Positions 1 through 44,235 of a stretch of 44,235 bases of DNA are shown one piece after another. A program made the position numbers and the translations under genes. The notes under the pieces are model-generated. The model was not told where the DNA came from. It made no database searches and saw nothing but the letters and a program-made list of their open reading frames with translations. The stretch spans positions 1 through 44,235 of the IMG/VR virus record IMGVR_UViG_3300030107_002542; one strand, written 5' to 3'. How positions within the stretch are numbered: position 1 is the stretch's first letter; each line of letters starts with the position of its first letter. The stretch comes from a virus.

Positions 1-44
1 ACCTTGTGTCCTTTACCTTCACCTCAACCTACAATAGATACCTA

Positions 45-431
45 ATGGGAGCAACCAGTAAAAACTTCAGTGAATCAGAATTAGCTTGTAGCTGCTGCGG
101 AAAGAATGAGATGACTCAGGAAACTGTGGATGCTCTGCAAGCACTCAGGGAATCCATCGGCAAACCTCTTAGATTGAGTTCAGCTTATCGCTGTCCAGAG
201 CATAATAGTAAGGTGAGTTCTACAGGAAAGTCAGGTCCACATACTACTGGAAAGGCAATTGATATTGCCTGTTCTGGAAAAGATGCATGGGAGTTACTTT
301 CCTTTGCAATGATCCGTTCAAAGGTTTGGAAAGGAATCGGAGTTAGTCAAAAAGGAAAACCACACAGTTCCAGATTCATACATTTGGACACAATCGAAGC
401 AGACAACAGACCTTGGATATGGAGTTATTAA
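45..431 (+). CDS. M15-family peptidase (phage endolysin)
   Basis: 128 aa from ATG 45. The protein resembles peptidase M15_3 zinc D-Ala-D-Ala carboxypeptidase-type endolysins, which cut cell-wall peptide cross-links. It opens with the typical phage lysin start MGATSKNFSESELAC. It then shows SSAYRCPEHN, the zinc motif HTTGKAIDIA (His and Asp ligands), a late FIHLD (third ligand) and the closing RPWIWSY. The reading frame stays open upstream to the window edge and holds a GTG at 6. The ATG at 45 lacks a visible Shine-Dalgarno, unlike most genes here. A stop in another frame overlaps this ATG (TAATG), so coupling to a previous gene is possible. Alternatively it is the C-terminal domain of a longer protein (see findings). 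The family call is firm; the true N-terminus is not. Confidence 0.85.
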   Translation: MGATSKNFSESELACSCCGKNEMTQETVDALQALRESIGKPLRLSSAYRCPEHNSKVSSTGKSGPHTTGKAIDIACSGKDAWELLSFAMIRSKVWKGIGVSQKGKPHSSRFIHLDTIEADNRPWIWSY

Positions 432-463
432 AATGAAAAAGAAAAAGAAAAGAAAATACTAAG

Positions 464-832
464 ATGAGAAAAAAATGGGAAATAGGTAGAGGCCAGCCCG
501 AAAGAGGTGGGATGCAGGGACTTATCGACAGGATTGGAGGTGCTGGTGGGTATGGAGGCCCAAGAAGTAGGTTAAAGATTAAAAAGAAAAAAGAACAAGA
601 AGTTGATGAGAGTCCTAGAGATCCAAAAGTAACTGAAAGATTCTTAGAAGATCATGGATATACACCAGCTACATCATCAAGTAAACAACCTAATACTTAT
701 GAGAAACTTACTGATGGAGGAAAATATAGAATCTACACAGGCACTCGTACTTCATCAGGAAAAACAGGAGTCTCTCAAAATACTATGAAAAATCCTTCAC
801 TTAAAGAACTTATGATTTGGATGGGATACTAA
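464..832 (+). CDS. Hypothetical protein, 122 aa
   Basis: I do not recognise this protein. The N-terminal half is basic and glycine-rich (GGAGGYGGPRSRLK, then a lysine run KIKKKKEQE). The C-terminal half is polar (YEKLTDGGKYRIYTG) and ends in the aromatic LMIWMGY. There is no signal peptide or membrane segment. It lies between the lysin and the probable small terminase and stops one base before the next ATG, so it is probably co-transcribed with the packaging genes. A nucleic-acid-binding role would suit the basic stretch, but that is a guess. Confidence 0.7.
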   Translation: MRKKWEIGRGQPERGGMQGLIDRIGGAGGYGGPRSRLKIKKKKEQEVDESPRDPKVTERFLEDHGYTPATSSSKQPNTYEKLTDGGKYRIYTGTRTSSGKTGVSQNTMKNPSLKELMIWMGY

Positions 833-833
833 A

Positions 834-1067
834 ATGGAAAATACAGAAAAACTAAATACTCTCTTCGATGCAGTTACCGAAGAACTCCTAGTGAAAATAA
901 AATCTGGAGAAGCAAAACCAGCAGACCTGGCAGTAGCTGTAAAGTTCCTAAAAGATAATAATATATCCTGTGTACCAACAGATTCTAACTCTTTTGGAGA
1001 ACTTATTAAAAATATGCCATTTATGGAAGAAGATAAGCAAAAATTCAATTCTTTCCAGAAAAACTGA
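834..1067 (+). CDS. Probable small terminase subunit (TerS, gp18-like)
   Basis: 77 aa, directly upstream of the large terminase, the position and size class of T7 gp18 (89 aa). The N-terminal part (LFDAVTEELLVKIKSGEAKP, then LAVAVKFLKDNNISCVP) reads as helices of the kind seen in small terminases of marine T7-like phages, which recognise phage DNA and load the motor. The C-terminus is charged. The call rests on position, size and this helical pattern; no catalytic motif exists to confirm it. It starts two bases after the previous stop. Confidence 0.6.
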   Translation: MENTEKLNTLFDAVTEELLVKIKSGEAKPADLAVAVKFLKDNNISCVPTDSNSFGELIKNMPFMEEDKQKFNSFQKN

Positions 1068-1195
1068 AAAAACAACCTCTCAGATCTCTCTGTACGAGCC
1101 TTTTATTGACCCACGAGGGTCATAGCATTCATTTATAGTCTCATTTTACTACAGAGAGTTCTAATATCCTTCATAACAATTTACCCTAAATTCCT
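1068..1195 (+). other. TerS-TerL intergenic region with nested inverted repeats
   Basis: 128 bp without a gene. An outer perfect 9-bp inverted repeat (CTCTCTGTA 1086-1094, TACAGAGAG 1150-1158) encloses an inner perfect hairpin (TGACCC 1107-1112, loop ACGA, GGGTCA 1117-1122). No T-run follows, so a classical intrinsic terminator is not supported. It could be an RNA processing or translation-control structure, or part of a packaging recognition site. Confidence 0.5.
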
Positions 1196-2866
1196 ATGGC
1201 AGAACAGAAAAATCCTCTCTTGGATTTTAGAAACTTCCTGTTCTTAGTCTGGGAACATCTTTCCCTCCCTAATCCTACTCCTGTCCAATACGATATTGCT
1301 GACTATTTACAACATGCTCCAAAAAGAGCAGTCATTGAAGCATTTCGAGGAGTTGGAAAATCTTATATCACTTCCGCATTTGTTTGCTGGAAGTTACTAC
1401 TCGATCCTGAGACTAAAGTTTTAGTTGTCTCAGCAAGTAAAGTGAGGTCTGATGACTTCTCTACTTTTACTCAAAGATTAATAAACGAGTTACCAATTCT
1501 ACATCACCTCAAATCACGAGAGAACCAACGTCAAAGTAAAGTTGCTTTTGATGTCGGACCTACCACAGCTTCCCATAGTCCTTCGGTTAAGTCAGTTGGG
1601 ATTACAGGACAGCTTAGTGGATCTCGTGCAGACATAATCGTAGCTGATGACGTTGAAGTTCCTAACAACTCAATGACTCAGACTATGCGAGATAAACTTT
1701 CAGAAGCAGTTAAAGAGTTTGATGCTGTATTAAAACCAGATGGCAGTATTGTCTATCTTGGTACACCACAGACAGAAATGAGTCTTTATGAAACACTTCC
1801 TGAAAGAGGTTATGAAGTTCGTATCTGGCCCAGTAGATATCCCGATGAAAAGCAAGTTATTCGGTATTCCAATAAACTGGCTCCATTTATTCAAGACCAT
1901 CTTGATCGTGGTTCTGTTGTTGGAGATCCTACTGATCCATTACGTTTCGATGCCGAAGACCTATTGGAACGAGAATTATCCTATGGACGATCAGGTTTCG
2001 CACTTCAATTCCAGTTAGATACTTCACTCTCAGATGCAGATAAATATCCTTTAAAACTATCTGATCTCATCATAATGAGTGTAGATTCTACTAAAGCTCC
2101 TGAAAAACCTATATGGGCAAAAGATCCAAGAAATAAACTGACTGATCTACCCAATGTAGGACTTCCAGGAGATTTCTTCTACAGTCCAGAGACTAAACTT
2201 GGTGATTGGCTTGAGTACTCTGGTTCTGTTCTCTCAATTGACCCTTCAGGGAGGGGTAAAGATGAAACTGGGTATGCAGTAGTAAAGATGTTAAATGGTT
2301 TCCTGTATGTCTCAGAGTGTGGAGGACTTAGAGGAGGATATAAAGATACTAACCTTCAGACACTCTCAGTAATAGCAAAAAAGAACAACGTAAACCTCAT
2401 CCTCATTGAATCTAACTTTGGAGATGGGATGTTCATGGAACTACTCAAACCAGTTCTTCGGAAGATTCACAATGTAACTATAGAGGAAATAAGGAGTAAT
2501 GTTCAAAAAGAAAAGAGAATCATAGACACTCTAGAGCCAGTAATGAATCAGCATCGTCTCGTGATTGATCCAAAGGTAGTTGAGAAGGATTATGATACGG
2601 TCCAAGACTATCCAATAGAGACACAAGCTCGTTATATGCTCTTTCACCAGATGACAAGGATCACTAAGGACAGAGGAGCACTTATTCACGATGATAGGCT
2701 TGATGCACTCACAATGGCAGTACAATATTGGGTTAACTTCATGGCAGCGGATGCAGAGGTAGAAATAAATACTAGAAGAAATGAACTGATGGATATGGAA
2801 CTGGAGAAGTTTATGGATGGAGTCTTTAATAAACCTCAGAGGGATGCCGCTATGACATGGATGTAA
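1196..2866 (+). CDS. Large terminase subunit (TerL, gp19-like)
   Basis: 556 aa (T7 gp19 is 586 aa). This is the packaging motor ATPase and headful/concatemer nuclease that docks on the portal. The ATPase domain shows a Walker A-like AFRGVGKS (about 49-56), Walker B ADIIVADDVE (about 145-154) and a coupling motif YLGTPQ (about 187-192). The C-terminal RNase H-like nuclease shows SIDPSGRGKDETGY (about 347-360), LILIESNFGDG (about 401-411) and HDDRLDAL (about 498-505), which supply the acidic metal ligands. The gene appears intact. It is separated from the probable TerS by a structured 128-bp spacer and overlaps the next small gene by 10 bases. Confidence 0.95.
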   Translation: MAEQKNPLLDFRNFLFLVWEHLSLPNPTPVQYDIADYLQHAPKRAVIEAFRGVGKSYITSAFVCWKLLLDPETKVLVVSASKVRSDDFSTFTQRLINELPILHHLKSRENQRQSKVAFDVGPTTASHSPSVKSVGITGQLSGSRADIIVADDVEVPNNSMTQTMRDKLSEAVKEFDAVLKPDGSIVYLGTPQTEMSLYETLPERGYEVRIWPSRYPDEKQVIRYSNKLAPFIQDHLDRGSVVGDPTDPLRFDAEDLLERELSYGRSGFALQFQLDTSLSDADKYPLKLSDLIIMSVDSTKAPEKPIWAKDPRNKLTDLPNVGLPGDFFYSPETKLGDWLEYSGSVLSIDPSGRGKDETGYAVVKMLNGFLYVSECGGLRGGYKDTNLQTLSVIAKKNNVNLILIESNFGDGMFMELLKPVLRKIHNVTIEEIRSNVQKEKRIIDTLEPVMNQHRLVIDPKVVEKDYDTVQDYPIETQARYMLFHQMTRITKDRGALIHDDRLDALTMAVQYWVNFMAADAEVEINTRRNELMDMELEKFMDGVFNKPQRDAAMTWM

Positions 2867-2994
2867 AGAAAGATGTCGTAAGAACGACACTAAGGTACAA
2901 GACAACCGATGGGTATACTGGGAGTATAGTGAGGGTTTTACGGAGGGATTCTGAGGAGTTGAAATATTTAAAGAAAAAATCTGAGAAGGTATAA
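2857..2994 (+). CDS. Small basic protein overlapping the TerL end
   Basis: 45 aa in a different frame from TerL, starting MDVKKDVVRTTLRYK and ending KKKSEKV. The composition is protein-like: alternating polar and hydrophobic residues in the first half (a likely beta pair around DGYTGSIVRVL) and a lysine/glutamate helix at the end. It starts 10 bases inside the terminase end, a common phage coupling arrangement. A GAGGG lies upstream at longer than usual spacing. A 6-bp hairpin (TGTCGT 2874-2879, ACGACA 2884-2889) lies inside it. Function unknown. Confidence 0.45.
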   Translation: MDVKKDVVRTTLRYKTTDGYTGSIVRVLRRDSEELKYLKKKSEKV

Positions 2995-3319
2995 AAACGA
3001 GACGTTCAAGGTTTTACCCCATTCACTTTTTTTTATTCCATTTTATAGCAAAATATGGATTTTTTTATTTTTTAGCTGTATAGACACAGATTTAGTCACA
3101 ATGAATTTTTAAAAATGCAATTTATCACAATAGCAATAGATAAAAAAACTATTTCAATTCATATAATTTAACTTTTTCTTTTTTTTGATTCGTTTTGACT
3201 GTCTTTTTTATTTGTCTGTTTGTGTCTTTTTTATCTATCGCTTTTTTTCAATTTCATTTTTTGCACGTCTAATTAAGTACATTCATTAATACTTAACCAT
3301 TAAGAGGAGTTTAATTATT
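2995..3319 (+). other. AT-rich non-coding region before the early genes
   Basis: 325 bp with no credible gene. It is dominated by T-tracts on this strand (for example near 3027, 3061, 3177, 3204, 3228 and 3242). A 12-bp direct repeat TGTCTTTTTTAT occurs at 3200-3211 and 3223-3234. A TATAAT hexamer at 3162-3167 lacks a good -35. It lies between the packaging genes and the first early gene, where T7-like phages usually have their molecular left end and terminal repeat. I see no sequence proof of an end here. Confidence 0.5.
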
Positions 3320-3445
3320 ATGTTTAATAGAATACTAACAATGCTATTTGAAAGAATACTACCTATAATATGCGTCGGCTATGGTTTCATTGTATGTTTA
3401 GTTCAAATAATTATGTTATTGTCACAAAATCCAATATTTAATTAA
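3320..3445 (+). CDS. Small membrane peptide, 41 aa
   Basis: ATG at 3320 with Shine-Dalgarno AGAGGAG about ten bases upstream. The first ten residues include two basic residues, followed by a hydrophobic stretch (LPIICVGYGFIVCLVQIIMLL) long enough to span the membrane, then a short polar tail. It is the first gene after the AT-rich region, so probably early expressed. No family recognised. It could be one of the anti-host membrane peptides common at the left end of T7-like phages, or a small holin-like protein; neither can be shown here. Confidence 0.55.
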   Translation: MFNRILTMLFERILPIICVGYGFIVCLVQIIMLLSQNPIFN

Positions 3446-3562
3446 TTGGCATTGATCTTGTATTATTATCAATTATGAAACAAATTAGATAAAAAATGGG
3501 TAAAAATTACCGCTTGTAATGCCTTGCAATTACTGCAATCTTGCATTTAATTAATTTTTTAT

Positions 3563-3592
3563 TTGACAAATTGTTTCATTTTCGATTATAAT
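3563..3592 (+). promoter_or_regulatory. Consensus sigma70 early promoter
   Basis: Perfect -35 TTGACA at 3563-3568 and perfect -10 TATAAT at 3587-3592, with an 18-bp spacer. Transcription would begin near 3599 and run into the 43-aa gene at 3774 and the genes after it. It sits in the 328-bp stretch 3446-3773, which otherwise has no gene. That stretch also holds small hairpins (GGTAA/TTACC near 3500; TGATT/AATCA near 3622; AAGTC 3688-3692 with GACTT 3698-3702). It is the strongest host-type promoter I can see in the window. Confidence 0.8.
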
Positions 3593-3773
3593 TGTTAGCA
3601 CGATGATTGAGTTGATTATTTGAATCACTTTAAATAGTAGAACATAATTAAACAATACATTATCTAGTTAATTCTTGAAACGCAGATAAGTCAATACGAC
3701 TTTGCAGAATATGAGAGTAATTAGCGAACTAACAAAGAGGATTTCAGTAAAACATATCTAAAGAGGATATAAA

Positions 3774-3905
3774 ATGCATACAATATATAAACTTGGATTA
3801 TATTTCCTATTATCAATGGGAACTATTGCAACTTGTATGATTAGCGCATTTTTTGGCGCATGGTTGAAACTTGGAGATAAAATCTTTTTAGCTCCATTAT
3901 TCTAA
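3774..3905 (+). CDS. Small membrane peptide, 43 aa
   Basis: ATG at 3774 with AAAGAGGAT upstream. The short N-terminus (MHTIYK) is followed by a hydrophobic segment (LGLYFLLSMGTIATCMISAF) and an amphipathic end (WLKLGDKIFLAPLF). This is a probable single-pass inner-membrane peptide. It is the first gene downstream of the consensus promoter at 3563-3592, so likely among the earliest and strongest transcripts. Family not recognised. Confidence 0.55.
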   Translation: MHTIYKLGLYFLLSMGTIATCMISAFFGAWLKLGDKIFLAPLF

Positions 3906-3921
3906 AAACTAAGTTTTAATC

Positions 3922-3971
3922 CGTACCAATTTAGTACTACTTGGTAAATCCAAGCAGCATGGATAGGTACG
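3922..3971 (+). promoter_or_regulatory. Two-stem hairpin in the leader of the 3992 gene
   Basis: Outer stem CGTACC (3922-3927) pairs with GGTACG (3966-3971). Inside it CTTGG (3940-3944) pairs with CCAAG (3950-3954) across a TAAAT loop. The structure ends about ten bases before the GGAGAAC ribosome-binding site of the gene at 3992. It could be a translation-control leader or an RNase III site. Confidence 0.4.
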
Positions 3972-3991
3972 CCTAAAAAAGGAGAACTAAA

Positions 3992-4168
3992 ATGAGTGAA
4001 TTAAAAACTAATCAAGAATGGATTGAAAGTAGTGTTTTAATTAGGAACACAAAACAGTTTATGAATCAAAAACGCTATCCATTAAACAAAGCTTTCAAAA
4101 AGCATAATGGAGTTTGCAAAGTATACACAAAAGCTCAGATTTTAGCATTTCAGAATAACTTGGCTTAA
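3992..4168 (+). CDS. Hypothetical small basic protein, 58 aa
   Basis: ATG at 3992 with the clear Shine-Dalgarno GGAGAACT. The protein is soluble and basic (MSELKTNQEWIESSVLIRNT, then KQFMNQKRYP and KAFKKHNG) and ends AQILAFQNNLA. It has no cysteine pair or membrane segment. The size and charge suit a nucleic-acid or host-enzyme-binding early protein, but no family is recognised. Confidence 0.55.
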   Translation: MSELKTNQEWIESSVLIRNTKQFMNQKRYPLNKAFKKHNGVCKVYTKAQILAFQNNLA

Positions 4169-4195
4169 TAATAGCATTAATGTAAATATTACATT

Positions 4196-4201
4196 TATAA
4201 T
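4196..4201 (+). promoter_or_regulatory. Possible promoter -10 (TATAAT)
   Basis: A perfect TATAAT at 4196-4201 directly follows a tight hairpin (AATGTAA 4179-4185, loop ATA, TTACATT 4189-4195). No good -35 is at the right distance. A start about 7 bases downstream would place the RNA 5' end at the base of the structured element at 4205, which is the main reason to note it. Confidence 0.4.
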
Positions 4202-4204
4202 ATT

Positions 4205-4334
4205 AATCTGACTTATTTATATAAAAGTATTCATGGTGCATTTATATTTCCAATTTCGTAACCGTTAATAAAAAGTTCTTTGTTGTAGTGAGATTTATTA
4301 GCAGGGACTACAAGCAATTGGAGTAAGTCAGATT
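4205..4334 (+). promoter_or_regulatory. Multi-helix structured leader or ncRNA candidate
   Basis: Four properly nested helices, all perfect Watson-Crick. P1 is 4205-4215 with 4324-4334 (11 bp, AATCTGACTTA / TAAGTCAGATT). P2 is 4219-4225 with 4241-4247 (ATATAAA / TTTATAT). P3 is 4249-4255 with 4316-4322 (TCCAATT / AATTGGA). P4 is 4283-4289 with 4307-4313 (TTGTAGT / ACTACAA). P1, P2 and P3 form a three-way junction, and P4 caps P3 across an asymmetric internal loop. No T-run follows; a Shine-Dalgarno and ATG come 20-30 bases later. A 5' leader regulator of the 4361 operon is therefore more likely than a terminated sRNA. It matches no class I know. Confidence 0.5.
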
Positions 4335-4336
4335 AT

Positions 4337-4358
4337 TAATCTAAAACTAAAGAGGATA
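4337..4358 (+). repeat. 22-bp direct repeat, copy 1 (ribosome-binding leader)
   Basis: The 22 bases here recur exactly at 4870-4891. Both copies end in the Shine-Dalgarno AAAGAGGATA and sit just before an ATG (4361 and 4893). This copy lies directly after the structured leader. Confidence 0.7.
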
Positions 4359-4360
4359 AT

Positions 4361-4567
4361 ATGAAAGATACCAAAACTAATTTTGATAATCCAATAGTTC
4401 AAAAGAGGATTAAAAAACTTAATGAACTATTAGAAACAGATGTTAAATTATATAATCATTTAACAAGAAACGGTTACATTGAATATATTTTAAATGGGGA
4501 TAATTTCCCATATAAAGAGGACAAATTAGTATTTAATTCAAAGTTATTTGATAAACCTGATTTTTAA
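4361..4567 (+). CDS. Hypothetical protein, 68 aa
   Basis: Starts at ATG 4361 behind AAAGAGGATA. It is a charged, mostly helical protein (VQKRIKKLNELLETDVKLYN) with an aromatic C-terminal half (NGYIEYILNGDNFPYKEDKL). No cysteine cluster or membrane segment, and no family recognised. It is the first gene behind the structured RNA leader and is followed after 8 bases by the next gene, so it heads a small operon of accessory genes. Confidence 0.6.
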   Translation: MKDTKTNFDNPIVQKRIKKLNELLETDVKLYNHLTRNGYIEYILNGDNFPYKEDKLVFNSKLFDKPDF

Positions 4568-4575
4568 GAGGATAT

Positions 4576-4872
4576 ATGTCACATATTCACATAATAGAAG
4601 ATCAAAACGGTGATGCAATAGAGTTTTATTATTTTTGTTCTGACTTCTGTAATCAAAATTACTGCAATCTTAATAATTTAGAATATAAAGGAGAATACGG
4701 TCTAGTTGAACATGATTGCAATGAAGTATGTGCAAACTGTGAAGAACCGTTAAGAGGTTTAACTAATGAACATGGGACTGATCAAACAGATGAAGAGTGG
4801 GAAGAATGGAAGAAATCAATTGAATTTGTAAATAGTTGTAAAATTAGTTCAATGGCAACAACAATTAAATAA
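4576..4872 (+). CDS. Small cysteine-rich, probably zinc-binding protein, 98 aa
   Basis: ATG at 4576 with AAGAGGATAT upstream. The sequence is acidic and shows spaced cysteines and histidines: CSDFCNQNYC, then VEHDCNEVCANCEEPL. The arrangement suggests a treble-clef or zinc-ribbon fold that could bind protein or nucleic acid. The C-terminal part is acidic and tryptophan-rich (DEEWEEWKKS). It sits between two unknown early genes and shares their translation-signal style. Specific function unknown. Confidence 0.6.
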   Translation: MSHIHIIEDQNGDAIEFYYFCSDFCNQNYCNLNNLEYKGEYGLVEHDCNEVCANCEEPLRGLTNEHGTDQTDEEWEEWKKSIEFVNSCKISSMATTIK

Positions 4873-4891
4873 TCTAAAACTAAAGAGGATA
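4870..4891 (+). repeat. 22-bp direct repeat, copy 2
   Basis: Exact copy of 4337-4358, overlapping the stop of the preceding gene and carrying the Shine-Dalgarno of the gene at 4893. The duplication may mark shared translational control or past shuffling of early gene cassettes. Confidence 0.7.
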
Positions 4892-4892
4892 T

Positions 4893-5642
4893 ATGAAACA
4901 ATTACCAATTCTATCAGAAGGTACAAACGCAAAAACTATTCTATCTGATTTATTAGGTGAATATTTAACAGGAATAGTTTATTTATCACCGCACAAATTA
5001 TGGTCTAAACTATATGAGGAAATATACAAAGTACCACATAAAAAATCGGGAGTAAACTTTTGTGGATTTGCTACGAATGGATGTAAAGAAGCTTGCTTAA
5101 ATACTGCAGGGCGTGGACGGATGTCAAATGTTCAAAAGGGTAGACTTAGAAAAAGTTTACTATTTATCAATAATCGTGCAGAGTTTTTCGAGCAATTAAT
5201 AAAAGATATTGAAAAACATATTCGCAAAGCAACTAAAAAAGGATTAAAACCTGCGATTAGATTAAATGGAACTTCTGATTTACCGTGGGAAAACATCAAA
5301 CATAAAGGCAAAACAATATTAGAACATTTCCCAAACGTACAGTTCTATGATTACACAAAAAACCCTAATAGAATGAAAAAAACACTACCAGAAAATTATG
5401 ATTTAACTTATTCATTCAATGAGGATACAGATCCTTTGTTTGTAATGAATGAAATACTGCCAAGGCATAGGAACGTAGCGGTAGTATTTCGAGATAAACT
5501 ACCCAAAACATTCTTAATGCATGAGGTAGTAAATGGGGATAAACACGATTTGAGATTTACAGATCGTAAAGGCGTCATAGTAGGATTAAAAGCCAAAGGA
5601 GATGCAAAAAAGGATAAGTCTGGATTTGTTATTGACTGTTAA
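4893..5642 (+). CDS. GP88-family phage protein, 249 aa
   Basis: It carries the cysteine block typical of the phage 'gene product 88' family: NFCGFATNGCKEACLNTAGRG spans about residues 55-75, with C57, C64 and C68. That is followed by a basic segment (QKGRLRKSLLF), then PAIRLNGTSDLPWE and FYDYTKNPNR, and a basic C-terminus (TDRKGVIVGLKAKGD). The family occurs in many unrelated phages and its reaction is unknown; the three close cysteines suggest bound metal or an iron-sulfur cluster. It sits among early accessory genes just before the methyltransferase and has its own AAAGAGGATA site. The family assignment is from motif recognition only. Confidence 0.65.
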   Translation: MKQLPILSEGTNAKTILSDLLGEYLTGIVYLSPHKLWSKLYEEIYKVPHKKSGVNFCGFATNGCKEACLNTAGRGRMSNVQKGRLRKSLLFINNRAEFFEQLIKDIEKHIRKATKKGLKPAIRLNGTSDLPWENIKHKGKTILEHFPNVQFYDYTKNPNRMKKTLPENYDLTYSFNEDTDPLFVMNEILPRHRNVAVVFRDKLPKTFLMHEVVNGDKHDLRFTDRKGVIVGLKAKGDAKKDKSGFVIDC

Positions 5643-5665
5643 TCTTGCATATGTACAATAATTTC
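5632..5665 (+). promoter_or_regulatory. sigma70-like promoter before the methyltransferase
   Basis: -35 TTGACT at 5632-5637 and -10 TACAAT at 5654-5659, spacer 16 bp. The -10 part belongs to TTGCATATGTACAATAATTT (5645-5664), one member of an intergenic element seen at several other places. Read as a host promoter, it would start about 15-20 bases before the methyltransferase ATG at 5682. Confidence 0.5.
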
Positions 5666-5681
5666 AATAAGGAGAACCAAT

Positions 5682-6809
5682 ATGAGATTCATATCTTTTT
5701 GTAGTGGCATGGATTTATTTGGCTACGGAATGCGTAAAGCAGGACATACTCAGGTAGGACACGCTGAAATAGACAAGTGGAGCAATCTACTTAATGAAGA
5801 ATTTAATCCAGAAAACAGAGGAAAAAATTATGGAGACTTACGAACAATCGGAGAAAATCCAGGAATCTTGCCAGATTTCGAAATTGCATGTGCAGGGTTA
5901 CCATGTCCTGCATTCTCTATCGCAGGAAAAAGAACAGAAAATCCCTTTGATCAAGAAGACGTTGGAGGTGATCTCTTTCTCTCATTTTGTAAAATCATTG
6001 AACATAAAAAACCTAGGATTTTGTTTCTTGAACAAGTCAAAGGCATTCTTTCGAGTGGGACGTACAAAGGAGAAATTTTTAGTACCATCCTCTCAAGGCT
6101 TTCAGAATTGGGGTATGACTGTCAATGGCAATGTCTTAACAGCAAGAATTTCGGAGTTCCACAAAACAGGGAAAGAGTGTTCATTATCGGACATCTTAGA
6201 GAAACAACCAGACCAGAAGTATTTCCTATCGTGGGAGAAGCTAACTCGTACACTTGCAAGTCGGAGTCAGCAAAAACCGCAGTTGCTAGAACAATAAGTG
6301 GAGGAGCACACACTGGAGGAAACCATAGTGGAATGACTATTCTACAATTGAATAATCCAAATCATTCTAATGATCGTATATATTCAGATCAAGGGATTTC
6401 TCCTACTATTAATTCCTGTTCTGGTGGAAGTAGACAACCCTTTGTACTGACTGAAGTTAGATCAGAGGAAGCTAAAAAGATCAGAAGAGATCACAAAGCT
6501 AAAACAGGAAAGGATTTTTGTCCAAGAAGGGATAAGGAAATAGTACCTAAAAAAGAACCAATCGTAGGAACTTTAACCACTAGAAAAAATATAGAACAAT
6601 CTATATTTGATGGAAAGGTACTAAGGAGACTAACACCTCTGGAATTCTTTAGACTCCAAGGTGCACCAGATGCTATGTATCACAAAGGAAAGGAACTTGG
6701 TATATCAGATACTCAGCTTTTTAAGATGGCAGGAAACTCAGTTACAGTTCCTGTTATAGAACGAATTGCATCTCGAATTAATTTTCTTGGAGATACAATT
6801 TTTCCATAA
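5682..6809 (+). CDS. DNA (cytosine-5) methyltransferase, orphan
   Basis: 375 aa, C5-MTase family: transfers methyl from S-adenosylmethionine to cytosine C5. The N-terminal SAM site is MRFISFCSGMDLFGYGM. Catalytic motif IV is GLPCPAFSIAGKR (about 73-85), with the nucleophilic Cys but Pro in place of the usual Gln of PCQ. Motif VI-like LFLEQVKG has EQV for ENV. Motif VIII is NFGVPQNRERVFIIGHL. Motifs IX-X are near the end (LTPLEFFRLQGAPD, FKMAGNSVTVPV). A target-recognition region of roughly 130 residues lies between. No restriction enzyme gene is next to it, so it probably protects phage DNA or acts in regulation. Shine-Dalgarno AAGGAGAACC. Confidence 0.92.
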   Translation: MRFISFCSGMDLFGYGMRKAGHTQVGHAEIDKWSNLLNEEFNPENRGKNYGDLRTIGENPGILPDFEIACAGLPCPAFSIAGKRTENPFDQEDVGGDLFLSFCKIIEHKKPRILFLEQVKGILSSGTYKGEIFSTILSRLSELGYDCQWQCLNSKNFGVPQNRERVFIIGHLRETTRPEVFPIVGEANSYTCKSESAKTAVARTISGGAHTGGNHSGMTILQLNNPNHSNDRIYSDQGISPTINSCSGGSRQPFVLTEVRSEEAKKIRRDHKAKTGKDFCPRRDKEIVPKKEPIVGTLTTRKNIEQSIFDGKVLRRLTPLEFFRLQGAPDAMYHKGKELGISDTQLFKMAGNSVTVPVIERIASRINFLGDTIFP

Positions 6810-6831
6810 TAATTACACTAGTATAATAATT
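6809..6831 (+). promoter_or_regulatory. Recurring intergenic element with TATAAT
   Basis: The core CACTAGTATAATAATTT matches the element at 12556 in 19 of 23 aligned positions. It contains TATAAT at 6822-6827 without a clear -35. It lies immediately before the ribosome-binding site of the gene at 6849. Confidence 0.45.
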
Positions 6832-6848
6832 TCAAAAGGAGAATTAAA

Positions 6849-7052
6849 ATGAAAAAGAAAACATTCAATGAATTTTTAGCTGATTTCAATGTAATTCAGC
6901 AAGTACCACAAAACTGGAAAAAAGAGAGGGAGAAAGCAGTAAAGAATGTTCCCTTTGTAATAGACATTCGAGGAGAAAGAGGTAGGCAAAAAGACCTTGA
7001 TCAACAACGAATGTATAATGATCCAGATGAGAACTATTCTGGATTAAGATGA
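6849..7052 (+). CDS. Hypothetical protein, 67 aa
   Basis: ATG at 6849 behind AAGGAGAATTAAA. Basic start (MKKKTFNEFLADFNVI), a helix (PQNWKKEREKAVKNV), then a short strand and a charged tail (FVIDIRGERGRQKDLDQQR). Soluble, with no cysteines. It has its own copy of the recurring intergenic element upstream. Function not recognised. Confidence 0.6.
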   Translation: MKKKTFNEFLADFNVIQQVPQNWKKEREKAVKNVPFVIDIRGERGRQKDLDQQRMYNDPDENYSGLR

Positions 7053-7142
7053 GTAAAACTATACTTACTCTAATTGTATACAGTTACATTTCATTTTTTG
7101 AAGAGTGGAATGTGTATTTCATAACTTTAATAGGAGGATAAA

Positions 7143-7406
7143 ATGAACGCAAACAAACTTACTACACCAACAATTAAATCTCTGTTTTCTGCTGCTTTAA
7201 GAGCACAAGGATACACTTCCATTCTAAAAAGTGTGTATTTAACAGAGGAAAATATAAAGGTAGCTAAAACCTTTGTAAAAGTCTTTCATAATGGCAAAAA
7301 AGTGAAGATAAAATACAGAGGTAAAAGATTACATAACCCTAACCATACATTAAAAAGTGAAGCAACTCATTTTGATGTGTATATAGTAAATGATTATAAT
7401 TATTAA
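7143..7406 (+). CDS. Hypothetical basic protein, 87 aa
   Basis: ATG at 7143 with TAGGAGGATAAA upstream, a strong ribosome-binding site. The N-terminal helix (TIKSLFSAALRAQGYTSI) is followed by basic beta-like segments (VAKTFVKVFHNGKKVKIKYR) and an acidic-aromatic end (FDVYIVNDYNY). The charge suggests nucleic acid binding, but no family is recognised. It begins 90 bases after the previous gene. Confidence 0.6.
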   Translation: MNANKLTTPTIKSLFSAALRAQGYTSILKSVYLTEENIKVAKTFVKVFHNGKKVKIKYRGKRLHNPNHTLKSEATHFDVYIVNDYNY

Positions 7407-7420
7407 AAAGGAGAACTAAC

Positions 7421-7621
7421 ATGAGTACATTTATATGCAATTGTTGCAATCAACTTGTGGACTCTGACTATTTTCCAGACTTCACATATGATGAGGAAAC
7501 AGACGAGTGGACTTGTCAAAAATGCAATGGTAACGAGGAGTATGATCAATCTCCAGGAGTTGTGGATTTTGATCGAACTTACTCTGTCCCATTGTCAATA
7601 AAACGTAAATTAAACATATGA
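7421..7621 (+). CDS. Small zinc-ribbon-like protein, 66 aa
   Basis: Two cysteine knuckles, FICNCCNQLV near the start and WTCQKCNGNEEY about 25 residues later, form a four-cysteine zinc ribbon candidate. The rest is acidic. It has a GGAGAACTAAC site. Its stop overlaps the next start (ATGA at 7618), so the two are probably translationally coupled. Small zinc-ribbon proteins in phages often bind host enzymes or nucleic acid; no specific role can be assigned. Confidence 0.6.
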   Translation: MSTFICNCCNQLVDSDYFPDFTYDEETDEWTCQKCNGNEEYDQSPGVVDFDRTYSVPLSIKRKLNI

Positions 7622-7800
7622 ACACATGGTTTTTTATGGTTCCTGACTTAGTTGTAATATTTTTTATATTCGGTTTTGGTTACCTTTTAGGACTCATGAC
7701 TTTAGTGATTCTCGTAATGATAAGCGTGAATCGTGGAACAACATTTGTGATAGGGGAAAGGAAAGAAGGTTATTATGATATTGATTGTATAAAAAAATAA
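7618..7800 (+). CDS. Single-pass membrane protein, 60 aa
   Basis: Starts within the ATGA overlap of the preceding gene. A long hydrophobic stretch (PDLVVIFFIFGFGYLLGLMT, continuing LVILVMISV) spans about residues 9-37. A charged cytoplasm-like tail follows (RGTTFVIGERKEGYYD). The layout would allow a holin-like or membrane-anchored regulator, but position among early genes argues against a late lysis role. Family unknown. Confidence 0.6.
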   Translation: MNTWFFMVPDLVVIFFIFGFGYLLGLMTLVILVMISVNRGTTFVIGERKEGYYDIDCIKK

Positions 7801-7808
7801 TAATTTTC

Positions 7809-7838
7809 TTGATCTTATTACAAACGTGCAATTATACT
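7809..7838 (+). promoter_or_regulatory. sigma70-like promoter
   Basis: -35 TTGATC at 7809-7814 and -10 TATACT at 7833-7838, with an 18-bp spacer. The start would fall about 15-20 bases upstream of the small gene at 7862. The upstream part ACGTGCAATTATA loosely resembles the recurring intergenic element. Confidence 0.45.
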
Positions 7839-7861
7839 AACAATCCTGCAGAGAGGATAAT

Positions 7862-7969
7862 ATGACACAAATCTGCAATCGTGTAGCCATTGGCTTGTTG
7901 AATCTGGTAATAGTATCAACACTATTCTACTTATGTTCATTCCACTGGCTAATCTTAATGCTGACATAA
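7862..7969 (+). CDS. Small membrane peptide, 35 aa
   Basis: ATG at 7862 behind AGAGAGGATAAT. The peptide is mostly hydrophobic (VAIGLLNLVIVSTLFYLCSF), one membrane span, with short ends. It sits in the series of early mini-genes before the lysogeny module. Not recognised. A very short gene, but with a good ribosome-binding site and a promoter-like sequence just upstream. Confidence 0.45.
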   Translation: MTQICNRVAIGLLNLVIVSTLFYLCSFHWLILMLT

Positions 7970-8003
7970 TAAACACTAACCATATCATAGGAGGATAAGG
8001 ATC

Positions 8004-8180
8004 ATGACATGGAACTTTTCAATATTAAACTGGAAAGTATTAGTTATCTTTCATGCCAATAATAATGGCTTTCCAGTAACAACAAATGAATTTGGATGGC
8101 TGAACCAGCAGCACTCCGCTTGGGCATGTAATTTGAAAAGTATTAATACATATATTGTAGGAGAAAAAAATGGAGTATAA
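8004..8180 (+). CDS. Hypothetical protein, 58 aa
   Basis: ATG at 8004 preceded by GGAGGATAAGG, a near-perfect Shine-Dalgarno. Aromatic N-terminus (MTWNFSILNWKVLVIFHANN), then a polar middle (TTNEFGWLNQQHSAWACNLK). No motif recognised. It lies just upstream of the winged-helix-like gene, so it may belong to the lysogeny region. Confidence 0.55.
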   Translation: MTWNFSILNWKVLVIFHANNNGFPVTTNEFGWLNQQHSAWACNLKSINTYIVGEKNGV

Positions 8181-8206
8181 ACTAATAACAACAAGAGGAT
8201 TAAACA

Positions 8207-8578
8207 ATGAAACGAAGATCAGAATTACAAACACTTGTAAAAGCACTCAAACTGTTTCAAACATTGGACACAGAGATGCAGATACCTACTATGTTGACTC
8301 TTCTTGAGTTGGCAATGTGGGACGATAACGAATCACCAAGTGTTTCTGCATTAGGTAAGAAGATAGGTACAAAAACTTCAGCTACCGCAGGGTCTAGGAA
8401 CGTCATGGCATGGTGCGAAAATAACCGTACCAGAGAAAAAGGGTATGATATGATGGAGACTAAAGAGAATCCTACATATCGTGTCGAAAAGCTAGTGTCT
8501 CTAAAAGCAAAAGGTTATGCATTTGCTGATGCACTCGTGGACATAATGAACAACAAAAAGGAGAACAATGCCAATTAA
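8207..8578 (+). CDS. Winged-helix DNA-binding-like protein next to the integrase
   Basis: 123 aa. A first helix region (LVKALKLFQTLDTEMQIPTM) is followed by LLELAMWDDNESPSVSALGK, a recognition-helix-like stretch (GTKTSATAGSRNVMAWCE) and a wing pattern (GYDMMETKENPTYRVEKLVS). It ends with a MarR-like LKAKGYAFADAL. The order helix-helix-helix-wing suggests a MarR/winged-helix fold. It overlaps the integrase start by 11 bases, so the two are made from one transcript. In this place it could be a recombination directionality factor or the lysogeny regulator. The fold is inferred from pattern only. Confidence 0.6.
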   Translation: MKRRSELQTLVKALKLFQTLDTEMQIPTMLTLLELAMWDDNESPSVSALGKKIGTKTSATAGSRNVMAWCENNRTREKGYDMMETKENPTYRVEKLVSLKAKGYAFADALVDIMNNKKENNAN

Positions 8579-9611
8579 AAAGAGAGGAGGTTCTTGGCAA
8601 GCCGATATCAGAGTTAAGGGTATAAGACACAGGAAAGCTTTTGAAAGCTACGATGAAGCTGAGAAGTGGCTAGAAGCTACCAAGTATCAACTTAAACATG
8701 ATATCCCAATGCCACAGGAAACCTGGAACTTAAAGAAAGCTTCAGAACAATGCATGAAGATTGAATGGGAAGGTAAAAGATCTGAGAACACTAACCGAAT
8801 CAATATCCGTAAAATTTCAGAATTCTTCGGAATCTACGATGAAAATATTGATGAATTTAAGGTAGACCATATTGACCTTGATGCAATTACTACAGAAGTG
8901 GTAGATGACTTTTACATCTGGTGCAGAGATGTTAAGAAGAATAAAAAGTCTACCATTAACAGGAAACTGGCATGTCTTTCCAAGATAATGAAGTTTGCAC
9001 ATGAAAGGGGGAGACTCAGGAAAATGCCAAAGTTCCCAAGACAAAAGGAACCACAGGGAAGGGTAAGATTTCTTACAGAAAAAGAAGAGATGCGTATACT
9101 GTCATACTTCAAGGGATATTCTCAGGATCTCTACGACTTTACAATCGTTGGACTTGATACAGGATTTCGTAGAGGAGAACTACTTAATCTCGAAACTAGG
9201 GATGTTGACGGAGAAAAACTTGTAATATGGGAGAACAAAACAGATGTTTCCAGATCACTTAACATGACTCCACGAGTAAAGGAAGTAATACACAGAAGAA
9301 TATCTTCAGATCCCACTGAAAAAATATTTCCATTTACCAAATATGTAGTCAGAACTGGATTTGAAAACATGAGTAAAGATTTAGGCTTTACAGATGTAAC
9401 TCCACATGTCCTCAGACATACATTCGGAACACGTTTGGCAAAGCTCAGAGTTCCCATAAAAAACATTAAAGATTTAATGGGACATAAAGTACTTAATACT
9501 TCAGAAAAATATATACATTTAGATGACTCTGATAAAGCACTAGATATGAATCTATTGGCTAAAAAGTATGGTTCATGTGACCAAACTGTGTCCAATATGG
9601 CAGTTTTGTAG
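8568..9611 (+). CDS. int: Tyrosine recombinase / phage integrase
   Basis: 347 aa with all catalytic residues: R201 (TGFRRGELL), a beta-strand K224 (WENKTDVSR), H280-x-x-R283 (PHVLRHTFGTRLA), H306 (LMGHKVLN) and the nucleophile Y315 (SEKYIHL). The N-terminal AP2-like arm-binding region (GGSWQADIRVKGIRHRKAF) and the SAM-like core-binding domain (about 70-165) are present, so it appears full length and active. It catalyses integration and excision at att sites. It ends 69 bases before the tRNA-Leu-like attP candidate, the usual integrase-attP order. The start ATG overlaps the previous gene. Confidence 0.95.
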   Translation: MPIKKRGGSWQADIRVKGIRHRKAFESYDEAEKWLEATKYQLKHDIPMPQETWNLKKASEQCMKIEWEGKRSENTNRINIRKISEFFGIYDENIDEFKVDHIDLDAITTEVVDDFYIWCRDVKKNKKSTINRKLACLSKIMKFAHERGRLRKMPKFPRQKEPQGRVRFLTEKEEMRILSYFKGYSQDLYDFTIVGLDTGFRRGELLNLETRDVDGEKLVIWENKTDVSRSLNMTPRVKEVIHRRISSDPTEKIFPFTKYVVRTGFENMSKDLGFTDVTPHVLRHTFGTRLAKLRVPIKNIKDLMGHKVLNTSEKYIHLDDSDKALDMNLLAKKYGSCDQTVSNMAVL

Positions 9612-9679
9612 TCACAAAAGCATTATATCTGCATATAGTGATTTGTTAGAAGTTATTGATATACTTAGGAAAGTTTACT

Positions 9680-9725
9680 GCGAGAGTGGTGGAACTGGTA
9701 GACACGCAAGATTTAGGATCTAGTG
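9680..9725 (+). other. attP: attP core candidate: 5' half of tRNA-Leu(UAG)
   Basis: The 46 bases match the start of a bacterial tRNA-Leu: acceptor strand GCGAGAG, D-arm TGGTGGAACTGGTAGACACG, then the anticodon stem-loop CAAGATTTAGGATCT with anticodon TAG. After that the sequence departs from any tRNA: the 3' anticodon stem reads TCTAG, giving one mismatch against CAAGA, and there is no variable arm, T-arm or acceptor 3' strand. It is therefore not a functional tRNA gene. A partial tRNA copy next to an integrase is the classic sign of a site-specific attachment site. The crossover is probably in the anticodon region. Confidence 0.8.
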
Positions 9726-9728
9726 TTT

Positions 9729-9748
9729 ATCATTGCATTAGTGTAATA
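9729..9748 (+). promoter_or_regulatory. Recurring intergenic element, attP-side copy
   Basis: ATCATTGCATTAGTGTAATA, 18 of 20 positions identical to 12556-12575 just after the RNA polymerase gene. It lies inside the att region, upstream of the polymerase operon. Confidence 0.5.
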
Positions 9749-9767
9749 TTCTCCTAAGTATTTGATA

Positions 9768-9792
9768 AATAAGCTCAATAAGTGGGCTTATT
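9768..9792 (+). other. 10-bp hairpin after the att region
   Basis: AATAAGCTCA (9768-9777) pairs with TGGGCTTATT (9783-9792), one G-T pair, around a 5-base loop. No T-run follows, so it is a weak terminator candidate at best. It may separate the integrase transcript from the polymerase operon. Confidence 0.4.
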
Positions 9793-9800
9793 ATAAATGT

Positions 9801-9817
9801 CATAAGTGCAATAATTT
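9801..9817 (+). promoter_or_regulatory. Recurring intergenic element upstream of the polymerase operon
   Basis: CATAAGTGCAATAATTT aligns with the CACTAGTGTCATAATT core seen at 12563. It is about 70 bases before the gene at 9889 that leads into the RNA polymerase gene. Confidence 0.4.
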
Positions 9818-9888
9818 AGGTGCATTTTTGGCTATTTTCTGCGTGTGTCCATTATGTGACCACGTTAATCTAAATATAGGAGAACATA

Positions 9889-10095
9889 ATGAATGAGAAT
9901 TTGATATATGAATACTTTTCTAGATCACAAAAGAAGTGGGTAAATTTCGAGGAGATGGATGGTGAGTATCTAAAGAACGTAGTTCGTAAAGTAATTCGAG
10001 AGGACACTTCTCTTCCTGTGAGGATTACAAAAATAAATGAGGAGGGAATACCAGAGTCTGGAAGACTAAATTTACTTACAATTGAACCTAGTTAG
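9889..10095 (+). CDS. Hypothetical protein upstream of RNA polymerase, 68 aa
   Basis: ATG at 9889 after AGGAGAACATA. The sequence (LIYEYFSRSQKKWVNFEEMD, then VVRKVIREDTSLPVRITKIN) looks like a small mixed alpha/beta protein and is not membrane bound. It ends 11 bases before the polymerase start and is probably co-transcribed with it. No family recognised. Confidence 0.6.
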   Translation: MNENLIYEYFSRSQKKWVNFEEMDGEYLKNVVRKVIREDTSLPVRITKINEEGIPESGRLNLLTIEPS

Positions 10096-10106
10096 AGGAG
10101 TTAAAT

Positions 10107-12551
10107 ATGCCATCCAATATATTCGAGGAACAAAAAGATCTAGAAGAAGAGATGATAATAGCTGGTAGGAATAAATTCCAGAAAAATACCAGAGATGCTA
10201 AAGCCAAAAATAGAGAGAGTACTTCCTTTCATGGAATCCTACTCATGAAAAAAACAGTAGGTGCATTATCCAGAGCAATTGATAGGTACGTCAACGAGGA
10301 TATAGACAAACCTGGAAGATTAAAGGCTGTAGTACCTCTACTTGCTATGCTACCAAGTGATGTAACTGCTTTCATTTCTTTAAGGGTATTAATGGATGGC
10401 ATTTCACACAGTCAAAAACTAGTCAATATTTCCCACCATATTGGTCAAGCCATATCAGACCAAGTGAGGTTCAATATCTGGTCTACTACAGACAAAAAAC
10501 AGTTCAAATATTTAGCTGAAAAATTGGGGAAAGTTTCTGCATCAAGGCATTACCGAAGATACGGATTAATCAGACATGCCACATATAAAATAGGAGAGGA
10601 CGTTCCTGTGTGGTCTATGGTAGAAAGAACTCAGGTTGGAACTTGCTTAGTTGATCTTATCATCAAATCCACTGGTCTAATCAAGATGGGTAGTACCAAG
10701 AACATTGGTAAAAAATATAAGAGTTATACTCTTGTTCCTACTGAAGCTACTCTAGATATCATTCAGGAGTACATAGAAAAAGGAGAGTTATTGTCTCCAA
10801 ACTACCTTCCAATGATTACTATCCCAAGACCTTGGACTAACAATACCAATGGTGGATATCTCACTCACAGATTACCTTTTGTAAAAACCTCGCATAAAAT
10901 AAAAAAGAATGAACTGACATACTACCAGATGGACATGGAATACCAGTGTACTAATGCCCTTCAAGAAACCAAGTGGAAGATTAATGAGCCTGTCCTGAAG
11001 GTCATGGAAGAAGCATGGGAACAGGAAAGAGTCATTGGATCTATGCCAGATTACAGGGAACTTGATATCCCTCCAAGTCCCATCCCAAAAGGAGTTAGAA
11101 AGTCTCAGCTTTCTGAACCAGATCGAATCAAATTCAATAACTGGAAGAAGAATGTAACTCCAATCTACCATGAGAATATCAGTAGGAAATCCAGAATCCT
11201 CCAGTTCATTCGGACTCTTTCACTTGCAAAGAAATACAAGGAGTACGATCAGATCTATTTTCCCTACCAAGCAGATTTTCGAGGAAGAAAATACACTATA
11301 AATTCCTTCCTGACTCCACAAGGTACTGAATATGCTAAATCTTTACTGACTTTTGCTGAAGGATTACCAATAGAGAATCAAGAACAGGCCGATTGGTTGG
11401 CTATTCATGGTGCTAACTGTGCAGGAGTAGACAAAGTAAGTTTTATTGAAAGAATTCAATGGGTTCTGGACAATGAGGAACACATAATAAAAAGTGCTAA
11501 ACTAGGACTTGAGTACGATTGGTGGACTCAATTTGATGATGCTTGGCAGTTTTTCGCATTCTGCTTAGAATGGGCTGTATTGAAAGAAAAAGGATTTGGG
11601 GTACTCAGCTATCTCCCGATAGCATTAGATGGCTCTAACAATGGTTTACAGCATTATTCAGCTATGTTGAGATGTGAGATAGGAGGTAAAGCTACCAACC
11701 TTACCAAAGAAGACAATCCACAAGACATTTACCAAGAGGTTGCTGATGTGGTACTGAGGGAAACTCAGAAAGCTGCGGAAGCTGATTGTCCCATTGCAAA
11801 GAAATGGCTTAAATCAGATCTGATTAATAGAAAACTTACTAAAAGACCAGTGATGGTTGTACCCTATGGGGGTACCAGGTTCTCCTGTCAGGGTTATGTT
11901 GAGGAATATGTAGAAGAGATGCGGAGGAAAGGACATGAGTTTTCTCTTCTAGAGAATGAACATCTAAGTAAGTACACCAATTGGATTACCACTAAGGTTT
12001 GGTCTGCAATTGGTGAAGTAGTAATCTCTGCAAGGGAAGTCATGAATTGGATCAGAGATGTTTCCAAGAGACTCTCAAAGGCAGGACATCCTATCGTGTG
12101 GGTAACTCCCACAGGAATGTACATTCATCAACACTACAAAGCATTTAAGTGGAGACAGATTGAAACTACCATTGATGGTAAGTTGCTGAAGCCTGTTGTC
12201 CATGAACTGGATGAAGAAAGGATTGATAACTTCCGTTCAGTAAATGGATCAGCACCTAACTTCGTACACTCTCTGGATGCTTCAGCACTCACCTTAACCA
12301 TACACATGTGCAAGGAAGAAAACATACATGATTTTGCAATGATTCATGATTCCTACGGTACACATGCCCATAACACACCGAAGTTAGCAGAACTACTGCG
12401 TAAAGCCTTTGTTCAAATCTATACAGATCATGATGTTCTGGAGGATTACCGAAAGGCTGCATTAGAGGTTTTGGATGAAGTTCCAGAACCACCAAAGAAG
12501 GGGAATTTAGACATCACTAAGGTATTGGAGTCATCATACTTTTTTTGTTAA
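10107..12551 (+). CDS. T7-type single-subunit RNA polymerase
   Basis: 814 aa (T7 gp1 is 883). DNA-directed RNA polymerase that reads the phage middle and late genes. The palm and fingers carry YFPYQADFRGRKY (about 384-396); motif A PIALDGSNNGLQHYSAMLR with catalytic D508; motif B NRKLTKRPVMVVPYGG with K579 and Y587; and motif C FAMIHDSYGTH with D748. NFVHSLDASAL (about 718-728) matches the T7 NFVHS segment. The promoter-specificity loop (about 683-708, between WVTPTG and SAPNFVHS) is quite different from T7, so it should read a different promoter. The C-terminus ends SSYFFC where T7 ends FAFA. Ribosome site GAGGAGTTAAAT. Confidence 0.97.
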   Translation: MPSNIFEEQKDLEEEMIIAGRNKFQKNTRDAKAKNRESTSFHGILLMKKTVGALSRAIDRYVNEDIDKPGRLKAVVPLLAMLPSDVTAFISLRVLMDGISHSQKLVNISHHIGQAISDQVRFNIWSTTDKKQFKYLAEKLGKVSASRHYRRYGLIRHATYKIGEDVPVWSMVERTQVGTCLVDLIIKSTGLIKMGSTKNIGKKYKSYTLVPTEATLDIIQEYIEKGELLSPNYLPMITIPRPWTNNTNGGYLTHRLPFVKTSHKIKKNELTYYQMDMEYQCTNALQETKWKINEPVLKVMEEAWEQERVIGSMPDYRELDIPPSPIPKGVRKSQLSEPDRIKFNNWKKNVTPIYHENISRKSRILQFIRTLSLAKKYKEYDQIYFPYQADFRGRKYTINSFLTPQGTEYAKSLLTFAEGLPIENQEQADWLAIHGANCAGVDKVSFIERIQWVLDNEEHIIKSAKLGLEYDWWTQFDDAWQFFAFCLEWAVLKEKGFGVLSYLPIALDGSNNGLQHYSAMLRCEIGGKATNLTKEDNPQDIYQEVADVVLRETQKAAEADCPIAKKWLKSDLINRKLTKRPVMVVPYGGTRFSCQGYVEEYVEEMRRKGHEFSLLENEHLSKYTNWITTKVWSAIGEVVISAREVMNWIRDVSKRLSKAGHPIVWVTPTGMYIHQHYKAFKWRQIETTIDGKLLKPVVHELDEERIDNFRSVNGSAPNFVHSLDASALTLTIHMCKEENIHDFAMIHDSYGTHAHNTPKLAELLRKAFVQIYTDHDVLEDYRKAALEVLDEVPEPPKKGNLDITKVLESSYFFC

Positions 12552-12555
12552 TAAT

Positions 12556-12586
12556 ATCATTGCACTAGTGTCATAATTGCAATGAT
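12556..12586 (+). promoter_or_regulatory. 9-bp perfect inverted repeat holding the recurring element
   Basis: ATCATTGCA (12556-12564) and TGCAATGAT (12578-12586) are exact reverse complements around a 13-base centre CTAGTGTCATAAT. The left 20 bases are the recurring element. It lies between the RNA polymerase stop and the next gene and is not followed by a T-run. This suits an operator or a phage promoter better than a terminator. Confidence 0.5.
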
Positions 12587-12616
12587 GAATTTAAAAACCC
12601 CTACTATAGAATAGAG

Positions 12617-12796
12617 ATGGAAATGAGTGACCTCGAAAAAGAAGCTTTTTTAATTTTAATAGGAGGAGAGCCATTACCAGTTGACTTATATATACATCTG
12701 AATAATTCAGGAATTAATGCAGATGATCTTATAATGAGATTTAAATTGAACAGTACAAGAAAGGAACAAACGGAACTAAATTTAAATCTAAATTAA
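12617..12796 (+). CDS. Hypothetical small protein, 59 aa
   Basis: ATG at 12617 (an alternative ATG at 12623 has AGAGATGG just before it). The sequence begins MEMSDLEKEAFLILIGGEPL, followed by LYIHLNNSGINADDLIMRFK, and ends in a leucine/asparagine repeat LNLNLN. Acidic, probably helical; the middle could form a small helix-turn-helix, but the evidence is thin. It sits in the gap between the RNA polymerase and SSB genes, which would otherwise be 290 bases without a gene. Confidence 0.5.
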   Translation: MEMSDLEKEAFLILIGGEPLPVDLYIHLNNSGINADDLIMRFKLNSTRKEQTELNLNLN

Positions 12797-12841
12797 ATCT
12801 AATCACTATATATATATTAATAATATTAGAAGGAGAACAAA

Positions 12842-13408
12842 ATGAAGAATTTGAAGTTAGTTTCACCACAAGCTCAGTGCAAATGGATTTGGTTGGATAA
12901 ACCTCATCCAGAATATGATGTATATCAGATCACTTTGATGCTTCCAGTTAAATCAAAGGAAGCAAAGAGTTGGATGAGAGACATTGATTCTTGGGTGGAT
13001 GAGGAAGTTAAGTCTTCAGGAAAAAAACCATCAGAGCACCTTCCGTACAAAGAAGATGGAGATAATATCCTGTTTAAGTTCAAACAGAAATCTTCTTTCA
13101 AGGACTCAAATGGAGAAAGAAAGAACATCAAAATCCTAGTTGTAGATTCAGATCTGAAACCATGTAAGGTTCAGTTGGGATGGGGATCTAAAGTTAAAGT
13201 TAGTTATTCTCCAATTCCATATACTGTGAATGGAAAATCTGGAGTTACTTTGTACTTCAACTCAGTCCAGGTCTTGGATTTAGTTGAATATGATTCAGCA
13301 GTTTCCACAGGATTTGAGAAGGAAGAAGGTGGGTATTCAGCACCTGATCCTCAAGGTGAACTTCCTTTTGATACTGAATCTGATGATGATGACGATGATG
13401 ATTTCTGA
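12842..13408 (+). CDS. Single-stranded DNA-binding protein (gp2.5-like)
   Basis: 188 aa (T7 gp2.5 is 232). An OB-fold-type core (KWIWLDKPHPEYDVYQITLM, then ILFKFKQKSS, and SKVKVSYSPIPYTVNGKSGV with LYFNSVQVLDLV) is followed by a strongly acidic tail ending in seven Asp and a terminal Phe. T7 gp2.5 uses such an acidic tail with terminal aromatic residue to contact DNA polymerase and primase-helicase. Strong ribosome site AGAAGGAGAAC. It binds ssDNA during replication and recombination. The stop overlaps the start of endonuclease I. Confidence 0.88.
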   Translation: MKNLKLVSPQAQCKWIWLDKPHPEYDVYQITLMLPVKSKEAKSWMRDIDSWVDEEVKSSGKKPSEHLPYKEDGDNILFKFKQKSSFKDSNGERKNIKILVVDSDLKPCKVQLGWGSKVKVSYSPIPYTVNGKSGVTLYFNSVQVLDLVEYDSAVSTGFEKEEGGYSAPDPQGELPFDTESDDDDDDDF

Positions 13409-13757
13409 AACCTATAAGTCAGGTTTAGAAGAATCAATTGCATGGGAATTATTAAGGCAGAAAGTCAAGTTTAAATACGAACCAAGGAAGATTAAATACT
13501 TCATTGAATATAATTATATACCAGACTTTCTGCTTCCCAATGGAATTATGATTGAAGCCAAAGGGTACTTCAGGAAAGAGCATCAGCGTAAACATCGGAT
13601 GCTGAAACAGCAACATCCCGAACTTGATATCAGATTTGTTTTTCAAAAACTGAAGTCACGAGTTCAAGGAAGTAAACTGACATGCCAGAAATGGTGTGAA
13701 AAATATAATTTTAAATATGCAGAGAACACAATTCCAGAGGAGTGGATAAATGAATAA
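13398..13757 (+). CDS. Endonuclease I, Holliday junction resolvase (gp3-like)
   Basis: 119 aa from ATG 13398; ATGs at 13383, 13386, 13389 and 13395 are in the same frame, so the exact start is open. All catalytic residues of T7 endonuclease I are conserved: E11 in KSGLEES, D43 in YIPDFLLPNG, and E53 and K55 in IMIEAKG. Next come HPELDIRFVFQ and a C-terminal IPEEWI like T7. It resolves branched DNA and helps degrade host DNA. The start lies inside the end of the SSB gene (Asp-codon repeat) with no clear ribosome site, so translation is probably coupled. The frame is also open further upstream, but that part reads as a shadow of the SSB gene. Confidence 0.92.
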   Translation: MISETYKSGLEESIAWELLRQKVKFKYEPRKIKYFIEYNYIPDFLLPNGIMIEAKGYFRKEHQRKHRMLKQQHPELDIRFVFQKLKSRVQGSKLTCQKWCEKYNFKYAENTIPEEWINE

Positions 13758-13765
13758 GAGGATTT

Positions 13766-15370
13766 ATGGAAAGTCGGTGTTTAGGACATGAACCTTGCCC
13801 AAGGTGTGGAAGTAAGGACAATCTAGCTGTCTATGATGATGGACATGCATGGTGTTTCACACCTGACTGTGGGTATCGGAGAGGAAAGGACAATATTGAA
13901 GAAGAGGAAACAGATATGAAATTAATTAAAGGGAAACCAGAAGCTTTAAAGAAGAGAGGGATCACCAAAGATACAGTAGACAAGTGGTCTTACCAAGTCG
14001 GAGAGTTCAAAGGTAAGAAAGTCCAGATAGCAAATTACAAAAAGAATGGAAAGACAGTAGCACAGAAACTCAGGTTTCCAAACAAGGACTTTCTATTTCT
14101 TGGAGATACCAAAGAAGCAGGATTGTACGGTAAACATCTTTGGGACAAAGGAAAGATGATCACAATCTGCGAAGGTGAAATAGATGCACTCTCAGTATCA
14201 CAGGCACAAGGAAACAAGTGGCCTGTAGTGAGTATTCCAACTGGTTCTGCAGGAGCAAGGAGAGCCATTCAGAACGATTTAGAATACCTCGAAAACTTTG
14301 AGTCTGTAATTCTAATGTTCGATCAGGATGATGCAGGACAAGTTGCAGTGGATGAATGTGTTCAGTTGTTCTCTCCTGGCAAGGTAAAGGTAGCTGTACT
14401 TCCACTTAAAGATCCAAACGAAATGATCCAAGCAGATCGTGGATCTGAGATTATATCTGCCATCTGGAATGCAAAGAGTTACAGACCAGATGGAATCATA
14501 GATGGTGCAGATACATGGGAATTAGTAAGCACATCTCAAAAAGCGGAGTCAGTTCCATACCCTTTCACAGGACTTAACAACCTTACCCAAGGAATTAGGA
14601 AAGGTGAGATTGTTACTATCACTGCAGGATCTGGAATTGGGAAATCTCAGATATGTAGAGAGATTGCCTATTCACTGATTCTAAAGAACCAGAGGGTAGG
14701 TTATCTGGCACTCGAAGAGAACACAAAGAGAACTGCATTAGGATTTATTGGATTGTATTTGAACAAACCAATTCACCTTCAGAACATTGAATATACTCCA
14801 GAAGAATTAAAAGAAGGGTTTGATGCAGTCTTAGGTACAGGAAATCTATTCCTCTATGACCATTGGGGAAGTATGGAAATAAACCACTTGTTCAATAAGA
14901 TTCGATACCTCGTTAAGGGAGTAGGTTGTAGTCACATTATTTTAGACCATATTACTATCATTCTCTCTGGTTTGGAAGGTGGGGATGAAAGAAGGATGTT
15001 GGACTTTGTAATGACAAAACTCAGAAGTCTTGTTGAAGAAGTTCAATGTTCACTGATCTTAGTTTCTCATCTCAGAAGACCACAGGGAGATAGAGGTCAT
15101 GAGGAAGGAGTCAGGACATCTCTTAATCAACTTAGAGGTTCACACGGAATTGCTCAATTGTCAGACATTGTAATTGGGTGTGAAAGAAACCAGCAAGATG
15201 AAGAGAATTCTGATCTTACTACAGTCAGAGTACTGAAGAACAGATGGACAGGGGAAACTGGAGTATCAGACAGTCTACATTATTCCAAGGAAACTGGAAG
15301 GATGTCAGAAACTCTCTCCAGAGAAGAACAATATGATTTTGAAAAAGAAGATAAAGAGGAGGACTTTTGA
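13766..15370 (+). CDS. Primase-helicase (gp4-like)
   Basis: 534 aa (T7 gp4A is 566). The N-terminal zinc domain has CPRCG (C11, C14) and C30 and C35. The TOPRIM primase has TICEGEIDALS (E136) and ILMFDQDDAG (D186, D188). The RecA-like hexameric helicase has Walker A AGSGIGKSQ (about 287-295), LALEENTKR, ILDHITII and SHLRRPQGDRGHEEG. It ends in an acidic tail closing with EEDF; in T7 the C-terminal Phe contacts the polymerase. It unwinds the fork and lays primers. Internal ATG 13916 (Met51, after AAGAGGAAACAGAT) would give a form without the zinc domain, like T7 gp4B. The last codons carry the ribosome site of the next gene. Confidence 0.95.
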   Translation: MESRCLGHEPCPRCGSKDNLAVYDDGHAWCFTPDCGYRRGKDNIEEEETDMKLIKGKPEALKKRGITKDTVDKWSYQVGEFKGKKVQIANYKKNGKTVAQKLRFPNKDFLFLGDTKEAGLYGKHLWDKGKMITICEGEIDALSVSQAQGNKWPVVSIPTGSAGARRAIQNDLEYLENFESVILMFDQDDAGQVAVDECVQLFSPGKVKVAVLPLKDPNEMIQADRGSEIISAIWNAKSYRPDGIIDGADTWELVSTSQKAESVPYPFTGLNNLTQGIRKGEIVTITAGSGIGKSQICREIAYSLILKNQRVGYLALEENTKRTALGFIGLYLNKPIHLQNIEYTPEELKEGFDAVLGTGNLFLYDHWGSMEINHLFNKIRYLVKGVGCSHIILDHITIILSGLEGGDERRMLDFVMTKLRSLVEEVQCSLILVSHLRRPQGDRGHEEGVRTSLNQLRGSHGIAQLSDIVIGCERNQQDEENSDLTTVRVLKNRWTGETGVSDSLHYSKETGRMSETLSREEQYDFEKEDKEEDF

Positions 15371-17112
15371 ATATTATACTCGACATTGAAACAGATGGGT
15401 TACTGGACACTCTCACAAAAGTTCACTGTGTAGTAATCAAGGAACTAGTCGGACCACATTGTGATGTCCTTCAAGTAGCTACTAAGGAGAGTGAGATTAA
15501 ATCTATCCTGAGAACTTTAAAAGAGCATCATGTAATTGGACACAACATCTTAGGATTTGATTTGGAAGTTCTTAGAAGACTATATGATTTTGAAATTCCA
15601 GTGAAGCAAGTAACAGATACCTTAATTATTTCCAGACTTTTACACGCAGATCTGCGAGAAGAAGACAAAGCACTTCAGAGAATCGAACCTAAGTTTTGGG
15701 GATCACATTCTCTGGAAGCATGGGGATACAGATTAAATCATTTTAAGGGAGATTTTGGAAACACTTTGGAAGACTTCCAGGAACTTTCCCAAGAGATGAT
15801 TGATTACTGTATTAATGATGTCCATCTTACGGATATTTTATGGAAAAATTTTGCACAGCGTTTACCAAATAAGAAATCGATAAAATTGGAACATAGGATT
15901 TCCGAAATTTGCAACCAACAGGAGAAATATGGATTCAAATTTAATGAACAAAAAGGGATCAACTTATACCTTACACTCTCAAAGAAAAGGGAGAGTCTTT
16001 CCAAGAAACTCAAAGAAGTTTTCGGGTCATGGATCATTGATGAGGGAGAAAGAAGGGAAGGTCTTTACAACAAGATTAAGATTGTTGAGTTCAACCCTGC
16101 TTCGAGACAACATATTGCTAAACGACTTAGGGAACTCAGAGGATGGCAACCCAAAGAGTTCACACCATCTGGAGAAGCTAAAGTTGATGAGACTGTTCTC
16201 AAAAAGTTAGACTATCCAGAAGCTCAACTGATGAGTGAATATTTAATGTTAAACAAACGCATTGGTCAACTTGCAGAAGGAGATCAAGCATGGTTAAAAC
16301 TAGTTAAAGCAGGGAGATTACATGGAAAAGTCAATACGATGGGAGCACAGACTTCGAGGTGTTCTCACTCGCAACCTAACATTGGTCAAGTTCCGAATAC
16401 AAACGCACCCTATGGGAGAGAATGTAGGGAACTATTTGAATCGGATAAGGGAAAAAAACTATTGGGGATTGATGTCTCTGGCCTTGAGCTTCGGTGCTTA
16501 TCTCATTATATGGCTAGTTATGATGATGGTGCTTATGGTAAGAGACTCCTTGAGGAGGATATTCACACTGTTAATCAGGAGGCCGCTGGATTGGCTAGTA
16601 GAGACCAGGCAAAAACTTTCATATACGGTTTTTTGTATGGCGCAGGAGATCAAAAAATCGGTGAGATCGTGGGTAAAGGGAGAAAAGAAGGGAGTAATTT
16701 AAAGAAGAAATTCCTTGAAGAACTTCCTGCATTAAAGAATCTCAGGACTGCAGTCCAAAACAAAGCAAAGGAGAAAGGATATCTCAAAGGGTTAGATGGT
16801 AGAAGAGTGCCTGTTAGATCACAACATGCAGCTTTAAATACTTTATTGCAATCTGCAGGAGCTATCATCTGTAAACGATGGGTAGTGGAATTACATTCAC
16901 TCCTTAAAAAAGAAGGCTTTGTGCGTGGACAAGATTTTCACCAAGTAGCATTTGTTCATGATGAAGTTCAACTCTCAGTCAAGAAGGAATATGCAGAACA
17001 AATTGGAAAAATATGCGTTCAAGCAATCCAAAACACAGGGGAGAAATTTAGATTTAGAATTCCCCTCACTGGAGAATTTTCCATTGGACAAAACTGGTCC
17101 GAAACCCATTAA
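15367..17112 (+). CDS. Family A DNA polymerase (gp5-like)
   Basis: 581 aa (T7 gp5 is 704). The 3'-5' exonuclease has ILDIETDG (D6, E8), HNILGFD (D65) and YCINDVH (D151). The polymerase has motif A LLGIDVSGLELR (D369), motif B RDQAKTFIYGFLYGAG (R412, K416, Y420) and motif C VAFVHDEVQLS (D532, E533). The start is TTG at 15367, overlapping the primase stop (TTGA) behind AGAGGAGGA; the protein begins directly at the first exonuclease strand, so no longer form is likely. Where T7 has its thioredoxin-binding insert this protein has only about 20 residues (about 221-241). Confidence 0.96.
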   Translation: MNIILDIETDGLLDTLTKVHCVVIKELVGPHCDVLQVATKESEIKSILRTLKEHHVIGHNILGFDLEVLRRLYDFEIPVKQVTDTLIISRLLHADLREEDKALQRIEPKFWGSHSLEAWGYRLNHFKGDFGNTLEDFQELSQEMIDYCINDVHLTDILWKNFAQRLPNKKSIKLEHRISEICNQQEKYGFKFNEQKGINLYLTLSKKRESLSKKLKEVFGSWIIDEGERREGLYNKIKIVEFNPASRQHIAKRLRELRGWQPKEFTPSGEAKVDETVLKKLDYPEAQLMSEYLMLNKRIGQLAEGDQAWLKLVKAGRLHGKVNTMGAQTSRCSHSQPNIGQVPNTNAPYGRECRELFESDKGKKLLGIDVSGLELRCLSHYMASYDDGAYGKRLLEEDIHTVNQEAAGLASRDQAKTFIYGFLYGAGDQKIGEIVGKGRKEGSNLKKKFLEELPALKNLRTAVQNKAKEKGYLKGLDGRRVPVRSQHAALNTLLQSAGAIICKRWVVELHSLLKKEGFVRGQDFHQVAFVHDEVQLSVKKEYAEQIGKICVQAIQNTGEKFRFRIPLTGEFSIGQNWSETH

Positions 17113-17113
17113 C

Positions 17114-17515
17114 ATGAGTAAGTATAACACTTCTATTGGCCTATCAGGGGAAGCACTTGTGCGTTATTTATTGCACATGTGGAAGTATGATGTTTATTCA
17201 CCTGATAATCCTAGCAAGACAGTAGACTTTGCAATTAAGAACGGAGATGAGTGGGCAACCATTCAAGTTAAGACTACTGTTTCCCGAAAAGGAGTCCACT
17301 TAAAACGAGGATGTGTACGGAATGGAAAACTGTCTGCGTTCAAATATGATGAACAGGATTTTGATTATTTATTTGCAGTTAGGTTTCCAAAAGTTTTTGT
17401 TATTCCCTTCATGTCTATTGAAACTATTTCATACATTGGGTTCAAAGATTATACACAGTTTTCTTATGACCTGAATGATCCTGAAACATACTCTAATCCA
17501 CCTAAATTATTATGA
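17114..17515 (+). CDS. PD-(D/E)XK-type nuclease, probable
   Basis: 133 aa from ATG 17114, one base after the polymerase stop. The frame is open further upstream, but that overlaps the polymerase and is its shadow. An early helix has Glu13 (GLSGEALVRYLL). The active-site pattern is TVDFAIKNG (D38) followed by TIQVKTT (Q51-x-K53). This matches the D...(E/Q)xK core of the PD-(D/E)XK group, where IQVKTT is common. The later half (KYDEQDFDYLFAVRFPKVFV) fits the same family. It could resolve or cut branched DNA, or act on host DNA beside endonuclease I. Substrate unknown. Confidence 0.7.
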   Translation: MSKYNTSIGLSGEALVRYLLHMWKYDVYSPDNPSKTVDFAIKNGDEWATIQVKTTVSRKGVHLKRGCVRNGKLSAFKYDEQDFDYLFAVRFPKVFVIPFMSIETISYIGFKDYTQFSYDLNDPETYSNPPKLL

Positions 17516-17601
17516 TTGAATATTTATTATGGAAGCATTTAATTTATCTCGTTTGGATAGCAGTAACTATAGCACATTGGGGAGAACCGCATGGTTTCTA
17601 G
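17512..17601 (+). CDS. Tiny membrane peptide, 29 aa
   Basis: Starts in an ATGA overlap with the nuclease stop and ends 11 bases inside the exonuclease gene, filling the gap exactly. Apart from its ends it is one hydrophobic segment (YLLWKHLIYLVWIAVTIAHW). Short enough to be chance, but the coupling at both ends and the membrane-like content favour a real gene. Function unknown. Confidence 0.35.
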   Translation: MIEYLLWKHLIYLVWIAVTIAHWGEPHGF

Positions 17602-18334
17602 AGTCGCAGTAATTGATGCAGACATTTTACTTTACAAAGCTTGCAGACTTGCTGAAGAAGAAGTTGATTGGGGAGATGATCAATGGGTTCTTTGGTCAGA
17701 TCTGAATGTAGTGAAAGATATATTTGATACTCAAGTAGACAGTATCGTAGATGAGATGGGTGCAGATAGAACCATCCTTTGTTTTTCAGATAAAGAGAAT
17801 TACCGAAAAAAAATTAATCCAGAATACAAAGCAAATAGAAGAGGAGGTAGAAAGCCATTATGTTTTAAGCAAGCTCTTCAGTACTGCAAAGATTCATACC
17901 CCCATAGGGTATTTAAAACTTTAGAAGCTGATGATGTGATTGGCATTATTGCTACTACTGAAAATGAAAATGAATATGTTGTGGTATCAGAAGATAAAGA
18001 TCTACTTACAGTTCCTGGAATGCATTGGGATTTAACAGAGAAGAGAATCTTTAACATCTCTGAAGAAAAAGCTGATTACAATTTTTTTCTACAGACACTG
18101 GTTGGAGATTCAGTAGATAACTACAAAGGATGTCCAAAGGTAGGAAAGGTCACTGCAGAAAAAATATTGGCAACTGCCAGAAAAGATAAAAAGGATCTTT
18201 GGAAAACAGTTGTAGATGAATTTAAAAGCGCAGGACTTACTAAAAAGGATGCAGTAATTAATGCTCGTATGGCAAGAATACTTCGGAGCCATGAGTACAA
18301 TCTTCAAACAGGAAAAATAAAACTCTGGAAATGA
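17591..18334 (+). CDS. 5'-3' exonuclease (gp6-like)
   Basis: 247 aa (T7 gp6 is 300). FEN/PIN-fold exonuclease with the acidic metal-binding residues in order: AVIDADILLY (D9, D11), LEADDVIGI (E112, D114, D115), SEDKDLL (D135, D137) and GDSVDNYKGCPKVG (D173, D176), the last being the helix-hairpin-helix region. It removes RNA primers and degrades host DNA to supply nucleotides. Ribosome site GGGGAGAACC. The stop overlaps the next start by 4 bases. Confidence 0.93.
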   Translation: MVSRVAVIDADILLYKACRLAEEEVDWGDDQWVLWSDLNVVKDIFDTQVDSIVDEMGADRTILCFSDKENYRKKINPEYKANRRGGRKPLCFKQALQYCKDSYPHRVFKTLEADDVIGIIATTENENEYVVVSEDKDLLTVPGMHWDLTEKRIFNISEEKADYNFFLQTLVGDSVDNYKGCPKVGKVTAEKILATARKDKKDLWKTVVDEFKSAGLTKKDAVINARMARILRSHEYNLQTGKIKLWK

Positions 18335-18630
18335 CTAATTATAATTTTGAACAACATCGTAAAGATTGGAGTAACTACGTTAATGATCAGGAGAACATGA
18401 AAAAGATTTATGAGAATGCAGAAGTAACTAATCCAAAACATTATGACAAAGTGGGATTTGGTATTCAGCCACTTCAGTACATTATTGCAAACGAATTAGA
18501 TTTTTTAGAGGGAAACATTATCAAGTATGTTTCAAGGTATCCACATAAAGGTGGAGTAAATGATTTATTAAAAGCGAGAACTTATTTAGAAAAACTAATT
18601 GAAAGAGAGAGGATCAAACATGAAAAATAA
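18331..18630 (+). CDS. DUF3310-family protein, 99 aa
   Basis: The conserved DUF3310 core is clear: NPKHYDKVGFGIQPLQYIIA, then LDFLEGNIIKYVSRYPHKGG and NDLLKARTYLEKLI. This phage family is sometimes called nucleotide kinase-like, but the reaction is not established. It overlaps the exonuclease by 4 bases and the ribonucleotide reductase by 11, placing it in the nucleotide-supply group. Confidence 0.85.
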   Translation: MTNYNFEQHRKDWSNYVNDQENMKKIYENAEVTNPKHYDKVGFGIQPLQYIIANELDFLEGNIIKYVSRYPHKGGVNDLLKARTYLEKLIERERIKHEK

Positions 18631-20554
18631 ATTACCAACGCAGTACCAAGAGTTCATTCATTTAAGCAGATATTCAAGATGGTTACCAGATGAAGGAAGA
18701 AGAGAAACATGGAACGAAACAGTAGGAAGATATTTTGATTTCTTTGAAGAACATTTAAAGGACAACTGTTCGTACACAATACCTGAGAAACTTAGGAGGG
18801 AACTAGAAGATGCTGTTCTGAGTCTAGAGATTATGCCATCAATGCGTTGTCTTATGACTGCAGGACCAGCCTTACATAAAGAGAATATTGCAGGGTATAA
18901 CTGTGCGTATACTCCAGTAGACACAATGAAGTCCTTTGATGAGATTCTGTATGTCCTTATGAACGGAACAGGAGTTGGGTTTAGTGTGGAATCTAAGTTT
19001 ACCAATCAACTTCCACAAATTCCTGATGAACTATACCCCACTGATACGGTGATTGTAGTAAGAGATTCCAAACTTGGTTGGGCTAAAGCATACAGGGAAT
19101 TGATTTCATTACTTTGTACTGGCTTAATTCCTAGTTGGGATATGTCTAAAGTCCGTCCTTCAGGATCGGTACTTAAAACTTTTGGAGGAAGAGCAAGTGG
19201 ACCTGAACCACTGGAAGCATTGTTTCAGTTTACGGTAGATAAGTTTAAAGGAGCTACAGGAAGAAAACTCAGGTCACTGGAATGTCATGATATAGTCTGT
19301 AAAGTTGCTGAGTGTATTGTAGTAGGAGGAGTAAGAAGAAGTGCACTACTGTCTCTTTCAGATCTTGGAGATGATGAACTCAGGAACTGTAAGTCTGGAG
19401 AGTTTGGATATGAGAATGCTCAAAGATATCTTGCAAACAACTCTGCAAACTATCATGCAAAGCCAGATCTTGGAACATTTTTAAAAGAGTGGAGAAGTCT
19501 CTACATGTCCAAGTCTGGTGAACGTGGAATCTTCTCTTCATTTAATGCAAAGAAACATACAGAAAAATTAGGAAAGAGAAGAAAACTATTATCTGATTTT
19601 GGTACAAATCCATGTAGTGAGATTATCCTAAGACCCAACTCATTCTGTAATCTAACAGAAGCAGTTATTAGGGCAGAAGATAATTGGAAAGACATAGAAC
19701 GAAAGGTCAGGTTAGCTTCCATCTTAGGAACTTGGCAGAGTACTCTTACTAATTTTAGGTACATTTCAACTAAGTGGAAAACAAATTGTGAAGATGAAAG
19801 ATTGCTTGGAGTTTCCCTTACAGGAATTATGGATAACCATTTAACCAATTGCCATGATTTAGAAACGCCATCAGATATTGATAATGTTTCAGAACAATTG
19901 GAAATATTAAAAGCAAGTGCAGTAAAGCAAAATAAAGAAACAGCAAAGGAATTGGATATTAATCCTTCGGCTGCAATTACTGCAATCAAACCTTCAGGAA
20001 CTGTCAGTCAGTTAGTTGATTCTGCTTCTGGAATTCACACAAGGCATAGTCCTTATTACATTCGGACAGTCAGGGGAGACAAGAAAGATCCAATTTCAAA
20101 ATTGATGATTGATCAGGGAGTACCATACGAAGACGATGCAGTTAAACCTGAGACAGGAGTAGTCTTTTCCTTTCCTGTAAAAGCTCCTGATAATGCAGTG
20201 TGTCGAAATGATCTTTCAGCAATAGATCAGTTAGTAATTCATAGTGTGTACTCTGAAGCATATACGGAACACAAAGTATCACAGACTATTTCTGTTAAGG
20301 AAGATGAATGGTTACCAGTAGGTTCATTTGTCTTTGAACACTTTGATGGTATCTCTGGAGTATCCTTTTTACCTCATTCAGATCATGTATATAAACAGGC
20401 TCCGTATCAAGATTGTACTGAAAAGGAGTACAAATCTTTGTTAAAGAAAATGCCTGAAATTGATTGGTCTAAATTACCTGAATATGAAAGAGATGATTAC
20501 ACTTCTGCTTCCCAGGAATTAGCATGTTCAGGGGGATCATGTGAAATTGTTTAA
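18620..20554 (+). CDS. nrdJ: Class II (B12-dependent) ribonucleotide reductase
   Basis: 644 aa from ATG 18620 (an upstream in-frame TTG at 18599 is less likely; the ribosome site AGAGAGGATC precedes the ATG). Reduces ribonucleoside triphosphates to deoxy forms using adenosylcobalamin. Visible residues: AGYNCAY (C95), NPCSEI (thiyl radical C332 and E334), SFCNLTE (C343, partner of C95), the phosphate-binding IKPSGTVSQLVDSASG, and a C-terminal CSGGSC pair that passes electrons. The length and the RRSALLSLSDLGDDEL stretch fit the monomeric RTPR type. It supplies dNTPs for replication together with the host-DNA nucleases. The gene looks intact. Confidence 0.93.
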   Translation: MKNKLPTQYQEFIHLSRYSRWLPDEGRRETWNETVGRYFDFFEEHLKDNCSYTIPEKLRRELEDAVLSLEIMPSMRCLMTAGPALHKENIAGYNCAYTPVDTMKSFDEILYVLMNGTGVGFSVESKFTNQLPQIPDELYPTDTVIVVRDSKLGWAKAYRELISLLCTGLIPSWDMSKVRPSGSVLKTFGGRASGPEPLEALFQFTVDKFKGATGRKLRSLECHDIVCKVAECIVVGGVRRSALLSLSDLGDDELRNCKSGEFGYENAQRYLANNSANYHAKPDLGTFLKEWRSLYMSKSGERGIFSSFNAKKHTEKLGKRRKLLSDFGTNPCSEIILRPNSFCNLTEAVIRAEDNWKDIERKVRLASILGTWQSTLTNFRYISTKWKTNCEDERLLGVSLTGIMDNHLTNCHDLETPSDIDNVSEQLEILKASAVKQNKETAKELDINPSAAITAIKPSGTVSQLVDSASGIHTRHSPYYIRTVRGDKKDPISKLMIDQGVPYEDDAVKPETGVVFSFPVKAPDNAVCRNDLSAIDQLVIHSVYSEAYTEHKVSQTISVKEDEWLPVGSFVFEHFDGISGVSFLPHSDHVYKQAPYQDCTEKEYKSLLKKMPEIDWSKLPEYERDDYTSASQELACSGGSCEIV

Positions 20555-20562
20555 TGATATCA

Positions 20563-20579
20563 GTACTTAGTTATAATTT
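20563..20579 (+). promoter_or_regulatory. Promoter-like element before the virion gene block
   Basis: GTACTTAGTTATAATTT resembles the recurring element and holds TATAAT at 20572-20577. It is the last gap (69 bases) before the structural genes start, a natural place for a late promoter. Confidence 0.4.
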
Positions 20580-20623
20580 AAGAGAAAAAAGATATATAAA
20601 ATCACTCATTTAGAAGAAACCGT

Positions 20624-20815
20624 ATGATCGGAGCTTATAATATTTCAGAAGAATTAATATCATGGTTGGAAACTACTTTCCCCAATCAGATACCTAGTGA
20701 AAAGGATTGTACTTTGGAACAGTTGAGAGTTCTCCAAGGACATCAAGAAGTTATTAATGTAATTAAAGCAACTTATCAAGAAAGTTTAGATGATGTGTAT
20801 GATACCAACGGGTAG
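20624..20815 (+). CDS. Hypothetical protein, 63 aa
   Basis: Acidic helical protein (MIGAYNISEELISWLETTFP, then CTLEQLRVLQGHQEVINVIK). I know no function. Genes of this size are often found between the replication and portal genes of marine T7-like phages. The upstream AGAAGAAACC is only a weak ribosome site. The stop lies 17 bases inside the next small gene. Confidence 0.6.
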   Translation: MIGAYNISEELISWLETTFPNQIPSEKDCTLEQLRVLQGHQEVINVIKATYQESLDDVYDTNG

Positions 20816-20957
20816 TCCGTCTAAGGTAGAACCTGAACCAGTTCAAGCTCTTGCTGGTCAAGGTATTACTAATCAGAATCCTTTATTGAAAGTGAACAAA
20901 CCTTCTAAAACTAGGAGAGTAAAGAAAAGTTTAAGAATTAACAAACCATCAAAGTAA
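20799..20957 (+). CDS. Small basic protein, possibly gp6.7/gp7.3-type virion protein
   Basis: 52 aa, starting 17 bases inside the previous gene. It is rich in Pro near the start (TGSPSKVEPEPVQALAGQG) and ends in a basic cluster (KTRRVKKSLRINKPSK). The terminal KKSLRI is close to QTLRI at the end of the 21446 gene and to the K-K-S-L end of T7 gp7.3. This suggests a minor tail or virion assembly protein. The relation is from pattern only. Confidence 0.5.
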   Translation: MIPTGSPSKVEPEPVQALAGQGITNQNPLLKVNKPSKTRRVKKSLRINKPSK

Positions 20958-20972
20958 ATTGATAAAGAGGAT

Positions 20973-21449
20973 ATGTTAAAACTTGTAAGCCAAAGAAAAG
21001 TAAAAGAAAACTGGAAAACCTATAAGGAACAAGTTAGAGATGCAATGGTTTCCACAGATGGAGGACTAGCTTTCTTTAAAGACAATACAGAAGAAACATT
21101 AAAAGGAATTTATTCTAGATTAATGAATCCTTTTAGTCATCAGATGCACTTATGGATTGATGATGACGATGAGTATTTATTATTAACACACATACAAGTT
21201 TGTGAGTTTACAGAAACAAAAACTTTATTATTATTTTCTTTAACTCGTACTAAAGATGTAGATAAAGAAACTATAGTTCAACGATGGGTAGATGGTTACC
21301 CCATTATATCCACTTTTGCATTACAAAACGATTGCAAAGGAATTACTGCATTTACTGATCTTGATTATTTCGTTAAGGTAGCAAAGAAATTAACAAAATT
21401 AGTAGATAAAGAGATTATAATCCGCTACCAATACTATGTTCCATTATGA
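20973..21449 (+). CDS. Hypothetical protein, 158 aa
   Basis: ATG at 20973 with AAAGAGGAT. Mixed alpha/beta composition (KENWKTYKEQVRDAM, MHLWIDDDDEYLLLTHIQV, KTLLLFSLTRTKD, ITAFTDLDYFVKVAKKL). The order of strands and helices would allow a GNAT-like fold, but I see no acetyl-CoA loop. It sits in the region of T7 gp7, a host-range-linked gene, and overlaps the next start by 4 bases. No family recognised. Confidence 0.65.
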   Translation: MLKLVSQRKVKENWKTYKEQVRDAMVSTDGGLAFFKDNTEETLKGIYSRLMNPFSHQMHLWIDDDDEYLLLTHIQVCEFTETKTLLLFSLTRTKDVDKETIVQRWVDGYPIISTFALQNDCKGITAFTDLDYFVKVAKKLTKLVDKEIIIRYQYYVPL

Positions 21450-22072
21450 AAATATATACCAAAATAATCTATGAGTGGCTAGATGGTAGATTGGTAGAAC
21501 AATCCTCAGACTTTTTTGAATACGAAGGTGACCTTACTCTATGTGCAGGAGGAGGTGGGGGAGGAGGAAGTGTACCTATAGTAGAAAAAGTTACTAAGAC
21601 TACTGGAGATTTTGCTACAGATCCACTAGGTACAACTACAGAAGTAGTTAGTGATGTTGGAGCAGAAATATCTGCTGGTGCTGACACGGCAGCGGAGAAT
21701 GTACAAACTGCTGTAGAGATGGGTTCAGAGAATTTAGCTACTGGTTTAGAGAACAATCAAATGACAGAAGGAACAGCTACAACTCTTTCCGATTGGAGAA
21801 GTGGTATGGATGCTACTATGGCTCCAGTACAAGAAGAATTAGGAAGGTGGGCAGATGCTACTACTACTAATCTTGAATACGGACAAGATTTCTTAATGGA
21901 AAAAGCGGAAGAAATTACTGATTTTGTACATGGACCAAGACCTGAAGCAACTGTAGCAGTAAACAAAGGTGCTCTTAAAGGAGGAGTAAAAAAGAAATCC
22001 AAGAGTGATCTTGCTGTCAACAAAGGTAAACAAAGAGCGAGACAAACTTTGAGAATAAGTAACACGGCATAA
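21446..22072 (+). CDS. Probable tail assembly / minor virion protein (gp7.3-like)
   Basis: 208 aa. A short beta-rich head (MKIYTKIIYEWLDGRL) leads to a glycine run (CAGGGGGGGSVP), then a low-complexity Thr/Ala/Glu-rich region (KVTKTTGDFATDPLGTTTEV and on). The basic end holds KKKSKSDLAVNKGKQRA and a terminal RQTLRISNTA. T7 gp7.3 has the same layout: low-complexity body, basic end, K-S-L motif, and position just before the portal. Likely a small tail or virion protein; the homology needs testing. The portal start follows the stop with no gap. Confidence 0.55.
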   Translation: MKIYTKIIYEWLDGRLVEQSSDFFEYEGDLTLCAGGGGGGGSVPIVEKVTKTTGDFATDPLGTTTEVVSDVGAEISAGADTAAENVQTAVEMGSENLATGLENNQMTEGTATTLSDWRSGMDATMAPVQEELGRWADATTTNLEYGQDFLMEKAEEITDFVHGPRPEATVAVNKGALKGGVKKKSKSDLAVNKGKQRARQTLRISNTA

Positions 22073-23686
22073 ATGAAATATAAAAAAACTAAAACTGAAA
22101 TTAATCCCGATGCTGATTACACTGATGAAGGTGCAGTCAAATCAGAATATGATAAATGTGCACAGGATAGAGATCAGTATCTAAGGAGAGGAAGAGAAGC
22201 TTCCTTATTTACTATTCCAAGTTTGTTACCTTCAGAAAGTTTTTCAAGCACATCAGAAATTACCACACCTTTTCAATCCATAGGGGCAGAAGGAGTTAAT
22301 AATTTAAGTTCCAAACTTCTAATGTCTCTACTTCCTCCCAATGCTCCATTCTTTCGATTGGTTGTAGACAACGCTGAACTAGAAGCAATGTTAGCAGAGA
22401 AGAGATCTGAAGCAGAAGAAGGACTTGCAAAGATTGAACGTATGGTAATGCAAGAAATAGAAGTTAGAGGACTCAGAGTTCCAATTGCCGAAGCATTGAA
22501 GTTATTAATTGTTACAGGAAACGTACTTCTTTATTTACCTCCAAAGGAACAGATCAGAGTATTTCGTTTAGACCGTTATGTAGTTAAACGAGATGCAATG
22601 GGGAACGTCCTGAAGATTATTACAAAAGAATCATTATCTCCGCTTTCACTTCCTGATAATGCAAAGGAATTGATAGCAGATCCTGAAGCTGATACTCCTA
22701 TAAAAGATCTGGATTTATATACATGTGTTAAATGGACAGGAAGAAATTGGAAAGTCCATCAGGAACTTAATGGTTCAGTGGTTCCAGGATCTGAAGGTAC
22801 ATACCCTAAGAAACGTAATCCTTTTCTTGCATTAAGATTTACTTCAATGGATGGAGAAGATTATGGAAGGGGATATGTAGAAGAGTATTTAGGAGATTTG
22901 AAATCTTTAGAATCCCTTACGCAATCCATTGTTGAAGGCTCCGCTGCAGCAGCAAAGGTTCTGTTTCTCGTAAGACCTAATGGAACTACTAGAGTTAAGA
23001 CTCTCGCAGAGTCTCCGAATGGTGCAATAGTCACAGGAGATGATAACGATGTATCGTCACTCCAACTTGGTAAATCTCAGGATTTCAATGTAGCACAGCA
23101 AACAATACAGATGTTACAGACCAGACTTTCCAGAGTGTTTTTAATGAACTCTTCCATCCGAAGGGATGCAGAGCGTGTTACTGCAGAAGAAATAAGAATA
23201 GCACATCAGGAATTAGAAATTGCATTAGGAGGAGTTTACGCAGTTCTTTCACAGGAATTTCAATTACCTTTGGTAGAGTTGTTAATGAATAAAATGGGTA
23301 AGGAAAATAAAATACCAGCCTTACCAGATGAAGGATTAAAACCTCTTATCGTGACAGGAGTAGAAGCTCTTGGAAGAGGGGAAGATTTAAACAAATTAGG
23401 GTTGTTCTTACAACAACTTGCTCCACTTGGACCTCAAGTTATACAGGAAATTAATGTTCCAGATTATATAGATAGACTTGCAGGATCTTTGGGAATTGAT
23501 ACAGAAGGATTGATAAAAAGTGAGGAACAGAAACAAGCTGAAATGGAATTAGCACAGGCTCAACAAGCACAGATGGCCCAACAACAAATGATGGCAAACA
23601 TGGCAGAAAAAGCCACTCCAGAAATGGTGAAGGGAATGAACCAAGAAGCTATGGCAGAACAACCTCCACCAGAAATGACTAATTAA
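22073..23686 (+). CDS. Portal / head-tail connector protein (gp8-like)
   Basis: 537 aa against 536 in T7 gp8. Typical features: an N-terminal SEYDKCAQDRDQYLRRGREA, TPFQSIGAEGVNNLSSKLL, the core FLALRFTSMDGEDYGRGYVE and a long C-terminal Gln/Met/Ala-rich helix (QAQQAQMAQQQMMANMAEK). The dodecameric ring is the channel for DNA packaging and ejection, and it docks the terminase and the tail tubular proteins. It starts immediately after the previous stop. Confidence 0.93.
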   Translation: MKYKKTKTEINPDADYTDEGAVKSEYDKCAQDRDQYLRRGREASLFTIPSLLPSESFSSTSEITTPFQSIGAEGVNNLSSKLLMSLLPPNAPFFRLVVDNAELEAMLAEKRSEAEEGLAKIERMVMQEIEVRGLRVPIAEALKLLIVTGNVLLYLPPKEQIRVFRLDRYVVKRDAMGNVLKIITKESLSPLSLPDNAKELIADPEADTPIKDLDLYTCVKWTGRNWKVHQELNGSVVPGSEGTYPKKRNPFLALRFTSMDGEDYGRGYVEEYLGDLKSLESLTQSIVEGSAAAAKVLFLVRPNGTTRVKTLAESPNGAIVTGDDNDVSSLQLGKSQDFNVAQQTIQMLQTRLSRVFLMNSSIRRDAERVTAEEIRIAHQELEIALGGVYAVLSQEFQLPLVELLMNKMGKENKIPALPDEGLKPLIVTGVEALGRGEDLNKLGLFLQQLAPLGPQVIQEINVPDYIDRLAGSLGIDTEGLIKSEEQKQAEMELAQAQQAQMAQQQMMANMAEKATPEMVKGMNQEAMAEQPPPEMTN

Positions 23687-23707
23687 CCCTTTTAAAGAGG
23701 AAACTCA

Positions 23708-24514
23708 ATGGCAGAATTTCAACAAATAAGTACGCATGAAGATGCTCCACCACCTCCAGAAGGAACTAAGGAGCATGAACAAGCAATGGTTCAATTGGCA
23801 GAAGAAGCTAATGCAGTAGAACGAGAAGATGGAAATCCTTCATGGTTACCCGATAAATTTGCAACGCCAGAAGATATGGCACAGGCTTATCGTGAATTGG
23901 AACAGAAGTTATCCACATCCACTTCGGAGTCTGTGCCGGAAAACGATGAGGGTACACCACCTCCGCAGACTCCTACTCTCCAACCTAGTGCAGAAGAAGC
24001 TAAGAAAGTATTAGAAGATCAGGGTCTGGATTATAGTAAATATTACAATGAATACTTAGAAAATAACTCTCTTTCTGAAGAATCCTATAAAGAATTAGGA
24101 GCAAAGGGGATGAGTACAGAAATGGTGAATTCATGGATTCAAGGACAACAAGCTATTTCTGAGAAGATTGTAGAAGTTGCTTATAATTCTGTAGGAGGAG
24201 AAGAACAATATAAGACTTTAATTGAATGGGCAGGAAACTCCCTCCCACAAAATGAAGTAGATGCATTTAATAGAGCACTGGAAAGTGAAAATCCAGACGA
24301 TAGTTTATTTGCTATCAAATCTTTGAATGCTCAATATCAAATGGTAAACGGAAGTTCACCAAATCTTTTACAGGGATCAACTGGTAAAGCAGGAACAGAT
24401 GCATTTCAGTCATTAGCGCAAATGTCTGAAGCTATGCGAGATCCTAAATACCAAACCGATCCTGATTTTAGGGAAGAAGTAACTAGGAGACTAGAAGCTT
24501 CCAACCTGATGTAA
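23708..24514 (+). CDS. Scaffolding / capsid assembly protein (gp9-like)
   Basis: 268 aa (T7 gp9 is 307), acidic with many Gln, Glu and Pro residues. It has the phage scaffold motif WLPDKFATPEDMAQAYRELE, then a disordered Ser/Pro region and helical segments (STEMVNSWIQGQQAISEKIV). The C-terminal part (DPDFREEVTRRLEAS) probably contacts the capsid. It guides procapsid assembly and leaves before maturation. Position between portal and capsid and ribosome site AAAGAGGAAAC support the call. Confidence 0.88.
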   Translation: MAEFQQISTHEDAPPPPEGTKEHEQAMVQLAEEANAVEREDGNPSWLPDKFATPEDMAQAYRELEQKLSTSTSESVPENDEGTPPPQTPTLQPSAEEAKKVLEDQGLDYSKYYNEYLENNSLSEESYKELGAKGMSTEMVNSWIQGQQAISEKIVEVAYNSVGGEEQYKTLIEWAGNSLPQNEVDAFNRALESENPDDSLFAIKSLNAQYQMVNGSSPNLLQGSTGKAGTDAFQSLAQMSEAMRDPKYQTDPDFREEVTRRLEASNLM

Positions 24515-24545
24515 TACAGTTACTCAATAGGAACACATACGAAAA

Positions 24546-24639
24546 CAATTATTGCCCACTGAGGTGGATAACTTTAATTGAGGTAGATGTAGTTATATGA
24601 GGAAACTCGTTACGCTAACTCATGCTAGGTAAAACTAGC
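24546..24639 (+). promoter_or_regulatory. Hairpin-rich leader of the capsid gene
   Basis: The 152-base gap before the capsid ATG holds three nested or tandem structures. An outer stem CAATTA (24546-24551) / TAATTG (24575-24580) encloses CCAC (24556-24559) / GTGG (24564-24567). A 5-bp stem (24597-24601 / 24606-24610) has a GAAA loop. GCTAG (24624-24628) pairs with CTAGC (24635-24639). The capsid ATG itself lacks a clear Shine-Dalgarno, so these structures may control mRNA processing or translation. Confidence 0.5.
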
Positions 24640-24666
24640 TAAACTTAACCTTAATTAAAGTAATTT

Positions 24667-25857
24667 ATGTCAGCAACTAATTATACTGGTCAACGATCTG
24701 GTATGATCAATGCGGCTAATAACTCTAGAGCGTTATTTCTAAAGTTATATGCCGGAGAGGTCATGACAGCATTTCAGACCAAGAATATAATGATGGATTA
24801 TGTCAGAGTCCGAAATATCAAGAAAGGTAAATCGGCTCAATTCATCATGACAGGCAAACATAGGACAGCCGGATATCATACACCTGGAAATGAAATCATT
24901 CCAGATGCAACAGCCAAGCATACAGAGAGATTAGTCACGATTGACGATCTCTTGATTGTTCATCAATTCATTCCAAATATTGATGAGGCAATGGCTCATT
25001 ATGATATACGTTCTGTCTACACACAAGAAGCTGCTTATGGTTTAGCAAAAGAAGCTGATCAGAACATTCTCAGAATGGCTGTAAAAGCTGCTTTAACAAC
25101 TAATAAGGAACGTGCAAGTAAACTAGTTCAAGATTATGCCGCATGGGATGAAGAAGATTTTACAGCTAATGTAACTTATTCAGCAACTAACTATGCAAAT
25201 TCCAAAAAGTCTTCAAACTTCTTTGAAGGTGTGCTGGAAGCAAAGCGTATTCTTGAAAGTGCAGGAGCACCAACTGATGATTTAGTCTGTATTATAGCTA
25301 CAGATCTTTATTATCATTTGTTTAAAGCTTCTACTAATGGTGAAGCAACCACAAATCTACACATGTTTAATACAGACATAGGTGGAAGTGGTTCTGTAGT
25401 AGGCGCAAACATGCCTAATATTGCAGGAATTCCTGTTGTAAGAACTCCACATTTGGGTTCTGATACTGGTTCTGCATTTACAGGTAGTTTATTCAGTACA
25501 GCTAATCCTGCCCTTACTACAGGCACAGCACCATTAGGTTCTGCCGAATCTAACAGGGCAGCCCAATACAATTTACCAGCAACTTACACTGCAACTACTG
25601 CAGGAGGTAGTAATGTTGGTGCTACTGGTGGACTTGATGGAACAAGTTCAGTAAACCTTCAAACCGAAGCTAATTTAGTTCGTGCTTTGGTTATGAATAG
25701 GGATGCAGTAGCAACAGTAAAACTCTTAGACCTTTCGGTTGAGACAGATTATATGGTCAATCGTCAAGGAACTCTAATTGTTTCTAAATATGCGATGGGT
25801 CATAACGTCCTACGTCCAGCAATGGCTGTAGCGTTAAAAGCTTCGCATAATTCATAA
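24667..25857 (+). CDS. Major capsid protein (gp10-like)
   Basis: 396 aa (T7 gp10A is 345). HK97-fold podovirus capsid with the familiar opening (MSATNYTGQRSGMINAANNS, ALFLKLYAGEVMTAFQ), the E-loop-like region (SAQFIMTGKHRTAGYHTPGN), and P-domain and A-domain stretches (DDLVCIIATDLYYHLF, ANMPNIAGIPVVRTPHLG). The Gly/Thr/Ser-rich insert at about 275-330 is longer than in T7 and is probably surface exposed. No strong ribosome site (TTAATTAAAGTAATTT). Two tandem hairpins follow the stop. Confidence 0.95.
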   Translation: MSATNYTGQRSGMINAANNSRALFLKLYAGEVMTAFQTKNIMMDYVRVRNIKKGKSAQFIMTGKHRTAGYHTPGNEIIPDATAKHTERLVTIDDLLIVHQFIPNIDEAMAHYDIRSVYTQEAAYGLAKEADQNILRMAVKAALTTNKERASKLVQDYAAWDEEDFTANVTYSATNYANSKKSSNFFEGVLEAKRILESAGAPTDDLVCIIATDLYYHLFKASTNGEATTNLHMFNTDIGGSGSVVGANMPNIAGIPVVRTPHLGSDTGSAFTGSLFSTANPALTTGTAPLGSAESNRAAQYNLPATYTATTAGGSNVGATGGLDGTSSVNLQTEANLVRALVMNRDAVATVKLLDLSVETDYMVNRQGTLIVSKYAMGHNVLRPAMAVALKASHNS

Positions 25858-25865
25858 TAACCTTC

Positions 25866-25940
25866 GTGAAGTGTGGTTGATCCTCTTGCCATGCTTCACT
25901 TTCTGTAGAGGGGTTAATTAGTTCTCCATACCCCTCTACA
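25866..25940 (+). terminator. Tandem hairpins after the capsid gene
   Basis: The first hairpin is 25866-25876 with 25889-25899 (11 pairs, two of them G-T). The second is a perfect 10-bp stem TGTAGAGGGG (25904-25913) / CCCCTCTACA (25931-25940), followed by the pyrimidine-rich CCTTTCTTT. The position corresponds to the T7 terminator after gene 10, which lowers expression of the tail genes behind the capsid. Confidence 0.7.
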
Positions 25941-25968
25941 CCTTTCTTTAAAATTCCCTCAAAAATAT

Positions 25969-26601
25969 ATGGCTGTATCAAAAACTACTAAACTAGATGC
26001 TATTAATTCCATGCTTATTGGAATTGGAGAAGCTCCTGTAAACACTCTTAACTCAGGACTTCAAGAAGCTGAAGTTGCTGCCATACTCCTAGATAACATA
26101 TCTCGTGAAGTTCAGTCTCAGGGATGGTCTTTCAATACCGATATCCGATATAAACTGACTCCTGATTCTTCAAAAATTATTACCCTTCCCTCACATACTC
26201 TTCAGGTAGATACCACAAAAATAAAACGTGATTACAATACAGATGTAATAGAACGAAATGGGAAATTGTATGACCGTACCAAGAATACTTTTGAGTTCGA
26301 TGATGATGTGGAAGTAGATATTGTTTTTCTTTTTGATTTTAATGAAATACCCGAAGTTGCGAGGAGATACATTACACTCAGAGCAGGAAGAAAATTTCAG
26401 GAAAACATTCTAGGTTCTGGAGAAATGACTCAGCTTCAATTCAAAGATGAACAATCAGCACTATTTGCCTTGAGAGATGCAGATTCTCAGGCTGCAGATT
26501 TTAATATATTTGATAACTACGACACTTATGCAGCAATAGATAGGATTGGCATAGGTGCTCCTGTTAATGTACTCGACACACAAAGACGTTTATATAGTTA
26601 A
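25969..26601 (+). CDS. Tail tubular protein A (gp11-like)
   Basis: 210 aa (T7 gp11 is 196). Typical start KLDAINSMLIGIGEAPVNTL, then EVAAILLDNISREVQSQGW with FNTD, and the C-terminal RRYITLRAGRKFQE region, all characteristic of the podovirus gatekeeper ring. It sits between portal and nozzle and closes the DNA channel. It ends two bases before gp12. Confidence 0.93.
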   Translation: MAVSKTTKLDAINSMLIGIGEAPVNTLNSGLQEAEVAAILLDNISREVQSQGWSFNTDIRYKLTPDSSKIITLPSHTLQVDTTKIKRDYNTDVIERNGKLYDRTKNTFEFDDDVEVDIVFLFDFNEIPEVARRYITLRAGRKFQENILGSGEMTQLQFKDEQSALFALRDADSQAADFNIFDNYDTYAAIDRIGIGAPVNVLDTQRRLYS

Positions 26602-26603
26602 TT

Positions 26604-29540
26604 ATGGCTTTAGTTTCCAGTTCAATACCAAATTTAATAAATGGTATTTCTCAGCAACCAGCCGAAATACGATTGTCTACTCAAGGAGAGAGACAAGTTA
26701 ATGGGCTTAGTACTGTTGCTAGAGGATTAGAAAAAAGACCTGGAACTGAGCACAAAGCCAAACTTTCATCTTCTTCAGAAACAGATTCGTTTATTCATAG
26801 TATACGAAGAGATAGAAATGAAGAGTATACAATGGTTCTCAGTCGAGCATCTAATGCTACTAAGACACTCAAGATATATGATCAAAGTGGTAATTCAATA
26901 CCAGTATTACACAATCCTGTTAGTAATGCTTCACTGGCAACAATTGTTAATGGTACACATGCTGACGTTGTTGTTGATGGAGATTTAGGATATCTAGAAA
27001 CTGGAACGAATGTAGGAGGAGTCAAAGATAATATCAAAGCAACCACTGTTGCAGATACAACCTTCCTGATTAACAAAACTACTATAGTAGCCAAAGCAAC
27101 TGCAAATGGACATGTTTCAGGAGAAGGAACAACAGGGTCAACCCAACATACCTCAAGTGCAGGATCAGATAATATAACAGGAAGTATAGATTATGAAGGA
27201 TTGATTTATGTAAAAGTTGGGGATTACTCTAGTAAATATGTTGTTACTCTAACTCCTACTGATGGAACACATAATGGGAGTAACTTTAAAGTAGGATTCC
27301 AGACTCCTGCATCCAATGTTTCACTTAACCAGAAACATACAGGAACTACTAACATTGCTCAGATTATAAAACAAGGAGATGACGGATTAACTACTGGAGA
27401 GGGAAAATGGGATGATTTTGATTCTGATGATCCTGCGGAAGGTTTTGGAGGTTGGCGACCTACAACTGGAAGAGATGAAAATGGAACAACTGGAAAAACT
27501 GAATACTACGAAGGTCTAGATGCAATTGCAGGAGTATCAAATATTCCTTTTACATTTGAGTTAGCAGATAGTTCAAGTGTTATTGTAATTAAAAGTACAG
27601 AGCCTTTCAACATTGCAACTTCTGATTCTCATGGAGGAAAAGATTTAGTAGGTATTACAACTAGTACCACTTCATTTACTAATCTTCCTGGAACTGGAGC
27701 ACCAAATAATTACATTGTAAAAATTGTAGGTAGCAGTGATGCAACTCAGGATGACTTTTATGTAAAGTATGTTAAAGACGATGAGACTTGGAAAGAAACC
27801 ATCGGACCTACATTAGATACAGGATTTAATATTACGACTATGCCCCATCGTTTGGTGAGGTTATATGATGAACAAAGTCCTGCAAATAAATATTTTCTTT
27901 ATGAATCAGTAAAAGAAGCTGCAGCTTCTAATGGAGCACCAGTTAGGTACGGATGGTCTTCAAGGAAAGCAGGAGATGATGACAGTAACCCTTTTCCATC
28001 ATTCACAGGAGGAAAGATAAATGATGTTACCTTTCATAAAAATCGTTTTGGAGTCCTTAGTGACGAAAATATTATATTTTCCACTGCAGGAAACTTCTAC
28101 AATTTTTTTCCAATTTCTGTAATGACTCATTTGGATAGTAATCCAATTGACATTTCAGTATCAAATAATGAAGTTTCTATTCTGAAACACGCTGCAGCAT
28201 TTGACCAAAGCTTATTACTATTCTCAGATTTTCAGCAATTCAGTTTAAATAGTAGTGAAGGTGCATTTACTCCTTCTAATGTGTCTGTAGACGTTGTAAC
28301 ACAATTTGAATCTACAGCCAAAACTCCTCCTATATCTTCTGGTAAGTTTGTCTATTTTCCATTTCAACGTGGAGAGTATTCAGGAGTAAGAGAATACTTT
28401 GTTGACATAGGATCTTCAGACTCCAATGATGCCACAGATATTACTGCACATGTACCGCAGTATATAAAAGGAGATATCACAAGAATGGTTGTGAGTTCCA
28501 CTGACCAGATGTTAGCAGTATTGAGTGATGATGATTTAAAACGAGTTTACATATACAAGAACTTTTGGCAAGGTCAGGAAAAACTTCAAAATTCATGGAG
28601 TCATTGGACATTTGATGGAGACATTCTTAACTGTGCATTCTTAGGATCAACTCTGAAGCTTCTTATAAAAAGGGATGACGGTATTTATCTCGAAGATTTA
28701 AATCTCAGTTTAGATTCTGCACAAGCCGTTATGGAAGATGAAACTTCGGTACTTTTAGATCGAAGAATAAAATTTACTTATAATCAAACTGTAGCTGCAA
28801 ATATGTCTTACTACAGGGATGCAACATGTGACACTACTAACAATGATGCAACAGTTACTATGGATAGTACTGCAGGAATTTCAGTAGGAATGAGAGTAGT
28901 AGGAACAGGAATCCCTGCAGAAACGACTGTAGCATCAATTACAAATACAACTACATTTGAACTTTCTGCAAATGCAACTGCAACTAATTCAAATACTACA
29001 TTAGTATTCATTCCAAGTAATATAGTATTTGTTACAGACAATGCAAGAAAGCTTACAACGATAGCTCAAGTAGATGAATATCTAGCAGATAGTACAAACA
29101 CTCCTACTTCTAATATAGCTGTTTACGCAGGAATTCCGTACACCTTCGAGTATGAGTTCTCTAAATTTATTCATAAGGAAAATGAACTTCCTGTACAAAC
29201 TGCAAAACTGCAGATTAGAAACATTAACTTACTCTACAGTAAGACAGGATTCTTTAACGTCAAAGTTAATGTAACTCCAGGAACTATCAAGATTCCCGAT
29301 GGATCTGGAGGTACTACCGAAGTTACCCCTCGTACAAATTACTCCAAGAACTTCAGTGGAATGATAACCAATACCTCCTCATTTGGAGAATACAAGTTAC
29401 TCTCAGGAACCTTCAAAAGTTCTGTCATGACCAATTCGAGTAACTGCAATATTATCTTGGAAAATGATCAATACCTTCCATGTGCATTTCAAAGTGCAGA
29501 ATGGGAAGGATTCCTACACAGGAGAAACCAGAGAGTTTAA
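26604..29540 (+). CDS. Tail tubular protein B / nozzle (gp12-like)
   Basis: 978 aa against 794 in T7. Clear family features: NLINGISQQPAEIRLSTQGE at the N-terminus, VNGLSTVARGLEKRPGTEH, NRFGVLSDENIIFSTAGNFY in the middle, and a C-terminus with FQSAEWEGFLHRRNQRV. An extra Thr/Ser-rich module at about 735-803 (GMRVVGTGIPAETTVASITN and on) looks like a small Ig/beta-sandwich insert common in marine phage structural proteins. It forms the hexameric tail nozzle and anchors the fibres. It abuts the next start without a gap. Confidence 0.94.
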   Translation: MALVSSSIPNLINGISQQPAEIRLSTQGERQVNGLSTVARGLEKRPGTEHKAKLSSSSETDSFIHSIRRDRNEEYTMVLSRASNATKTLKIYDQSGNSIPVLHNPVSNASLATIVNGTHADVVVDGDLGYLETGTNVGGVKDNIKATTVADTTFLINKTTIVAKATANGHVSGEGTTGSTQHTSSAGSDNITGSIDYEGLIYVKVGDYSSKYVVTLTPTDGTHNGSNFKVGFQTPASNVSLNQKHTGTTNIAQIIKQGDDGLTTGEGKWDDFDSDDPAEGFGGWRPTTGRDENGTTGKTEYYEGLDAIAGVSNIPFTFELADSSSVIVIKSTEPFNIATSDSHGGKDLVGITTSTTSFTNLPGTGAPNNYIVKIVGSSDATQDDFYVKYVKDDETWKETIGPTLDTGFNITTMPHRLVRLYDEQSPANKYFLYESVKEAAASNGAPVRYGWSSRKAGDDDSNPFPSFTGGKINDVTFHKNRFGVLSDENIIFSTAGNFYNFFPISVMTHLDSNPIDISVSNNEVSILKHAAAFDQSLLLFSDFQQFSLNSSEGAFTPSNVSVDVVTQFESTAKTPPISSGKFVYFPFQRGEYSGVREYFVDIGSSDSNDATDITAHVPQYIKGDITRMVVSSTDQMLAVLSDDDLKRVYIYKNFWQGQEKLQNSWSHWTFDGDILNCAFLGSTLKLLIKRDDGIYLEDLNLSLDSAQAVMEDETSVLLDRRIKFTYNQTVAANMSYYRDATCDTTNNDATVTMDSTAGISVGMRVVGTGIPAETTVASITNTTTFELSANATATNSNTTLVFIPSNIVFVTDNARKLTTIAQVDEYLADSTNTPTSNIAVYAGIPYTFEYEFSKFIHKENELPVQTAKLQIRNINLLYSKTGFFNVKVNVTPGTIKIPDGSGGTTEVTPRTNYSKNFSGMITNTSSFGEYKLLSGTFKSSVMTNSSNCNIILENDQYLPCAFQSAEWEGFLHRRNQRV

Positions 29541-30023
29541 ATGTATTACAAGGATCATGTGAAGTCATTTGACCCTTCGTATATTGATCTTTTAGCGGAG
29601 AACATGTGTAAAGGGGATAGAGATGAAGTATTTGCAACCTCTGGACAAAATCCTAAAGAAGCTCTTGTTTCATCCATAATGAGTAGTGACCAGTTAATAT
29701 GTTATTTTGATGACGATGAGCTACTTGGAATTGGAGGAGTAGGTGTAGAGCAACGTGGGGAAGGTATCCCTTGGTTTTTGAGAACAGAACATTTTAATGT
29801 TTGGAAACAAAAGAACAAAAGAAGTTTTCTTAAAAGTAGTAGGTCTTGGATAGAACATATGGGAGAGATGTACCCTGCAATGTATAACTATGTAGACAAA
29901 AGAAATAAAGAATCAATCATTTGGCTTAAACATTTAGGATTTCAGTTTACACAAACTGTAGAACATTACGGATTTCTTAGAATCCCTTTTATTAAATTTG
30001 AAAAGTATAAGGAATATTTATGA
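29541..30023 (+). CDS. Internal virion protein A (gp13-like, GNAT-type)
   Basis: 160 aa (T7 gp13 is 138). Looks like the short GNAT-like protein found after the nozzle gene: LLAENMCKGDRDEVFATSGQ, CYFDDDELLGIGGVGVEQRG, then WFLRTEHFNVWKQKNKRSFL and VDKRNKESIIWLKHLGFQF. That is the typical acyltransferase-fold core, though no reaction is established in the virion. Needed for assembly or entry in T7. The next gene starts in an ATGA overlap at 30020. Confidence 0.82.
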   Translation: MYYKDHVKSFDPSYIDLLAENMCKGDRDEVFATSGQNPKEALVSSIMSSDQLICYFDDDELLGIGGVGVEQRGEGIPWFLRTEHFNVWKQKNKRSFLKSSRSWIEHMGEMYPAMYNYVDKRNKESIIWLKHLGFQFTQTVEHYGFLRIPFIKFEKYKEYL

Positions 30024-30556
30024 GCGCAGCAGCAGCAAAAGGTGGTGCAGGAGCTTTTCGGGCAATTTTAGGTCAGCATGCTAGAAACGTAGCGAATAAA
30101 GAATACAATGTTTGGAAGCAACGAAAAGACTTAGCAACTAAAAAGAGACTTAGAATCCAATATGCTGGTGCAAGGCAGAGTTACGCTGATATTGACCGAA
30201 TGAGGGTTAGTGATGAAGATATTACAGCCGAACAGAAAGTAGAAAATAATTTAGAAATGTTAAGAAGAACTGCAAGTGTAAAAGCTTCAGGAGCACCAGA
30301 AGGACAGAGTACTGAATTCGCAGCGGATAGGGCAGTGGGTGAAGTATTAATGGCAGAAAATAAATTTATTAAAGAAATGGAAGACAAAGAAACTCAGTAT
30401 GGGATTCAGGAACGAGAAATAAAATTTGGAATGGATATGGCGTTTCTTGATGCACAAGCTTCTATTGCCAGTACTAGTTATCGAAGAGGTGATGGAGGAG
30501 CACAGTTATTTATGGATCTCGCTGGTGCAGGAGCAGATGCATATGCAATGTCATAA
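30020..30556 (+). CDS. Internal virion protein B (gp14-like)
   Basis: 178 aa (T7 gp14 is 196). The small Ala/Gly-rich start (MSAAAAKGGAGAFRAILGQH) is followed by a long helical body (KRLRIQYAGARQSYADIDRM, VENNLEMLRRTASVKASGAP) and an Ala/Gly-rich end. In T7 this protein is ejected first and makes a pore in the outer membrane. The call rests on order, size and composition. Confidence 0.75.
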   Translation: MSAAAAKGGAGAFRAILGQHARNVANKEYNVWKQRKDLATKKRLRIQYAGARQSYADIDRMRVSDEDITAEQKVENNLEMLRRTASVKASGAPEGQSTEFAADRAVGEVLMAENKFIKEMEDKETQYGIQEREIKFGMDMAFLDAQASIASTSYRRGDGGAQLFMDLAGAGADAYAMS

Positions 30557-30568
30557 GAAAGGTATTTA

Positions 30569-33500
30569 ATGGCTCGACAAGGACTTAATATCTCAGGTGC
30601 AGCTCAGAGAAGAAGTGTTCCCCAATTACACCAAGGTGGTCCTGACCATTCCAGAAGTCAACAGTTACAAAGTTTTGCAGACAATGTATCTACCTTAACG
30701 GATAAAGGTATACGAGCCTACCAGATGCAAAAGGCTAAACAGGAAAAAGAAGATAAACTTGCAGAAGAACTTGAAATTAAAAGGGCAGATGAGGAGAGAT
30801 CAAGATTAAGAATTGAAGCCAATAGAAGACTATTAGAATCTGGTGGACAAGATTATAAGACTGCACATGGAATATCAGAATTAGATAGTGGAGCACCTCC
30901 TGACCCTGACCTTACAAAGTTTAATGTTAAGGGTAATCCTGACATTATGAATCCAGTATACAGAGAGGAGTACGAGAAAGCATTTACTGGACGGAAAGTT
31001 GAGAAGTTTCAAAAGAAACTAGATGCTGGTGCAGATAAGCGTGTCTCAGAAATGCGGAAGGTTTGGGAAAAAGGGTACTATGATGAAAAATCTGGATGGC
31101 AAGGGACACCGTTTGATAAGTGGGCTGCAACAGCATTAACTGAGCAAAAGAATAAAAATTATGCAGACTCTCTTGGACACCTTCCTCATATAGGCGAATT
31201 TGCAGACAAGATAAATTACAATTCGTATGAGTTAGCAATTGCTAAAGAAACTCAAGCGCATCGTGCAGAAGTAAAAGGAAAGCTTTTAACTGATGGAGTT
31301 CAAAGTTGGTATGAAGATAGGAAACTTCCTACTACAAAAACAAAGTCAGGAAAAACAATTTCTGCGGCTACAGATTTACTTAGGCAAGTAGACCAATTAA
31401 GAGGTAAGCAACTTACAGAACATGGTGAAGAACGAGGAATATTTACTAAGAAAGAAGTACACGGTGCTTTCATAAAAGAATTTTCAGATAAGATATTCTT
31501 AGCAAAATCCTCAGATGATCCTATTTTTGATTCTATTGAAGCAGTTTTTAATAGTCCAGATGCACATAAAATTCTTGATCTAGATCCGAATGATCCGAAT
31601 GGAACTGGAAAACAGTATGCAAATCTTAGGGATGCTGCAAATAAAAGAATAATAGAATTAGAAAGAGAAGAAAAAAGTAAGTCTGATACTGAAACTCAAA
31701 ATATTAAGGATAAGCATACTGAAACAGTTAAGAGTATGCACGCTCAAGCACAAATTCTAAGAACACAGGGTACTTTGGATTTAGATGACTTAGAAGCATT
31801 AAAAACACTTTATAAAGATAGAGAATCATGGCAGAAAGGTGATCTGGGTTTAATTGATGATATTGGAGATGTAATTATTCAACTTGAAGGAATGGACCCA
31901 ACAAAAGCAACACGGCAACAACTTACAGAAGATGAACAAAATAAAGTAAATGTATTTGTAGAAGAAATTTCAAACATAGATGATCCCATAGAGTTACAGG
32001 ATAAGAAACGAGAAATTCTTGGAATGTTTGGTGGTATGAATGGAAGAGAGTTTAATGCAAAAATAAAAGCATTGGAAGGTTATGAAAAAACTCTAACTAA
32101 AAAACTTGAACTTAAAAAAGCTCAAGATGTAATAGAAAAAAATATAAGCACACAGGAGACTGCAAAACTACAAACTTCTGCCAGAGTATCTACCAAAGAA
32201 AAATCATCTACAGAATTAAGAGATGGTTTTGATGATTATCAAAAAAAGATTCTTGCAAGAGAAGATCTTGAAGCTGTAGACAAAGAAAGACTTCTTGGTG
32301 AAAGAGAAGCACTTATTTTAACGAAAGAAGATACAGAAGAAAAAGATCAACAGGATAAAGATAATCTACACGATTCTGCCCAACAAGATAAGTTTTTTGA
32401 GGCAGATCAGGCATTTGATCCAGAGACAGGAAACGTACAAAACTTACAGAAAATAGTTGGAAAAATTAAGAATCCTTCTCTTAGGAAGGAACTAGGAAGA
32501 ATTGTTACTGAACGTGCCAATGGAGTATTAAGTGCAGATAAAGCCAGAGAAAAATTAAATAAGATAAAAATAGATCGAAAAGCTGCCAACAAAAGAATGT
32601 CGGGTTTGACAAAAGAATTGGGTGTTATAAAAGAAATGGACAGTACAAAGGGTCAAACAGCATTACTAGACCTTGAGAGAAAATACAAAGAAGATGAGGA
32701 TTTTCAAACTATCATGGGTAATGATCCTGCCAACAGGAGTTACTTAGATGAGATTGCCAAGATACACAATATACTTGAAGCTAAGAAATCTCCAGAACAA
32801 AAAGAAGCAGAGTTAGAAGAGAGAACAAAGTTTGTAGAAGAATCTAAACTTGAACATGCAAAACTTGAAGAGAATGCAATTAAAGCAGTTAGACTTCTAA
32901 AAACAGATTACACACCTGAGAATGTAAAAGCTGCCGAAGATGCAATCTCAATGAAATACGATAAGTTTCAGTTAGAAGGTGCAGATTCTGTAAATACTTT
33001 TGTTTTTGATGAGGGAAGAAGAGATGCTTTACGAGGAGAAATTGATGATTTAAAAGTCAAGAATTCAGATAAGGTTCCTGATTCCAAAGATTTAGATCCA
33101 AAGAAATATGTAAAATATGAAACGGAAATAGAAAAAATAGCAACCTTAGATACTGATAAAAAAATAAAAGATGAGATTGCTCGAATAAAGATTAAACTTC
33201 GAGAAGATTATCAAGCGTATGGTCTTCCTACACAAGCGTATGACGATCTTACAGGAATGCTAAAAGCTATAGACCCAAAAGATCCAACTACAGTTGATCC
33301 AAGGATTGATGGCTTAAAGACTATTTCTTCGTACTTTAAAGGACGTTGGGGTAAATTTGATGATCCTAGTGAGTTCTTAGACAAAGGAGGAAGAGAAGGA
33401 AACCAATTATACGATCAAGCAAGAAGTACATTTGAAGGATGGTATACCGCAGAAACAGCAAAACCTGAATGGACAGCAAAAACAAAAAGCCAAAAACAAG

Positions 33501-33790
33501 AAGCTGTTCAAGAGTATGTAGACAGAATATTTAATGAAGAAGCTGAAAAACGTGTAATGGGTCCAAAATGGAATTCTAGTTTTAAAACCTATGATAATAA
33601 TTGGGATGCATTCTGGGACAGTAAGAATACGGATACAAATTTACCACCAATTGCTACAGAAAAAGGTAAGGAAGGAGACACCACTAATATTGTTAATGCA
33701 GGACCAAACCAAAGTTACAACTCTATATATGAATTTTTTGGATTTGAAGTTGCTAAACACACCAAACAGTACATTCCAGAAGGTAGTTAA
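30569..33790 (+). CDS. Internal virion protein C (gp15-like)
   Basis: 1073 aa (T7 gp15 is 747, so longer). Starts MARQGLNISGAAQRRSVPQL with a basic, Gln-rich head, then highly charged helical coiled-coil segments over almost its whole length (for example KEKEDKLAEELEIKRADEER-type stretches). Ends with a Trp-rich part (WDAFWDSKN) and YEFFGFEVAKHTKQYI. In T7, gp15 and gp16 form the periplasmic ejection tube. The assignment is by order and size; similarity at family level was not tested. Confidence 0.75.
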   Translation: MARQGLNISGAAQRRSVPQLHQGGPDHSRSQQLQSFADNVSTLTDKGIRAYQMQKAKQEKEDKLAEELEIKRADEERSRLRIEANRRLLESGGQDYKTAHGISELDSGAPPDPDLTKFNVKGNPDIMNPVYREEYEKAFTGRKVEKFQKKLDAGADKRVSEMRKVWEKGYYDEKSGWQGTPFDKWAATALTEQKNKNYADSLGHLPHIGEFADKINYNSYELAIAKETQAHRAEVKGKLLTDGVQSWYEDRKLPTTKTKSGKTISAATDLLRQVDQLRGKQLTEHGEERGIFTKKEVHGAFIKEFSDKIFLAKSSDDPIFDSIEAVFNSPDAHKILDLDPNDPNGTGKQYANLRDAANKRIIELEREEKSKSDTETQNIKDKHTETVKSMHAQAQILRTQGTLDLDDLEALKTLYKDRESWQKGDLGLIDDIGDVIIQLEGMDPTKATRQQLTEDEQNKVNVFVEEISNIDDPIELQDKKREILGMFGGMNGREFNAKIKALEGYEKTLTKKLELKKAQDVIEKNISTQETAKLQTSARVSTKEKSSTELRDGFDDYQKKILAREDLEAVDKERLLGEREALILTKEDTEEKDQQDKDNLHDSAQQDKFFEADQAFDPETGNVQNLQKIVGKIKNPSLRKELGRIVTERANGVLSADKAREKLNKIKIDRKAANKRMSGLTKELGVIKEMDSTKGQTALLDLERKYKEDEDFQTIMGNDPANRSYLDEIAKIHNILEAKKSPEQKEAELEERTKFVEESKLEHAKLEENAIKAVRLLKTDYTPENVKAAEDAISMKYDKFQLEGADSVNTFVFDEGRRDALRGEIDDLKVKNSDKVPDSKDLDPKKYVKYETEIEKIATLDTDKKIKDEIARIKIKLREDYQAYGLPTQAYDDLTGMLKAIDPKDPTTVDPRIDGLKTISSYFKGRWGKFDDPSEFLDKGGREGNQLYDQARSTFEGWYTAETAKPEWTAKTKSQKQEAVQEYVDRIFNEEAEKRVMGPKWNSSFKTYDNNWDAFWDSKNTDTNLPPIATEKGKEGDTTNIVNAGPNQSYNSIYEFFGFEVAKHTKQYIPEGS

Positions 33791-33799
33791 GTAAAACAT

Positions 33800-36700
33800 A
33801 TGGAACCAACAGAAAATATTCCCAAAACTGATCCGATGAGAGGTAAATCTTCTTTTGGATGGTTGGACAGAGCATTAGATCCTACTTCTAAAACTACAGA
33901 AGAGAATGAGTCTGTTAAGACTATGACTTTTGGGCCTGAACAAGATGGTAAATTCATACTAGCTCCGTCAATAAGACAAGAGACTACTCCAGAAGGAGAA
34001 AAGCACCTAGTTAAATTGGAAGATCAAGATGTCTATGACCGTGCCTTTGTGGAAGATGATTACTTACTTTTTGATACCCAAGAAGAAGCTGATCAATACA
34101 GTAAACAATTGAGTGACACTATTGATCAACTTAGAAGAGATCATAGTTACAAACAACAACTTTCACAACAGGAAAGAGATAAACAGGAAATATCTCTTAC
34201 TTCTGCATTATTACCTGATGAAGTTAGTGTCAATTATAATGGGTTGGCAACAGTGATGACAAATTTAGCAAGTCATCCTACTGCCAGTTATAAATCAATA
34301 GAAAATTTTTTAAATGCAAGAGATTCCAAAACTATAGGTTTTGATCCTGAAACTGGTCAATTTGCTGGTATGGATCTGACACGAGAGTTTCCATTATTAA
34401 AGATGTCAGGAGACGGTAGTAAACCAGTATTGTCAAAAGATAACTCGACACTATTGAAACAAATTGAACAACGGTTTCCAGTTTCTAATTCAACTCCAGG
34501 TGCAGAGTTACTGAAGGAATATCTAAGAGAAGAGATTAATGAGAAAAAACGTCCTCTTCTTCTTCCACAGGAAAGTCCTCTAGTCAGTAATTTTAAGGTT
34601 GCCGAAAGTATTAAAACCTTTGTTAAAGGATCTGCAGAAGAATCTGCAAAGGTAGTTTTAGATCTTCCTGCTATTGGAGGAAACATTGGTTATTCTGCAG
34701 GAGAAGCTATTGCAGATGCTGTTGGATTGATTGCATACACTCCTATACATCAAGTACTTACTATTGGTAATAAGATGAAGGGGATGGGACAAGAAGAAGC
34801 TGTTGCATTAGCAGATGAAGAAGCAACAGAACTAGTCCAAAAGCTATTTGATTACGGAGTATTTGCAGGAGAGAAACCTCAACCAAATTCTATGACAGGA
34901 CAATTCGCCGCACCAATGGGTGAATTTGGATTGTCTATAATGCTAGGTGGACCAATGGTAAAATGGGGTACAAAATTCATAAGTAAGTGGAAACCCATAC
35001 TTATGCATAAGGGCAACAAACCACTTACTACAGGACAAGCACTTCAACAGGCTAATAAAAAAGTAAAAGATCTTCTAGCTCCAGTAGCAGGAGGAACATT
35101 ACTCCAATCTCCTGAACATAGACTAATTCCTTTTCTGGAAGAATTAGGAGCATCAGGAGAGTGGATTGAATTTATGAAAGATTCTCCAGATGATTCTACC
35201 TTTGCAAAAAGGTATAAAGCATTTATAGATACATCCTTTGAAGCCACAGGATTAAATGCTTTTATGCCTACTCTTCTTTTGATGGGAAGAGTTGCGTATA
35301 ACTGGAGTAAACCACTAACAGATGAAGCAGTAAGTAAAGCAGGAGATATGCTTAAAACTGGATCATCATGGTGGGATAAAATTAAATATTTGGTTCCAAA
35401 AGAAGCTTCTGAAAGGGTTCCACATGCAGCTAGAAAAGCTAAACAAGAAGGAAAACTTGCAGAAATAGAAATAATTAAAGAGAGAGCAAGAACAGAAGTA
35501 CAGCAATTACTTAAAGCAGATCAAGATGGAAGTCTGCGTGGAATTATGCGTTCCAAGGGATATGATTGGGATGAGACTACTAAATCCATTGTTCCAATTA
35601 AAGCTGTTGTTCCAAAACAACCTTTAAAGGGAGGAACAACTATTGATATTCCTGGAGGGACAAGAGAACCACTTACACTTAAAGATCTCGATATAGAAGC
35701 AAAAAATAGAAAGATATCCGTCAAAGCTTTAAAAAAAGAAATTGCAGAAAAAGCGGTAAAAGATCCTGCAAACTTTGAGGGTACTACTCATGAGATATTT
35801 AATGTTGATAGGATAACCAGTGATGCAGATCGAAAAAAATATTTTGCTCAAGCTACAGATATATTTGGTTCCCTTTACAAACAAGGAACTAAAAAATGGG
35901 ATGAGACTTTTGAAGAAGCAGAAGTAGCAGAAAGACAAATAACAGCATGGATAGGTGAAGATAATATTGGCTCGTGGTTAAAGAAATTCGCTGATACATC
36001 AACGTCCTTTCCTGCCATAATGCACGCATCAAGACAGTATCTTGCATCAGAATTTAATCATTTTATAAAAGCTTCAGACAAAATAAATGCAATAAGGAAC
36101 GAAGGAAAAAGAGATATTACTAATAAAGAATATGCAGAATACTTTCTAGATTTGTTCAAGTACATGGGAGCAATGGAAGCTGATGTCAAGATTGCAGGAA
36201 ATATTGGTAGAACGCTTCAAGTCAGAAATAACATCTTAGGATCTTCGGAAGCTGTATTAGAAAAAATAATACAAGGTGCTTCAGCTTCTGGTAAATCTGG
36301 AAAAGAACATCTTATTGAAATTGCAGAAAATGCTGGTGAGATAACTGATCCTCTTCAGGCAGCTAATTTACTGAAGAGAAAAGGACCATTATACAATATT
36401 TTTGAAACTATCAAGTCAGGTGCAGTTAATGGAATGATAAGTAATATCATGACTCAATCCGCTGCAAATCTTGGGATCATGTCGTATGCCATCAATGAAA
36501 GATTTGAAAGTCTTTTTATGGCAACAATGAATACTATCTCAGGAGAATTCCGAAAAAGAACTGGTAAGACATGGTTAGGTAAAGGAGAGGGGATGACTTT
36601 TGGTGCAGTAAACGCATCAAACTTTGGATTATCTCAAGCTCTTTTGGAAACATTTGCAGGAGCACATTTTGGTAAGAGATCACCTTTAGGTTCTGCATAT

Positions 36701-38839
36701 CGAGCAGCAAAGAATCTGCAAGTAGATTCCGTAACCAAACATGAACTATCAGATCAGTTAAGAACAACTGGACAATCCATAAACTTACCTTGGGTAGGAG
36801 ATGTTGCACTTTCCAGAGGTTTAACTGCAGAAGTATTTGGAGAGTATTTGGACACTGCATTTATGAGAGGAGATATAGGATCAGTCATGAAGTTGATGGT
36901 CAATAGTGCAGGATTGATCCAAACTGCCGCAGGAAGAGCTATTGTAGCAACTGATGGTTTCTGGAGAAACATTATTGAACGAATGGAGTTACATAAACTC
37001 TCCTATATCGAAGCAACAAATATCGAAAGAAAAATTGCAGAGCAAGCAGGAGAAGCTTTAGATCCTAAAAAGGTAGAGGAAACATATATGTACATGATCA
37101 GGAATCCTGATGAAGAAATTCTTAAAAGAGCAAGGAGTGGAGCACAGATAGGATTAATGCAGGAAACTCCTAATGGGGTTCTGAGAAATGTAGAAAAGTA
37201 TAAAAATGAAACCTCAGACTTCAGGGGAGCAAAGGATTGGATTGTAACAAACAAAGACAGTCTTGCTAAAAATGTAACTCAAAGTGCGCTTAATATAGGA
37301 GAAAATGTAGTCAAAGGTGCAGTAAATATTACAGATAATACTGCAAGAACTTTTGTTGCATCCAAGTTTTCCTTCATGCGTACAATGACCAACATTTACA
37401 AACAGTACTTGTGGGAAAGAGGAATTCCTAAGTTTCTCAGGCAGCTTCACCCAGAGAATGCTAAGAGGTTCATGAGTGATGAACTGTACCGTCAGGAAAC
37501 TCTTGCAAAGATAGGATCAGGAGCAATGATTACTTCAATGGGTTACACCATAGGCAGTAAATTGGATGATCAAGGAATGGGAGGATGGTTCATAGACAAT
37601 GTACTTTCTATTCCAGAAAAAGTTATAGAGGGAGTAACTGGAGTTGAATTAACTATGGAGGGGATTGATGCTGCAGATCCTAAGACCAGACACGTTAAAC
37701 AAGTAGAAGGAACAAGAAGTCCAGAGATCATGTATAGGGATGAAAATGGAGAAGAGTACACTATGCCTTTAGACCGTTTAGATCCTTTAAAAGCTTCTAT
37801 GGCTTTAGGAGCAATCTTTGGATCATATCATGACCAATGGGAAGATGCTCTGGCATTAATGGATGATGAACAGTTACAACAGGAATCCCTAGATCGAAGA
37901 GAAGAGTTAAAAGAAAAGTTTCTATATGCACTTGGTGATTGGATTATGGATGTCCCAATGATGCAAGGAATTCAAGAATCTGCAGGGAACTTTGTTCCTG
38001 GAATCTCTCCGTATGGTCCAGATCCTCAAAGAGAAATTACAAAGTTCTTAAACAATTTCGTAAACCCTTGGGTTGCAAATTACTCAAGTCTCCGTAGAGC
38101 AGGACATAAAATTCTTCAGCCTTATAGAACAATGTCCTCAAAAGGAGAGAAGGAAATGTATGAAAAGTCAATACCAGATCCACAATACATTGATGCAAGG
38201 GGAGGACTCAGAGATGACAAAAGACCAGAAATGGTTAAGAAACGGACTTTTCTTCAGAAGATTATTGATGAATTTATAGAAGCAACAGAGAAGGTTGCTC
38301 TAATGGACAGGACTGATATTAGAAATCCAAAAGTAGGACAGGCACTATATGGGTTAGTTGGTCCTGAAGGAAATTTAGTTAAGTACCTTCCTGATACCAA
38401 AGTAGATTCAATTGCATTAGGACTTAAAACACTAGGAATTCCTGTATTTGGAAGAAAACAAGTTAGTACAAATACTTCAGATTTAATTTTAGGATTAGAA
38501 GTTAATTATGAAGATCCTAGAAAATGGAATGCAGGGCCTGGAGTTGTTCTTACACCAGAGCAAAGATATTCATGGGCTGTAGAAGCAGGAAGACTAAATA
38601 AAGAACTATTTAATGATAGTTATTTTAGTAGTCAGGTGGCTGCAATAAACAGTGGGGTTATGGATCTTCCGGAAAATAGGAGAACTAAATACAGATTACG
38701 AGATCTTGTAAAATCACAACTTATTCGTAATAAGCAACGAGCTTTGAAGTTTTTAACGAATCCTATTAAATACCCAAGAAATAAACAATTATCAGATCAA
38801 TTACGACATGCGCTTAAACAACAATCCCTTCAGAATTAA
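33800..38839 (+). CDS. Internal virion protein D (gp16-like), no lytic domain seen
   Basis: 1679 aa, the largest gene (T7 gp16 is 1318). It carries helical, partly hydrophobic segments (ESAKVVLDLPAIGGNIGYSA, NAFMPTLLLMGRVAYNW) and basic/acidic helical regions. Its C-terminal part has YLWERGIPKFLRQLHPENA and ITSMGYTIGSKLDDQGMGG. Position after gp15 and before the fibre indicates the large ejected core protein that crosses the cell envelope. T7 gp16 begins with a soluble lytic transglycosylase domain. I find no such catalytic ESR/GLMQ pattern here; the N-terminus is charged (MRGKSSFGWLDRALD). Confidence 0.8.
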   Translation: MEPTENIPKTDPMRGKSSFGWLDRALDPTSKTTEENESVKTMTFGPEQDGKFILAPSIRQETTPEGEKHLVKLEDQDVYDRAFVEDDYLLFDTQEEADQYSKQLSDTIDQLRRDHSYKQQLSQQERDKQEISLTSALLPDEVSVNYNGLATVMTNLASHPTASYKSIENFLNARDSKTIGFDPETGQFAGMDLTREFPLLKMSGDGSKPVLSKDNSTLLKQIEQRFPVSNSTPGAELLKEYLREEINEKKRPLLLPQESPLVSNFKVAESIKTFVKGSAEESAKVVLDLPAIGGNIGYSAGEAIADAVGLIAYTPIHQVLTIGNKMKGMGQEEAVALADEEATELVQKLFDYGVFAGEKPQPNSMTGQFAAPMGEFGLSIMLGGPMVKWGTKFISKWKPILMHKGNKPLTTGQALQQANKKVKDLLAPVAGGTLLQSPEHRLIPFLEELGASGEWIEFMKDSPDDSTFAKRYKAFIDTSFEATGLNAFMPTLLLMGRVAYNWSKPLTDEAVSKAGDMLKTGSSWWDKIKYLVPKEASERVPHAARKAKQEGKLAEIEIIKERARTEVQQLLKADQDGSLRGIMRSKGYDWDETTKSIVPIKAVVPKQPLKGGTTIDIPGGTREPLTLKDLDIEAKNRKISVKALKKEIAEKAVKDPANFEGTTHEIFNVDRITSDADRKKYFAQATDIFGSLYKQGTKKWDETFEEAEVAERQITAWIGEDNIGSWLKKFADTSTSFPAIMHASRQYLASEFNHFIKASDKINAIRNEGKRDITNKEYAEYFLDLFKYMGAMEADVKIAGNIGRTLQVRNNILGSSEAVLEKIIQGASASGKSGKEHLIEIAENAGEITDPLQAANLLKRKGPLYNIFETIKSGAVNGMISNIMTQSAANLGIMSYAINERFESLFMATMNTISGEFRKRTGKTWLGKGEGMTFGAVNASNFGLSQALLETFAGAHFGKRSPLGSAYRAAKNLQVDSVTKHELSDQLRTTGQSINLPWVGDVALSRGLTAEVFGEYLDTAFMRGDIGSVMKLMVNSAGLIQTAAGRAIVATDGFWRNIIERMELHKLSYIEATNIERKIAEQAGEALDPKKVEETYMYMIRNPDEEILKRARSGAQIGLMQETPNGVLRNVEKYKNETSDFRGAKDWIVTNKDSLAKNVTQSALNIGENVVKGAVNITDNTARTFVASKFSFMRTMTNIYKQYLWERGIPKFLRQLHPENAKRFMSDELYRQETLAKIGSGAMITSMGYTIGSKLDDQGMGGWFIDNVLSIPEKVIEGVTGVELTMEGIDAADPKTRHVKQVEGTRSPEIMYRDENGEEYTMPLDRLDPLKASMALGAIFGSYHDQWEDALALMDDEQLQQESLDRREELKEKFLYALGDWIMDVPMMQGIQESAGNFVPGISPYGPDPQREITKFLNNFVNPWVANYSSLRRAGHKILQPYRTMSSKGEKEMYEKSIPDPQYIDARGGLRDDKRPEMVKKRTFLQKIIDEFIEATEKVALMDRTDIRNPKVGQALYGLVGPEGNLVKYLPDTKVDSIALGLKTLGIPVFGRKQVSTNTSDLILGLEVNYEDPRKWNAGPGVVLTPEQRYSWAVEAGRLNKELFNDSYFSSQVAAINSGVMDLPENRRTKYRLRDLVKSQLIRNKQRALKFLTNPIKYPRNKQLSDQLRHALKQQSLQN

Positions 38840-38853
38840 TTTAGAGTAATAAT

Positions 38854-40941
38854 ATGCCAGCACTAGTAAGACGAGGACCATTTAGTTATGATTCCTTGAG
38901 CCGATCAGGAACAAATAATTATACCTTAACAAATGCTAAGTTTGATGCAAACAATGGTGAAATCTTAGAAGTTCTTGTTGATGGTGTTAAATTAGAAGGA
39001 GATGGATCTGTAGCAAATGCAACGGATGCTGGAAACAAATCTCCTGCACATGGATTTTATGTAGATAGTCTTACTGCCCCTACTAAAATTTCATTAGTAA
39101 GTAATCCTGCTTCAGGAACAATAAAGATTTATCGGCTTTCAAATCGTTCCGCAGCACAAGTAGACTTTGCACCTGGATCTGTAATCAGAGAACAAGACTT
39201 AGATAACAGTACAAACCAGACTCTTCACGTTGCACAGGAAGCGATGGATATAGCTCTTAGTGGTGTTGTACTTGCTGCCGATGATAAATGGGATGCAAAC
39301 AGTAAGGTTATGAAAAGTGTTGCTGATGGTGTTGCAGATAACGATGCAGTAAATAAAGGACAACTATCTGCTACAGAAGTAACTACGAATGACTACAAAT
39401 TAGAAGCAAAGGATTGGGCACAAAAGAATGATGGTCAGGTAAAAGCATACTCTGGTGGATCAGTAACAGGAAGTAATTTAGACTTCTCTTCAAAGGCTTA
39501 TGCTTCAGTAACAGGCACTAATGCACCTACGGATGGATCAGCAAAGGAATGGGCAAAGACTACAGGAGAGGTAGTAGCAGATTCTGAATACTCTGCAAAA
39601 GAATATGCTGTTGGCACAACTGCAACTAGCTCAAAAACATACGCAACAAAGGTAGATGGTGCAGTAACAGGTACAGACTTTAGTTCAAAGGCATGGGCAG
39701 TTGGTGGAACTAATGTAACTACTACAGCTGATAGAGGAGCTGCTAAAGAGTGGGCAACTACACTTGGTGGTGCAGTAGATACATCAGAGTTTTCAGCAAA
39801 AGAATATGCAGTTGGTAGTACCGCAACTCTTGGAAGTGCAAAAGAATGGGCATTAGGAGGTGGAGGAAGTTTTACTGAAGGTACTGAAGTTGTCTCAGGT
39901 CTTTATTCATCTAGAAAATATGCAAGTAATGCTTCAGCTTCAGCAACCGCAGCATCAGCTTCAGAAATAGCCGCTAGAAACTCTGCAAACTCAGTTACAA
40001 ATATCCTTGACAACTTTGGTGATAAATATCTTGGAACAATGTCAAGTTCTGATAGTGCATCTTCAGGAACTATTACTGGTGCAACATGGTTAAAAGGTTC
40101 TTCACAGATTACTAATGTTACTGTAGCTTCAGGAACAGTAGAAGAAGGACAAGTATTAACTGATCCAGATGCAGGAGGTACTGCCGCTGTAGGATGGCCT
40201 ACTGCAAATACAGTTAGGATAATTGATTACAACGCAGGAACAAGTACCATAACCATAAACCAAGTATTTACAGCCGCAGATTCAGGAGAAAATCTTACTG
40301 CTACTGGATATGGAGTATATGGAGCATACGATGCTTCTAAAGAAGGGCCAGCAAAAGATAACGACAATGGAAATTTAATAGATGGAGCACTTTACTTTGA
40401 CACTACCAATAGTGTTAATAGTATGCGTGTGTATGACTTAGGAAATACCAAATGGGTTAAAGCTACTTCTTCAGGTACAGTTTCAATTAATGAATTTAAG
40501 TTTACTGCAACCGCAGGACAAACCACATTCTCAGGAAGTGCAGATAGTGGTGGAACACTAGCATACTCTACTTCTAACCTCATTGTGACTCTGAACGGAA
40601 TCGTAATGGAAAATGGTGCAGATTATACAGCTAGTAATGGTACAAGTATTGTTCTTGGTGTAGCTGCCCAATTAAACGATGAATTAAATGTAATAGCATT
40701 TAAGAGTTTTGAAACCTCTGATATGGTTTCTGCAAGTAGTGGAGGAACATTTAACGCAAACGTAAGTTTCGGAGATAATAATATAACTAACGTAGGTTCA
40801 ATAGCACTAGATTCAATAGTTGCTGATGGCACAGAAATTACAATTAGTTCCGATATGGAAACAGCAACCAATAAAAAGATAAAACAAAAAGGAGCATTTA
40901 TGCAATCAAGTACACATCAAAGTTTAGTATTAGGAGGTTAA
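38854..40941 (+). CDS. Tail fibre protein (gp17-like)
   Basis: 695 aa (T7 gp17 is 553). The N-terminal 140 residues match the T7 fibre anchor (PALVRRGPFSYDSLSRSGTN, EVLVDGVKLEG, SVIREQDLDNSTNQTLHVAQ). A repeated block at about 170-380 alternates AKEWA, SAKEYAVG and SSKAWAVGG units with Gly/Thr spacers, suited to a trimeric shaft. The tip region (about 410-690) has Ig-like or beta segments (VASGTVEEGQVLTDPDAGG, TITINQVFTAADSGENL). No tip chaperone is apparent. It recognises the host surface and binds the nozzle. Confidence 0.9.
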   Translation: MPALVRRGPFSYDSLSRSGTNNYTLTNAKFDANNGEILEVLVDGVKLEGDGSVANATDAGNKSPAHGFYVDSLTAPTKISLVSNPASGTIKIYRLSNRSAAQVDFAPGSVIREQDLDNSTNQTLHVAQEAMDIALSGVVLAADDKWDANSKVMKSVADGVADNDAVNKGQLSATEVTTNDYKLEAKDWAQKNDGQVKAYSGGSVTGSNLDFSSKAYASVTGTNAPTDGSAKEWAKTTGEVVADSEYSAKEYAVGTTATSSKTYATKVDGAVTGTDFSSKAWAVGGTNVTTTADRGAAKEWATTLGGAVDTSEFSAKEYAVGSTATLGSAKEWALGGGGSFTEGTEVVSGLYSSRKYASNASASATAASASEIAARNSANSVTNILDNFGDKYLGTMSSSDSASSGTITGATWLKGSSQITNVTVASGTVEEGQVLTDPDAGGTAAVGWPTANTVRIIDYNAGTSTITINQVFTAADSGENLTATGYGVYGAYDASKEGPAKDNDNGNLIDGALYFDTTNSVNSMRVYDLGNTKWVKATSSGTVSINEFKFTATAGQTTFSGSADSGGTLAYSTSNLIVTLNGIVMENGADYTASNGTSIVLGVAAQLNDELNVIAFKSFETSDMVSASSGGTFNANVSFGDNNITNVGSIALDSIVADGTEITISSDMETATNKKIKQKGAFMQSSTHQSLVLGG

Positions 40942-40942
40942 A

Positions 40943-41344
40943 ATGGCTATACCATCAGGAAGTGGAACAGAGGTTTTACGCAATGCCTGTATTCATGAAA
41001 ATAATGCAGGAACTGCACTTGTAGATTGGGGAGGAACTACAGGTACAGGTTCACTCAGAAGTTCTCAGAATACATCAGGAGTTGTTGCTGTCCCTACAAA
41101 TGTAATTATAACTGTTTTATGTATTACTCACATGGATTGGATTGGAGGTGCGCATAATGCTCAAATTGATTGGCAAGGTGGAGGAACAAGTGTTGCTCTA
41201 TGGAAAGAAACTAGTCAACCAGCAAATACAACATGGGTTTGGAATGATAAATTTGTTTTAAGGGAAGGTGATAAACTAAAGCTGTACAATTCAGGTACAA
41301 ATAGTGATTGGACCATTTCTTTTATTTATCAAGATTGGAGTTAA
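40943..41344 (+). CDS. Probable small tail protein, 133 aa
   Basis: Starts right after the fibre stop with the ribosome site AGGAGGT. Beta-rich with Gly, Thr and Trp: SGTEVLRNACIHENNAGTAL, VVAVPTNVIITVLCITHMDW, GDKLKLYNSGTNSDWTISF. No catalytic motif. Its position in the fibre cluster and Gly/Trp-rich beta content suggest a structural tail accessory. Not recognised at family level. Confidence 0.65.
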   Translation: MAIPSGSGTEVLRNACIHENNAGTALVDWGGTTGTGSLRSSQNTSGVVAVPTNVIITVLCITHMDWIGGAHNAQIDWQGGGTSVALWKETSQPANTTWVWNDKFVLREGDKLKLYNSGTNSDWTISFIYQDWS

Positions 41345-41346
41345 TT

Positions 41347-41838
41347 ATGAGTGGAATAGTTGGAATTAGTCCAAATTCAAAAAGTGGAATACTTGGAGGT
41401 CACAATGATGGTGATGTTGTTCAAGTAGTTCCAGTACATTCAGCCGGAAATGTAACTATAAATGATACAAGTAATTATGTGTCAATAATTAGTGCAACTA
41501 TTACTCCTAGATACTCTACTTCTAAAATATGGGTAAGTGCTGGTACTCGTATGAAACACGTAGGTACTTCAGGTCATCAATGGGCAGTCTATCGTATAGA
41601 AAGACGTACAACAGCACAAAGTATTGGTGATGGAGTAGATTTAGATGCTGAAAGTTATACAGGAGCATCAGGTGGTCTTCCGTCAGGAGGAATTATAATA
41701 GGTGCTTGGTTTGGGTTTTATGATTCCCCTGCGACTACTGAGGGAAGAATCTATGACTTGTCATTTCATAATAATTACGCAGGTGATCACGTAGCTCAAG
41801 GGCCACAAGCAATGATTCTAATGGAGGTCAAACAATGA
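41347..41838 (+). CDS. Probable tail fibre-associated protein, 163 aa
   Basis: Real start is ATG 41347, three bases after the preceding stop and behind TTGGAGTTAATT; a longer upstream frame overlaps the previous gene. Beta-rich: KSGILGGHNDGDVVQVVPVH, VSIISATITPRYSTSKIWVS, HQWAVYRIERRTT, EGRIYDLSFHNNYAGDH. The Gly/Thr-rich beta pattern is like small receptor-binding or fibre proteins of marine podoviruses. Its stop overlaps a 16-aa mini-gene. Confidence 0.65.
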   Translation: MSGIVGISPNSKSGILGGHNDGDVVQVVPVHSAGNVTINDTSNYVSIISATITPRYSTSKIWVSAGTRMKHVGTSGHQWAVYRIERRTTAQSIGDGVDLDAESYTGASGGLPSGGIIIGAWFGFYDSPATTEGRIYDLSFHNNYAGDHVAQGPQAMILMEVKQ

Positions 41839-41885
41839 TTGCAGATGATAATAAGATAACGAACAATAACCAACGGAGTAAATAA
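41835..41885 (+). CDS. Possible 16-aa mini-gene linking two tail genes
   Basis: It reads MIADDNKITNNNQRSK. It starts in an ATGA overlap and its stop is directly followed by the ATG of the next gene; its last codons contain CGGAG, the likely ribosome site of that gene. It is more likely a translational bridge than a protein with a job of its own, hence the low confidence. Confidence 0.3.
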   Translation: MIADDNKITNNNQRSK

Positions 41886-44235
41886 ATGACAAGAGCAAGA
41901 GACTTAGCAAGTGGTAGTGGCATAGAAGCTGGTGAAGTAGTTCCTCACATAATCCCCGGTGTGCTGTATCCTGCGGTTGCTGGTAAAGACTTGAGTGGTA
42001 CTGCACTTGGAGGCTCTTACACCTATGGTACTGCGCATACTGATGGTAGAAGCTACTACTTCACAGACATCAAGGGAAGCAAGCCGATAAAAGACCCTAG
42101 AATTGGTGCTCATTTTGGTAGCCAGAGGCACAAAGCAAAGTCAGTACAATTACTGGAACAAGAAACTGCTACTCATGGTGAAAATGTTTATTCTGTAGAT
42201 GGTAGAGAATGGTTTAGAGTCGTAAGTTCAGATATAGAAGGTTGGAACATGGATGTAGGTACTTTTATTGGTTCGTCTAATCACACATTTACTACATTTT
42301 TTGAGATTGTTGGATATTTTAATGATTTTAATTGTATCAGTAGAACAAAAAATGACAGAGCGGATGACATTAATGTAACTGTTAATGGAGGAACAACTAG
42401 AAATTCAGCTAATACAGATAAACTTGGTGGAAGATCAACTGCGGATACTCCTTTAGGGGGAAGATATGTTGATGTAGGATCAGTTATAAATCATGGTGAT
42501 TCAGATGTAACATCAGATTTAGGTACTACTCCTAGAATTAATACAATAAAAATAGAAGCAATAAATACAGGAAGTGAATACTGGCAGTTTTTTGGCATCG
42601 AACTAATAGCCCAAGACACATCTTCAACTGCAAACAAATCCAAGATACAGATACCCTCACAGAATGTAGTCAGCTACGGAAAGAAGTTTACTGTAAGTGG
42701 AACACCACATTATGATCCTTTTAATGGATTTACTTCTGGTAATCTAGCCGCAGTTCAAGCATTAATTGATACAGACACATCATTAGGTATAGCTAATTGG
42801 TTATCTAGTTCTACATATTATAGACCTTTCAATGGTGGAAGGGTTGTCAAATGGGTAGACTCAAGTGGTAATATCAAGACCTCTGTAAATATGATGCCTC
42901 CTAATGCACAGAATGTAGGAACTACTGCATCAAATCCTATTGACCTATCTTCTAGCCAGACTAATGATGACACAATCAACTTCAATACAAGTGCAATAGA
43001 TCATTCACTTTCTGAGGTTGCCAAGACTTTTAATTGGAGAGAGTTTGGGAATGGTGCGGCAAATGGAGGAACATCAGGGAGTTGGGCAGATGCAAGTATG
43101 CTAAAAGATGGTGTTGATGATGATGTTGCTTATGTAATGGATGATGGTCTGACATCTTTTTCTGCTGAAACTATAGAAGCAGATTCAGACCAATTATCTT
43201 ACCGATTTAATGGGCACGATGCTTTTTATATTACTTTTATTGGGACAGGAATTTCTATAGAAAAGAAAGCATTGGACACTCAGGCTGGTTCTGATTCATT
43301 TACTTATACTTTGGATGGAGTGGCTGTAACAACTTATTCAAGTTCTAATGCTACACATCCCAAATTTATAAATTTAGCCCAGAATTTACCCTATGGCACT
43401 CATGTATTAAAAGTTAATAGGTCTAACTTATCTAATGTTCATCCGTTCTGGAAGGGATTTACCTTCCACCAACCCAAGAAACCACCTATACCAGAGGATG
43501 CTGTAGTGCTGGCAGATTATATGCTGATGGCAGATTTTGTTGCTCAGACTGGTCATGGTAAAGAAAAATTAAGTAAAGGTACACGATGCAACTGGGCTTC
43601 AAGAGACTTTTTTTATGATTCTGGTAGTGCCTTGACTTTGGAAGGGCCACACACAAGCATAGTTAGTGGGTATAGAGTATACAATAATAATAATGCAAAA
43701 CAAATTGATCTTCCTACTTTTGGTCATGGTTTTGTAGCAAGATTTCTAGCCAATACTGATAGAAGTTCTAACACAACGTATAAAGTAAATGATGATGTGT
43801 ATGATACTAATTTTAATGCTTCTGGAACTTATACTGCTGGTAATAGAATAGGAACTACTTCACCTAATCCGTGGGATACTACTAACAATGATGGAACAGT
43901 TACTTTTGACCATAATGGCAATGGTACTGATGCTGTGGAATTTGCAGGAATAAAAAATCTTGAATTAGGTGTAAATAAAATAACTTTTGATGATGATACT
44001 ACTGATTATATAACTTTTGATGGTGCTGAAATAGTCACTCCAATCCACACAAGTTCCCACTACCAATCCTTTGAAACACCTTTTCTAAATGAGTTGGTAG
44101 GTGGTGATAGAAACATGGAACAGACTAATCTTGTGGTTACACCAGATGGTAAGACTTGGGATGAGGTTACTAGGGATACAAGTTATATTGGGGATAGTGT
44201 TATGCTAGTAAGACATGATGCAGGATGGCAATCAG
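41886..44235 (+). CDS. Large tail spike/fibre protein, 3' end outside window
   Basis: At least 783 aa, open to the window end with no stop. It begins MTRARDLASGSGIEAGEV, a start style shared by tail proteins of marine podoviruses. Beta-rich domains follow: SYTYGTAHTDGRSYYFTDIK, EYWQFFGIELIAQD, a duplicated Thr/Asn/Gly-rich stretch, SYRFNGHDAFYITFIGTGIS, LPYGTHVLKVNRSNL with FWKGFTFH, and a terminal TPDGKTWDEVTRDTSYIG typical of phage tail C-terminal modules. The FWKGF-type domain may bind a sugar or adhesin. The frame lines up exactly with the peptidase at the window start if the ends are joined. Confidence 0.85.
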   Translation, partial: MTRARDLASGSGIEAGEVVPHIIPGVLYPAVAGKDLSGTALGGSYTYGTAHTDGRSYYFTDIKGSKPIKDPRIGAHFGSQRHKAKSVQLLEQETATHGENVYSVDGREWFRVVSSDIEGWNMDVGTFIGSSNHTFTTFFEIVGYFNDFNCISRTKNDRADDINVTVNGGTTRNSANTDKLGGRSTADTPLGGRYVDVGSVINHGDSDVTSDLGTTPRINTIKIEAINTGSEYWQFFGIELIAQDTSSTANKSKIQIPSQNVVSYGKKFTVSGTPHYDPFNGFTSGNLAAVQALIDTDTSLGIANWLSSSTYYRPFNGGRVVKWVDSSGNIKTSVNMMPPNAQNVGTTASNPIDLSSSQTNDDTINFNTSAIDHSLSEVAKTFNWREFGNGAANGGTSGSWADASMLKDGVDDDVAYVMDDGLTSFSAETIEADSDQLSYRFNGHDAFYITFIGTGISIEKKALDTQAGSDSFTYTLDGVAVTTYSSSNATHPKFINLAQNLPYGTHVLKVNRSNLSNVHPFWKGFTFHQPKKPPIPEDAVVLADYMLMADFVAQTGHGKEKLSKGTRCNWASRDFFYDSGSALTLEGPHTSIVSGYRVYNNNNAKQIDLPTFGHGFVARFLANTDRSSNTTYKVNDDVYDTNFNASGTYTAGNRIGTTSPNPWDTTNNDGTVTFDHNGNGTDAVEFAGIKNLELGVNKITFDDDTTDYITFDGAEIVTPIHTSSHYQSFETPFLNELVGGDRNMEQTNLVVTPDGKTWDEVTRDTSYIGDSVMLVRHDAGWQS

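Follow-up and report, generated by a model that had tools for sequence, protein, structure and literature searches.

A probable attachment site built on the 5' half of tRNA-Leu(UAG) in an integrase-bearing T7-like podovirus, and its link to SAR324 bacteria

The described attachment sites most like the one analyzed here are those of the T7-like cyanophages, in which the first half of a tRNA-Leu gene lies beside int and serves as attP; integration during infection has been detected by PCR and requires both int and attP, and these first-half sites function without giving stable lysogens (PMC8776855). In P-SSP7, S-TIP37 and their relatives the order is int, the first half (39–42 bp) of tRNA-Leu on the same strand, and then the RNA polymerase gene (PMC8776855); direct comparison with P-SSP7 shows the same order in the window (by which we mean the whole stretch of DNA analyzed, a virus record of 44,235 bp). 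The cyanophage sites differ in that their hosts are cyanobacteria and their integrases are distant from that of the window, and the arm repeats of P-SSP7 (candidate ATATCTAGCG at -133/+114) have another sequence. The pelagiphages HTVC011P, HTVC025P and uv-Fonsiphage-EPL are likewise T7-like, target tRNA-Leu(TAG) and have their site between int and the RNA polymerase gene, but phages of the HTVC011P group bring a whole replacement tRNA-Leu (checked here for HTVC011P), whereas the window carries the 5' half only (PMC6811365). The temperate T7-like phages LUZ100, RHEph01, RHEph21, ProddE and HTVC200P share the regulator-integrase-polymerase module, with integrases 30–35% identical to the window's, but have a tRNA-Leu sequence, whole or 3' half, upstream of int on the other strand. 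Desulfovibrio phage ProddE (L106:3465-3515), for example, has, immediately upstream of int, a tRNA-Leu 3' half in minus-strand orientation, an opposite attP layout joined to a related integrase module. Among chromosomal tRNA islands, 159 of the 3,919 in the Islander survey leave a 5' fragment, so this orientation is a known minority; that survey covers chromosomes and mostly the 3' type, while the window is a virus contig, but in its 5'-fragment islands it is the 5' part of the host gene that is displaced, which is also the prediction for the window (PMC4383910). Finally, the tRNA-dependent lysogeny described for actinobacteriophages (PMC10865867) has a short core and needs a complete phage tRNA that replaces the split host gene, whereas ARAGORN and Rfam searches found no complete tRNA and no Rfam family anywhere in the window.

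The virus is marine and, judged by PHROGs gene matches, an integrase-bearing podovirus of the T7-like type, with genes for RNA polymerase, primase/helicase, head-tail adaptor, major head protein and large terminase. An endolysin-like peptidase and the large terminase precede the early genes (positions 1-4360, with no called frame at 2906-4360), so the ends of the record do not seem to be those of the phage. A 1679-amino-acid frame without a PHROGs match lies among the structural genes at 33800-38839. The apparent lysogeny module reads rightward on the plus strand. Its first gene (8207-8578) encodes a helix-turn-helix transcriptional regulator in a MarR-like position (phrog_9665, E 6e-13) and is followed by the gene for a tyrosine integrase of 347 amino acids (8568-9611; phrog_1, E 2e-51; PF00589, E 9e-21), the putative attP, and, as its right neighbor, the T7-type RNA polymerase gene (10107-12551; phrog_414, E 6e-242). 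A sequence-only reading of this DNA had placed the site shortly after a complete integrase gene; the two do adjoin, with 68 nucleotides between them (9612-9679) rather than the 69 claimed.

The attP core, GCGAGAGTGGTGGAACTGGTAGACACGCAAGATTTAGGATCT, occupies 9680-9721 on the plus strand and corresponds to nucleotides 1–42 of tRNA-Leu(UAG), with the anticodon at 9714-9716 and its loop, the likely place of crossover, at 9712-9718. That reading had seen 46 bases resembling tRNA-Leu from the start of the acceptor to the anticodon stem, with one mismatched pair in the 3' stem strand, and both observations hold: 45 of the 46 bases agree with a SAR324 tRNA-Leu(UAG) gene, the first 42 of them exactly, and the single difference is an A for T at 9722 that breaks an anticodon-stem pair. 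The GTG after it matches, and then the resemblance ends. On the other side the exact run extends to 45 by three chance upstream matches (ACT), and identity ends three bases before nucleotide 1. Since identity is confined to the tRNA and three flanking bases, it is the half tRNA that has been conserved, which fits a copy whose task is to restore a tRNA. No clear sigma-70 promoter was found between int and the tRNA half, where the promoter scan was at chance level.

The core lies between two pairs of direct repeats of TGTGNCCA that the sequence-only reading had overlooked. A repeat search places one pair at 9576 and 9587 (9576-9594, within the 3' end of int) and the other at 9844 and 9855 (9844-9862), that is, counted from the first anticodon base, at -138/-127 and +130/+141; the spacing is 11 bp within both pairs. 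Four of the eight copies in the 44 kb flank the core in this way, and these four are the only plus-strand copies. Taken over stretches of 300 bp, clusters of four gapped 8-mers of this kind number four in the window, against 0–2 per shuffled window, so the count alone is suggestive; the argument for arm sites comes from the symmetric placement round the core and from the recurrence of analogous repeats on both sides of the core in relatives (below). From its sequence, then, the site appears to be built like a λ-type attP, with the TGTGNCCA repeats as putative arm-type sites that the integrase would bind, here called the P-arm (left) and P'-arm (right).

The 10-bp inverted repeats to which a role in the att site had been assigned, ATACTTAGGA at 9661-9670 and TCCTAAGTAT at 9752-9761 (both given on the plus strand), are indeed exact, but they stand out only mildly (p about 0.013 by shuffling, and of 451 places in this genome 3 match as well), and none of five related viral contigs has such a 10-bp stem. 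We rejected them as integrase sites on this lack of conservation in related phages.

The bacterial tRNA-Leu(TAG) gene that was predicted to share this segment exists. Among 84,980 species genomes the 42-mer has an exact match in one, a metagenome-assembled genome of the SAR324 cluster, where it sits in a genuine tRNA-Leu(UAG) gene on the minus strand (L001:2518-2602). SAR324 bacteria are found widely in the ocean, and most have not been cultured. Twenty of the 52 genomes of this phylum come within three mismatches of the 42-mer, one of them exactly and three with one mismatch. When the junctions are simulated, phage nucleotides 1–36 joined to the host 3' part give a complete tRNA-Leu with exactly the host's sequence, so that the core, which matches part of that gene, is able to restore it; the reciprocal junction yields no tRNA. 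No integrated copy of this phage was found, nor did the 52 SAR324 genomes contain a full-length relative of its RNA polymerase, and a narrow search of open-licence papers gave no literature linking a T7-like phage to SAR324.

The SAR324 genome G018 does, however, carry the insertion scar of a relative. Its contig C18 has a 2.6-kb element (L094:12480-15126) with homologues of the window's regulator (65% identical) and integrase (50%) and a 237-amino-acid frame of the N-terminal part of a T7-like RNA polymerase (58% identical to residues 4–228 of the window's), and its att sites are intact. The element is flanked by two identical 45-bp 5' halves of tRNA-Ser(CGA), at 12480-12524 and 15082-15126, 2,602 bp apart. 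Host DNA precedes the upstream copy, which opens onto the polymerase region and is the orphan half (attL); int precedes the downstream copy, which runs on into a whole tRNA-Ser (attR). An empty tRNA-Ser site with the same upstream flank is present in a related genome, G012. TGTG-type repeats lie at the expected arm positions of the remnant, 12637/12647 and 14990/15000. This layout implies that the phage donates the 5' half and that crossover takes place at the anticodon, and it bears out, for a tRNA-Ser, the proposal that a phage 5' half and a host 3' half make an intact tRNA downstream of int. These attL and attR sites belong to a relative whose integrase is only 50% identical, and none was seen for the phage of the window. 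The element itself might be what a deletion has left behind, or else a mobile element of small size.

Prophages in two further genomes, G053 and G054, were considered as copies of the 5'-half scheme and rejected. The G054 prophage, which is T7-like and lies in a tRNA-Leu(UAG) gene (L012:8097-8138, L080:5424-5576), instead has a short core of about 13 bp and its own whole tRNA-Leu, and it leaves an orphan host 3' half ahead of trigger factor, an arrangement that looks like tRNA-dependent lysogeny.

The layout of the window's site recurs in other viruses. The integrase used as sole query found no relatives among the viral contigs, nor did the exact 46-mer have a match there, but a degenerate tRNA pattern gave 37 loci. 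In five of these contigs (L006, L013, L025, L028 and L033) int is followed by a 44-nucleotide 5' half of tRNA-Leu(UAG) and then by the RNA polymerase gene, and none of the five has a whole tRNA-Leu. Their halves are identical to the form found in the SAR324 genomes G015, G024 and G039, and each contig has TGTGG repeats at about -106, -94 and -84 and at +122 and +134. The integrases of four of the five are 35–36% identical to the window's over most of the latter's length, while that of L025 aligns over a short stretch. Another contig, L042, has an RNA polymerase 68% identical to the window's and lacks int as well as the tRNA half, which suggests that these two are gained or lost as a unit. Most forks of an integrase tree, built on the question of a shared origin of the 5'-half integrases, did not separate.

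These data support the attP reading through the matching SAR324 tRNA, the arm-type repeats, the five contigs with the same layout and the attL and attR of a relative, and we consider it highly probable that the segment is the attP of this integrase-bearing T7-like podovirus, with a core that copies nucleotides 1–42 of the host tRNA-Leu(UAG) between two pairs of arm sites. Other origins for the tRNA half have to be weighed against it. It might be a decayed phage tRNA-Leu gene, or a 5' half picked up in an imprecise excision, that plays no part in integration today, and the whole tRNA-Leu genes near int in the family phages LUZ100, RHEph01, Pasto, HTVC200P and HTVC011P are in keeping with such a history. 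Decay, however, would not keep identity with the host over exactly nucleotides 1–42, nor would five other phages and the SAR324 remnant then share the same end point, and the core is flanked by arm repeats; we regard this origin as very improbable. Even harder to credit is that the segment is a structured RNA or a processing signal between int and the polymerase gene (an RNase III site, for example) that is partly tRNA sequence and is closed by the inverted repeats. As RNA, 9655-9770 does fold better than all of 200 shuffles (z -4.5), with the inverted repeat as its closing stem; yet that stem is missing from the five relatives, the core pairs with downstream DNA in the window no better than chance would allow (p 0.07) and not at all in P-SSP7, and the identity with a SAR324 tRNA would be left unexplained. 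A general RNA hairpin of core and downstream DNA was also rejected; such pairing is significant in the L013/L028/L033 lineage and weakly so in L006 (p 0.03), and is not general. An RNA structure and an attP at the same site could in any case be compatible.

A different doubt leaves the attP reading intact and concerns the host, which might be another lineage with the same tRNA-Leu 5' half, outside the genome set. The exact match comes from a single SAR324 genome, tRNA genes are conserved, and tRNA matches give only a broad host assignment (PMC3861242). Against this, near-exact matches recur across the SAR324 phylum, and the G018 remnant carries int, the regulator and the start of an RNA polymerase that is 58% identical to the window's, as against 37% for the best named phage. 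We therefore think another host unlikely, and SAR324 bacteria the probable one.

If the site is an attP of this kind, the integrase would pair it with the host tRNA gene as attB, and strands would be exchanged in the shared anticodon-loop region. At the integrase-side junction, phage nucleotides 1 to about 36 would be joined to the host 3' half, giving a tRNA identical to the host's that would be read from upstream phage DNA, presumably by a phage promoter. The reciprocal junction would leave the host's own promoter and 5' half as an orphan before the phage RNA polymerase region. A broader and more tentative proposal, for which we consider the case nearly balanced, is that a hitherto undescribed set of T7-like viruses that integrate in the SAR324 phylum changes its target tRNA gene (Leu-UAG, Ser-CGA) by exchanging the 5' half within attP, with the regulator-integrase-polymerase module and the TGTG arm pattern left as they are, so that each integration would put a host tRNA under a phage promoter.

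The first-half tRNA-Leu attP is already known from the T7-like cyanophages; what is new here is the link to a SAR324 host and the insertion scar in a SAR324 genome. The att site offers a specific host link, and the SAR324 remnant shows what the junctions look like in the less common kind of tRNA integration, that through a 5' half. The finding is also a further sign that not every T7-like phage is strictly lytic.
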